The notes under the pieces are model-generated. The model was given only the letters and a program-made list of their open reading frames with translations, searched no databases and was not told the origin of the DNA. This document shows positions 1 to 64,000 of a DNA stretch of 64,000 bases, piece after piece (within the stretch, counting starts at the first letter, position 1; each line of letters starts with the position of its first letter). The stretch spans positions 412,333-476,332 of the forward strand of contig MU119218.1 of assembly GCA_014904845.1 (NCBI GenBank), read 5' to 3'. The stretch comes from Acephala macrosclerotiorum. Lineage: Eukaryota > Ascomycota > Leotiomycetes > Helotiales > Mollisiaceae. The position numbers and the translations under genes are program-made.

Positions 1-3000
1 GATGTTTTCAAAGAATGGCTGCTCTTCTTCAAGAAATGCGAGAACGTCCTGACCCTGTGGTGGTGCCTGCGCCAGTGAACAGCGGTCGATCTGATAGCCC
101 CGAGCTTCGAGCTCCTGAATGATCAGACTTGGCTCAGCCGTCTTGCCATCGGACAGCAGAGTGACCCGCTTGATCGGCGTATTAGGTTGGCGGAGCCTTG
201 CTACCAGAACATTGTTGGTCCAATGCTCCGAGTCTGGATCAACGTGATCCACGTCTGCAAAATCAGCCACCGCCAGCTCCTCGTGCCATCTCCAGAGGCC
301 GAGAGAGGGCTCGTCGACTCGGTTCAAATCCTCACTATGGGACCACCAGTCTGGCAATGTGCCCAGAGCAAATTTGGCCCATGGCAAATCAGGTCGTGGT
401 TCCTCTAAGAGTAATCTGCCACGAGGACTCAGTAGTCCGTGAAGATTCCGTAAACTCTCTTGGGCATTGGTGGATTTGCTGATTGCGTTTGCCGCGATGA
501 TGAGATCAAACCGACGTCCCTCTAAGCCCTGATCTGCGATGCTTCCGCTCACATCCAGGACAGTGAACTCAATGTTGGGGACATTTCCAAGGCGTTCTTT
601 TGCTGTCTCCAACAGGCCTGATGACGCATCCGCAACGACGTACCGTGAATACAGAGGCTGTCCACCAGCATGGGTGGAGCTGCTCACGATTTTCAACGTC
701 TTCTCGCTAAGCCCTGCGCCGACCTCGAGGACTCTGAGATTGGGCTTGCTGTGAGCGATGTACCGAAGATATTCAGAGTCGTTCTGTTCCCGTAGGAACT
801 CTGTCAAGCTGTCCAGGCTGCTAGCAGTCGTCAGAATCTCCCATCCGGTCTTTTCTCCTTTGAGCGGAGCTTCAATGTTGCTGGAAACGGCAGCAATGGC
901 TGTTGCTGCGCGTCCGGCAGATGTTTCCTGAAGTTTCCCGACCAGCGACTCGATGCCTTGAGTCAATGTAGCAGCATGTGATTCGCCAGGGTCTGAGGGC
1001 GCCTGCTAGATGAGCCATTCCTTATACTTGATCAAGTGAGGCGTCTGTACTTCTATGCCCTTCGTAGTAGCGCTGGCGAGAGCAATGGCCGACTGCACTA
1101 GCTCAGTGAGCAGGGGCAAGAATGTTTCGTGACCCGGAAGTGGCTTGATGAGCTCGCTGATGTTCTTCTTGAAGTCAACATGAGGCACCCACTCACTTCG
1201 AGCTGTGATCGGGGTGCTGCTCTTCTCCGATTCGTCAGCATCTTCAAAAATCGAGGCATGGGCACCGGCAATTCGCAAGACAGTCTTCCCGTCTGCAGTC
1301 AAGGAGCCTTCGGTAACACAACCCGCCCCGGTGGGCTCGGCTGTGCTAGAAAGTTCGAGCCGAGCCGCAGCAGAGCGGAAGATGATCAGCGACTCGACTC
1401 TCGAAGCGACCGAGCGCCGATAGGCACGACCGATACCGTCACTGAATGCGCAGCACATCAACTGGAACCAAGTGTCCAAGACGGCAGGATGCAGATGGTA
1501 TTGCGCCTCGTCCCCCCATCCGCTGTTTCGCATGCTAGCCGTAGCTCGATGGGGCCAGCCCGTGGACGCCCTGATCTGGTCCATTCCGGCGAAACTGGGT
1601 CCGTAATGAAGACCTTCGCGCCGCACTGATTCGTACCACCGCAGGCTGTCAACCTTGCGTGGAAGCTCCTCTCGTTCCTTGGTTTCTCCTGGAACTGTTT
1701 CGGATGCTGGTTCTCCTCGGACCTGGCCTGAACAATGCTTTGTCCAGACATGGCCATTATGCGAGGAGATATTGAGCTCCCACCATTCGCTGTTCAGACT
1801 GTCGGTCAAGCGGTGGCGGCGCAGGGTGGTAACGACTTCGGTAGGTGTCTCCTCCTCGAGTATCAAGACAGCGTGTGCTGCCAAGCCCCCGAAGCTGACA
1901 CCATCTTCGATCCCACTTACTTGGTGTGCAGCTTCGCCCGCCATTGATACATAGGCTGAAAAGGGGAAGACGATAGCGTCGCCGATTTTGTGATCGACGA
2001 CCCACGGTGTAGTTCCCACAGAGAGGAAATTGCGTCATACCGGTTCGAGATCCGTGCTCTCCGGCAGCTTTGCACCCAGCAGAGGATGTTCCAAGTATTC
2101 CCGTCCTCGCCACTCCCTGGCTACCCGGCTCTCGAACCATAATCTTCGTGTGTGGTCCCAGGTATAACGAGGCAAATCCGGGACGACAGAGCCCTTGGAC
2201 ATAAGAGACCCGAAGTCCACGTCCATATGGAATGTGTAGAGCTTCCCAATCGCTTGTAGCAGGTTCTCCACACTGTTTTTTCGTCGTAACAGGGAGGCTA
2301 CATACGAGGCCTTGCTCGACTCGGATGCCAGGATTTGGCGCAAGGGACCTGCGAGTGCTGAATGCGGCCCGAGCCCCAGGAACAATTCGTTCTTGAACTG
2401 CTTTGACTGGAGTATTTCGGTCACAGCTGATCTGAAGAGCACTGGGCGCTCTAGATTAGATTGCCAGTACTTCGGTCCGAGTTGGTCACCCTTCGTGCTC
2501 CCTAGTAGACGACCTCTCACGGTAGAGAAAAAAGGAATCGAAGGCGCCTTCCCCACAACTCCAGAATCAGTCATGGCTTGATAATAGTTTTTCCCAAGGG
2601 CCAGCATGTGGTGAGAGTGGTAGGCCTTTTCCACCTTCAACGTTGTCGCGGATATGTCTGGGTGGGATTGTTTGAGATCAGCCACCACATCTTCCAACTT
2701 GTCCGCATCCCCAGAGAGAGTTACACTACTTGGTGAGTTGTCACAGGCCGCAACTACTCCGGGAGCCAAGAACTTCTGCACTTGGTCCCAGCCCATGCCC
2801 ACTGCAGCCATCCCTCCACGCTGCGTCTGTCCCTTAGTGGTGGCTCCGCGAAGGAAAGCAACGGAATGGCTGCTTCCGCTGTAAGGGCCCCTGCAGTGTA
2901 AGCCGCTGCAATTTCGCCACTGGAATGACCCACGACCGCGGCTGGCGTAATGCCGACAAAGGCAAGTGTATCAACAAGCCCGAGTTGAAGAGCCGTGCAA

Positions 3001-4332
3001 AGGGGCTGCGAGAACTCGGCCTCGTACACTCGGCTAGTTCTAGTCGGCTTCAGAAGCTCCTCTTCCAACGACCAATTTGCGCCAAGGCCTTCCTCGCCGA
3101 AAACGGCAGCGATAGCTTCAGCCTCGATAGGGTCGCCAGTAGATGTCCCTGTTCCGTGGCACTCAAATAGCCCCGTCTTGACGAAATCCGAGATGCCCGC
3201 AACCTCGTACGTCCGCCTGATCAAGGCCTCCTGAGCAGTCGCGCTTGGCGTGGTCAAGGGGTTCGTGTGGCCATCAAAGTTGGAGGCACTTTCCGTGGTG
3301 ACGGATCTGATAGGGTTGCCATCACGAAGCGCGGCGCTCAACGACTTGACATAGATTGAAACGATGGCTTCGCCGCGGGCATACCCGTTTGCTTCAGCCG
3401 AGAAGGCCTTGCATGACCCATCAGGGCTCAAGACACCTTGACTTGACAACTTCGCGCTCAAATCGGGGGCTAGGATTAGATTGACACCACCGACGATAGC
3501 CGATTCGCAGTCGCCTTTGGCAATAGCCATGCAAGCCTCGTTGAGACCAACCAAGGCCGACGAGCATGCCGTACGAATTGTTATGCTGTGAAAAAATCCA
3601 GTCAGCACCGGACATCGTCAAGTGTAAAGTCATGTACATACCTAGGCCCGCGCAAGTCCATCTCATGAGATACGCGCTCCGAGAGCATAAAATCGTGCGA
3701 ACCAACGACTGCGTGACGGCCATGTCTCGTTTCATCGCGGTTCAAGAGCTCGTACCAATCCTGAGTGAAAGACCCTACGTAAACACCGATATTGGTGCCT
3801 TTCCAACCCACTTCGCCAGCGTCGTCCAGAGACTCTCGTGCAACTTCGAGCATCATTCTCTGCTGCGGATCCAGCCATTCAACTTCGCTCCGAGACATGG
3901 AGAACATGGATGTATCCAGTCCCGCGAGATCGGTAGATTCATCGAGGAAGTACCCGTATTCCGTGTTGATTGTCCCGGCTCTTTTGGCGGACGAGTACCA
4001 TCCATCGATATTGAATCGATTTTTCGGGGTCCGAATTCGCCCGTCTCGTCCGTCGAGGAGAAAGTCCCATAGCTCTGGAGGAGAGTGAACTCCTCCTGGG
4101 AGGCGGCAAGCCATTCCGCAGATGGCAATAGGCTCGAATGCGCGACTGTTATTTCTTGACTTGATGTGTGGCCCATCGGACCCGTTTGTATGGCCATTGG
4201 CACCATTGGCGCTGGATCTGTTGGCATGGCCATTTGTCCCAATGGCACCAGACCCATTCGTATCGTATGGTAATTGGTACCATTGGTGCTGAATCCGTTC
4301 GTATTGCCATTGGTGTCGTTAAATTCGACCAT
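1..4332 (-). pseudogene. Highly-reducing-type polyketide synthase relic (KS-AT-DH-MT), truncated by the window edge
   Basis: The family is an iterative type I PKS that builds reduced, methylated polyketides in the cytosol. Seen on the minus strand, in order: an Asn/Gly/Thr-rich leader; a ketosynthase with MACRLPGG and the active-site motif TACSS (codons 3558-3572), interrupted by an intron at 3586-3641 (GTATGT...CAG); an acyltransferase GHSSG (2916-2930); a dehydratase with the His of VVDHKIG and the Asp of HPAVLD; and a methyltransferase SAM-binding LEVGAG (712-729). It is broken in several places. The leader and KS lie in different frames. The end of KS and the start of AT are missing, with FGEEG joined near 3085 to mid-AT sequence. 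One base is lost near 2865. In-frame stops occur at TGA 2035-2037 and TAG 1006-1008. The first ATG of the leader is at 4332. Reductase and carrier domains would lie left of the window. Family confidence is high. That it is dead is inferred from the lesions. Confidence 0.88.
3586..3641 (-). other. Intron in the PKS ketosynthase
   Basis: A 56-nt intron with donor GTATGT, branch CTGAC and acceptor CACAG. Removing it restores the KS frame from ...DLRGP to the stretch holding the catalytic TACSS motif, so the gene was once a normally spliced fungal PKS. Confidence 0.8.
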
Positions 4333-5613
4333 CTTGCTCAAGCGGGGGGCAGGAGGTGAATGCTGAAAGAAGGTAGGAGATCAGATGTCGACCAAAGTCG
4401 AGGTCTTGAAGAGACTGCCCCTTATGCAGTTTGAAGATTATGGAGGTGAAAGGACTTCATGGATATCCCGAGATTCGCTAAAGACTCTTCGCCTTCACGA
4501 TTGCGACAGAGATGCCTCCTCTTTCGTGAATAGCCATGTTATATAATGGATCATACTCTATTATATAGCATCGAGAAGCCTTACCGAGCACAGTATCAGG
4601 TACCACATCATGTAGACCGCCAGGAACGATGGTCTGGATCAACGATGAGTTCACGATGCCGTACAAACGGTTGAAAGTATCCCGACGAGCGGACTTCGAG
4701 GCTGACTGGAGCTGACTATCAAAACAGGGGATGCGAAGGAGGCCATGGGCGTCATTCTTGGTCTCGTAAGACGCAAGTTTCTCCAAGGTCGAATCATTGG
4801 AGCTGAAAATAACGATTCGTCAGTCCTAGAATGATAGGGCCTCAATAGCATATTGTAAGCCATCGATCACAGTGCGTACTGTTACATGTACGGACGTGTC
4901 TGAGCTACGAAGGCGCGGTTTTAAAGTATTGAGCCATGGTCCGAGCTTTCCTCTCCCAAATACTTGATTTTTGGCAGGGAAAATCACGTGCATAGCTCAT
5001 TACTTTAAAACCGCGCCTTCGTAGAAATTTTGGGAGCTGACAATCCTGGTGGCAGAAAAAGGCGGTGACAGCCACATGGCATGATCGACTGCTCGTCAGC
5101 CACAACCACATACGCGCAGTCAGCCACATCAAGCCTGCAGCATCATGGCTCCAAGCTTTCCAGCTGCTTATCCAACCCTTCAATGTATTATACTATTCAG
5201 ACGTACGGAATACCCACTACTCACGGCGGAGGCCCCAGCCGGCCGGGCTGGGGAAGGTAACACCCTTTCCTTGTCAGCCACCACCATGCCTCTCGGCGGA
5301 GACGCGGTCATACAACAGAGGTCCAACACATTCATAGTCGAGCTTGCAGCCTTTCGGTAGAGCATACGAAGTAGTACATGCAAGGCTACGGATCTTGCCA
5401 ATGTGCTCATTTCTGTCAGCGGCACAGAGGTCGAAGCGAAGACGAGATCCTCAGAGAGAACTTTCTTGCCAGAGTATATAGATATAATAGAAACGAATGT
5501 GTAGCAAACGACAAGATACCCTGGAAACCACATCTTACAAGACTTCTGCACTTTGTGTGAAACCTGATCACCGGCGCTCAACTGGGTTCCTTTTCCCCCG
5601 AAGCTATTTCAAG
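4333..5613. other. Intergenic: PKS 5' flank with a small inverted-repeat element
   Basis: This is the presumed divergent promoter region between the PKS relic and the oxoamine-synthase relic. Apart from the inverted-repeat element at 4905-5024 I see no convincing gene. A minus-strand open frame at 4478-4786 has no recognisable domain and could be a remnant. Confidence 0.5.
4905..5024. repeat. Candidate MITE: 120-bp element with 30-bp terminal inverted repeats
   Basis: The arms at 4905-4934 and 4995-5024 are reverse complements over 30 bp with one mismatch; the core is ACGAAGGCGCGGTTTTAAAG. The roughly 60-bp centre has no coding capacity. Each outer end carries TA (ctaCGAAGG...CCTTCGtag), which fits a TA target duplication of the Tc1/mariner type. 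That assignment is inference. It lies about 570 bp upstream of the PKS leader. Confidence 0.6.
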
Positions 5614-6165
5614 ATGTACTACGAAAGCGTGCTGAAGGAGCTCCTACGAGACCAAGTCCTTCGTGGGCCATCTATGAAGAACGAGCCAGCGTTTTTCCGC
5701 CGCCTTGAACAATCCATGGACGTTGTGCGCGAGAAAACGCCCTCATGGCGCTCAAGCCGCGCTGGGACGACAGTGTACTGGACCTGACAACGAGCGACTT
5801 CCTCTCCCTCAGCCGCTCAGGACGGATCCGCTAGAAGTTCTAGGAAGAGTTGGCAAGCCGTGGCGCCTTTCTCCTCGGGATCACGTGTGCAGTAAGTGAG
5901 CCACTTAATCGAGCTACCCCCCCCCCCCCCCCCCCCTTTTTTTTTTTTTTGGAAAGTCTCCGAAGTTGTGCTCGCATATGGCTCCCGAAGTACTCCCATA
6001 CCTCTCGAAAGAAGCATACTGACTCGAAGATGTCGATGTAGGTATGGCAACTATGACTATCTGCTCGAGGTGGAACGTGAGCTGGCCGCATTTCACGGAT
6101 CTGAAACCGCGTGGATCTGCTACTCGGGTCTGCTCGCCAATATGTGCGTCCTGGAGGCTATCTAG
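5614..6165 (+). pseudogene. Alpha-oxoamine synthase (serine palmitoyltransferase/AONS-like) N-terminal relic
   Basis: The family consists of PLP-dependent enzymes that condense an amino acid with an acyl thioester; fungal members also occur in polyketide clusters. The ATG is at 5614. A short N-terminal region is followed, in a different frame from about 5740, by the family stretch WDDSVLDLTTSDFLSLSRSG. After an intron at 5892-6041 (GTAAGT...TAG) comes YGNYDYLLEVERELAAFHGS. The gene is broken: a one-base frameshift near 5738, two TAG codons shortly after SRSGRIR, and loss of all homology after VLEAI near 6160, so the PLP lysine and the C-terminal two-thirds are absent. Its position beside the PKS relic suggests they once formed one pathway (inference). 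The exact substrate class cannot be told. Confidence 0.72.
5917..5950 (+). repeat. Homopolymer pair C20-T14
   Basis: Twenty C followed directly by fourteen T, inside the intron of the oxoamine-synthase relic. The tract is prone to replication and sequencing slippage, so its length should not be trusted exactly. Confidence 0.9.
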
Positions 6166-8751
6166 AATCCAAACTTTTGACGCTCCCTCGAGAACTTCGC
6201 GACAAAATCTAGGCCGAGGCCGTCACTGGGAACGTTATCCATATCAGCAAAGGATATGGACATAATTCCAAACGCCCATGTAGGAGTCGTCCCAGACGTG
6301 CGAAGTTCTTCTACCACACCTGTGTAGCTTCGAACGGCATTCGAAGCACAGCATGTCCGGCCGGTACAGGCGATCACAGAGATTGCCGCACCAACGGACC
6401 AAGCAACCACCATGGTATCAGTCTTGTTTGCAAGCAGATTAATATGGAAAGTCTGGCTCAATTTTTTCCCGAGATGCTCTTCAATTCTCGAATCTTGTGA
6501 CGGCAGAAGAGCACCTGTTTGGCCTCGACGAAAACACACGGGTAACTACCCACCTCAGACTTGTTGTTCCTTATTCTTTGACCACCTTGCAATATCTTCC
6601 GTATTGGAGGGATGGAAATGCTGACGAATGGAGAGCTATTCTCAACTATTTCAGCAGCCCCCGGGATAGGAAAGCCGTACGTAATCTCCAACTTGATTCC
6701 GATATAGCACCGGGGGAAATGTCCTCTCAGAGCATCAAAGATACATTTTGTTAACTGAGAACACAGCTTCACATGTACTCAAAGCCCAAGGACGATTCTT
6801 CTCTTTTGAAAGAGCCGATCCATTTCTACTACTCGGGTTGCTACTATGCACAAAACAGAGATAGGCTATACAAAAGGGTGGCAAGTCGGTCGCGGCAGCG
6901 AGAGCTGGGACATTGGCATTGCTGGGCTCAAATACAAAGGCTGTCCAGGCCTTGATATTGCTATGGAATATCCTACTAAAGGTAAGCTCTTACATGCTGT
7001 ATTCTTACAGCTGCTGCTGAGTATCGTCACCTGTAGCCGAGATCGGCGATGAAGCCGACCGCAATTCTCCAGACCGTGAAAAATGGAGGACTGCTTTTGA
7101 TAATCGCCCTTAATTCTGGGTTCTACCGCTGTTGTAATTTCGGAACTACGGTAAGTTGGAGTCCTAGTTCCACGATAAAGACGGAGCACGGGAATACCAG
7201 GAGGAGTTCGTCTCTGCTTTGAAGGAATACATTGCTGGACCTCCAATCGGAGCTCAGATTTGCGCTTTCTTTGCGGGAGAACCCTGCGGGCATGGCAACC
7301 AGATGTATCGCTTCTATTGATTGGGAGTTCTCGGGGTAGAATGTGGTTGTGATGATCTTGTGGTGAGACATGGTTAGACAAAGTCAGAGAAGGGGCCTTG
7401 GCAGCCGTTGGGTAAGCGCATTTTGAAGGTTCTAAAGAAAACAATGCGAAGTAGACACTAAAAGGCTCGAGTTTCAAATCGGACGATGTCAAAGAAGACA
7501 AAGGTGACTCGTGGCTCAAAGCCACATAAATGCGAGTTCGTCTCCCATGCTTGAACCTTTTCCCAGCACTTACAACAACAAAACATCCCACCAATTTATT
7601 GCCAACGTACGTACAGTTGACACTATAAGTAGATTGTCAAGTAAGCACGCATAAGTAGACATCCTTCCCTTTCTTTCTGTTCAGTGCTTTGGCTTCAAGT
7701 CATCTCAACTTGGCCATTATTGTCAACAAATCTGACTACTCCTCCTGTTGTCAACATATTTCACCGCTATCGCCTAACGTATTTCACTGTTATCACTTAA
7801 CGTATTTCACCCGTCCAACTCCAACCCAGCAATGCAAATTATTTCCTAGAATCACCATTTTGCTGGTCTCAGAAGTCGTCTGGAGTTAAGACTTTAACCC
7901 TTATTGGCGGCGGCACTTCCCATTGTGGAGCCTGGTATGAATGTAGTTATTTGTTGTATTTGGCAGGAGAAGATCAAAGGGATTTTATATCGTGCCTTGA
8001 ATCTAGTCCAAGATGCAAGGCAAGAGAGGACATGGCGAATAAATGACGAGACAGTGGTCATTGAATTTCTCTTGTCAATTGGCTGGAACATACCTTTGAA
8101 TAGGCTTCGTTCTCGCCAATGTCAAATGTAGTCCGGTCACTTCGACCAACCGTACATATCTCGTTATCAACTTCCTAAGGAAATGGGTTACTTTGAGCGA
8201 ACTTGGCAAGCCCAACCTGTATGACCACGAATCTTCCACTCGCCAAAGCTGATTGGGGCCGAAATTCAAAGTTGCCAGCCTCTCCACGCCCGGACCCTGC
8301 TTCGTTAAATTAACTGGATGCGGCTGTCGTTTTGCTGTTCTCGTTGCTCGTCTTCTCCAGTTTAAATAATGTTCCGCAAGTGCACACGGGGCTCACGTGC
8401 TAGCAAAACAGAGCATCTCAGCTTCATTTGAGTCGCAATGTCCCAAATCCTGTCCTTGTTGAACTCTTCATACGAGATTTTGAAAGGTCTGAATTGACTT
8501 TTTCTACGCACTTGCCTCGAAACGTACGTTTGAAGGAGGGTCCACTCGGATTTTGCTCCAGTTCGGAAAGTCCCAAGTGTTGCACTTGCTAGCAATCCCC
8601 TCAAAGGAGTATTGGCATATCCGATTTCTCGATTTGACTACGCTTGCTTACGCACCCTGGAATGTGGGTTTCAGAAAAGGGACACCCAAGACCCCGTGAA
8701 GTCTCGAGAAGATTATGATCATTAATTCGGGAAATCATCAACCACTCCCCC
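6166..8751. other. Stretch without a recognisable gene
   Basis: Several short open frames occur on both strands (minus 6162-6539, plus 6497-6754, plus 6846-7052, minus 6866-7594). None shows a domain I recognise, and the long minus frame at 6866-7594 has the basic/Ser/Pro composition of a shadow frame. A plausible intron (GTAAGC...TAG, about 6983-7036) joins short plus-strand frames near 6850-7110, so a decayed gene is possible there. From 7600 to 8750 I see only AT-leaning intergenic sequence. Confidence 0.4.
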
Positions 8752-10421
8752 TCAATCCGTGACAAACTCCCATAAATTCCTCTCATTCTCGATTCCATCC
8801 AATATCCACCTCTCACCACTCTCGACTCCAATCAGATCGCCATGCAATTTGAAACTCTCCAGATCCAAGTTGCTCTTAATCTTCGCAAAAAGTTCCTTAA
8901 AGGATCCCTCGCTGAGATGAACTCCACCATTTGGAGGCTGATGTCGAGTTTTGAGTCCCAAGCCTCCCAATTGCAAGGATTTCAAGGATTTCTGCCTGAT
9001 GAGAAAATCTCCTAAGTCTGTTTCTGTACTCATGATGCCACGTAGAGTAAGAGTTTTGAGGTTCGTGAATAAGTAGTTGCTGGCCCGGAAGGTGGAAAGG
9101 AGGTCTGAGATATCGATTTTCCGTCGACCTAAGAACTGAAGGTTGAGACTTCGCAGTTGAGTGGCTGAGCGTATGCAGATTGACAAGTTCTGGAAGGCCT
9201 GACTGTGGTGAAGGTTGTTCGGCATATCGCTGTAATCGATCGCTAGATTCAAGTTCGTCAAAGATTTGAATGCTCCTGACATATGAGAGATTAAAACGGG
9301 TCTTTGGGCGAAGAACTCGAAGGGCAGTCGATCGTGTGATAAAGACTCGATACGGATCGTGCTGGTATTCGAGCCTATGGCTGAGACGAGACTGGTGAAG
9401 CGTTCGGTGGTGGCAACTCGTGGCATAAGTCTGGTCGAAGGGATGCCCCAGATCTCCTTTAACATCTCTGGATGGTCATCCTCCTGGAAAGGGCAAGTCA
9501 TGAGATTGACTTCAACATTCTTAAGATTCGGTAGGAGGCCAAAGGCTTCGTTGAGGGCATGTATGTCACAAGAGCCGGGGAGGTAGCGCTCCTTCTGAGC
9601 TCGGAGGTTGGCGTACGTGGACCATACGGAGGTCTGCATTTCCATCCGGGTGTCTGAATCTTGCATGCAGTTCAAGAAGTAAGTGTTATGGCGAGCATGG
9701 TACTCGTTGACTTCGCCATGTTGGAATTGGAGACGCTCGATCTTGAGACAGAATTTTGAATGCTTGGCCAGAGCTGTGAGACGGGAGATGTCATTTCGGA
9801 AGGACAGAGAAACGAATGTAGATGAGATAAGGTAGTCTTCTCCTAAGGTTCTCCAGAGCTTTGACGTGAGGCGAAGGTTCTTCAGCGAGGGTATGTCAAC
9901 GAACTGCGGGAGGTCAGTACTCGGATCATTGAGAACTTATGACTTGAGGCCTGGGTAGGACTGACAACGAGGATTGCTCTGCGGATTTCAGTTGGCAATT
10001 CTTCCATCTAGAGAAACTAGGTTAGTTAATAAAATGTACTCTCTTATGTGTAGGTTGATTAGATGTGAGTAAATGAATAAGAAGAAAGAGAAAGACGAAT
10101 GAAGATCGATGATCATTTCTTCGAGTATCCTTGATGAAGATAAAATAGAGAACTTGCCCTGAAGACTTTGCCATTTATCCTCCGATCTAGAGCTTGATTC
10201 ACAACGTCAGGATTCTGCCGTTCCCACTCCTTCCAAGAACTCAAAGCAGGTTCAATATCAGAGCCAGCGTCGCTCGCAGCAGAATAATACGCTGGTTCGT
10301 CCGACGAACTGTCAGCCTCGAAGCTCGAATCAAGTATAGAGTTATCTGCAAAGACTTGGATTTCCAACTCAACAGGCGGAGAAGCGTAAGTCGTTCTTTC
10401 AAGAAAGAGCTCGAGCGACAT
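8752..10421 (-). CDS. F-box protein with LRR-like C-terminal region
   Basis: Proposed exons are 10158-10421, 9969-10007 and 8752-9903, giving 484 aa. The first 88 residues are acidic/Ser-rich. A short F-box follows (ELPTEIRRAIL...FVDIPSLKNLRLTSKLW), the module that binds Skp1 in SCF ubiquitin ligases. The rest is leucine-rich, with repeated LxxLxLxxL-type spacing that suggests a substrate-binding solenoid. The first intron (10008-10157) uses a GC donor (G|GCAAGT) with an AACTAAC branch and TAG acceptor. The second (9904-9968) starts GTTGTC and has a CTGAC branch. Both keep the frame. A shorter model could start at ATG 10007, but the upstream exon is in frame and the splice signals are good. 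The target is unknown. Confidence 0.68.
10008..10157 (-). other. GC-AG intron of the F-box gene
   Basis: Donor CAGG|GCAAGT, branch TTAACTAAC, acceptor TCTAG directly before ATGGAAGAA. It joins two in-frame exons (phase 0). GC donors are a minor class in fungi and are normally followed by AAGT, as here. Confidence 0.6.
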
Positions 10422-10729
10422 CTTGGAAATTGTTAAACGCGTGTAGTCTCAGCTTGAGATCGAGAACCGAAGAAACAGAAACAGCAGGAGCGACAGCAAC
10501 TCACCTTTGCAATATATAAACAATTCACCAGAAATGAGGTTGAAGCTGAAACAAGACAGTTCAGCTGATGGAATGCAGGCAAGATTGAAGTTGAAGTTCA
10601 CCGAGTGAGGCGGGACATTTCCGGAACGATTGCCGCCAGCTCATTGGACGCCCTTTAAACTCCGAAGCCAAGCCAAACAAGGACATTCAGTTCTTTTCTC
10701 AGCCTCGTCGCCCTTCCTCACATCACACA
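10422..10729. promoter_or_regulatory. Divergent intergenic promoter region
   Basis: A 308-bp spacer between the minus-strand F-box gene and the plus-strand small membrane protein gene, so it probably serves both. It contains ATTGG at about 10643 (a reversed CCAAT). No specific operator was recognised. Confidence 0.4.
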
Positions 10730-11003
10730 ATGTCGTCCATGTTACAGTAAATCAATCGCCCTTTCTCAACAGTCGAACAATTTCATAGCTGCTAACACCC
10801 GTCATAGAAGCTTCCGCAACCTCTCACCGAAAACACGCATCGGCGTTGGTGTCGGATTCCTGGCTTGGGGCACGATCGGTCTTTATATTTCAGACAACTA
10901 CGCGGAGAAGAAGTTGGGGTTTGAGGCTACGGAGAAGGATAGGGAGGCTTTGGAGGCGGTGGTGCCGAGGATCACAGCTGTGAAGAGGGAGGGGAAGAGC
11001 TGA
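10730..11003 (+). CDS. Small single-span (probably mitochondrial) membrane protein
   Basis: Exons 10730-10746 and 10808-11003 encode 70 aa. The intron (GTAAAT...GCTAAC...TAG, 61 nt) follows the first five and two-thirds codons. The protein starts MSSMLQSFRNLSPKTRIGVG, a short basic amphipathic N-terminus. One hydrophobic segment follows (GVGVGFLAWGTIGLYI), then a charged tail ending VKREGKS. This layout resembles small mitochondrial inner-membrane assembly factors, but I do not recognise the family with certainty. The tiny first exon means the gene is easily missed by ORF callers. Function unknown. Confidence 0.72.
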
Positions 11004-11834
11004 AAGCCTGGGCAGTTGGAAGAATACTTGTTTAGAGATTGGGGAGAAGGGAGGACACGATACAATGCTCGGAGGAAGACAGGGCGAATGTCTCATGAGG
11101 TGGTACGGATATGTACATCTGCCTTCTAGGCCCATAGGTTAAGCTGAAACGCCTGGCTATGACACCTATCGAAGCTCATGGCGGAGGGCGTATCTCTTGT
11201 TGGACAGCAGCAGGATCATTGTATCCGAGGAACTCTCTGTTTTCAACGCGGAAACTGGAGAGAATAGATTTAGGCTGGAATGTCATATTGAATTGGTGAG
11301 ACGGAGCTGTTTAATCTTGGACCACTTTGCTGCACCACTCAACCATGGTTCACTGCCTTCTCGTCGGATGATCTACAGCCTTGCGTAAGCATCCGAGACA
11401 TAAAAGTGTTAATTTTGATAGGTAGACACTACCGATTTGCAACAAGCTTCCATTACCATACTTTTATTTCACATACAGTTCAATTGTCGGAAGATGTAGC
11501 AATTTTCATTAGCCATCTACTCTAACGTAAATGCACAATCTTGCTCTATGGCAAGATCCCAGCTCAGCAAATTTTCTCCTCAAGACAGCGACCTCCAATG
11601 CAAACGCACCACCATCTAAATCCTGCTCCATTTTCATGAATCTAAAATCAGCATGCCTTCCAACTTGCAATAGCTCATACCTGAGCTCCTACCTCGCAAG
11701 CACAAACATGTGCTCAATTTTTCATAGATGCCTATGCATCAGTCATGTCCAGTGGCATGGAAAAACGTATAAAAAAGTAATAACGCCCTCATGCAATGCA
11801 AATCCTCTATAATCTAGCCGCCCACGTCCCATGT
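11004..11834. other. Convergent intergenic region
   Basis: Lies between the ends of the small membrane protein gene and the C2H2 gene, and would hold both 3' UTRs. Short open frames only. No gene seen. Confidence 0.5.
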
Positions 11835-14800
11835 CTATGCCATTCCGCCACCGATATTCGTATTTACAGAAGGAATCGGAGAGTTGACTTGTCTATCCAG
11901 AGGTCTGAATAGAGATGCCATGTTGAGTGTAAGGTCCACGACGCCGAAGTCTTTGTCGATGTCCGCCACAGAACCGAGTTCCTCACCACGCTTAGCACTG
12001 TCAGAGACAACCCAGGTCTTGACACTCTTGAGTATACCCATGACTTGCGCGAAGCGTTGGTCAGGAGCCATCTGCCAGTCCAATCCATGATTGCTCTTCA
12101 TCAAGTATTTTGCGAGCCAATAGAAATGTACCGCATCCCTACAGAAGCCGAATCTGCGATACTGTGTCGAGGAGGGTGGGTATTGAATCGCCATATCCTC
12201 ATCCCAGTTCTTCTTCCACTTATCAAAAGCGCCGTTGATAGCCTTGAGTGTTTGAGACGAGTGGCCGATTGAGTCAGGAGTCGCTCTTCCACTCGTATTG
12301 GCACTCTGCGAGCCGCTGCCAGTAGGATCAATGGTTCTAACCCAATCATGCTGCATAATAGGTGTGCTCGCGCCACTGGAGGGAAACGACAAAGGTTGAC
12401 CCGACTCCTGCAAGGAAGCTTGTCTCTGAGCAGACCACAACTGTACGTGCAGGGCGTGTACTAGAATGAATTTGGAATACAGATTTGTGGTTCCAGGATG
12501 GATGTTGTAGTCCATCAAGGCCTTCAGGGCCGAGTGCATCTCCGGTTGCTTCTTGCGCTGACTTCCTTCACTGTTCTTCGTGCGTGCAGCGGCTGCTCCA
12601 TGTAATCCTAGAGCGCTAGCACATTCGGAAGCGGAAGCAGCGTCCCAAGCAGCATCATCTGCGGGGAGAGGAATGCGGATCTCATCTTTCTCGAAAAGTG
12701 GTGCGGAGTTGAAGTACATGACCATAGCCGCATCTAACAAGAAGACCGTATACATCAATCGTGATCGCTTCTCTTGCTCAACCCAGGCATTCCAATCGAA
12801 GCTTGCGGCGCTGAAGTTCTCGACGGTGACATTTGCTTGGTGAAGTACGCTGAATGGGGTAGTCGTCATCGGTCTGGTAAGACCTGCTCTTCTAGCGAGC
12901 TCGGCAACCAGAGGGAATTCGCGACGGGCCTTCTCGCGTTGCAATGGAGTACCATGCCATGTAAACAAGACTTGCATCATGAATATGGCGGTAATCTGCT
13001 CGATTTCGGATTTGCTAGAGCCAACGATCTCACCTCCGAATCCAGAGTCACCAGTTTGCTCTCTAGAAACGACCGCGAAAACTTGAGAATTGCGTTCTAT
13101 CACTACTTTTGCAAGCTCCATCATTTCTCGGACCTGAGTTGCGGTCATACGGTCAGAGTAAACAGCCCCAATGCAAATCATACCCAGCAAAAGACCGTCA
13201 TAGGCATCGGCGATTCGAAATGTAGGGATGTGGATGACTGGGAAGTGACCCTGAAAGCTGGAGAACTGCTCTAAGAAATGCTTGACGTTGTCGGCGGAAA
13301 GATACTTCCTGATGTCATTGCTTCGACCAATGATCTGGTTGTTTGGAAAGCAGAAATACAACAATCTTGATGAGATCTCCTCTAAAGGATGATTTTGGAG
13401 GTTCCAAGCAGCAAATTGCGGAGGGTTGGTAATTCCGTTTGCAAGACCAGGATAAACGCCGGGGAATGAGAGACCATTCATCGAATGGTTTAGGGAAGGA
13501 TCGGATTTGATGAATGATGGTTCGCTCTTGATGAAGGATACACCGTTGGTATTGTGATTGAGCGACGGCTCGGGTTTGATGGATACTTGTGAATTGTTTG
13601 CGTACGGATTGTAAACGGCATTTTGATGGTTCTGGGGTTGGTTGTGGGCGAACATTTGAGACCAATCTTGTCCGGTAGAATGATGCGATTGCATGGTGGA
13701 ACCGTTGCCATGAGAGGCATAATCATAGCCCTGACTGTATGAGTGGGTGTTTTGTCCCTGGGGTATACTGAACGACAGTGGAGTATTCATACCGGGAGGC
13801 ATGGTGCTGGCTATTCCACCAGGATAGCCTTGATCGAAACTACCCCGATTCGATCCTCCTACACTGGGCCCATTCATGCCTCTTCCATCACGACCTGCAC
13901 CCATGTTGAGTTGCTTCATGCTGTTCGATCGGGACAATTGCTCTGCTTGCTCATCTGTCAGGTTGGAGCCAGCGTCGGGAACGCTACCATCAGGAATGAC
14001 TCCAAACAATGGGATTCCAGAAGGTTGACCGGCCATTCCATTGGCGCCCATGAGGTCGTTCTCATTTGACATTGAGTTGGTGCTCTTGTGAGGGCCTGGG
14101 TGCGACTTCTTCAGATGAGCTTGCGCATGAGACAGATGGCTTGCACCAGTGGGATTGCCACGACGAATGGAGCACTTTTGAAAGTGGCGCTTCAAGATAT
14201 CACTTCGCGAAAACGTGTCGCGGCAAAGAACGCACATGTACGGACGGTCACCAGTATCTGTTCTGATCAGTTCCGGTTCTCTCTGGAAAAATTAGGGTAC
14301 TTACGTCGAAGAAGATGGCGCTTCAAGTGTTTGGCATGGAGATATGTCTTGGTACAGTGAGGGCAGGGAAATTTTCCGTCGGCGTCCTTGGCAGGGATCA
14401 TGGCGTTCTTGCCTGTTCCAGTACCTGACACAGGTGGCCGGCCAGGAGCGCTGGGCAAGATACCTCTTCGCCCTTGCGAACCTACGACGTGAGTTGGTGG
14501 GTCAATCTCAGGCATCATCATGTTGTTCTGGTAGGGAGACTGCATGCCAGCCAGATGTTGCAGACCACCTTGAGGCATCGGTCGCAAAGGCTGTGCTAAT
14601 CGGTTCTGGGTCGGAGCGGGAGCGATGGGTTGAGGATGGGACATAGCTGGTGCTCCAGAGGTCATCATAGGGCCGGATGTTCGATAGCCTTGCGGTGCTT
14701 GCTGGTAACCGTTGTTGCCGTACATCATCTGGTTCTGACGCTGTTGCTGCTGTGCTTGCATTTGGGGGAATCCCATGCCCGTGGCCGATCCAGGAGTGTT

Positions 14801-15001
14801 CGGTGTTGCTGGAGTTCTTGGGGTATGGGGTGCACTTCCTCCATACAGGTTCTGCATGGCGTGCTGTGGGGCTTGCAGAGGCGGTAACGTATGTTGGGGT
14901 AGACTGGAGTTCTGCTGGAGTTGGAGTGGAGAAATGCCTGGAAGATTGCCGTAGGGTGAATTGTTATTCAGAGCATTCGGGTTGTAGTGGGAGGTGTCCA
15001 T
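11835..15001 (-). CDS. C2H2 zinc-finger transcription factor with fungal-specific TF domain
   Basis: Exons 14305-15001 and 11835-14257 encode about 1039 aa. The intron (14258-14304, GTAAGT...ACAG, 47 nt) cuts inside the zinc-finger region, and splicing completes the second His of finger 1. Residues 1-205 are Gln/Pro/Asn-rich and disordered. Finger 1 (about 210-235) has CPHC...HLKRHLLRRH. Finger 2 (about 239-262) has CVLC...HFQKC, a C2HC variant. A further Gly/Ser/Asn/Gln-rich linker follows, then a fungal-specific transcription-factor-type regulatory domain (about 480-850, with GHFPVIHIPTF, GLLLGMICIGAVYSDR and ARREFPLVAELARRAGL). It is a nuclear DNA-binding regulator by family. The target genes cannot be inferred. 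The start is the first ATG of the frame at 15001. Confidence 0.9.
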
Positions 15002-18000
15002 AATCAAGTAGAGTGGGGACGACGGGCTGTTGATGTACTCGAGGAAGGAACCATTCGACGCGCCGCAACTTTTAGATCGCAGGCGGGCGGGATGATGACT
15101 GAAGACTTTGGAGAAAGAGTAATCGTAATTGATGTTCGTGAAGACACGTTCGTGCCTTTCGTAGATGAATACAACACAAGCGCCTCAGCCGTTGAGACGG
15201 TTCGACGTTCGAGGAAATTTTTTGACGTCGGTGTTGATGACGCCAGTGGTTGAGTGCAAAGGCGGAACAACTCGGCGGTACCAAACTTTATCCGCGTCGG
15301 AAGGAATAATTGCGCGCTGCGAACACGGCGGGTTGAATACAACACAGTCAAGTCGCGTTGTACTTGAGGCTCAAGATGTTGTTGTCGAGAAGAGTGGAGC
15401 CCAAGAGACTTTATCCGTCCAAGTGGTCCACGGTGGGAGGGTAGGCGGGAAATAAACGCGTGGTGGGGAAGTTGCGACTTGAGGATACGGTCCACGGTCG
15501 ATCCACAAAGTCAGATCAGACACACAAACAGAAGCACCAGCCGCGCCGAGGATCCAAAGTCATCAGCCCGGCACAATTGGCTTGCTGGAGACGGTTGACG
15601 CGGGTGCAGTAGAGTACGGTGCGGTACGGGGGAGGAGAGGTCTGCGATGAGATCGAAGATGCGTGGATGCGTGGATGAAGAAAGTCTCTCCAGAAATAAA
15701 AATTTCTTTGGGAAAGGAAACAGAAGGTAGGACGAATCTTTGAGAGCGGAGCGGCCAACAGGCCAGGCAAGGCCAGGGGACGCCGAGCGGTGCTGCTTTA
15801 AGGCTGGGATAGCGAAGCCCGAGCCGACACGACACAACTTGCTGGGAGACGAGAATCTCACTGGCCGTTCGACCACTTCCGGGTCGAGCGCAGTTCACGC
15901 TGCACAACACGCCTGACCACTGCTGCCCACTACTGACTGCTACTGACCACTCCCCCTGCCTACCCTGACTAGGTACGTACTCCGTCCGGTTCAAGAGCGT
16001 CGTGACAACAGCACCCGCAGAAACTGACAGGAGCTGGAGCAGACGCCGACGGCTACGGATTGGCCTCCCTCTCTCTCCCTCCGAACCCCTGGTCGCTGAT
16101 ATTTTCACTATTTTCACCGAACTTCTTGCGCAGAGGCGAGCCCATACTAGGCATAGAAGCAAAGAATGCTGGCATATCACATTACTCAGAGAGTGCGAGT
16201 CTGCGTGAGCCATGACTTGTTCCCGGCGGTAGATGCAATACGATGCACACCAGCACGTCGGCAGACTGTTCCTTTGCTATCCTGCTCTATGCTTTACCAG
16301 GCGGCGGTTACGTTCACAGTTCTTCGCCTTTCCGGATACCAGACGCCATGACGCAGACTGGTAGTGCTGTGTGGACGAACTTCTATCAAATCATCAAATC
16401 GCCTCGGCGAACGAACTTGCTACAACACACTCAAAACACCTGTTACGTGGGCATTCGCAAGCGCAAATGCTCTCTCATGCTCGACAATTCCAACTCGTCC
16501 ACGACGTCCATGCCGCCAAGGCTAGTATGTGAGAAATGAAACCGAGAAAGGCCGCCTGCCCGCGACAAGCAGCAACCTGGCGAGTAACTCGCAGAAGAAG
16601 GCGAGCGTTCGCCGTGTTCGTCAAAACCAAACCAGCCCAGTGGACATCGGTTCACGAGAGCCGTCCACTTTTCCAGGTCCTCCAATCGAGCTTTCGCTTC
16701 GTGCAGCAACAACCCCTACTCCCGATCCCTACCTGACCTCGCCTCGACAAGAGATTCTATATTTTTTCAAACAACCTCGACTGCTTCACGATGCTCCCGG
16801 TAGGAGATCCTCTGCTTCACGGTGAGGTTTGTTGACAGGCAGGGAAGCGCATCAGATCAGGAGCCCGCAGTGGTCCTGCTTCGAGGGTTCGAGTGCCGCT
16901 CGCAGCATCCGATGACGACAGGCCTTGACACGGTCTACCTAATCGGCAAGTATGCCGAGAAACCCAGAAAACGTGATGTGCGGTTCAGGCAAGACCAGCG
17001 TGCAGCCCATCGTGAGCTAGCCCAGACCCTGACGCCTCTGTGGTGGAAATCCCGACGAGCACCAAGTCAACGAGTCAATCATCTGTGTTCTAGAAACTTG
17101 TTGACAGCGATGATCGGCCGTAACGTTGTTGTGGCAAGAAGACTAGGACATGGAAGGACGGTCGACGGCAAATTTGATCACAGTAGGCCTTACTCGTTGT
17201 GCCACCTCATGCGAGAGAGGGCGAGTCGGAAGGGTACTGTGCAGAGGTACTGTACTTCGTACAACGGAAGTTGCACAGATTTCCCAGCGGTTTACGCTGT
17301 GGCTTGCGGCAGCTTATCGAGCGGCCAAGGATTCAGTTGCGCCACGCCTCACCTCACCTCACCTCACCGCACCTCACCTCACCTTGATTAGGGCTCGGGT
17401 TCCGGCTCGCTCTGAATGTGAATTGGAGAATTTGTGAACGTTAGAGCCATCAGATCTGCTGCCAAATAGAGTTAAAGCCTTATCATGCCTTCCGCCCTGA
17501 AAACGTCCTGGTGCCACTTTCCCCAACCCTCGCAAGGGTCTCTGCGTGCGTACCCTGTTGACAGCTCATATAAATGTTGATTTTATCGTTGATTGGCACC
17601 TGGGTGCTCGGCATGATGGAGTTTCAAAGGCGTCAACGTCGTGATGTCTTTCCGTTGCCGCTTGTAGGCCAAGCTCTTGTCAGACCATGCATCCTGACAA
17701 TTGTTTTTGAGATCTACCGATTTTCTACCGCCGATTCCTAAGGATGAATAATTCCTCCTGGCGCCATTCAACATCCAACCCATCTCCGAAGGCCACGCAA
17801 TGTGCTTTTCTGAAATAGGCATACTTGGTAACCCTCTTGGCGTTCTTTGGCTTTCTTTGGCTATGATGCTCTCCCACCTATCCTGTCTTCGGAGTTGACG
17901 CCGCATCCTGCTTCATTTGTCTGAAATGTCGGCTTACCGCAAACGCTGCGTGCGCCGAGAGAGCTGTCGTGACTCGTCTCAACCTGCTCATGTCAGGAAA

Positions 18001-19258
18001 ATATCTCGCAGATCATTCCGTAGATCACTCGTCGAATCATCAAAGGCTTCATGATGGTGGTCGAAGATTGTTCCATCCTCCAACGTCCAAACGTGCCAAG
18101 CAGCCTAGTCAGGTCGGAGCAGTTCTGGATTAGGACGGCAGTCGTCGTCTGTCGAGGCGGAATTCTGTGCAGCTGAAAAACAGGCATATGCTTGTTTCGA
18201 GCATTGATTCTTTGATGCCATTGCTTCCCGGAATATTCGAGGCTGAGGGGGTAGAACAAAGGGAGTGGCTGGTATCGAGCCTCGTCATCCCGTGATATTA
18301 ATCTCCAAAGAAGGACATGCAGGGTCTAAATAGCAGCAGGAAGGGGTTGCTGCATGGACCAGCTTATCAACCAAAACAGGATCCGTAGGGGTTTTCGCTT
18401 GACCATGACCATGACCGTCCGTGACCATGCTCGCCCATCCATGGAAGCGTCGAAAACGGGTGGTTTGCTTTTTAGGAGGCCGAGGGAGGCGCGCGGTTTC
18501 CGCTCTCTTGGATTTGAGACGAAAGACCTGAGTGGTGTCTGGTGCTGCCATAAGACTCAAAGGCCCCTCCGAATCCACCCTTCCCGTCAGCGAGTCATGA
18601 AGTTGGCCAGTGCAGAAAGCCTCACGTCGTAAGAGTAAAGTGGGCTTGGCGGGCGGGATGCACGAAATCTGTGAAGAAGTCAATTGGATATCTCGTCTGA
18701 ACTTCTCAATGGTGTTCGCTAGCTGTACACGACTTTTTGGGCCTGACTTGCGTTAGGAGTTGATGCGAATCCTCAAGCGACGTTCTAGAACATCATGAGC
18801 CTTTCTTGCCCTGTCTTGGGACTTTGAGGCATTTCGCAATTTTCTACAGAAGCTCTTGGTTGACATGACCTCCATTCTTGGCTGTCGTTGCCCGTCTGCA
18901 CCAAGTACATTCGAATTTAATCCCGACAACTTCTTCACCAGTTTGTATATCTTCACTGTTCCTCCTCTTCCATTCACGTGTTGTTTCATGCCAAGACGCC
19001 TCGTATCTAATAATAATTCGTCGTTTGACTTTGGCCACCGCTTACACCATTGGCATTAGCCTGCAATTTCCTGTGCCGCAATAGAATAGTTTAAAAACTT
19101 CACTTTTGAAGTCTCAACTTTCCAGTTCACCATTATCCATTATCATTTACACTCGTTTGTCGTTGATTTTGCGCTTTCCTTTCCCTCCCGAACCGATTCC
19201 ACCCTAATCAAAAAGCACATCCCTTTAATCAATACCCTAAAAATACACACTCGCCAAG
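15002..19258. other. 4.3-kb stretch without a convincing gene
   Basis: The part next to 15001 is probably the long promoter/5' UTR of the C2H2 gene. Open frames at 15563-16213 (minus), 16822-17391 (plus), 17583-17906 (minus) and 18285-18683 (minus) show no domain, low-complexity or reversed-codon composition, and no good start context, so I do not call them. A (CTCAC)n repeat sits at 17346-17384. The last 150 bp before 19259 are pyrimidine-rich, as expected for a fungal promoter/5' UTR. Confidence 0.5.
17346..17384 (+). repeat. CTCAC pentanucleotide microsatellite
   Basis: About seven and a half copies of CTCAC with one CGCAC variant, in an otherwise featureless intergenic stretch. Confidence 0.85.
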
Positions 19259-19906
19259 ATGCAATCATCACCCCTTTTCCTTCTCGCCCTTGCGGCTCTT
19301 GCGACTGCAAAAACTGATCTCTCTGGCTGTACATCCTCAGCAACAGTTGCCTACGGCGGCGCAAGTCTCATCTGGTACGTCCCAGGTACAGGAGAACTTT
19401 GCGATTTCCTCGACTGCGGCGGCGGACGAGCACCACCCAAAACCACCGTCCCAGGTTGTCCCCTCTACTCCGGCACAGCAACCTACTCTCCATCCTACCT
19501 CCCAGGCTACAACGACGGCGTCGCAGCATCAACTTCAGCTTCGGCAGCAAGCACTTCACAATCCTCAGCCGCGATCACGGGATCCTCAACCTCAGCAGCG
19601 ATCTCGCAGCAGACTTCGGAATCTGTCATCAGCTCGTCAGATGTGTCGCCGAGTTCGGGCTCGGTTGACTCGGCGGTATTCATCACTTCAACTACAGGCA
19701 CGGGAACGGCTTCCGGGTCTCTGTCTCAAACAACTGCCACCTCAAATTCTTCAAGCAGCACGCAAACGTCCTCGAAAAGTTCTTCGACTTCGACCAGTTC
19801 TGGAGCGGCGAGTACAGTTACTGGGAATTCAGGGGTGAGGATGAATGTCCATGTTTGGCATGGGGTTGTAGGCGCTGGTGCTGCTGGTTTTGCACTTCTT
19901 TTGTGA
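19259..19906 (+). CDS. Secreted Ser/Thr-rich GPI-anchor-type cell-surface protein
   Basis: A single exon of 215 aa. Residues 1-17 (MQSSPLFLLALAALATA) form a classic signal peptide. A small Cys-containing domain follows (about 20-80, with C24, C48, C53 and C66). Residues 85-185 are almost entirely Ser/Thr/Ala, a typical O-mannosylated stalk. The C-terminus is a hydrophobic tail (VVGAGAAGFALLL) preceded by a small-residue region (GNSG), which fits GPI attachment. It would be displayed on the plasma membrane or cell wall. The Cys domain is of a kind common in filamentous ascomycetes, but I cannot name a function. The start ATG at 19259 lies just after GCCAAG, a good context. Confidence 0.82.
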   Translation: MQSSPLFLLALAALATAKTDLSGCTSSATVAYGGASLIWYVPGTGELCDFLDCGGGRAPPKTTVPGCPLYSGTATYSPSYLPGYNDGVAASTSASAASTSQSSAAITGSSTSAAISQQTSESVISSSDVSPSSGSVDSAVFITSTTGTGTASGSLSQTTATSNSSSSTQTSSKSSSTSTSSGAASTVTGNSGVRMNVHVWHGVVGAGAAGFALLL

Positions 19907-22471
19907 TCAATTAGTCTTGGAAAAGTAATCACTAGACTTGCGGAGTTCGTTCGGAGATTTTAGAAATCAGGATCACAGAACTGGAAGTGGCAAGAATAGC
20001 TGTGGGCACAAATTTGGAAAGCATTGCATCTCAAAGGCGTTAGTGGCAAAGTCTAATAAAACTGGGAATAGTTTGTTACACAAAACCAGCATGGGCCGTG
20101 CTCTTGTACTTGTACAATAATTCAGAATAGTCAGTTGGTCCCGAGGAAAACGTCCAAAAAAAATTCAATTTTCAAGGTAATGCTGATAAATGATTTTTCG
20201 GTTTTTGTTGGGAGTCGTCGTCGTTGTCAACCAATGACCTCCAAGCTGACACTCAATACGACCCGGACCACGGCGCTTTTATTCCGTTGCATTCAGCCGT
20301 GTCCGTAGTTCGTATATAAACTCTTTTGTCCAAACAAACTTCGCTGCTCTAGGATGCAAAAGAAGGGTGGAGGGCTAAGATGGCTATTGGCAGTCGGGAA
20401 GACGGTCTTGGGATAGTGGAAAGCATGTCGCAGAATCGGGCGCAGGTGCGATTTGCAACAAAGATTCTTCCTAGTGAGACGGATAGGAGGAGGGGTTTGT
20501 GATTGTCATGTGAAGACGCCTCGTAGGTAAGCTTGATACTTTGATACTTCCATACCAAGAACGTCATTCTTCAGCATGTTTCCGAGTCGATTTCGAAAGA
20601 AATCAGAGTGCTCGTTCGAGGTATAGAATGATATGGAATCTGAAAATCAAGTTCAGGTGATATTGTGCTTCAAAGAGGATACCTCGAAAAGAAACCCCAG
20701 ACACTTCAATCGATGCTCGTTCCCATTTCCAGCAGCTTCGAGAGGGCAGTTGAGGCATATTCCATTTCCATTCTTTTTTGAGCAACCCTCATTTCTTTCC
20801 ATCTAACTTGACTCCATCTTCCCTTTCAAGAGAGCTCAAATCTAGACAGCAACCCACCTCTTTGCAAAAGTGCAGGCCGAGGCAGACCTTTGGTATCGGG
20901 GGCAAGTTGCTCGAGATAATCAATGAGAAGAGGCAAAGAACAAGAGAATTTCCCGTCGCAAGGGTAGAAGAGAAGTGGCAAATCGTAGCAGACACCTTCA
21001 GAGTCCAAATGCTAGTATGCAGACTGTCAACCTTGGTATTTTCGATGACTACGTTGAAACTAAGTGAAGGTGTGGGTAGCATCATTGAGAAAAAGTGGGA
21101 TTATCCGCTACTTGGGAGCCGACTTGTTTGGCATCTCCAGTGGATATGTTGATATTTCAAGTAGTATGATTGATGAGCTGCGGGGATAGGGGTCAAGAGA
21201 TTGAGTTGATATAGTTAAGTTAGATACGACAGAAGGTAGTTTGGGTGTTGATGAGGAGAAGCAGATGCTGATTCAAGGGGCGTTGGGGAGGTAGGATGTG
21301 GTGAGTAAGCAGATAGTCTAAATGGCGTCGAGAAATCGAGGAGCTTTCAGATGACAACAACCGCAGAGATTGAGAAGATCGTCCGCTCCGATAGAACGAG
21401 CGGTTAAGACGAGATGCTGGTTTACTCTATGACAGGGGGCAATAGATGGGGAATGTGACGAGATGCATAGAGACGGGAGGATGAGCGATGAAGCTGAAGT
21501 CGAAGAGATTCCACTGGTCTCGAACGAATTGAAAGTCAGGCTTCGAAAAAACAACGAAAGTCTTGATACTGGCATTCTTGTGCACAATCTCCCACAAACG
21601 ATTTGAAACAGGTTCTAGGTACACCCTGGATTGAGAACTTCGTCCAACTGCATGGTTTCATAGTTGCCACAATCCTGAGAAAGGGCGCCTCGATGGCTTC
21701 ACCTTTGTACAACCCCCTCTCCCCCCACCCCCAAACAAAGCGCTGTCATCATATGAGAGCAAGGTATGCGGCTGTTACTTCCAACACACTTGAGAAATGC
21801 GTAAGGACGGTCCTTAATATGAGGCAGATAACCTCCCTCGTTTTCATAGCTGACGGGAACACTCAAGTATTTCGCACTATCAAGAAGTCATGGGCCACCT
21901 TGGTGAACACATTTGTTTGCCAAAGGTAAGTGCCAAGGATCACAACGATACCCTTTTCAAGGCTAGCTTGATAGCCGAGTTCAGAAGCATTCACCAAAAT
22001 ACTTAAATCTTGTTTTAGCAGTGAAAACTGAAAGTCAGAAGTTCGAGGGAAGGAAGACCTCGACCTCTAAAAAGAAAACCGTCGAGGAAACTAAGTGGAT
22101 AGGGAGCTCACAACCTCTCGTACAATAGCACATGGAACTAGTCCACTTGACACATTTGAAATCGAGTTGTTGCAAACCCGTCGTGCATCCCAAAGGCCTT
22201 TCTTATTGACCAGGGACAATGACTAGCAAAATATGGAGTTTAAGAACGTATTTAAGATTCAAACCCAATATTGTTTTAAGAATATACCTTGAACGGGCAT
22301 CCGTTGGAAGCTCAACTTCACTGCTTTGGAGTTGATGAGGTGGTGGGGTCTCGCTTGGCATCAACCGTCCCCACATAACAGGACAAAACAAGAAAGAAGG
22401 GAAAAAATCTAACTTCGAAAGACAGTCCCAAACAACAAAAACGAAACGAGTCATCATGAATTCGGGAATTG
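19907..22471. other. Gene-poor stretch left of the tRNA
   Basis: About 2.6 kb with only short open frames on either strand. A minus-strand fragment near 21430-21620 reads like part of a real protein (RLWEIVHKNASIKTFVVF) but has no start or domain, so it may be a gene remnant. No other feature was recognised. Confidence 0.4.
22402..22441 (-). terminator. Candidate Pol III T-run terminators after the tRNA
   Basis: On the minus strand, T5 lies at 22441-22437 and T6 at 22407-22402, 30 and 64 nt past the discriminator base. These are compatible with Pol III termination but could be chance in AT-leaning DNA. Confidence 0.35.
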
Positions 22472-22480
22472 AGCCCGAGG

Positions 22481-22527
22481 CTGAGGATTTATTAGTTATG
22501 CTTTTCGATCATCGAGATTGAACATAC
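22481..22527 (-). other. Spliceosomal-type intron in the tRNA T stem (47 nt)
   Basis: Donor GTATGT, branch AACTAAT about 12 nt before the acceptor CAG. It separates T-stem position 64 from 65. Its removal restores the fifth T-stem pair and brings the 3' acceptor strand next to the T arm. Confidence 0.75.
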
Positions 22528-22536
22528 CGGGGCTCG

Positions 22537-22585
22537 CTATACACAGCATTAGTATTGAATCTGATTCTTCAGAATTGTTACTTAC
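22537..22585 (-). other. Spliceosomal-type intron in the tRNA T loop (49 nt)
   Basis: Donor GTAAGT, branch TACTAAT 12-13 nt before the acceptor TAG. It splits the T loop between T55 and C56, and so splits the B box GGTT|CGAGCC. Length and signals match the protein-gene introns of this window (45-60 nt). Confidence 0.75.
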
Positions 22586-22602
22586 AACCCGCGACCTTGA
22601 GG

Positions 22603-22615
22603 TTATCTTATAGCT
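22603..22615 (-). other. Canonical anticodon-loop tRNA intron (13 nt)
   Basis: Sits one base 3' of the anticodon region, between positions 37/38 and 39 (exact edge ambiguous because of flanking A). It contains ATAAG, which can pair with CTTA(T) of the anticodon loop as usual for introns cut by the tRNA splicing endonuclease. Confidence 0.75.
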
Positions 22616-22653
22616 TTAAGAGCCACACGCTCTACCGATTGAGCTACCCGGGC

Positions 22654-24034
22654 TTCGGGTATTTGATGGCTGCAGAAGTTGTAATTTCAACATATACCAC
22701 CGTGTTGATGTGGGTTGCCGAAGTGCCTTCGGTTGAACGAGGATGCCGAAGAAATTTTCAAATTTTCACCGAAGTGGACTCCCATCAATCTTGCCCGGCC
22801 AAGGAACTTATTATGGTCTCATTGGTACTGGCTAAGTAGATATCCCAAGAGTTTGTCTTGATTTAGTAAGAAGAAAGACTTCTTGTAAGGTTATGCCGTG
22901 AGCATTTGCTGCTTGGCAGAGAAGTTTAGAAATAACGACCGCAACAGTAAACTGAGCGTCAAATATAATTACCATTGTCGAGCCACGGTGTGACTATTGC
23001 AAGGAAACATTCTCAGGAGATATTTATCCACCTGCCAAGATTTGAAACGGCAAATGTACCCAAATTGAGCACCGGAAGTCAGACAGACCTTCGAGCATCA
23101 GACTTGTTGAGGTTTGAAAGGTCGGACTCTAACATCAAATGCTAGAACGTCACATTTCCCGAACCAATGGTTATGCAATCCCCCTATAACCAGCCCAGAT
23201 ATTCGTTGTCTTGTTCATTAGAATTCAGGAGCTAAGTCTCATCGAGTTGATCTAATAGGTCTTCATTCTGCGTCTCGAAAACTTGGACTATCCTCTTGAG
23301 TGATGAAAAACAGCATCTGCAACCCCCGTGAGAGCAAGCCTGACTGCACATCGGGCAGAACAAACATCTAAAAACTTTGCAGCAAAGAGTTTGGTGTCTT
23401 ATAATGAACCACTCGAAACCCGAAGCACTGAACAGCGGTGGTTGTGGTTGTAAAAGATCATCATTCCGAGCACTGAGGAGAGGACTTCAACTCTGGGAAG
23501 TAAGTTTGGGCGCATAAATTTTACAGCAGAGGTGCATCAAGTCACCTTAAAGCGAAGTTGAGAGGTCTGGTTTGATTCTTGCGAAGAAGTTAGGCCAAGA
23601 ATCGAGGTGGAGGTAACGGGCACAGAGGAAGCTCGAACTGGGTCGGAAGACAAACTTTGGGGGATTTTGAAGGATCTGGGGAATGGTGCTTCACCCTTTG
23701 CTTGGATTTGAAGTTCAATATTAAAGAGGATGTAGTTTTGCAGGGAATCAACTCTCATTCTACTCATTCAGGAAAAGGGGCACTTAGACGACATGGCATA
23801 TCGGTCAAATTCCAAAGGAGAGAGAAAGGAGGTATTCACCTCGATAGAGTGGCGTATGTAGTTTCTGGTCTCTTGACATATTGAAATGAATTTGAGGGAA
23901 AGGAAAGAGAGGTGTTCTTAGCAGTGTCCCGGTTGCACGGACCACTTATTGATGCCTGAGGCAACAATAAAAGTATATTTCCTTGCATTGAAACTTCACT
24001 GTTGATCTATTGGCATTGACAACCTCTGCTCACC
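22654..24034. other. Intergenic region between the tRNA and uL29m
   Basis: About 1.4 kb. Includes the upstream flank of the tRNA and the promoter of the ribosomal protein gene. Only short open frames, none with a recognisable domain. Confidence 0.45.
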
Positions 24035-24911
24035 ATGTCAACATCCACAGCTCTACGGCCTGCTCTGAGAGGCATGTTAAAATCTAGTCGACCGCAACAG
24101 CTTCCTCCACCGTTCCTGCTGCCGTCACTCTTCGCCCCTAAACACCATACCTCTCCTTTCTCCAGCAGCACTACGAATGCTTACCCACGAGACAACAACC
24201 GTGAACGAGGTGTATCTACCCAGAGACGCACAGGCCTTCGACAGCCAGTTTCTGTTTCAAAGACTCCGCTCCCAACACCTGTCCTCGATGCATCGAAGCG
24301 CTCGAAAGTTGAGGTGGATCCCGACCATGGTCTTTATCAGTTCTTTCACAGCAAGGAAAAGCCTATGAATACACCAGAAGAAGATGCTGAGCACGGCCGA
24401 CCATGGAGCGTGGAGGAGTTGAGGCATAAAAGCTGGGAGGATTTGTAAGACCATTCCGCCTAGAATTAAATTCATCTTATGTCCCGGTGCATGGCAAGGG
24501 CATTTGCTAACGCTCTAATTTCGCAGACACGCTTTGTGGTGGGTTTCTGCTAAGGAAAGGAACCGTATTGCCACGGAGGCGTATGAGAGGAAAGAATTAG
24601 ATGCTGGGTATGGAGCATTCGAATCGGAAAAAAGGGATGTCACTGTATGTGCTATTATACAATAGCTACCAGAGAAACATGCTGACTTTATTTAGGTGAG
24701 GAGGACACAAAGAGCCATCAAGCAAGTTTTGACAGAGAGATATTATTCCTGGAGAGATGCAGAAGTTGTTGCGAAGAATGATCCCGAAATCAACCTATCT
24801 GGACAGGGACCTCTCTACCAGCCTGTGGATTTCATGGAAGAAGAGCCACCAGCAGAGATTGCAGCTGAGCCGGAGGTAAAGCCCGAGCAGGTCTCTGCCC
24901 CGAACGCATAA
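24035..24911 (+). CDS. MRPL4: Mitochondrial large-subunit ribosomal protein uL29m (MRP-L47/L4 family)
   Basis: Exons 24035-24444, 24527-24644 and 24696-24911 encode 247 aa. Introns are GTAAGA...GCAG (82 nt, GCTAAC branch) and GTATGT...TTTAG (51 nt, GCTGAC branch). The N-terminus is basic and Ser-rich, a mitochondrial presequence. The MRP-L47 core follows, with GLYQFFHSKEKPM, the motif [21 protein letters not shown] and the helix ERNRIATEAYER. It ends in an acidic tail. In yeast the homologue (Mrpl4) sits at the exit-tunnel rim of the mitoribosome. The start ATG follows CACC. The gene ends 370 bp before the GDI gene on the same strand. Confidence 0.92.
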
Positions 24912-25281
24912 TATGGGACTATGTACACAATATGTATAGATATGGATTGGATTAGAACCTTGGTGGGGCTTTGGGTACAATTTGGAGGGCTTCAAGATCC
25001 GTTTCAAACGGCGGACGGCTTTCATAGCTGCGGGAAGACGACTGTAAAGTTTCTGTATTATATATTATGCGAAATTAGATCCTAGCCATGAGGGGCTGTT
25101 ACATTTGACACATTTTATGCTGGCATGAATGTTTTGGTCACCGCTTCGTTCCTTGTCGCCGCGCTAGTGGGTTCCATTCAAGACGTACCGTACCTACCTT
25201 GACAACAAATCTTGTGCTTCGAACCAAACTTCTTGTCTCGTGCCTCTCTTTGTCTAAAACTATTCGCATCAAGTCGCCAAT
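24912..25281. other. Intergenic region before GDI
   Basis: A 370-bp spacer holding the uL29m 3' end and the GDI promoter. No gene seen. Confidence 0.5.
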
Positions 25282-27165
25282 ATGGATGAAATTGCTCCTG
25301 TAAGTGTCGACCCTCTATGGAGATATACACTCTCCCCTGTTGTCCTTGCGATCTGGTGCTCCAAAAGTGCAGCTGCATGCCAACATGCCTTGTGCTTCTG
25401 CGACAATCTTTCATACTCTGCCGCATGCTAAGTTAAGTAATACTGACCTTGGATGAACAATACAGGAGTACGATGTGGTGGTAATGGGCACTGGTACGAA
25501 TCTTAATCTACCCCGCCAGGTGAGGGGCATCAACATCGAAGAGCTAACAATGGGTGAACCGCAGGTTTGACGGAGTGCATTCTCTCTGGGTATGTAGCTT
25601 TCAAGGAATGGCTATCTCGATGTAGGCTGATTTGGTATATAGAGTGCTGTCAGTCAAGGGCAAGAAAGTGCTTCACATTGACCGCAACGATCACTATGGC
25701 GCCGAAGCTGCTAGCGTTAATATCGAGGCTGTGAGTCTACTCCTCCGAGTCTGCGAGCCACCTCTGATTGCTGGTAGCTCTTCAAGAAATATGGAAACTA
25801 CAACAAGGGGGAGGAGCCATGGAAGAAGTATGGACGGGTGAACGACTGGAACATCGACCTCGTACCCAAACTCCTCATGTCTAGCGGCGAGTTGACGAAC
25901 ATCCTTGTCTCCACGGACGTCACAAGATACCTCGAATTCAAACAAGTGGCAGGGAGTTATGTTCAGCAAGGTAATGGGCCCAAGGCTACGGTCGCTAAGG
26001 TTCCCTCAACTGCTAGCGAAGCTCTAAGATCTTCTTTGATGGGCATATTCGAGAAGAGGAGAATGAAGTCTTTCATCGAATGGGTTGGCACATTCAACGA
26101 GGCAGATTCTGCAACTCATTATGGTATATTGGTCCCATGAACAAAATGTAAAGCTATGCTGACAGTCTAGGCCTTAACATTCAAAGCTGCACCATGAAGG
26201 AGGTGTACGACAAGTTTGGCCTCGAGGCCGGTACTCGGGACTTCATTGGCCATGCTATGGCCTTGTATCAAACCGACAGCTATATCAGCGAGAAGGGTGG
26301 TGCTGTTGAGGCTATTCAACGTATTCATCTCTACGGAACCTCCGTCTCTCGATATGGCAAATCACCATACATCTACCCTCTCTACGGTCTTGGAGAGTTG
26401 CCACAAGGCTTTGCACGTCTGTCAGCTATCTACGGTGGAACCTACATGCTGAACACAAATATCGACGAGATTATCTATGAGGGGAACAAGGCGGTTGGGA
26501 TCAGGGCAACTATGCACGACAGAGGTGGAGAAGAGCCAATGAAGTTCGAGACCAAGGCCAAGAAGATTCTTACGGACCCTTCATACTTCCCTGGCAAGGT
26601 TCAAGTCACTGGTCATGTCTTGAAGGCTATCTGCATCTTGAACCACCCACTGGCAGGAACGGACAACAGTGATTCCGCTCAACTCATCATCCCACAATCC
26701 CAGGTCGGACGCAAGAATGGTATGTCATTTACCTAGTGCTAAAGAATCATGCTAATTTGAACAGACATCTACATCGCCGTCGTCTCCAGCGCTCACAGCG
26801 TTTGCCCCAAAGGCTACTATATTGCTATTGTCTCGACCATTGCTGAGACAACCGCAAACCACCACCTCGAACTTGCACCTGGATTCGAGCGTCTCGGCAA
26901 GATTGAGGAGAAGTTCATGGTAAGTCCTGAAGCTCAGCCAAATCCTGAATCATCTGACTCGAAACAGGGCCCCCCCATTCCTCTCTACGAGCCCCTTGAG
27001 AGCGGTGTGAATGACAACATCTTCATTTCCAAGAGCTACGATGCCACCAGCCACTTCGAGACGACCACTGATGACGTCAAGGACATCTACCGCCGAGCCG
27101 AGGGGCATGATCTTGTTGTCGAGGGATTGCGAGAGGGAACGAACTTGGTTGGTGACAACGAGTAG
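25282..27165 (+). CDS. GDI1: Rab GDP-dissociation inhibitor
   Basis: Eight exons: 25282-25299, 25466-25493, 25565-25589, 25643-25730, 25778-26123, 26171-26719, 26765-26919 and 26968-27165. They give 468 aa, the expected length for fungal GDI plus a short tail. All introns are GT-AG and keep the frame. GDI extracts GDP-bound, prenylated Rab/Ypt GTPases from membranes and recycles them in the secretory pathway. Visible conserved blocks are EYDVVVMGTGLTECILSG (the GxGxxE dinucleotide-like fold), GKKVLHIDRNDHYG, GRVNDWNIDLVPKLL, the Rab-binding YVQQGNG block and GKSPYIYPLYGLGELPQGFA. The usual YGGE is YGAE here. Four of the first exons are tiny, so the start depends on splicing. Essential in yeast, hence probably functional. 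Confidence 0.95.
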
Positions 27166-28721
27166 GCGAGCAAGGAGTAACGGTACATAGATGCGGGACA
27201 CGGAGGACGTTCTATCTTAGCATTATGAAATTGACGAATGACAGACAGCGATTACCAGTCTAAAGGTGCTTTTTCTCCACAGTGAAATGTGTTCCGTCCC
27301 AAGGTGTGTTGTTGGAAGTAGCTCATGGATATTTTCCTTGAAGCGTCATGGTCGAGTGACTGCTGCTTTTTCCGCAACCAGAAAGGGCCGGTAGCTAAGT
27401 CTCAGACGAAGCCAAAGCGATTGTTGGTCTGGATTGAGCTAGGCCCACGATATCGTGGAGCGTAAACCGAAGGTGGTCTGATGGATCATAGCATTTTCAA
27501 CTTCTAGACCAAACCTTTCGAAGTGGAGCTGACTGCACTTGTCAAAGCCAGCCTAGGCTCTATCTATATTGCATCCTAAGAACCTAAGAACCGATACCAG
27601 CCTAACATCAGATCTTTCGAGTCGTTCTTCGCGGTGACGGGAACTGATTGCGCGGCTGCATCGCATCGTCACCAAAGAGTTATAGTAGGCTAGCTCAGCC
27701 GGTATACGTAGTACTTTATGATAAAGTCTGGATTAGGAACAAGATGTCGCCTGCAACATCCGTTTTAATCTCTAGCTATTTTAAGAAAGTTGATTTCATC
27801 TAAATGATGGATTTGCAGTCAAACGTTATTAGGAGGGGGATGTAGGTTGTACGAGTAAATCTGAATCTCAGTGACACGAGCATTCGCCAGGCGAGAAGAC
27901 AGACATTCAATTCAGCTCCCACTTACCTTAATCTCAATTTCTCATTCCGAACATTATCACATCAACAAACTTTCTTCCTCTCCTCCCGATTATTTTCTTT
28001 CCAAGACCACCTACCTACAATCTCCGTAACCCAAAAAAGCCACAACCATCTCACAATGTTTCACCTCATTTCATCCCACAAACTCAAATCCCGTAACACT
28101 AAGCAGTCATAACTCCTACATCCATTCAGTCGCCACTAAACTGACCCCCATCCTCCTGCCCCGCCCTTCCCGTCAACCCCCCACTCGTCGCCCACTTGCC
28201 CCCGCGCTACCCCCCACGAACCAGGACGTCTCTGAAAAAGAAAGGCTGGTGAGGGGTGTTCAGCCTTGCGGGACCATGAGGATTCGCTGTCCATTCTGGC
28301 TGGGAATGTCATCTTGCTTGAAAATTCGCTGGCTGGAGATTTAAGGTATATCCTCGTTGATTACAAATCGGTCAAAGTTAAATTTGAGTATACGAAAAGA
28401 GGATAATTTGGCAAGCAATTCATGTCAAAACTAGTTGGGAAATTGCAATGCTTTTATACTTTTAACTCTAGTTTAACTCTGTTCATTATACAAACAATAA
28501 TACGTCTAAGTGACCATCCTAGTCCCCAAATCGGTACGCCATACACCTTGAACACCAAATCCTTCCTTATCACTATAAAAAGCAACCCGTTCGAGGGCAA
28601 CACACGCGCCCGCTAAAACGCAATCAAAACTCCTTTCATGCCAGTATAAACGCTCCCAATTCTTCTAATCCGTGAGAGCAACTTCTATACTTCGTCCTGT
28701 TCCCTAATCCATCACTCAGTT
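27166..28721. other. Convergent intergenic region between GDI and an MFS gene
   Basis: About 1.55 kb with no convincing gene. Includes C-rich sequence around 28145-28215 and AT-rich sequence at 28330-28500. It should hold both 3' UTRs. Confidence 0.5.
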
Positions 28722-30407
28722 TCACTCCTCGACATCTTCCTCGTCCACGTCAGAAACTACATGTCGAGGACTCACCTCGTTCTTCCACCTCTGCTCCTCC
28801 TCGATCTGGTTCCTGGTTCGCCTGATTGTAAATGCCTGCACACCACCGATGCTCGCAACAAATGCACTCCCATACCAAGCTAATCCCGTAAAATCAATCC
28901 TTGACCCAACCGTATATAGATATCCCGCAACCGGAGGCGCCACAGTTCTGCAAGCTGCACCCGCAGAAGCAGCCAGTCCATTGATCTTGCCCAGCACGCA
29001 AGGAGAAGGCGTCGCTTCCTTAATCAAGATCAAGAGAACTGGGTAAGCAAGAATAGACAGCAGATTTCGGATCGTGAGGCATGTGTAGATGCCATAGAAA
29101 ACCAAGGAGGGAGGTAGATGGACCAGATATGGCATGATGATATATGCGATTGGGTGCAGCACGGAAACTATGATGAAAAGTCTGTGAATTCCGAACATTT
29201 CTGCTGCAAGTGGGAAGACGACGGCTTGGACGAAGAGGGCTATCACACCGTTTATGGACATGATGACACCGACTTTTTGCACGCTGAGACCGAGACCTCT
29301 AGGTGAAAAGAAGGGGTTCCCCGTTACTGCTTGGGCTAGCATGAAGATATTGGGTTTGCCGCGTGCGTCTTCGAGGAAGATGGGGAGGAGGTGATCGTAG
29401 GTCATGCTATGGTATGTGAAGATGCCAAGAGCGACGATGAGTGCAATGATGCGTTTGGTAAAAATCTTGGGCGCGCGATTCTTCTCAGTTGCATGTCTCC
29501 ATTTGCTGTCATCACTACCCTCAAATGTACCATATGTGTCGGCGCGTAGGTCAACTGCTGGGGTTTTGATCGCATCGGCTGTAGCAACAAGAGGCGTTTC
29601 GTCAGATACATAAGTATCGTCTGGCAGAAGGACGCGTGGCTGCATATCGGGATGTGTTTCTTCGAGGAGGAAATAACCTGCCAGAATGCTCACCAGAAGC
29701 AAACTTGAACAAAGGAGGTTTGGCAGGAGATATGGAAAGCGTCCGAAAAGGCCATCTTGGGAGAAGGTGTTGGGGAACGAAGTTGCAGGATCTGCGAATG
29801 TTCCACCAAGTGACGGACCGAGAATTGTGCCGATAGACCAGACGAAAGGCATCACGGAATACGCTCGCGGCTCATGCTCTGGCTTTGTCACCAATTCGGC
29901 GACCATTGTCTGTATAACTCCAATGTTACCATTGAGCACTCCTCCAATTGCTCTTCCCGCCAGTGCGACCCAAATGTTCGAAGCGAATCCAACCATAATC
30001 ATGCTCAGCATTGTGCCCGCACATCCCATCAGGAGGACTGGTTTTCGACCAACGCGGTCCGAAAGACCGCCCCAAAACATGCCTGTCAGGGACTCGGCGA
30101 GCGCGAAGGCGGAGATGAGCAGACCAGCGTAGAACGAGGCATCGTTCTCGTCGCCGACGTGGAACTTCTTGACAAGTGGCCAGGCATATGGGAAGATGGA
30201 GGTGAGTGCAATTGGCTCTGCAAGTCGGACAATGGCTAGAAAACACGTCGAGTTAGTTTTCTATAAATGTCATGGTGGACTAAGTGGGACTTTGGCGGTG
30301 TGGTATGATGCGCACGGAGAGAGGAAAAGGGACGTACCAAGAAGAAATAACTGAACCGTAGGAAACTTCTCAGGGTCTCGACTCGAACTCTGTCTTGTTA
30401 GGGTCAT
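28722..30407 (-). CDS. MFS transporter (DHA1-like, ZIFL/Ycr023c type)
   Basis: Exons 30338-30407 and 28722-30235 encode 527 aa. The intron (102 nt, GTACGT...CTAG) lies after residue 23, just before TM1. It is a proton-coupled major-facilitator permease of the plasma or vacuolar membrane. TM1 is preceded by the family motif RLAEPIALTSIFPY. Motif A is GGLSDRVGRKP between TM2 and TM3, and motif C-like glycines occur in TM5 (SIGTILGPSLGG). A long hydrophilic loop separates the two halves (about 230-300). The second half carries GVIMSINGVIALFVQ. The tail is acidic (DVDEEDVEE). The substrate cannot be predicted. A (GA)n tract lies in its 5' leader/promoter. Confidence 0.9.
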
Positions 30408-30507
30408 GGTCCTTCCGCCTGATCTGAATCTTACGGCTGCAAAGTCGAGGATTGAATCTCTGTGGCAAGAAAAGGAGGCGACAACAAAGAGCTTGGTTCA
30501 ATCCGAC

Positions 30508-30544
<37 letters not shown>

Positions 30545-32740
30545 GGAGATTGAAAGGGAAAGATCGAATGAAGAAGCTCGATGTGAGAATTCGACAGGAG
30601 TGGACAATTTAGAAAGGGTGTTGACGGGAGAGAGAAAGATTTCTAGGAGTTGGAGGGCGGAGGAAGAGAATTATAGTATGGTATGGATGTGTAGCGTATG
30701 TGGGCCAAATGCGGTCTCCTCGATATTGCTCTCTTGTCGTTGCCCACACGGAAAGTGCGTCCCTAGCTTTGCTTCCGTTTTCGCCTTGCCTTGATTTCCA
30801 CCCGTACTTCGTTCGTATTAATTGCTGGTTCCATTCTTCTGGTGAGAACATTTTGCCGTGCTGGCTCTTGTTCTAGCTCTAGTGGGGCAACAAAATATCT
30901 GGAAATCTGGATCCTGGATCCAGGTCCTCCTACTGGACCTACGCGTTGTCAACGGGAAGACCAGGAACTCTATGCGAGTCTCAGATACCGAAAGAGCTGG
31001 TGATTGGACACTATGCTATACCAAAGCGTTTATCATCCGGAAGCAAGGCTATCGGGCTCAGGATGTGCAGCGGCAGCGAAGGAAGAGGTGCCTGCCCGCC
31101 TGCCTGCCTCCTCCCAACTCAGACTTTTTACGTTAGAGAAATCGTGTGTTCATCTTGTGACTCGTTTTCTTCCAAAAACTTACTCATTGTATTCATTCCA
31201 ATCATTCTACATGTCAGGGGGGAGGCCTTTCGAGGGATATGCTTCATCTGATCCAAGCAGCGCATAAAACTAGGATGCCATCTTTGACAGACGGAAGTCC
31301 AAGTCCAAGTCCAAGTCCAAAACGGCGCAGAGACGAGTGTGGATCAATGGGCCTTTCTAGCGTGTAGTGTAGTGTAGTGTCGGACAAGGATCAAAACAGC
31401 CGGAATCGATTCGCAGAATCGCACGGATATCCTTCCGCACCCTGCTCACAACTTGATATCAAGCTGATGGCGGTGAGTATTGATCACCACGCCCCTCGTT
31501 TGGCTCCGGCCAGCCATCCCGAGTACCGGAGCCCCCCATTCACGTGCAAGGATGCCAGAAGCAAACGGGTTCTGCTAAAACACATCCAATAACTCATCCA
31601 ACCACGCTCACCCAGCACCAACGGTCCGGCTCTCCGACTCCACAAATCTCCCCGCAGGCTCAGCAACACTGCATCTCCCATCAAACAAATCCCAAAGATT
31701 ATTCCTATATGCCCTCTGCATATCAAGAGATAGGCGTTTCTCTGCACAACCAAAAGATGCTCTTTCCTGCCTTCTATTGTCCCGAGGAACGGCTCGGCTG
31801 TTCCAGAAGTGCGCTGATTTGATTGAGAGGTAGCTTTTGAAACGGGTGATCTGCATATCAGTGCAGAAATTGTAGGTGTGGAAGAGTTGATGATTAAGGG
31901 AAGGAGCTACGCGTGCGACAAGGAAGTGGTACGACAGGTCCTTTCGCAACGTTCTGAAGGTTGATAGTCATCATTGACAATTTGAGTTGTGATGTCGATC
32001 ATCGTCGATGGATATGGATATGCCGGGTCAAAACGGATGTTGACAACTCATTTTGCATGCACGAGAGATAGCTATTCTCATTGTGAGTGGCAACTCAAAT
32101 AAACAGGATAATAGACGCTTTGACAAAGGATGACTTGCATGTGATGTTGAATCATATCGTGAAGCTTATATTTTGATCGTAAAGTTGAGTTGATATTTTG
32201 ACTTTCACACGCTCGATGGCGGTGAGTGGCTCGAGTCATGTATCGTGAAGACAAGGCAGAATTCGAAGCCTGTTCTCTCAATAGCGGTGTCGAGCTCGAC
32301 AATTGTGTATGAAATTTGTGTCTCAATATGTCACTGAGCTTCTGGGCCGTTGAGTTCATGTGTGATTATAAATCTCTCGTGATCTCGCATATAGGAAAAA
32401 GGGGGCTCGCTTAATGTTGAATGACCGTCCCATCTGAGGTCAGAAGAATCCGAGCAGGGGGAACAATCTCTCAGGCATGGTATCAGGGAACAGATGGGCG
32501 AAGAAGCGGACATAGAATTAAATTTGACACCTCCAGTATCTTAATTACTAGTACAAGTTAAAGATGCATGACACAGCGTTTGCCCCTTTTACTTCACCCC
32601 AATCCCATCTTCACCCGTCAACCTCAACCTCAACCACACCGGATCCACCTCGGTCCAAAAGCTCCAACTTAGTCACTTCTTACTCCCACAAAGCCATCCA
32701 AAAAGACCAAACAACTAACCACCCCACCATCACCTCAACG
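30408..32740. other. Intergenic region with short tandem repeats
   Basis: 2.3 kb between the MFS start and the 3' end of the HEXXH gene. It contains GTCCAA repeats (about 31297-31320) and a GTGTA run (about 31361-31380). Short open frames only; no gene called. Confidence 0.45.
30511..30541 (+). repeat. TC dinucleotide microsatellite
   Basis: About 15.5 copies of TC, about 100 bp upstream of the MFS start (GA on the gene strand). Probably lies in its promoter or 5' UTR. Confidence 0.92.
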
Positions 32741-35700
32741 CTACACATGAGGCACCCTTCTAAACACACCAGTCATGTTCTCCGGTGAACCCTTGGGAAT
32801 ACCCTCGTTCCCGTCTCCTGCAGGATCAGCAGGCACCAAAGCAGGCATCCCAGGATTCTCAACGAGCTTATCAACCAGCGTCTCTCTCTCTTCCTTCAAC
32901 CCCTCAATATCCTCAAAAGTATCCAACATCTCAGACGCCGTAGTCGCAATCACAAACTTCAAATGAGGTCTCAGAGGATCAATTCCACCACCTTTAATGA
33001 TGATCTTGTCAAGATTACTGCCATGCTCGGAGATCGATTTCATGCGTTCTCGGAACGTGGGCTCGGCGTTGCCGTGTCGGAGGTCGTAGTCGCGCTTGAG
33101 ATGTGGCTCGACGTGTGGTGGTGATGGTGGTGGTGCTGGGGGGTCTGTATTAGTCGGAGGACAGGCGCATTTACCACAGTGACCTGCGCTACTCCCGTTT
33201 CCACCACCGCTGTTGCTTGAAGTTTCTGCATTTTCGCTGCCTGCATCATCGGTCCCACTGCGTGGGAGTCCAACTCTCGGTACAAAAACTGGTATCAAAG
33301 GCGGCTCAGGTTCAGGAGTGGGCTCTTTCAGAGGCTCTGTTACCATCTCAAGACTTGCCCGGTCCACCGTGTCACCATATATTGAGAGAGGTGCATCATC
33401 TGGACCAAGCGGGTTCTGGCGGTCGGCGCCGAAGTAGAGTTTGATGTCTTGATCCGCTGGTAATTTGGCGAGCTCGAAAAGATAGCTTTTCAAAGCCTGT
33501 AAAGTAGTCCGTTCGGGCGCCACGTCGAAGGCATAGTGTTCGATCCCATCACTGTCAACTCTGTCTATCGGATCACCATTGTCATCGTGACCGGTTTCTA
33601 GGACATCCCGGTCTAGCAGGCCTTCCATAGATTGCTCATCGCGGAATCTTTGCACTCGAAGCCTAAGCGTCGAATTGCCACCCCATTGCGGAAGGTTGTG
33701 GGTGCGAAAGAAGGTAGCAAACTCAGCGGCAGTCCAACTATCGTAGTCGTTCGTGAGATCTGGTGGGAACGGTTCACTTGGGAAATGTGCTTTGAGTACC
33801 GATTTTGCATCGGCCAGGTCCATACGAAGCCAATGCCTGGCGCGGTCTCTAAGCCGTTGTGGCTCTCCATACTCCGGCTGGCCCTGAATAGCACAGAGGT
33901 CTTTGGCATCTTTGTTTTCCCAGTGTTCGAAAGATGCAAGACGTTGTTGTTTGATCTTCACAAGAGCCAAAAGATCACCGGCCCATATCTCTTCTGCTTT
34001 TCGAAGATAGTAACCTCGTATTCTCTCAATCAAAGCTCTATCCATCTTATCGTTGGCGGAAAGCTTGCCGCGCTGCAAGGCTTCGTCCGCTGGTAATGGT
34101 CCTGGATCAATTTTCTTGCGGTCACAAAAGCACCTCGCAATTTCGTGCGTAAATTTTGCTGTAAAATACTCGACACTGCTGCTTTTGAGGTAGTCATCTA
34201 TTGATTGTCTATTGGGACCAGTTCCACTGGCCAGCTTCCGTCTCTTGGCTGGTAGGTTGTCATCGTCATCGTCTGCTCTTGCGCGTTTGGAAGAAGCTGT
34301 ATTGACTGTGTCTGAAGGAGCATACTTGACCTCAACCTTTAATACCTCAGAGGAGAGGCTGGCATTGGGGTCCTCGGAGATATAGTCCATCTTTACCACC
34401 CCATCGTCAAGGTATTGGTAAGGATTAAGATCGAACCAATACTCTTCCAAATCATCAAAGTCCTCGTCGTCGTCTTCCCCAAACGGATTTTCCCCTTTTC
34501 GATACGGCTTGAAATAAGGTCTCAATTCCTCTTTGACTTTTTCAATCTCAGCGCTGGGAATGATTTTGAAGACGTCTTCAGGAAATATGCCCCTGTCCTT
34601 GTGTCGTCTTAGCCATTCTGGCTTTCGATCACGAATGGGTATTGTCCAATTCCGATCCCTAGCTATCGCAATGGGAGCATCGGCGTTTGAGTTAGTTACT
34701 GGCTTCAAGGCTGCAACAGCCCTTGCTGAGAAGTCACGGTCCGTCTGACTACCAAGGCGGTCCCAAAATTTCTGAGTCAAGACTTGCTGTATGTACGAGA
34801 TAGGAATCGCGAACTGAGTTCTGTAAAGAGGTCGGTCTTTCCTGCCAGTGACGTTTATGGTAAGGTAGGGGTCCCAGATGGCGGCGGCTTCGAAGTGTAG
34901 AGGTACACCAGGACTGATTTTGGCTGTTCTGACATGAAAGCCAGAGAACAGAAAAGCTTCGAAGCAGAATCCCAGCTCTGCTTGGGCGTAATCCCCAACA
35001 AATGGTTCTTCGCCCATTCCTCCATAATCCAAGTCTCGATAGTCCTGACACCAGACTACATGACCAACCTCGTGGGTAATGGTGACCGCTGCATGAAATA
35101 TTGCTCGAAGACGAGCCTCGCTATCCGGTGGGTAAGCCTTGATGGCATCGAGGTACTGGTGCATAATCCCAACAAGAAGAGGTCGACGTTGGTACCCTTG
35201 TTGCTCTGAATCGTAGTCATAAGATTTGATTGTATCTTTATCAAGTTCTGGCCATGGCTCTTGACCATAAATTCCTTCCTTCACATGTCTCGTCATCCCA
35301 AGTGCACCGTTGGCCGCCAACGTCTTGTTGAGGCGCCATTCTATCTCCTCGGCAACTTCTTCGAGTTCCCTGCGCGTTGTCTTCAGCTCATCGTCAGTGA
35401 AGGGATCCCTCTTGAAGTCGATGGTAATTTCTTTTTGGTTGTCGCTTTTGTGCCTTAGCTTTTCATGTAGATCCTCCGAGGGTAAAAACTGTGCAAAGTA
35501 GTCCGTCCCCGCCGCTATGAGGTTCGATGCCAATCGTAGACTGGGCAGAAGTAGGTTGAAATTATGGTCTTTTACATTCGTCCACTTTTCTCGCTCCAAA
35601 ATCGGATGCAGTGCATTTGCGAGGTCCGGAGGCTGGACAGGCCCAGTGTCTAGATGCAGTCAGCAAATGGTGATGAAATATTGCGTGCCAGAAGTAGCCT

Positions 35701-35772
35701 GCACGCACTGATTGCTCCAGCTCTCTCCAGCTCGGCAGTATCCCAATCTTTGCGAGAGTTCTCTTCCGACAT
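32741..35772 (-). CDS. Large protein with zincin-like HEXXH motif
   Basis: Exons 35709-35772 and 32741-35649 encode 990 aa. The intron (59 nt, GTGCGT...GCTGAC...CTAG) follows residue 21, which moves the start to ATG 35772. Residues 214-218 read HEVGH inside a hydrophobic helix (AAVTITHEVGHVVW), followed about 30 residues on by an acidic/Gly block (GGMGEEPFVGDYAQAELGFCFEAFLF). This resembles the active-site helix of a zinc metallopeptidase, although the third ligand is not certain. The middle is charged, with an acidic EDDDEDFDDLEEY stretch and a nuclear-localisation-like KRARADDDDDNLPAKRRK. A C-terminal segment near LQALKSYLFELAKL could be a ubiquitin-like or small interaction domain. I do not recognise the family. 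Enzymatic activity is inference from the motif. Confidence 0.8.
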
Positions 35773-36594
35773 CTTGTCCAAAATACCTCAATCAGGATAG
35801 AAATTGCTCTTGTGTTCGAATTTCAGAGCGATTGAGAACAGAGGGAAATTCCATCTCGTGCCGTCCAAGGACATTTCTAGGCGCATTCCAGACCATAGAA
35901 AACAATAATTCTGACCCTGGAATGTAGGCACATATTGCGCTGGAATGCAGTTGCAGCATTTTCGCGTGAAAATTTGACTGTGACCAACGAACACCACAAT
36001 GCGAAGAATTGCAAGTACCAGGGCAAAGCGACATCATGGATACTCAGCAAGCATGTGCGCGTAGAAAATAACGAAGTTGCTGACGCGGGATGCGATGCGA
36101 TGCGATGAAGGGGCACGAAAAAAAGAGAAGTCAAGTTCAACGAATCTCAACCCATGCATGTTCTCGGGATGTGGACGTGGCGTGGCATCTTTCGAGTGCT
36201 TGTCCATTATTGGGTCACCATGTTTGGGGTTAGCGTTGCACAAATTGTGCAACTCGGGATAATCTGCACAAAGGGGGCAGCCTTGTCTCCAAGTTGGTGA
36301 CCATCGGGAAGAAAATTCCGGTGCTGGATCTGCACAACTTTCAAAATAGAGAAGGCACGCGGTCTTCGGTAGTATTAGTAGGTCAGAAAAGTTCCGTCTT
36401 TTCAATGTCCTCTTCTCCTTTTCTTTTCCCTTCTCTTCCTTTCATGCGCCTCCTTTTCTTCTTCGGCGAGCCTGACACTGCTTTCCTGTCGCCCATCTCC
36501 TTCTGCCGCGTCTAAGCACGTATCCTGCTGCTCTTTTCTGAAGCCTCGTACACCGCAAACAAGCTACAGAGGGAAACCTTCAGATCTACGCGCC
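35773..36594. promoter_or_regulatory. Divergent intergenic region between the HEXXH gene and an MFS gene
   Basis: An 820-bp spacer upstream of both genes, presumably their shared promoter. Pyrimidine-rich tracts precede 36595 (TCTTCTCC...TTTTC). No specific operator was recognised. Confidence 0.5.
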
Positions 36595-38585
36595 ATGGCC
36601 TCCAAGAATGACTCCGAGAAGGAGGGCGACGCCGAAAATGGCACAATCGGCACCGAGTCGACGACGTACAACTCAGATCTCGAGAAGGCTGAGCCAAGGC
36701 TGGTGGCTGAGGGTGCCATTGGAGAGCCTGATTCGGACCATGACGAGGTGGAACAGATGGATGAGGGGCATCTAGACGACCTAGTCAGGCAATATGTGAG
36801 TATTCGTTTACCCACAACGTCCAATGCTAATCATTCGACTAGACCAAGGCATCCATCAAGGCAGGCCCCCAAAGCAGGGTCGACGACGAGAATGAAATCC
36901 GCAGAGTTACCACCAAGTCAAGCACAAAGAGCAGAATATCCCGAATAGCCACAAACCTCACATCCAAGAGCAAGAAAGCACGCCTCGCGCCAGCGCCTCT
37001 CCCATTCTCAGATCTAGATAATGGCATTGTCGGATGGGAATCTCAAGACGACCCCAATATGCCACTCAACTTTCCGGAGAGTCGCAAATGGTTCCTCATA
37101 TCGTTACTCGCAAGCATCACGTTCATCTCACCCCTCGCATCTTCGATGTTTGCCCCCGCAGTGTCGTTCATGGACACAACATTTCACAATTCGTCTCTTC
37201 TTCTCAGCTCACTCTCCGTGAGCATTTTCGTCCTCGGATATGTGATCGGTCCTCTTATATTGGCGCCGTTGTCCGAGATCTACGGCCGTCGCTATGTTCT
37301 CACTGGCGCCAATATATTCTTCTGTGTCTGGCAAATTGGTTGCGCCCTGTCACCCAACCTTTCGGCTTTGATTGTCTTTCGATTTCTCGCTGGAATTGGC
37401 GGTTCTGGATGTCTGACAATTGGAGGAGGAGTCATTGCTGATCTCTTTCATCCTGACCGACGTGGACTTGCAAGCTCAGTCTACAGTCTTGGCCCGCTCT
37501 TTGGACCAGTAGTAGGCCCTATATGCGGAGGATTCATTGGCCAAAGAGTTGGCTGGCGGGTACGTTCAGAATATTCAATCTCATATAAAGTTACAATTGC
37601 GGTGCTGACCTTTATTTCTAGTGGGTATTCTGGATTCTCCTCATTGCAGGTTCCAGTGTGACCATTGGAATCGAGCTCTTAAACCGAGAGACAAACCCAA
37701 GAGTGCTGATCCACCGCAAAGTCAAACGTAAGCTACTGTCCCTCTGTAGGACTTTCAGAGTTAATTTTATCAAGGCCTTTCCAAGGAGCTAAACCGAACC
37801 GACCTTCGCAGCTGCTACGACATGAATGACCCAGTTCACTCACCAACTCACATCCTCCTGAACGGCATCGTCCGCCCACTCAAGATGCTTTTCCTGTCTC
37901 CTATCATTTTTCTCCTCTCACTCTATATGGCCGTCGCTTACGGTCTCCTTTACCTCTTATTCACAACCATCACTCAAGTTTTCGTGGAAACCTACCATTG
38001 GCAACCCGATATCTGCGGACTCGCATACATCGGTCTTGGAATCGGTTTCTTCGCTGGTCTCGCTGTTGTGGCTAAAATTTCAGACACGACCGTTGTGCGT
38101 ATGACAAAGGCGAACAACGGTGTGTTCGAACCTGAGATGAGATTGCCAGCTTGTTTATTCTTCGCCTGTTGGCTACCCGTGACGTTCTTTTGGTACGGAT
38201 GGGCCGCTGATAAGGCCGTACACGTAAGTCTACCCCTTCCTTCTATCCTCTCTGTGATCGAAAGCTTACCTCTCTACAGTGGATCGTCCCAGTCATCGGT
38301 CTGGTCCCCTTCGGCTTTGGAATGATGGGCGTCTTCATCCCAATCCAAACCTACACCATCGACTCCTTCCCCCAATTCGCCGCCTCGGGAGTCGCAGCCC
38401 TAACCGTATCTCGCTCTCTCTTCGGTGCTTTCCTCCCTCTCGCAGGTCCAAGCATGTACGCCAAACTCGGCTTGGGATGGGGAAACTCCGTGTTGGGATT
38501 TATTGCTATTGGCCTGATTCCTGGTCCGTTATTGATTTACAAGTTCGGTGGGAGGATTAGGAAGAATCATCCTGTCAAGTTGTGA
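36595..38585 (+). CDS. DHA1-family MFS drug:H+ antiporter
   Basis: Exons 36595-36795, 36843-37559, 37622-37727, 37775-38223 and 38280-38585 encode 592 aa. All introns are short GT-AG (47-62 nt). A long acidic cytosolic N-terminus (about 120 aa) is followed by the family entry signature GWESQDDPNMPLNFPESRKW and 12 predicted membrane spans. Motif A is APLSEIYGRRY after TM2. Motif C, diagnostic of antiporters, is GPLFGPVVGPICGGFIG in TM5. The second half opens with THILLNGIVRPLKMLFLSP. Relatives export toxicants, polyamines or secondary metabolites at the plasma membrane. The particular substrate is unknown. It faces the HEXXH gene divergently, with no other biosynthetic neighbour. Confidence 0.93.
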
Positions 38586-39500
38586 TCTTTTCCTGTTAAT
38601 ATATAGCTATGAGCAATGTGCTGGAAAATGGAATGAGTAGCATTTTGTTTGGAGTTGTGGCATAGCGTGAGCATTGAGCGAGTTTGCTAGCGCCGATAGG
38701 AACTTGGAAGTCGGCAAGCTGTGTGCAATAGATATCAAAATTAGATGGCTTTCATGTAATGGCTGGCAGTCAAGCAGCTTTGATCAGCCTCTCACAAGTT
38801 TTGTGTTTATGATCGGTATGGATATCAGTCACTTCATGGACTCTCTAGCCTAGGGCGCCGACATTTGGGATAAGAATTGGCTGCTGTATTCTCTTCCCGA
38901 GCGGTCTTCGCTGGCGAGGGGAATGTCGACAGTTGCTACGTGGCTTGGCGAGCAATAAGAGGGTGGATGCTGGCCAAATGTTCTAGCACGAAGATAGACA
39001 TTGTTTTATTTACTCCCTTTGAGGTAGTTCATACCAAGTGTGGCAACACTCTCGATTCAAACAGCTTACGTGCGTCCTATCAAAAGCACAGATAATCTAA
39101 GGTAGGATCACGCAGCTGCTCAGTTCCTCTCGACTTGAAATTCCTGAGAGGAGGGCCAATGTCGGTCCCACTTTGCAGCAGATATATCATGTGCCGGAAG
39201 AACAATTTCTTAAGCCAAGTCGGACATTGCCAGAAGGTGAGATGATATACTTTACAAATTCGGCATTTTCACGAGCTAACACCTTGCCGCATACTCAGTA
39301 AACTTTTTATTTAACCCATCGCTTCATTATCTGTCATTTCTCGGGCAATCATTGAAGACGCACCAGGAGTAAATGCAAGATCAAACCCATCGTAAGATAG
39401 CCACCCTCACATGAACAGCAAAAAATCCATGTCATCTCATCGTACAAGCCATCATTGTCAAAATTGCTAAGTAAGCCAGAATCAAAAATGAATAGAACGT
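38586..39500. other. Convergent intergenic region between MFS and LEU1
   Basis: About 0.9 kb holding both 3' UTRs. No gene or element recognised. Confidence 0.5.
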
Positions 39501-41977
39501 CTACCACTCTAAAGGCTCCTTAATCTCCTGGCCTCGGTTAGTCTTTGGGACTGGGACTGCCTTGGCAGCCAATCGCCCGGACTTGTCACGCTTCAAGTAT
39601 CCCGATCCATTCAACCAAGGGGTGTTGAGCGTCATCTTCTTCTCGAAAGCGTTGATCTTGTCCTCCATCTGCATCGTCAATCCGATATCGTCGAGGCCAT
39701 TGACTAAGCAGTGTTTTCTAAACTCCTCAACGTTGAAGCCACAGATCTTCCTTCCGCTAGCATCGTTGATGACTTGGTTTGGAAGGTCAACTTCAATCTC
39801 TCGCCCGGCGCGGGCTTCCTTTGCGATAGCCTCGAGATCATCCTTATTTGTAATGGCGATGGGAAGCATGCCGTTCTTGAACGTGTTGTTGAAGAAAATG
39901 TCTGCATATGATGGGGCGATAACACACTTGATACCGAAGTCAAGGAGAGCCCATGGGGCGTGTTCTCGAGAGCTGCCGCATCCGAAATTGGGGCCAGTAA
40001 CGACTAGAATCTTGGATTTGCGGTATTGTTCCTGGTTCAAGACAAATTCTGGCTTTTCGGATCCGTCGGCATTGAAACGGAGAGCGTAGAAAAGAGCTGA
40101 GCCAAGACCAGTTCTCTTGATTGTCTTCAGAAACTGTTTTGGGATGATGGCGTCAGTGTCGACGTTTGCTCGTTCTAAAGGAGCAGCGATGCCCTTGAAG
40201 ACTGTGAACTTGGGAAGACCGGCAGTCTCGCGTGAGGCAACGGTGTTAGTATGCGGAGAGTTGTCCTCTGGCTGATCACCGATCATTTCTCGCTCGTCGT
40301 CATCGGTCTCAACTCTCTCGTCAACATGAGGCTTGACCTTCGTTGGCTGTGGTGATGTTTTTCGGGGAATGACGGTCATATCCGCGAGCTTTCGGACATC
40401 TGTAAGCTTTCCAGCGATTGCACAAGCCGCAGCCGTAGCAGGAGAAACCAAATGGGTCCGCCCTCCAGCGCCTTGTCTGCCCTCGAAATTTCGATTGCTT
40501 GTGCTTGCGCAACGCTCCTTTGGTGACAGAATATCGGGGTTCATGCCAAGGCACATACTGCACCCGGCTTCTCGCCACTCAAACCCAGCATCAGTGAAGA
40601 TCTTATCAAGACCCTCGGCTTCAGCGCGATCCTTGATGAGACCACTACCGGGAACGATCATTGCTTGCTTGATGTTTGCTGCGATTGTCCTCCCCTTGAC
40701 TACCGCCGCAGCAGCCCGAAGATCCTCGATACGTGCGTTTGTGCATGATCCGATGAAGATCTTGTCTAGAACAATGTCCTCGATCGGAGTACCTGCTGTG
40801 AGACCCATGTATTCAAGCATTCTTCGTCCAGAAGCTTGCTTCTCTGGGGTCGCGAAGGTCTCTGGATCAGGAACCTTACCGGTGATGGGCACAACGTCTT
40901 CGGGGCTCGTACCCCAGGTGACAGTGGGTGCGACATCCTTGGCATCGATGAAGACGTCAATATCGTACTTGGCACCTGGGTCCGACTTGAGACTCTTCCA
41001 GTAGCTCACAGCCTTGTTCCACTCATCTGAGTCGTACTTTGGTGCAAGTGGGCGGTTCTTGAGGTACTCGAACGTAACCTCGTCTGGTGCAACCATACCA
41101 GCTCGAGCTCCACCTTCAATTGACATGTTGCAGATTGACATTCTTCCCTCCATGCTGAGAGCCTCAATGGCAGATCCGCAATATTCAATAACAGCTCCAG
41201 TCCCACCAGCAGTACCAATCTGACCAATAGCGTAGAGGATAATATCTTTAGAGCTAACACCAGGTGCCAACTCGCCATCGACTTGTATCCGCATGTTCTT
41301 GCTTCGCTTTGTGATCAAGGTCTGGGTGGCGAGGACATGCTCAACCTCACTTGTGCCAATGCCGAAAGCCAAAGCCCCGAAGGCACCGTGTGTAGAGGTA
41401 TGACTGTCGCCACAGACAACAGTTGTGCCGGGAAGGGTGAAGCCTTGCTCAGGGCCAATGATGTGAACAATGCCCTGACGCTTGTCGCCCAAGCCGAAGT
41501 ATGTGATGCCAAAGTCCTTGACATTGTCCTCAAGGGTCATGCATTGGAGTCTCGAATCTTCCTCCTCAACAAAGGTTTCGATGTTCTTGAGGTTCTTCCT
41601 GGAGGTGGTGGGAACATTCTATACTGTTGTCAGATCATTGTCCGAAGGGATGTGGGACTCTGGGACATACATGATCAGTGGTTGCGAGAGTGCAATCTGG
41701 TCGTCTGACCATCCGCCCAGCATTCTTCAATCCCTCAAAGGCTTGCTGTGCCCAGCGTTAGTAAGTGGCGAAAGGAATGCGGGTGAGGTCCTTACCGGCG
41801 AAGTTACTTCGTGGACCAGATGTCGGTCTGCACAACTGTCAGCAGAATTCTTCACAGAAACTTTAGACATTGCAAACCTATGTATAACAGAATGGTTCCA
41901 TCAAGTCTCTCATCCACGATATGGTCCTGGAAAACCTTATCGTAGAGAGTTTGTGGTCTACCTTCAGCAGTAGGCAT
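39501..41977 (-). CDS. LEU1: 3-isopropylmalate dehydratase (fused large and small subunits)
   Basis: Exons 41878-41977, 41796-41827, 41671-41745 and 39501-41618 encode 774 aa, as expected for the fungal fusion. The enzyme isomerises 2- to 3-isopropylmalate in leucine biosynthesis (cytosolic in yeast). The N-terminal LeuC-like part (about 1-470) carries the [4Fe-4S] ligands in [28 protein letters not shown] and [12 protein letters not shown]. After a charged linker, the LeuD-like swivelling domain (about 540-774) has [17 protein letters not shown] and [10 protein letters not shown]. The starts [19 protein letters not shown] and [19 protein letters not shown] depend on three short introns (50-52 nt). 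All catalytic motifs are intact, so it is probably functional. Leu3-type control is expected by family, but I found no clear CCGG-N4-CCGG site. Confidence 0.97.
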
Positions 41978-42046
41978 TGTTGAAGAGTGTAATGCTAAGG
42001 GCAACGATGATACTTTTGGACTCCGGGAAATGTGGGAAACTGGGAA

Positions 42047-42082
42047 GGAAGTGGAAGTGGAAGTGGAAGTGGAAGTGGAAGT
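42047..42082 (+). repeat. GGAAGT hexanucleotide repeat (6 copies) in the LEU1 upstream region
   Basis: Six perfect copies of GGAAGT, 70-105 bp upstream of the LEU1 ATG (ACTTCC on the gene strand). It lies where the 5' UTR or core promoter would be. Confidence 0.9.
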
Positions 42083-42300
42083 TGAGAGGAAAGTTGAGTC
42101 TTGATTTTATGTTGTTTGTGCGGGGTCTTCGAGTTGCGAAGCTTCAGCGATATCGGCAGCCTCATCCTTGCCTCCGCCCCGCTTTCAGTCAACAAGGAAC
42201 CAATGAGTTCTGGCGGATTACTGACGTCGCCTCGGGTCTCACCACCAAAGGTGATCATGATAATGCGCATGCATGAGTGAGTGAGTGGCTGTATCTTGAG

Positions 42301-42320
42301 TGCATGCATGCATGCATGCA
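42301..42320 (+). repeat. TGCA tetranucleotide repeat
   Basis: Five tandem copies of TGCA, a self-complementary unit, about 320 bp upstream of LEU1. A GAGT run lies just before it. Confidence 0.85.
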
Positions 42321-43603
42321 GCAAACCTCACGGGGTTGGGCGGTTGGGGGCTGATATCAAAAGCAACACCGAAACACGGGACCTCCGTATTCATGTTTCA
42401 AGTTTGTCATCAATCAACCAAGGTCTCCGTCCCAGCGCAGAGGATTTCATCTCCAGATCAGCGGCGTGGGCGTTGACAGGAGAGCTGCTGGCTGTGGTGC
42501 TGTTCTCGTCATGCTTATTCTGAAATGCATGGTCTGATCTCTCGCTTAACCTTATCTCCTCAGGAAGGGAAGGGAGGGGCAATGGTGCGCTGAGCCGAGC
42601 TGAGCGGTGACTGCATCTGTACCTAAGGTAGGGTAGGTACAGTATGTGAGGGAATTGAGAGCGGCATTTCCAGAAGTGATTGCAGACATAGATTCAAATC
42701 TCGATATTTTCCCTCGGGTGTCTAGGTACTGTGGTGTATCCCGCCGTTGGTTCATCCTATCATCGGAGCTCGCTCCGTCCCTAGATTAAATCTGCCGCCC
42801 GCAGCATGCACCAACGATGTGCATAAGTACCCTCAGCTCTCCGGCACTTGCGAATAAACACCAAAGGATACCTTTAGCTTCACCCTCGCCTTCATGACTG
42901 AGCCGTCTCACCGAGAAGAGGGGCAGTGCTTGTTTATCAATGAGACGTCTGCTTTATAAAAAATAAAAATAAAATAAAAAGAGGCTATTCATGAGTACCA
43001 CAGCAAAAGCCTACGATTTCTTTAACCAATTTTGGTTCATAAATTCATTGATCCTAGCAAGCGAACTATCATATCCTCGGCCGTACATGTTAAGACCTGG
43101 ATTGCTGCTAACGGCCATGCTATTTCTGGTGTTTGTCTTCCTCCCTCATATTGTGTTTGCAAGGCTTTAAGGATGGGATGTTCGTTGTTAAACGCCGAAG
43201 CCCTCTCTGAGCAGGACCATAAGCCCCGACAGCTTCGCCGACTCTCATCACCAGAGAACGACAATTTGGGGACGTTTGCTGTGCGGACACTACGTCGTTC
43301 CTGGCAGCTAGCTTGTTCACATTGCTTTTCCCTCTCTTAGTAGTCATGGTTGGAAGGCCGTCTATGACCACGTAGAAATTGCGCGTTTGTTACTAGCCCT
43401 CTATCCAACAGCACTTGTTCCAGTCGAGATCTAGGCGGTCTAGAGGCAGGTATTAATAAACTTGTACTTGATGAAGCATTCATTGGCCAATATTCGCTCA
43501 AATGTTGTGGAAATCAATGAACTGCATCAGTAGGCATACTAACACAACTCTCAGGCAAGCATCACCATCCTCACAGTCCTCAGTCCCACTCTTCAAACCG
43601 TCT

Positions 43604-44236
43604 ACACCCGACCCCTTTCTAGACATCCGGGGCTACGACACTTCTTAGCCCTAGCTGTCCCCAAGAGCAGCTAGGGCTGTCATTTCTCTGCCAGTAATGA
43701 CTAGCATTCTTCTCGATGTTCGAGTTCTAATTTCGGCTAAAAAGCTGAAAATGAAACAAGTGCCTCGCCTGAAGGCGTCTAAAAGCCTAACAAGCCCAGA
43801 ACTGAAGCTATTCAAAGTTCTTGATTCGAGCTCCGAAGCTAGGCGGCTGGCTCTCTGCTTCTCAAGCCAGCCAATACAGCAAGTTCACTTCTCAGTCAAC
43901 CCACTCCCAAGCAGTTCACTTTCAAGCAGGTCCTTCACACTGCTCGATTATAACTTGCGTCAGTTTAAGCGAAGCACCCAAGGAATCTGACTCACTCCCA
44001 GGTCGGAAGTCTGTCACACCCACCCCTTCTATGAGAACTCAACTTACTTACTACTCAAGCTCTTCGCTCTTCAAGCCATTCAGTCTTCAAGCCATTCAGT
44101 CTTCAAGCTATTCAGTCTTCAAGCTGGTCAATCTTCCCTTCACCGCCTTCAACTCGTGCCGTAGCCCTAGCTGTGTGGAAAGGGCAGCCGTGATGGGAAG
44201 GTCACAGCCCCGGCTGCAGTCCGGGAAGGGGTTGGT
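43604..44236. repeat. Candidate non-autonomous inverted-repeat element (about 630 bp)
   Basis: The two ends are imperfect inverted repeats over roughly 75 bp. The left end contains ACCCCTTTC, CCGGGGCT and GCAGCTAGGGCT in that order; the right end, read in reverse, contains ACCCCTTCC, CCGGGGCT and ACAGCTAGGGCT. The left end also holds a perfect 11-bp hairpin (43647-43657 with 43668-43678). No transposase frame lies inside. Borders and target duplication could not be fixed, so the class is open. Confidence 0.45.
44069..44125 (+). repeat. 16-bp tandem repeat
   Basis: Three and a half copies of CTTCAAGCCATTCAGT (third copy with one change) inside the candidate element. Confidence 0.88.
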
Positions 44237-44895
44237 CTTCACTATTATGCTAGATGAGTCGTAAGACCGGTAGTAGGAGCTGCTCCATTCTTATTTTAAC
44301 TGTCCAGGGTCGGTTGAATCTTCTCCTGTATGGGTCTTGCAGGCGGGAACACTTTATTTGGAGCTCTAATAATAGTAGTATCAATCGTGCCAGTATTAAT
44401 GGCCAATAAATCAATCCATCGAAGAAAAAGTCTGATTACCTCCCTTTGATCCAAAAATGAGCTACCCAAAGTGCTAAATCGCTAGAAGGTTTATTACTTC
44501 TTGAACTAGAACCCTAGTCTAGTCTCGAATTATTCCAAAAAGCAAGCATTTAGGTAACCAAAGTACTAGAAATATAGGGATATGCAGACCTGAATCTTTA
44601 AATCCAACTAGGCAGCACCGATCTGGGTGAGACGTTGCTTTTAGCTATAATTTTTAGGCTGATCAGGTTTACAATTCAAGTTTGGATATTCTGGGCTTTC
44701 CAGTAATTTTGGCAATTCGGTTTTGTGACATAATAAGACTATCAGACTTGGCTCTTGATTCGTTGCCTATTCATACTAGCATTATCGATACTACTGTTAT
44801 TAAAGGCTCCCTCCCCGAATAATGACTACCGCCCGCGGCGCCTATACGAGAGAACAAAAACCCACTCAACCCTAGACATTTAGAATAAGAATATA

Positions 44896-47800
44896 CTATC
44901 GACAGCCCAGAGCGCCAGGCCCAGACTCCAAAACAGCAATCACCACGCAAACCACACCCATCATGAACAATCCCGCCGCCAGTATCAACAATGGTGTGAT
45001 CACCGGTGTCGGAGGCATTGCAACATTAACAGGTCCAGCCCCTCCAGCTACTGCAGCACCACCAGCTGCTGTTGCCACGCCAGCTCCTGCCAGCTCCGTT
45101 CTCTTCTCCGCCGCCTTCGCCTTTGCCTTCGGTTCGGGATGCTGGATCAGAAGTCGATCCCCGCCCTTTCCGTAAGCTGAGCTGCCTCCATTCTTCTCCG
45201 CCGTAGGTTGCTCCATCTTAGCAGCCTTCCCTGCCATCTTCATCGTAATCTTCACGATCAGATGGTCTGCGAGCCTCTTGGCAGCGATGCGTGCGGCTTT
45301 TCGGGCTGCCTCCTCACGCTGCGGGGTTCGATGGGACGTATATGTGGATGTGAGTATGTTCTTCATTTCGATCTTCTCGCCTCCTGCTGAAACTCCCCGA
45401 CACAATCTTGCGCTTCGTTCTTTTATTGCTGTGAGCTGGTGATCCGAAGATGTAGCGATGCCTGCCCGTGGAGTTGGGGACTGTTGAGTCTGCATCTCCC
45501 TGGCTGGCTCCCTCAGGGGAGAAGTGTTCTTCAATGTAACCTGGTTCAATTTGTAGTGTGGAATTGGAGCCTTCGCCTGCATGAGGCTCATAATATCGAG
45601 TCGTTGGTCGGAAGATATAGCGATGTTTGCTCGTAGAGTTTGGGACTGTTGATTCCGCATTTCTCTCGTTGGTTCTCCTAGGGGGGAATTGTTTCTCAAT
45701 GTGACATAGTTCAATTTGTGTTGTGGAGCTGGGGCCCCCGCTGGAGTAACGCTGAAAATGTCTGCTTGTGGAGTCTGAGACTCCTGGTATTCTCCTAGTC
45801 TCGGTGGTTCTTTCAAGTGGGACTTGTTTCTCGATGTGACATGGTTCAATCTGTAGTATGGAACTGGAGCCTTCGCTAGAGCGGCGCTCACGATGTTTGC
45901 TCGTGGAGTTGGGGACTGGTGGTTCTGCATTGCTCTTAGGGACTCTTTCAATAGGCACTTGTGTCTCAAGATAATCTGGTTCGTTTTGTATTGTAGGGGA
46001 GCTGAGGCCGTTGCTTGAGCCGCGCTCGTGGTGTCTGCTGGGGGGGCTGGGGACGCTTGGTGTTGTATTTCTTCCGATAACTCTTCCAAGACGGATGTGC
46101 TTCTTAACGTAACCTGGTTCAGTCTGTATTCCGGGGATGGGTCCTCTGCTTGAGTGGTGCTCATAGTGTCTACTCGTGGAGTTGGGGGCTCTTGGTGTTG
46201 TGTATGTTTCGGTGACTCTTTCGAGGTGGACGTGCTTCTTAACGTGACTTGGTTCAATTTGTATTCTGGGGTTGGGGCCTTCGCTGGAGCGTCGCTCGTG
46301 ATGTCGCTCGTGCCATCCGATTGAGCGAGGAAGGGCTGAGGAGCGCACCCAGTAGTGGTGATGGTGGACATGTTGATGGATGGATGGATTTTGTCTGGCT
46401 GGGTCTGTTGTATCTCGGGTGGTGGCCATACTGGGTAGAATACATCGCGACTCTGGCAGCTCAACGGGGCTAGAGCTGTAATAGGTGCCTTGAAGGGCAC
46501 TGGTGGAAGTCCGTTTAGGGAGATGATACGTCTTCCTGGGTTGGTGGCGTTGAGGCTTAGGTCCGACGATTGGCGGATTTGGGCTTGATTCATCGATACC
46601 GACCGGTATGAGGTCGCTGTAGCTTTTCTTTCTTGTTGGGATGTTGATGCTGTGTCCGAGAGAATGTGGTCTAAAAAAGGCTTATCTTCCTTGTTGAAAG
46701 GGGTTGCAGTTTGATCAAGCTCATGCACTATCTTCGATGTAGAGGTAGCATCGGGAGAAGCAGATACACAATTGGTGTGGATGACCGTGTTGGTAGATCC
46801 ATCGATTGCCCGGCGATGCGGGGTACCGACGGGCTTTCGTGATATACGATTCTGACGGGGAGTAGTCGTTGTAGTGGGTGGCATTGGGAAAAGTCGATAG
46901 ACAGCAGCAAGGTCTTGGAGTACCGTCAGCTTTCTGTTCTGAGTAATGCAGCGTTTGTAAAAGTCCGCTCTACTGGGACTTTCCTGTGTTTGTCTTGGGG
47001 GAATTGACTTACTATCTTTTGGGGCACCAGCTTCTGGGGTTCCAGTTTTTGGGGTTCCAGCCAAAGACTGTGCAATAGGGCTTAGATCTGGCTCAGCCAC
47101 ACTGGTCCAACCATTGTCACTCAAGTGCCATCTCCCTTGGCGTCTCAACCTCTTCTCTTGTTCCTTTCTCTCCAATCCGGCTCTTTGTTTTTGGTCTCTC
47201 AAGGCTTGTACTCGTACCAATTCGGTCTGCTGTATCTGCTGAACCTGTTCATATCGTCTTCCTTCATCCTTTGTTTCTCTCGCTCTGGCTAGCTGTCGTC
47301 TTGCTTCCTCGGCCATCTCGCTTGGTTCGCTGCTTGTCGAACCGCTGATGTCCCAGGTTCCCGTTCTCGGATTTGCACCCTGCACTCCCAAGAAGTCACC
47401 ACTTTCTTTAAGACTTCTTCTCTGTTGTCTTCTAGCTCTCTTCTCTTCGTATAGCTGTTGACTCGTCCTAATATCCTTCTCCTTATACACTTGTTGAGTC
47501 TTCGTAGCCTCCTTCTCTTTATAGTATTCCGCTGCGACAGTCGCGGCCAACTTCACGCGATTCTTTTCGGAATTCGACCTGCCGACGAGCGTCGGGGATC
47601 GAATCGATCCGAGTATTCTCTTCATGGCACTCTTCTTTTCCTGATGAGGTGCCTCGTATTCGTTTCTATCGTCTGCAGGCCAGGTCTTGCTCCTGCTCCT
47701 ACTGCGCACGTGTCCGTAGATGAGCTCAAAGCTCGACTTCTTTCTCTCATCTTGAGAATTCAATTGGTTGCCTTCGCTACCTAAGGTAGCTTCGGTCTTA

Positions 47801-48057
47801 TGAACCTCAGAGCTCGTGCGGATTGTGTGTCCTTTCTCCGGACAGCGTGAGGGCAGCACGCGCGTGAGCACTTTGTCGATGGATGAGGATCGACCGCGAC
47901 CGCGTCGTTTTGAATGTTGCGTATCGTAGGCCATTGGAGGTCCTGCTTTACGAAGCTTGTTCTTCTCTGGGGGTCTGAATGAGTTGCGCGACGCCTGAGC
48001 GACATCTCGCGATGGGGTTGGTGGTCGTACTCCTGTCGACATGGCTGCCTGCAGCAT
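44896..48057 (-). CDS. Repeat-containing, coiled-coil protein with C-terminal membrane anchor
   Basis: A single exon of 1053 aa with ATG at 48057 (a second in-frame ATG at 48042). Residues 1-150 are basic and Ser-rich. Residues about 160-320 are highly charged (KEKEATKTQQVYKEKDIR, RQLARARETKDEGRRYEQ) and predicted coiled coil. Residues about 600-880 contain six copies of a roughly 44-residue degenerate repeat with the core Y(K/R)LNQVTLR(S/N)(T/N)S followed by KE and PTPRA. The last 60 residues are Ala/Gly-rich and end in one hydrophobic span (PLLILAAGLFMMGVVCVVIAVL) with a very short lumenal tail, a tail-anchor layout. I do not recognise the family. Function unknown. The frame is unbroken over 3.1 kb, which supports a real gene. 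Confidence 0.78.
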   Translation of the reverse strand: MLQAAMSTGVRPPTPSRDVAQASRNSFRPPEKNKLRKAGPPMAYDTQHSKRRGRGRSSSIDKVLTRVLPSRCPEKGHTIRTSSEVHKTEATLGSEGNQLNSQDERKKSSFELIYGHVRSRSRSKTWPADDRNEYEAPHQEKKSAMKRILGSIRSPTLVGRSNSEKNRVKLAATVAAEYYKEKEATKTQQVYKEKDIRTSQQLYEEKRARRQQRRSLKESGDFLGVQGANPRTGTWDISGSTSSEPSEMAEEARRQLARARETKDEGRRYEQVQQIQQTELVRVQALRDQKQRAGLERKEQEKRLRRQGRWHLSDNGWTSVAEPDLSPIAQSLAGTPKTGTPEAGAPKDSKSIPPRQTQESPSRADFYKRCITQNRKLTVLQDLAAVYRLFPMPPTTTTTPRQNRISRKPVGTPHRRAIDGSTNTVIHTNCVSASPDATSTSKIVHELDQTATPFNKEDKPFLDHILSDTASTSQQERKATATSYRSVSMNQAQIRQSSDLSLNATNPGRRIISLNGLPPVPFKAPITALAPLSCQSRDVFYPVWPPPEIQQTQPDKIHPSINMSTITTTGCAPQPFLAQSDGTSDITSDAPAKAPTPEYKLNQVTLRSTSTSKESPKHTQHQEPPTPRVDTMSTTQAEDPSPEYRLNQVTLRSTSVLEELSEEIQHQASPAPPADTTSAAQATASAPLQYKTNQIILRHKCLLKESLRAMQNHQSPTPRANIVSAALAKAPVPYYRLNHVTSRNKSHLKEPPRLGEYQESQTPQADIFSVTPAGAPAPQHKLNYVTLRNNSPLGEPTREMRNQQSQTLRANIAISSDQRLDIMSLMQAKAPIPHYKLNQVTLKNTSPLREPAREMQTQQSPTPRAGIATSSDHQLTAIKERSARLCRGVSAGGEKIEMKNILTSTYTSHRTPQREEAARKAARIAAKRLADHLIVKITMKMAGKAAKMEQPTAEKNGGSSAYGKGGDRLLIQHPEPKAKAKAAEKRTELAGAGVATAAGGAAVAGGAGPVNVAMPPTPVITPLLILAAGLFMMGVVCVVIAVLESGPGALGCR

Positions 48058-48611
48058 GCCGCGAAGTGTATAATTCGACGCGTATGGATTGAAGTTTGTA
48101 AATTGAAGTGTGGATTGAAGCGTGTGGATAGAAGTGGGTGGTGCGGAGCGTATGCTGTGAGATGCATGAAGAGGAAAAGAAAATCAAAGCAGATGGAAGA
48201 TCATATAGTCTTAGACAACATACTCTGGGAGGGAAGGCGCAGAACTTCATTTGCCGATACCATTGAGGGCTCCTTCCTTAGATACACTTACACAGCACCT
48301 CGCTCGAATAAGCGACCAACGAAGTACTAACATGTCGGGGACTTACACCAGGGCCTGAAACTTACCAAGAACATGACTGCCGAGGGATCAAGTAGAATAT
48401 ATTCCTAAGCTCCTATCAGATGGTACTCGGAATTCCGTTTCGAAGTTTCTTCAGTGTACCTTCAGCAAGGGGACAGTAGCATGTAGCGATTAGGAAAATA
48501 CGGGAACACACACCAACACAAAGACCAGAAAAAGAGTCAATTACTACTTTACGTACTGTGGTATCCTAGGGCTCCCAACCAGAAACCTAATACCCAGGAA
48601 TTTCATACCTG
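48058..48611. other. Intergenic region between two minus-strand genes
   Basis: A 554-bp spacer with the promoter of the repeat protein and the 3' end of the NUR1-type gene. Nothing else seen. Confidence 0.5.
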
Positions 48612-50110
48612 TTAGAATCTCGAAGGACCTCTTTTATAAGGGCTATCATAGGCGCTAGGCCGCTGCTTTCCAAAGCCACCCGGAGCACTTGTGCGACGAT
48701 CACCATCCTCAGATATTGGCATCTTACTGTTGCTCGGAAGGGACCTATGGGCTTCACTTCGCCTCTTGGCTGGACTCATACTCCTCTCTCTTTCCTCCCG
48801 GATCTCTCGACCAGCCATGTCGAAAGAATTCTTCGGAATCTCGTGGCGCGCGCTACCTTGTATGTCATACATACTAGTCGCCTTTTTCAATGGTGAATTT
48901 GCATGGGTATAAACACCCAAACTGCCTCCGGCACCCGTGCTCGCCCCTGTAGAGACAGCCGTAGATACGCTCGGACGAAAAAGAGGCTGGCGAATTGGTG
49001 GTCTGGGAGTTACACTGGTGAATGGTGTAGGTTCTCGGGAACTGTCTGCGGCTGCGGTTGGTGTGTACGCAGGCACAGGAGAGGATGTCCGTCGTGGATT
49101 ATTTGATCCCGCGTTGTCCAGGTCAATGTGTTTAGCGTAGTTCGGATTTGGATGAGTATGGAATTCTCGTTTGAGAATGACAGTAGGAATATAGGTAACC
49201 ACGCTACCTTCTCCTTCAGTCCCGGGTTCAGTACTGGAACTTGTGTACTGTGTAGCAACATCGCGCATGAGAGGATTCAGGCGTGGATGAACGAATTTTT
49301 TGTCGTACTCTCCCATGACCTCCTTGTGAATAATAGACGTGTCCTTTTCTTGCTGTGAGAAGTTGGACTGGAGAATATACAACTGCGATGACAGCAGCAT
49401 CTCTAGGAATATAGTGGTGGCCACCGTCACACTTGGTCGGGGATCTGATGGCAGAATCGGAAGGAAGAGCAAATATACCAGCACATGCCCTGGGCTGAAA
49501 TGACAGAATAGCTGTAAGCAAATTGGAAGGGGATCCCAAACAGCCAATTCCCAGACGTCGCGTGTAGGATCTGGATGCGCTCTCGACTCGGCACTGGGGT
49601 CTCCAAGTATGCTCGTAAGAAGTCTTAAGGGAGACGAGGAAACCGGAGAAGAGTCGACACGGACCCTTTTTGCGGAAAGGGTACTCTGAGGAGCATCGAT
49701 GGATGTTTCGAAAAGGCGGTAATGCCTCCTTCGAGAGAATGCGTAGACAGCATTAACAATAGAGAAGGAAGTCAACAGAAAGACAATGACGGTTGCCTAT
49801 ATTCAGGTCAGTATTAGTATTCATACAGAAGTTAAGACTTTGTGACGCCGCTTACAATGTAACTCAGCCAACCCGTCCCAGAATAATCATCTCCAAATAC
49901 ATCATCAGCCCCTCTCGAGGTGGAACCGCCCGTATTTGCCCTCGCAATCAAGAAGACGAAGTGAAAGGCAAAAGCAATTGGCGATGCAAGCGTCTTGGAA
50001 TCCCAGTCCCTCGTCTCGATCTCCTCCGACAGCCAGAGCAGAAAGTCCCCCGGGTTGAGATAGTCCTTTATGCGCTCAAAGAGCGGCTTTTTGCGTATGA
50101 GTCTCGGCAT
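48612..50110 (-). CDS. NUR1: Nuclear rim protein of the NUR1/Mug154 (DUF2418) family
   Basis: Exons 49856-50110 and 48612-49796 encode 479 aa. The intron (59 nt, GTAAGC...ATAG) lies just before a membrane span. The N-terminus MPRLIRKKPLFERIKDYLNPGDFLLWLSEE is the family hallmark. Hydrophobic segments follow near residues 44-56, 85-105, 180-205 and 205-235, compatible with a multi-span inner-nuclear-membrane protein. The second half is Ser/Pro/Arg-rich and disordered (EERERSMSPAKRRSEAHRS), a likely phospho-regulated nucleoplasmic tail. In yeast, Nur1 works with Heh1/Src1 to tether rDNA and silent chromatin at the nuclear edge. Family assignment rests on the N-terminal motif. The role in this fungus is inferred. 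Confidence 0.75.
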
Positions 50111-50350
50111 GATGAGCGAGAGGTCGAAGTCTCCCTCACATTGTCATATGGCGCTCTGCAAAGTCAACAGCCCTCGTCGCTTTGTTTTGTTTACAAGATC
50201 CAAAAGTTTGGCTTGGAGCTGTTTGCAGCCTTTCAGCTACGACAGGGGTGGTCAGTCGATAACGCTAATGCATTAGCGGGGGATGCCGCCATGAAACTTC
50301 CCTCGCCAACTTGAGCTCTGGTGCTGTCAAGAGCACTCAACACAGTCACA

Positions 50351-50876
50351 ATGGCAGCACCACCCTCTGCCTACAAGGACAGGCAATTCCTGGCGGTCAT
50401 TGGAGATGAGGCAAGCATGCCTCTTTACCTTTAATAAGCTCGGGCTAACCATCAAACAGGACTCTGTCACTGGACTACTTCTAGCAGGTATCGGGGTATG
50501 AGCTCAAGTAATGCTCTACTTTGGCCAAATAATTAATAGACTCTAGCATGTTACGCAACCTCCAGATTCGCAGAAGAACTTCCTTGTTGTAGACAGCAAG
50601 ACGGACAACGCAGCTATCGAGGAAGCTTTTGAGCGATTCACAACAGAAAGGAAGGACATCGGAATCCTCTTGATCAACCAACATGTGCGTGCTCGTCGCC
50701 TAGTTGGAAAGCTTGTGATTCTAATACTCCTGCAGATTGCTGAGCGCATCCGCCATCGAGTCGACACCTACACCGCTGCCTTCCCAGCTCTTCTAGAGAT
50801 TCCGAGTAAAGACCACCCTTACGACCCAGAGAAAGACAGCGTTTTGAGGAGAGTACGCAGACTCTTCGGAGAGTGA
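50351..50876 (+). CDS. VMA7: V-type H+-ATPase subunit F
   Basis: Exons 50351-50410, 50460-50495, 50547-50684 and 50736-50876 encode 124 aa, the normal length. Subunit F sits on the central stalk of the V1 sector and couples ATP hydrolysis to rotation in the vacuolar proton pump. Conserved blocks are [45 protein letters not shown] and the C-terminal [19 protein letters not shown]...RRLFGE. Intron 1 (50411-50459) has a GC donor (GAG|GCAAGC) with a GCTAAC branch and ACAG acceptor; the others are GT-AG. The first ATG is used. It is divergent from the NUR1-type gene, with 240 bp between the starts, so they probably share a promoter region. Confidence 0.95.
50411..50459 (+). other. GC-AG intron of VMA7
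   Basis: Donor GAG|GCAAGC, branch GCTAAC, acceptor AAACAG, 49 nt. It is needed to join GDE to DSVTG, a stretch conserved in subunit F, so the non-GT donor is well supported. Confidence 0.85.
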
Positions 50877-51426
50877 AGAGGAAGATGGGCATTTTGCTTT
50901 TCGCACTTTATGTGTCACTGTTATGCGGAGTTTATCATAGGCTGCGGAGTAGGAAAGCTGCTTCCTTAGTATTATACGATATGCTGGCTTCACATTCATA
51001 GGTTTCACAGTAATTTGTACAGTATCAAGGCAGACACTGCAATACAATGAAATCAGAATACCACCCCCTCAATGTACCACACATTCCAGAATATTGTTCA
51101 TCCAGTACAGTTGTGGCCGGCCGAGTGCTCGTCTGCACAATTCGTTCCACCTCCTACGGTGGGAAGCTCTGACCATTGCACAATGCGAAGCAGGATTTGG
51201 ACACTCAACTCGAAAAAACAACGCGGATTTCGTGCGTATATGTATGACGGCGGGACCTCCATAAATACAAATGCGTCCTCCAACAGAAACAAACTCCGTA
51301 CCCAGAGGTATCTGCTATTGCTAGCCATGTATTGCAAAGAAATCATTGTCCCCGGTATTATGGCCTGTGTGAGCCAGGCGCGCTCTGCTTCCCCAACTCT
51401 TGATTCCCGCATTGCAGCATCAAGCT
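50877..51426. other. Convergent intergenic region between VMA7 and NPC2
   Basis: A 550-bp spacer holding both 3' UTRs. No gene recognised. Confidence 0.5.
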
Positions 51427-52102
51427 TTACTTTCCTCCAAATTGGACGGTGGCTTCGAGGCAAATAATCTTCTTGGCATCTTTGGTATACGCATCGGCGA
51501 AAACAGAATATTTTCCCTGTGATCAAATTAGCTTCACAGTATGTTGAAGTGAGATTATAAAACTTACGGGAGGGATCTCCTTTGGAAGCTCAACATCCTT
51601 GGTGATTGTAGTCTTTCCCTTCTTGATAGGGCAGCTGAGGTCTACGTTCGAAACTTGGTCGCAGAGGTTTGCCTGGGTGTTGACGAGTCTGATCAATCCA
51701 TATTTGACTTGCAAGATAACATATGCTCCTTCCTCAACGTCCTCAAGAAGTGTGCCAACAGCTTCGATGGTCAGGGTTTGTCCACTATCGATCGGTTAGC
51801 CTGTCACACAGGTCGTGGTATGACTGGAAAGAGTGTGGTACGCGGATGGAGGGTTTGGGTCTAGATTGACATGATCAAGCACGAGGATATCGTCTGAGTG
51901 TTCGGCTGCGCAATAACTGGAGTTCGGTAAGTTAGCTTGCTTATTCTGACTGCTCACGCGGAAGTGAAACCAACTTTAGAGGATTGTCTCCTGGGACTTT
52001 CGTAGCTTCGTCCAGGACCTTTTGGCCGCCGAAGAGCGATAAGCCCTCCGAAGCGACGAAGGTGCTGAGAAGCAGAGATACGAGGCTGAGTGAGAGCTTC
52101 AT
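51427..52102 (-). CDS. NPC2: NPC2-type ML-domain lipid-transfer protein
   Basis: Exons 51975-52102, 51842-51916, 51568-51784 and 51427-51516 encode 169 aa. Introns of 51-58 nt are GT-AG. The signal peptide (MKLSLSLVSLLLSTFVAS) targets the secretory pathway. The ML domain follows, with VPGDNPLNYC, LDHVNLDPNPPSAGQTLTIE, VEEGAYVILQVKYGLIRL, ANLCDQVSNVDLSCPIKKG and the end KKIICLEATVQF. The paired cysteines match the family disulfides. Members bind sterols or phosphatidylinositol/phosphatidylglycerol in the vacuole lumen and work with NCR1/NPC1 in sterol export. All parts are intact. Confidence 0.94.
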
Positions 52103-53659
52103 GTTTATCCAGTTGCGTAGTCACTTCCTTCGATGGATGTTGAAGTTAAAGATACCAGCAGAGCACGAGTGAGAGTGGCTGTGGAGAAGCTGTTTGGGTG
52201 GGCTGGGCTAGCGTTGGCTGTCCGCATCAACATGACGTTATTAGTCAGTCATCAGGCCTGAAAATTCGGAGGGATCCGCCCACCTTTAGTAGCTCAGGGA
52301 CATCTACTTTTCCCCTCTCTTTCATGCATCCATTTCTTTTGTTGTCTTTCACACTTCGTCTTGACATTTACTGGCTTGATGTTCTACTTTTTTCCCCCTG
52401 AATGCCGCCCGAGTATGCTTGAGAGTTGCGGGCCCAACCACCTTTATACACGATACCATGATACTCTACATATAAGCAGTACTTCAGTACCCAAATTACG
52501 TTTAGTAAACTTTATTCTATGGACTATTGCAAGTGCTAGATGTTAGTACATTTCAAGTAGCTATGGTTGATTCCCAGCCCAGTACTTCCCGAAGGCAGAT
52601 TGAAGAACATTCGACAAGACCTATTGATGTTCTATGTCTCATTTCGGCGTTCTAGGCTCGTCGGTACCTTGCTTTTGCTATTGGTGTTTCAATACTTGTG
52701 AATTTTTATTCTAATAGCTCCTTGTAGGATATATTGGTGGAATGAGTCATGTTGCCGTAAAGAACGCCATGGCTCCATACACTCCAGATACCAAAAAAAA
52801 AAAAAAAAAAAAAAAATTCAGGTCGTTGACAGCAAAGACCTTAAGAGCTACCGTTACCCACGCTGTGTGCTCCCCGTAAAGCTATTGATTTCTTCGGGGA
52901 TAACTCTGGAGTTGATTTCTCCTTGATGATAGTGATGCCTTTTTGGAAACGGTAGGTTTGGTGTTATCTAGATCCAGAGCGATGATGCTGGTAAGGAGCG
53001 TTTTCTGGTTGGTATAATCCGGAACGGACTCAGCGAACCTCCCCTGTATGTGAGGGGAGATAGCAGGATACCAGAGGCATTCCAAAGAATTCCTCGACAA
53101 GATGGATAAGTACTGTCCTTTCCAGATCCTGTTGGGCGGGCGGAGTTACCTTTATTTCTTGGAATCACCCGACTTCTTCAATCCTATTCCTCTTCGTTTG
53201 TCGGAAGGATCATCTTCATGAAGTCTACTGCTGCGTACACGTTAGTTGATGACAACGGCAATTTCTAGAAATTCATCATAATGTTACATCACTCTCAATA
53301 GTTCCTGCACCACCACTTGAATTTGGAGTAAGCAAAGGAGATGACACTCGCTAGGGCCTCATCGCCGCTAATTGTGGCTTCGATAATGATACTTCCGACT
53401 ACCTTCGGCGATTTTGTGAAGAGATACAAGAGAAACAGAGAACCAGAAAGACAACAACATCGAGAGCCACCACAGCTGTAGAAGCTGCAAACATGGAGAA
53501 TAATGATCCTGGTACACTCGACTACCCCGCCCAATCGACAGAACAAACTCCAAAGAGAAAGGGGCCCAAAGCTGCAAAAATTGCTCTTGGTCTTCTTGGC
53601 AGTGCCGACGACGAACCAGCTCCTATTGTAAGAGTTGGGGCCACAGCTCGTGGGCTTTT
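52103..53659. other. Boundary region without a clear gene
   Basis: About 1.55 kb of normal base composition before the AT block. It contains a 24-nt poly(A) at 52793-52816. A plus-strand frame from ATG 53493 (MENNDPGTLDYPAQ...) reads through the GC/AT boundary into RIP-like sequence and ends at 53807, as if a gene had been cut there. A plus-strand frame before it near 53340-53470 contains a short hydrophobic stretch (VASIMILPTTFGDFV in one frame). Nothing is assignable. Confidence 0.4.
52793..52816 (+). repeat. Poly(A) tract of 24 nt
   Basis: A clean A24 in otherwise mixed sequence. It could be a slippage tract or the tail of a retroposed copy. No flanking target duplication was confirmed. 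Confidence 0.9.
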
Positions 53660-55883
53660 TAAACGAGAACATCAAAATTTCGAAATTTTACAATTTTATA
53701 AATCTATTATAAAAATTCTTCAATTTAAGTTTTTGTATAAAGAAACAATAAATAATACTTATGATTTAATTATATTTTTAAATTACAAATTTAAAATCAA
53801 AATTTGAATAAATTTATATAAAAATATTAAAATTATATTTTATATCGTATTTAATTATAATTATTTTAATTAAATATTAATATTTTTGAGTTTTTATAAA
53901 AATATATTAATTTTGAAATAAATATTTAATATAAAATTAATTTTGACGTTAAAATATAAATTTTTTATATTATTATAAACTTTTGAAAAAAAAATTAAAA
54001 TTTCAAATTTTAATATATTTTACTTAAAAATTATTACGTGAAAAAACTCGAGATCAAATAATATAATCTAGTTTAATTTAGTGTAATTTATCGAATTTAA
54101 TTCTTATATTGTAATCTTATAAAATAAATTATTCTTTATTATATATATTGTTTTTTTAACAAATAATAATAATATTAATTTATTCGTTTTAAAATTTTAT
54201 ATTTATTTCGAAACGCGATTTTAACGATTTTTCGTTCGTCGTTTTATTTTTTAATAATTAATATATTAATCGTACAAAATATTATCAAAATCGTATACGA
54301 CTTTTAAAAGTTTCAATAAATCAAATATAAATATATTAGCGATTTCAAATTTCAAATTATTGAAATTATTCAAATTATTATTTAATATTTTTTGAATTTT
54401 TATTTATTTCGTTTTAATTTTATTTTTTAAAATTATTTCGATTTTACGAAATATAAAAATTTTAATAAAATTAAAAAATATTTTTATTTCGAATACGTAA
54501 ATTCAAAATAAAATCAATTTTAATACGATTTTCAAAAAATTTATTATAATTATTAAAATTGTTATATTAATTCGAAAATTAAAATATATATTTAAAAACG
54601 AAAAAAAAAAAATTTTTAAAAACGAAATTTTTTTTAATATTACTAAAAAAAATACTCGATTTTTTTAAAATTTAAAATAAAATATTAATTTTATACGATT
54701 TTTTCAAATAATATTACAAAAAAAATATATAATTTTAATTTTATATATCAAAAAAAAATATTTAAAAAAATAATTAATTTATTATTTAAAATACTCGAAA
54801 TCGAAAATAATAATTACAATAATTAATAAAATAATTTTATATTCGAAATATTAATACAAATACAAAATATTATTTTTATTATTTTTTAAATTCAAATACG
54901 AAATATAATAAATAATAATAAACGTTATATTTTTAATTATAATCGTAATAATAATAATAATAATAATAATCGAAATTTTATCAATAAAAATTTTATTAAT
55001 ATAAAATAAAAATTAAAAAATATAAATTTTTTTTATAATAAAAATAATTGTATTACAATTAAATAAAATATTTATTAACGTAATATTTATTTTTTCGTAA
55101 ATTAAATTAAAAATAATATTATCGAATTACGTATTTTAATCGTTAAATAAAACTTTTATATTTATTTTCGTAATATAATTTTAATATAATATTTTAACGA
55201 ATTATTCGAACTCGAAAAAAAAAATTTCAAATTCGATTAAAATAATTTTAATTTAATATTTTATAAAACAAATAATAATAAAAATACAAATTTAAAAAAA
55301 CAATTCAAAAAAAATAATATTTTATTAAATTTAATAATAATAATAAATACGATTTCAAATTTAAAAAATTAAATAATTTCAATTTAATTTTTTATTAAAA
55401 TTTAAAATAATTTAAATCGTAATTTAAATTTTTATAAAAATCAATAAAAATTTAATAATAATAATTATAAATTCAAATAATATTATTAATACGATAATAT
55501 ATATTAAATTAATAACAATTTTTATAATATTTTTTACAAAAATTGAAATTAATTATAATAAAAAATTAAAAAAATAAAAATATTTTTTTATTGAAAAATT
55601 AAATTTTAATTTGATATAATTCGAAATTTTAATCAAAAAATTTTTTTATTATCGATATAATTTATTTTATTAATATTATCAAAGAAATTTTTTATTATAA
55701 ATACGAAAAAAAAAATTTATTAAAAATTTAATTATTTAAATATATTTATAAAATTTTTTATAATATCGATTAATTTTATTAAATTTTTTTATTAAAAATC
55801 GAAAAAATCAATAAATATAATATTAATAATATACGAAAAATTAATAAATATAACGAACAAAAAACAATTTTTTCGATTTATTT
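53660..55883. other. Extremely AT-rich, RIP-degraded block (left flank)
   Basis: The composition changes abruptly near 53660. From about 54180, G is almost confined to CG dinucleotides, while C is kept in CG and CA. TpG is nearly absent. No gene, and only microsatellite-like AT and TAA runs (for example TAATAATAATAATAA near 54945-54970). I read it as old repetitive DNA degraded by C-to-T mutation mainly on one strand. Its original identity is not visible. Confidence 0.75.
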
Positions 55884-55888
55884 ATTTG
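55884..55888 (+). repeat. Target-site duplication ATTTG (left)
   Basis: ATTTG directly before the left LTR. It matches 62203-62207 directly after the right LTR, a perfect 5-bp duplication as made by Ty1/Copia integrases. Confidence 0.85.
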
Positions 55889-56092
55889 TGTGAATACAAT
55901 ATTAGTTTAGTAGTCACGTGCGGCACTAGGCCAGATCGGGACTAGCGCCACTTGCGCTAGAGTTGAGATTATATCTTTCAATTTTTGCGTATTTATTAGA
56001 TTTAAAAAAATCAATCAATTAACGAATTATTTAATTTGTTTATTTCGTTTTTGATTTATTACTAGTAATAAGTATTTCTAGTAATATTAATA
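55889..56092 (+). repeat. Left LTR of the Copia element
   Basis: 204 bp beginning TGTGAATAC and ending TATTAATA (the usual terminal CA mutated to TA). It contains a GC-rich island with CACGTG and GATCGGGACTAGCGCC. Confidence 0.9.
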
Positions 56093-57261
56093 TTGATCAA
56101 TAATTGTTCAATTAACTACAAAATAGTTAAATTTCTATTTAAAAGAAATTGATTTATAAAAAGAAATAAATTTTTTAAATAGTTTGCTTTTTGTAAAAAA
56201 GTACTTAAAATAATCAATATATCTTCGAAAGAACGAGAATCTACAAAAACTCTCTTATAAAAACGCGTTGAAAATATCGAGACTATTAAAGACTTAAAGA
56301 GAATAGTGCGAAAGCAATCTCAAGTTTGTATTTACTTTTTAAATCTGCGTTTACTACGCAAAATAACAACGTTTACGAAAGACGAATAAAAAAGTACAAA
56401 AACGATTTTAAGTTTGTATTAATTTACTCGAACTTACGTCAAAAACGAACTCTTAAAAGAAATTTTGCGTTTTTGTTTGTTATTTAATCGAAAATATATA
56501 AATATCAATAATAATATTTACTCGAACTCGAATTAAAACTTTTAATTTTTCTATTATTTATTATACAATTATTTCTCAAAATAACAAATTTACTTAAAAT
56601 CAAATTCTTTTATAATAAAAACAAATAAAAAAAAAATTTCGATTCTACGAACAATAAAAATCTCAATAAAATAATATTAAATAAATATATTCTTTATCGC
56701 TTTAAAGTATATAAAGAAAAAAAATACTTTAATCGCAATTTATAGAAATACTTTCAAAAGAATTTTAAAAATTACTCGTAAAAAATTTTACGTTTAATAT
56801 ACAAGAATTTTATACGTTATTTACGAGACTTTTTACGTATTTACGAAATTTAAATACCAAAAAATAAAAAATTTATTATTAATAACTTAAAAAAAGTTTT
56901 TTAATAAAAAAATTTTTATAAATAGATACAAATAGAAATCGTCGACCAATTAAAGAATAGAGATTTCTTTTCTCAATAAAATCAATTAATTCAATTAGCA
57001 AATCAAAATATTTTAATACTAGTATTCAACAATCAAAATATAATTACTCTTACGATTTCAATTACTAATACGAATTCTCTTACTACGAATACGACTATTT
57101 CTACGAATACTTTTTATATTTTTCTTATTGCAATTCTCTCTACAAATACGAACTTATTTAGTATTACACAAAATACTCAATATATTTACTAACAATTTTC
57201 TCAATAGCAATCAAATTAATATAACAATTTACAAAATATTTCTATTAAATTACTTACGAAT

Positions 57262-57900
57262 TTGATAAAGATCTATACTAATAATAAAAAGTATAGTAAA
57301 AAGTTATACGATATTTTTAATCGCAAATTATCGATATTTTATAATTATTATAGTAAGATCGAATTATTTCAAAATCAATACAATAAAATATTTTTTATTA
57401 ATTTTACAAAACGTATAAACGCGTTTTATTTCAATAAATTTTTAAAAAAAAGTTTCGATTTTACTACGCTAGTAACAATAATAAAAATCTACTTCGAAAT
57501 TAAAAAAAATCGCTAATTATATATATTTTTATAAAAAGAAACAATTTTAGTAAAAATTATTACAATTAATTCAATAAAAATTAAATTAAAATACTTATAA
57601 ATACTTTTCGATTAATTTCAAAAAATTAAATTAAATTTATTATCGAAATATTAAATAGAATATAATTTACAAAATCAAGTTATTAACGTTTATCGAAATA
57701 TTGAAAAGTGTAATTTTATTCTTTATAAATTCGTTAATACTTTTGAAAGTGTTTATATTAAATTGCGATCAATAATAAATACTACGACGCAATCACGTGA
57801 AATACAGTAGTATAGTTTAAATTCTACTTTTTAAAATTAAAAAAAAAACGAGTTCGATTAGAATTAGATTAATCGTATTTATAGAAAACAAAACAAAAAA
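57262..57900 (+). pseudogene. Gag relic of the Copia element
   Basis: An open stretch at 57262-57516 (84 codons) retains the Gag-like spacing KKYSKKLYDIFNRKLSIFYN...FYFNKF...FDFTTLVTIIKIYFE seen in fungal Copia Gag. Stops appear directly afterwards. Many residues are Lys, Asn, Ile or Phe where related proteins have Gly, Asp, Val or Leu, as expected from G-to-A and C-to-T change. Confidence 0.7.
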
Positions 57901-58380
57901 CGCGATCGAGTACAAAATCGAAAATATCGAAATCGAAGAAATTTTCGAAGTAAATATCGTAGAAATTATAGATTTTAAGAAAGATTATACTAAAAAAAAT
58001 ACTATATTTGTAGTAAATCGAAATGTTAATCAATAAAGTATACAATAGAAAAGCGATAATAAGTATATACAAAGTTTCAATAGTAAATTCAATATACGAT
58101 AAATCGAGATATTATAATAGTTTATTATTAAAACTTTCTCGTTAAAATCGAGAGAATGGAAAGTTTATTAGAAAATAATCAAATAATAGAGATTAATCAA
58201 TTGTTAATAAGTATAGAAATAAAAAACGAGAAAGAAAATTATTTTATCGAGTTTGAAAAAATCGATAATACGTAAATAATAATTATTCTAAATAATCAGT
58301 TTACTCGTTATATTATTACGAGAGAGAATATATTCAATATTCTATTATTATAATTTGAATTACTCGAACCGGATCAATAT

Positions 58381-58770
58381 TCATTTTTTATTTTTGAAAA
58401 TCGATATTTTTTAGAGATTTTTCAAGGAATTATATCGAATAATAAAATCGTTAAAGTATCAATTATTAATCAATCGCAATTTATAGTACTACGAAAACTT
58501 AATATTAACGTTTAATTAAATACATCTACGATTAAAGCTCATAAAATTCGCTTTAATAAAAGTATTATTTTATTACAAAGAATTATTCGAATCGATACTT
58601 TATTAAATATTATTACTTTTTACGTTGTTTTTGTAAATATATTTTTTTTATTCTATATTTAAAATATGAATACTATAAATATAAAATTCGACAATCTAAA
58701 GAATATTTTGATTCAAAGAAACAAAATCGTTTCTATTGTAAGAAAATAAAATTATTTATAAATATTACTA
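58381..58770 (+). pseudogene. Aspartic protease relic of the Copia element
   Basis: Recognisable by FQGIIS followed by NNK, where the family has the catalytic D-T/S-G, and by the downstream block KFDNLKNILIQRNK (about 58686-58730). The catalytic Asp codon has become Asn (a G-to-A change), so it would be inactive even without the stops. Confidence 0.65.
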
Positions 58771-58839
58771 TATTAATCAAAGAAAAATCTAATTTGAAAT
58801 CATTTTACCGATATAAAATTATATTAATTGTATAAACGT

Positions 58840-59700
58840 TTTGATTACTTATTGATACAACGTTTTGTAAAAGTTTTTCAACGAACTAATTATAATGTAA
58901 ATACTAAGTATATTTAACATTTTACTAAATATTATTATTACTATCAAATATATAGATAATTACTTGAAAAATTCAAATTTACTTTACAAAATAATTATAA
59001 GTTCAATTACTCGATTATTGTCAACGTTTTACATTTAAATAAAAAACCAATTTTACAAATAATAAACTCGTTTATAGTATTTCAAATTACTAGATTTATA
59101 AAAAATATGTCTATAAAAACAATATAAAATATACTACGTATGTATTAAATCGATATATATTAAAAACCATCGAATTATATCGTTTATAACGTTGAAAAAA
59201 ATTTCTCGTTTATAAAGTTTCGATAAAACGTTAAAACAATAGCGATTAAAATCAAAGAAGTACTCGTTGAAACTTATAATAGTATAAGAAAAATAGAGAG
59301 ATATTACATTTTATTACGTTGAGTTTACGAGATCATTTACGACGAATTAATCGAAGAGTAGATCGATAAAAATATGATTTTATAAATAGTAATCAAAGTT
59401 ATCAATGATTTGATAGAATTGGACAGTATTGTATTTACATTACTAGTCTTTGAAATATACTTTAAAATGACTAGTAACGATACGTCGTCGTTATCAGTTA
59501 TTAAAAGAATTGAAACAATTCGAGTAATTACTAAAAAAGTACGTCGTTTATATATTCAACGTTAAATTAATAATGCGCTTTCAATGAAAAACGGTTCAAA
59601 TACGAAGTTTATATTAGATTTACTAATTCTATTTAAAGTACGCGTTTGACGTAAAAAAAGCGAATAAAAAAAATTATATAAATTATTAATAATTGATAGA
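58840..59700 (+). pseudogene. Integrase relic of the Copia element
   Basis: Broken by several stops. It retains FKFTLQNNYKFNYSIIVNV, where a catalytic Asp would lie, and VETYNSIRKIERYY (59266-59307), which holds the third catalytic residue (Glu). It precedes the RT relic, which fixes the Copia order. Confidence 0.7.
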
Positions 59701-60150
59701 GAAATATATATAATCGATATATTTTACGAGTCGATTAATTTTCGTTTAACGATTATTAAATCTTATTATACGAAAAAGAAAATACTAGAGGTTTATAATC
59801 GAGAAAATCAAAAAAAAAAAAATTTATTTTTTTAATCGAACGAAATAAACGAAAAATCAATTAAAAAGCGTGATTAAAAACGTTTAAAAAAATCACGAAA
59901 TAAAAACGTGTACAACAAAGAATTTAAATAAAATAAGCGCTATAATTTTACTGAAAACGACGAGAAAAATTACAAAGATTTCAATGATCAATTTTTTATT
60001 ATTATCGTCGAAAAAACTAAGATTTCTATAGTCTTTATAACAAATAAAAAAAAAAGTAATATAAAATTATCGTTAAAACTACGAAAGAAAAATATAATTA
60101 CAATCTTTAAACAATTATTCGAAGCGTTTTAAAAGAAGAAAATCGATAAT

Positions 60151-60860
60151 TTGATTACAAAAAAAGTTTTTAATTTCGTTCAATACGATTCTAGTAAATA
60201 TACTAAAGTTCGAATTTTCAATTCGAGATTAATTAACGAGATCAAGAGCAAAACTACCGATATTCTCTACAAGAAATCGAAACTAGTAATCCAAAAATAC
60301 AACGATAAAAAAAAGAAAATGATTTTTACGCAATTCTCGACAATATAAAGAGTTAATCAACGATTGATTGTCGTTTTAATACTTTTTTTAATTCAATTTA
60401 CAAATAAGAAGATTAGAATATAATTTCGTAATATTATTTAAATTTATATTCAATTTACGATAAACTTCTAACGATTTATATTAATACGTTTACTAAAAAA
60501 GATTCGTTATTTATATTTACTAAATACAATTATAATTATTTTGAAATTTTTATATAAAATTGCGAAAACAAAAACATATTAATAAACTACGTATTACAAG
60601 CATTATAAAGAAAAACTGTCTATAATTACATCGATATACGATTTTTACTTTCTAATTACGATTATCAAAGAATTCTTTAGCGTTGTTGAAATGCAAACCG
60701 ACGATACGCTTATATTAATAGAAGAAAAATTCTCTACTCTCGAGAAAAACGAATTCAATAAAATTAAATTTTTAATCAAATTTAAAAAGACTTTAGTACT
60801 AAAAATACTATTAATTTTCAATAAATGCATTTTAATTCAATTCGAAAATACGATTCAATT
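60151..60860 (+). pseudogene. Reverse transcriptase relic of the Copia element
   Basis: The open piece 60151-60348 has FNSRLINEIK and SKLVIQKYNDKKKKMIFTQFSTI, the palm-entry block of fungal Copia RTs. The catalytic aspartate pair survives as QTDDT (60694-60708). Stops separate the pieces. Confidence 0.82.
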
Positions 60861-61379
60861 ACAATAAAAAAATCAAAATAAAAAAATTAAACTAATAAAT
60901 ATTAAATCATTTAATCTTTAAATTGAATATTGAAAATAACGAATTAAAAAAACTTATATTACTACAATTTACCAATTTGAAACAATTTTCGATTTGTTTA
61001 TTACTATTTAATATCAAAATTTAACGAAGAAAAAAATTACTATATTGAATAAAAAATTGAAATAGTAAATTAAAAACTTGAATCGAGAATTTAAATATAT
61101 TACTCTCGATTTATTTACAACGAAATTCTTCGTTTTTATTGATAGTTTATTTGTAAACAATAAAAATTTTAATTCTCAAATTAAATATAAAATTATTTTA
61201 GTAAATAAACGCTAATTAAACGATAAAAAATTCGAGATTAAAAATTTTTTTATTTATTACAATTCTATTAAAAGTAAACGCGTTACTAGAAACGTTTTAA
61301 TTTTTGAGATATATAGTATAGTAAAAAGAGTCGATATAATAATTGTAATTAGATTTATTATTAATATAATTACTCAATA

Positions 61380-61650
61380 ATTCGATCTCTTTAAAATCTC
61401 GATAATCGTTTGTACAAACTCATATTCGCTATACGAGTATTTAATCAAATTGAGAACCATCAAAAAAAAGCGTTTTATAATCGATATTATAGTTTTTCGC
61501 TAATCGTATAAACGCAAAAAACTGCAAAAAATTCGATAAATCAACGATTAAAATAATTTAGCGAATACTATAACAAAATCAGTATTTAATAAAGTTTTAA
61601 AGAAATTTCTAAATACGAACTACTTTAAAATTCGAATAGAAAAATAGATT
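61380..61650 (+). pseudogene. RNase H relic of the Copia element
   Basis: Retains SYSLYEYLIKL (about 61420-61450) followed by KKKRFIIDI and, in the same order as the family, ITKSVFNKVLKKFLNTNYFKIRIEK near 61568-61646. It ends about 350 bp before the right LTR. Confidence 0.75.
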
Positions 61651-61994
61651 AAAAAAAAAAATAAAATAAAAACAACGCAAAAAACTAAAGAAAATACTTA
61701 TTAAGAAAAAATAAAAAAAAAGTAATTTTTGCGTTGTATTTCGAATTCTATAATTACTTGATTTATAAGATTAAAAAAAGAGAAATTACTTTAATCTCGA
61801 CGCTTATAACTCTTAACGAACTTCAAAAACAATACTAGTTTACTAGTATTATTCTCAAAATTTAATCACATAATTTTTACATTAAAATATCAACGAATTT
61901 TACGTATTAATAAACTACGATAAAAAAAGAAAATAATAGCGTTTTTTAGATAGTTGAACTAAACTAATTCTTATTACAAAGAAAAAACTATCAA

Positions 61995-62202
61995 TGTAAA
62001 TACAATATTAGTTTAATAATCACGTGCGGCACTAGGCCAGATCGGGACTAGCGCCGCTTGCACTAGAATTGAGATTATATTTTTCAACTCTTGCGCATTT
62101 ATTAAATTTAAAAGAATCAATCAATCAATAAATTATTTAATTTATTTATTTATTTCGTTTTTAGTTTATTATTAATAATAAGTATTTCTAGTAATACTAA
62201 CA
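61995..62202 (+). repeat. Right LTR of the Copia element
   Basis: 208 bp beginning TGTAAATAC and ending TACTAACA with the intact terminal CA. Preceded by a purine-rich stretch (AAAGAAAAAAC) suitable as a polypurine tract. Confidence 0.9.
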
Positions 62203-62207
62203 ATTTG
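62203..62207 (+). repeat. Target-site duplication ATTTG (right)
   Basis: Identical to 55884-55888. Confidence 0.85.
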
Positions 62208-64000
62208 TAATAAACAATTTTTCGTTTTAACGATTTATTAAAATAATTTTATAATAAAATATATATATATAATAATAAAAATCAAATTAAAAATAAATAA
62301 TAAATTATATAAAATATATATCGATTTTAATTATTTTCGTTTTTTAATTAATAAAAAATAAATACAATTTGTATTAAATTTGTTTATTAATAAATTCGAA
62401 TTAATTATAATTTCAAAAATCGACAAATTAATAAAATTTAATAAACGAATTATTTTTATAATATATATATTTAAAATAATTAAAAAATAAAATATATTTA
62501 ACAAAATTAAAATTCGTATATAAATAATTAAAAATTTCGATTTTAAATTTTTTTTAAATAATAAATTTTTATATTTATATCAAAAAAAATTAAAATACAA
62601 AAATTATATATTTATTATTAATTTATACGAAAATTTAATTATATCGATTTAAATTTTTACAAAAAAAATTTATATTAAAAAATTATTATAATATTAATTA
62701 TATATTTTTTATTATTTAAAAATTATTAATTTATATTCAATATTTAATATATATATATATTTATAATATTATTGTAAATAAAATAAATTTTATTATTATT
62801 ATAAATTCAAATTTTATTAATTTATTAATCAAATGAAAAATCAAATTAAAAATATATTAAAAATACGAAAAAAACGATTATTATATAATCGAATTAATTT
62901 CAAATAAAAACGAACAAAATTCGAACGAAATTACTATATTTGTAAATAAAAAAATATTAAATAATAATTAATTACTTTTTAACGATATTATTAAATTAAT
63001 CGACGTTTTAAAAATCGTATTAAATAATAATATTTATATATATATTACAAATTCAAAATTCGTAATTTAATTCGAAATTTTAATTAACGAATTTACAATT
63101 TATTAAACTAATAAAAATTTTATCGATTTTTTATTTAAATTATATATACTCGTTTTATTAATCGAAAATTAATAAAATATAAAAATCGTCGATAATAAAT
63201 ATTTTATTAATACAAAAAATTAAAAAATTATTAATAAAATATTTAATATTATATATAATAAAAACAAATTCAAATAAATAATTTAATTAATATTTTTCGA
63301 TTATTTTGTATTTATAATTTAAAAAATAATCAAAAACAAATTATATTCTCGTTTTATTATTAATATAAAACTTATTAATAAAACGACGATTTTCGATACG
63401 TATTCGATATTATATTAAAAAAAAATTGTAAAAATTCTTAAAAATATAATTTATATTACGATTATTAATAAATCAAAATTCTTTTATCAATTTTTAATTT
63501 GAAAAAATTATTAAAACAAAATTATTATTATTAATTATCGCGATTTAAAACGTTTTAAAATAATTTTTTAAAATTTTAAAAAAAAATTTATTTATATTTA
63601 ATTAATTATAAATTTAAAATTTCGATTATATTATTATTTTATTAAAAATTTTATTAATAATATAATCGTTTTTTTAAAAACATTAAAAAATTATTTTTAA
63701 TATTTACGTAAAATATTTATTTTATTCGTAAAAATATATTTATATTTGTTTTATTAAAAAATTTTTAAAATATTTATTAATTTATTTTTTTAATTATTAT
63801 ATAAACGAATTTAAAATATTTATTATCGAAAAACGAATAATAATAATTAAAAATTTCGTTTTTTTTAAAACTTTAAAATTCTTAAAAATATATTTAAAAA
63901 TAATAAATTAATTTCGATTTTATATATTATTTTACGTACAAATATTGAAATTATTATAATAATATAAAATACAAATATTTACACAAGAAAAAAAAAAAAA
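62208..64000. other. Extremely AT-rich, RIP-degraded block (right flank)
   Basis: Same composition as the left flank: G almost only in CG, CA retained. It is therefore probably the other half of the DNA into which the Copia element inserted. No coding relic is legible. The window ends in an A-run, with no telomeric TTAGGG array. Confidence 0.7.

Follow-up and report, generated by a model that had tools for sequence, protein, structure and literature searches.

Spliceosomal-type introns in a lysine tRNA gene and in 22 further tRNA genes of the fungus Acephala macrosclerotiorum

The window (a stretch of 64,000 nt from Acephala macrosclerotiorum) contains a tRNA-Lys(CUU) gene that is interrupted three times, once at the canonical site next to the anticodon and twice in the T arm by inserts with the splice signals of mRNA introns. 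Very probably this is a functional nuclear gene and belongs to a set of 23 or more tRNA genes of the same genome that carry true spliceosomal introns, are transcribed by RNA polymerase III (Pol III), and are matured by both the spliceosome and the tRNA splicing endonuclease. The parts of the gene are as follows.

22472..22653, minus strand: tRNA-Lys(CUU) gene with three interruptions
22586..22653, minus strand: exon 1, 68 nt including a 13-nt insert; acceptor 5' strand, D arm, anticodon arm with its own intron, variable loop, T stem 5' strand, T54 and T55
22604..22616, minus strand: canonical intron of 13 nt at 37/38, its exact ends assigned by hand
22537..22585, minus strand: spliceosomal-type intron 1, 49 nt, GTAAGT..TACTAAT..TAG, between positions 55 and 56
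22548..22552, minus strand: CTAAT branch-point-like motif of intron 1, putative branch A at 22549, 12 nt before the 3' end
22528..22536, minus strand: exon 2, 9 nt, C56 to G64
22481..22527, minus strand: spliceosomal-type intron 2, 47 nt, GTATGT..AACTAAT..CAG, between positions 64 and 65
22491..22495, minus strand: CTAAT branch-point-like motif of intron 2, putative branch A at 22492, 11 nt before the 3' end
22472..22480, minus strand: exon 3, 9 nt; C65, acceptor 3' strand and discriminator

A sequence-only reading of this locus had proposed that removing 13, 49 and 47 nt from the 182-nt minus-strand span leaves 73 nt with a canonical tRNA fold, and had given the borders and inner motifs of both T-arm inserts. 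All of this reads in the DNA as claimed, and after excision seven of seven acceptor pairs and five of five T-stem pairs form; a U29·U41 mismatch, which leaves the anticodon stem with 4/5 pairs (by hand) and is the same in 4/4 Lys(CUU) paralogues, had gone unmentioned. The comparison of spliced with unspliced sequence in a tRNA finder, which that reading had suggested, agrees with it: ARAGORN calls nothing in the unspliced window gene, whereas removal of the two T-arm inserts yields a cloverleaf, its anticodon misread because of the third (anticodon) intron. In the Rfam tRNA search the unspliced gene scores 25 bits, below the 29-bit cut-off. The intron at 37/38, the counterparts of which are 12, 12 and 9 nt long in the three paralogues, is expected to be a substrate of the tRNA splicing endonuclease.

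Searching the assembly (69.66 Mb in 778 contigs; the window lies on G000:C17) with the window locus returned three further Lys(CUU) copies, on C7, C24 and C134, with both T-arm inserts at identical sites. The mature tRNA parts of the four copies are identical except for one base of the T loop, and the anticodon intron is variable. By pairwise alignment, the interiors of the T-arm introns are 28–59% identical, compared with 33 ± 9% for shuffled pairs; what is conserved within these introns is the 5' splice site, CTAAT or CTAAC near the end, and the final AG. (Intron 2 of copy d, one of the eight Lys(CUU) T-arm introns, has CTCAT and no YTRAY, and is the exception among all the introns described below.) The alignment with other Lys(CTT) genes that the sequence-only reading had called for, carried out within this genome, thus yields three paralogues that keep tRNA exons and splice signals around diverged intron interiors. 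That reading had also held that intact Lys(CTT) genes elsewhere, together with a lack of spliced reads and of intron conservation in relatives, would speak for a pseudogene; no intact gene was found within this genome. Its proposal that the spliceosome and the tRNA endonuclease may both be needed gains strong support within this genome from the conservation among paralogues, from the pairs of genes with and without introns described below, and from the lack of any intact Lys gene found.

Queries with mature Lys-CUU and Lys-UUU sequences gave five loci; all five candidates were scored and all five are interrupted. No intact Lys tRNA gene was found in the assembly by searches with mature sequences, with the locus, with the Rfam tRNA model or with DNA queries, and lysine decoding would therefore depend on intron removal, unless a gap in the assembly conceals an intact gene. 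For Val-AAC, 3/3 loci found carry two spliceosomal-type introns each. Since anticodon-loop introns are also present in Lys-CUU, Val-AAC, Ser-GCT, Phe, Leu and Glu-CTC genes, both machines should be needed for the maturation of tRNAs whose genes carry the two kinds together.

Interrupted genes were sought genome-wide through the Rfam tRNA search, DNA queries and TATA sites. We found 31 spliceosomal-type introns in 23 tRNA genes (22 besides the window gene), on many contigs. These genes represent 11 amino acids and 13 anticodons: four Lys-CUU, one Lys-UUU, three Val-AAC, three Glu-CTC, two Glu-TTC, two Ser-GCT, two Gln-TTG, and one each of Leu-TAA, Arg-TCG, Phe, Thr-AGT, Met and Trp. The introns occupy 12 positions in standard numbering (assigned by hand), namely 6/7, 9/10, 13/14, 19/20, 23/24, 25/26, 47/48, 49/50, 52/53, 53/54, 55/56 and 64/65. 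One member of the Glu-CTC family (L135, G000:C11:351980-352270) has the family intron and the anticodon TTC, an apparent anticodon switch.

With 38 uninterrupted genes counted, 23 of the 61 tRNA genes identified are interrupted, in a catalogue that is incomplete because 63 of 2302 Rfam candidates were scored and several isotypes were not found. The 38 comprise 33 of the 37 Rfam rows over the cut-off (three others are interrupted and one is degenerate) together with L065, L070, L113, L125 and L132, each of which ARAGORN calls as a tRNA, L070 with the wrong isotype. Queries modelled on tRNAs of yeast and filamentous fungi matched only a Pro-AGG locus and an initiator-Met-like locus, and Asp, Tyr, Cys, Gly-GCC, Ala-AGC and other genes were not found with them. 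Left out of the 23 were L071, the tRNA-like but unclear loci L086, L090, L099 and L126, a truncated Thr copy (C13:103628) and a degenerate Thr copy (C276:28356); ARAGORN makes no tRNA call in L086 or L099. Among these, L071 (G000:C17:201602-201671, minus strand) is an initiator-Met-like candidate with GTAAGA..ACTAAC..TAG immediately upstream and an exon 1 that is not clear. The truncated Thr tRNA (L066, G000:C13:103628-103684, minus strand) keeps the 3' end of the intron and lies near the interrupted Thr gene, on the opposite strand.

Excision of the introns restores a cloverleaf throughout the set, with seven of seven acceptor pairs in 23/23 genes and five of five T-stem pairs in 22/23 (four of five in Thr); the Arg gene was counted for both stems once its discriminator base had been added. 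ARAGORN called all 18 genes tested as tRNAs when spliced (misnaming the four Lys(CUU) genes and Phe) and 3/18 when unspliced, all three with the wrong isotype. Because 115 of 324 excisions shifted to wrong positions also passed as tRNAs, an ARAGORN call is weak taken alone, and we relied on paralogues instead.

Intron-free paralogues in the same genome match the spliced genes closely. The spliced Trp gene (L037) equals the intron-free L020 letter for letter, the spliced Thr-AGT gene (L066) equals L007 exactly, and the spliced Glu-CTC genes L127, L133 and L134 equal L132 exactly. The spliced Met gene (L068) differs from the intron-free L021 solely in a compensatory change of G6–C67 to U6–A67, and the second intron of the Ser-GCT gene L069 is absent from L040. 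Further compensatory pairs between copies, read from the alignments, are at 7–66 in Gln and 30–40 in Ser; use of the spliced tRNA would lead one to expect such changes. Within the Lys, Val, Glu, Gln and Ser families, exons (with the anticodon intron included) are 91–100% identical, whereas intron interiors are 12–60% identical, against a baseline of 33 ± 9% for shuffled intron pairs. As judged from exon identity and compensatory changes set against diverged introns, the mature tRNA sequence is under selection.

The inserts themselves have the features of spliceosomal introns. All 31 begin with GT and end with AG, a count that is partly selected because the genes were recognized by eye through GT..AG between tRNA parts; where it is an intron-free paralogue that fixes the ends (seven introns, in Trp, Thr, Met, three Glu-CTC and the second one of Ser-GCT), GT..AG is found in 7/7. 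The 5' splice site fits GTRNGY in 27/31, and YTRAY lies 10–16 nt before the 3' site in 30/31. The stricter CTRAY is found in 27/31, whereas shuffled interiors had it at the right distance in a mean of 1.8 of 31 and a maximum of eight (2000 rounds). Lengths are 47–59 nt, and the 3' splice sites are CAG in 13, TAG in 12 and AAG in six. GTAAGT and GTATGT are also the commonest 5' splice sites among introns inferred from open reading frames of this genome, a set that was chosen for GTRNG. When the 31 introns were compared with one another by BLAST, all matches were 11–23 nt long, the longest of them between homologous Val introns, which gives no sign of a shared element; an introner-like origin was rejected on this ground.

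We also considered whether the introns avoid T runs, as expected for Pol III transcripts. Runs of T4 or longer are found in 1/24 tRNA introns, compared with 15/62 ORF-inferred introns (p 0.034; some members of the latter set are false positives, and one or more are tRNA introns), with an average of 4.5 in shuffles (p 0.031), and with 4/38 length-matched ORF-inferred introns (p 0.64). Avoidance is thus weakly supported, and it was dropped as a proof of Pol III transcription.

Signals outside the genes point to TATA-led transcription by Pol III. An upstream element like TATAGATTTAAATAAGCA precedes most tRNA genes of this genome; with at most five mismatches it is found at 21/23 interrupted and 31/33 intact genes, versus 1% of random 70-mers. 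(L110 and L127 lend it no independent support, as it was the TATA element that led to them.) In the interrupted genes it starts 33–61 nt, mostly 40–49 nt, before the tRNA. The best-scoring U6 copy (L140) has the same upstream element. Downstream, a T5 run lies within 45 nt of 22/23 interrupted and 28/33 intact genes, and a T4 run of 23/23 interrupted genes. It is the presence of the TATA element upstream together with T runs downstream that suggests this mode of transcription. At the window gene the corresponding features are as follows.

22679..22696, minus strand: weak TATA-like element, six mismatches to TATAGATTTAAATAAGCA, 43 nt before the tRNA start
22465..22475, minus strand: GGCTCAATTCC, B-box-like with one mismatch, across the tRNA 3' end and a conserved trailer
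22437..22441, minus strand: TTTTT, the expected Pol III terminator

Two interrupted genes have no TATA element within five mismatches, the window gene among them, and the six mismatches of the window gene's own element are also reached by 6.5% of shuffled upstream regions; its three Lys(CUU) paralogues have the element with one to three mismatches, 42–43 nt before the tRNA start. A leader motif close to CATCCAATCA recurs between the TATA element and the tRNA start (at L110, L066, L133 and others) and is perhaps a start site.

The internal promoter fares differently among the families. The B box is kept in the DNA of Glu, Arg, Leu, Gln, Thr and other genes, in Glu, Arg and Leu because the final AG/G of introns at 52/53 or 53/54 substitutes for exon bases. 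It is broken by the intron at 55/56 in Val and in Lys (intron 1 of the window gene), which should lower the binding of TFIIIC. GGCTCAATTCC is identical in 4/4 Lys(CUU) genes, and a perfect GGTTCAATTCC occupies the equivalent place in Trp; possibly both act as B boxes, the one in Lys replacing the box that is interrupted. As about 5% of random 200-mers (151/3000, tRNA loci included) contain a B-box-like match with one mismatch or better, what carries weight is that all four copies have kept it. In Val no substitute B box with fewer than three mismatches was found.

The TATA pattern with at most one mismatch occurs at 2808 sites genome-wide, against 1531 for the reversed control. Sixty exact sites chosen among the matches listed included four clear tRNA genes, and many others of the sixty form, by eye, paralogous families with T runs behind them (L072, L078, L087 and L102; L084, L103, L106 and L128; L077, L117 and L120). 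Twenty non-tRNA loci at TATA sites had no match in Rfam at E 0.1, and these families are possibly a large set of new Pol III RNAs. A further Pol III-like family that is not tRNA (L121, L098, L122 and L080, with nine genome matches) has the TATA element and the B box GGTTCAAATCC. Alignment of these four of its copies exposes a GTAAGT/C..ACTAAC..AG segment with a diverged interior and conserved flanks, which may be another spliceosomal-type intron, here in a Pol III RNA other than tRNA.

The spliceosome ordinarily works in connection with transcription by RNA polymerase II (Pol II). The introns might accordingly be spliceosomal in genes that Pol II transcribes, on their own or as part of a longer Pol II transcript, with the tRNA cut out later; TATA boxes are not confined to Pol III genes, Lys and Val have a broken internal B box, and the window gene's own TATA-like element is weak. 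We nonetheless regard this course as improbable, given that the same TATA element stands before U6 and nearly all intact tRNA genes, that T5 runs follow closely behind 22/23 interrupted genes, and that the B box of the DNA outlasts the intron in Glu, Arg and Leu. Moreover, no reading frame of at least 90 aa on the window gene's own strand covers the gene, and one 94-aa frame with a TTG start overlaps it on the opposite strand. An origin of the pattern in misassembly or contamination, which a draft of 778 contigs might invite, is hardly credible: the four Lys loci lie on four contigs with differing flanks and introns, and interruptions recur in 23 genes on many contigs.

Odd insertions in eukaryotic tRNA genes have usually been judged pseudogenes, according to parts of PMC4090602, and the present ones could be functionless inserts with chance splice motifs. 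This is very improbable, and we set it aside in view of near-identical exons around diverged introns, the compensatory base-pair changes, excisions that give an intron-free paralogue exactly, and the lack of any intact Lys gene found in this assembly. Lower still is the probability that the tRNA splicing endonuclease cuts the inserts at bulge-helix-bulge (BHB) motifs, in the manner of archaea and Cyanidioschyzon, their likeness to spliceosomal introns being coincidence. Several of these tRNAs do have ordinary anticodon introns as well, and non-canonical BHB-type introns are described in nuclear tRNA genes of a red alga in sections of PMC3978253 and PMC4090602. The strict BHB helix, with four terminal pairs between two 3-nt bulges, however, can be formed by 0/31 introns (three pairs by 3/31, two or fewer by 28/31), and the strict motif was rejected; BHB introns, in turn, need neither the GT..AG ends found in all 31 nor the branch motif at a narrow distance found in 30.

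We infer a course of maturation from the gene structure, the splice signals, the conservation among paralogues, the exact pairs with and without introns, the TATA-like element and the terminator, all of which can be read in the DNA. Pol III would initiate from the upstream TATA element, as at U6, and terminate at the T run; the spliceosome would then excise the GT..CTAAT..AG introns from this Pol III transcript and so restore the T arm; the tRNA endonuclease and ligase would take out the separate anticodon intron; and ordinary end processing would come last. Given that many tRNA genes, and every Lys gene found, are broken by mRNA-type introns, the making of these tRNAs probably needs the spliceosome. 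We further consider it likely that the spliceosome is an essential tRNA-maturation machine here, through which every Lys and Val(AAC) gene found passes, and that TATA-led transcription by Pol III let the introns spread. Freed by the upstream TATA element from unbroken internal promoters, tRNA genes could have taken up introns as mRNA genes do, and the same freedom would admit spliceosomal introns into other Pol III RNAs.

Precedents exist for spliceosomal introns in structured RNAs. Sections of PMC5832005 describe such introns in fungal U6 small nuclear RNA (snRNA) genes and present U3 and U6 as the only small structured RNAs then known to be often interrupted. Fungal U6 is alike in having short spliceosomal introns in a Pol III gene for a small structured RNA; it is, however, one gene family, itself part of the spliceosome, whereas here at least 23 tRNA genes are affected, some of which also carry an endonuclease-type intron. 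(Here, four U6 matches that pass the cut-off cover the full model and so lack an intron.) Fungal U3 snoRNA, another small structured RNA with ordinary spliceosomal introns, is not a tRNA, and its introns lie almost all in one stem-loop, whereas those of the tRNA genes lie at 12 positions. An mRNA intron in fungal 18S rDNA is named in a title cited in PMC11782384. As far as is known to us, the precedents are thus U6, U3 and fungal rRNA.

Among tRNA genes the nearest parallels are those of Cyanidioschyzon merolae and nucleomorphs, which, in the portions of PMC3978253 and PMC4090602 that deal with them, are interrupted outside 37/38, may hold several introns per gene, and include too few standard-looking tRNA genes. 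An upstream TATA box, which at tRNA genes of C. merolae is proposed in the same portions to make TFIIIC dispensable, is a likeness to the genes described here. The C. merolae introns differ in that they are described there as having BHB motifs cut by the tRNA endonuclease, whereas those described here have GT, branch motif and AG and leave a strict BHB impossible. PMC4090602, in its available text, takes non-canonical insertions in eukaryotic tRNA genes to be mostly single odd copies, with nucleomorphs and C. merolae as the true cases, and the words spliceosome and spliceosomal are absent from its main text. Nuclear tRNA introns otherwise lie at 37/38 and have a dedicated endonuclease, apart from some algae (PMC3978253, in part). 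The window gene has this canonical intron too; its T-arm introns, which differ from it in position, ends and machinery, are additional.

In open full-text literature, none of the titles and abstract openings of the matches listed describes nuclear tRNA genes with spliceosomal introns. To our knowledge there is no case of tRNA genes as hosts of spliceosomal introns, at such a scale and combined with endonuclease introns. The exact pattern of the Lys T arm with its intron had no match in prokaryotic contigs and none in viral contigs. A 215-aa reading frame of the window has its closest match in PAC_12341 of Phialocephala subalpina (78% identity over 92%) and is 59% identical to a protein of Mollisiaceae sp., in keeping with the leotiomycete setting that the sequence-only reading had assumed. 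P. subalpina has a genome of 69.69 Mb with 91 tRNA genes for all amino acids, by the figures in an excerpt of PMC5148876.

If the proposed course is true, the machine that splices mRNA is required for essential tRNAs, and translation in this fungus depends directly on splicing. It would also mean that the spliceosome can act routinely on Pol III transcripts, and that tRNA genes are able to gain and carry mRNA-type introns at many positions. Genes interrupted in this way can be missed by tRNA finders, as the silence of ARAGORN on the unspliced window gene illustrates. Finally, paralogues with and without introns in a single genome make intron gain and loss in a small structured RNA directly testable.
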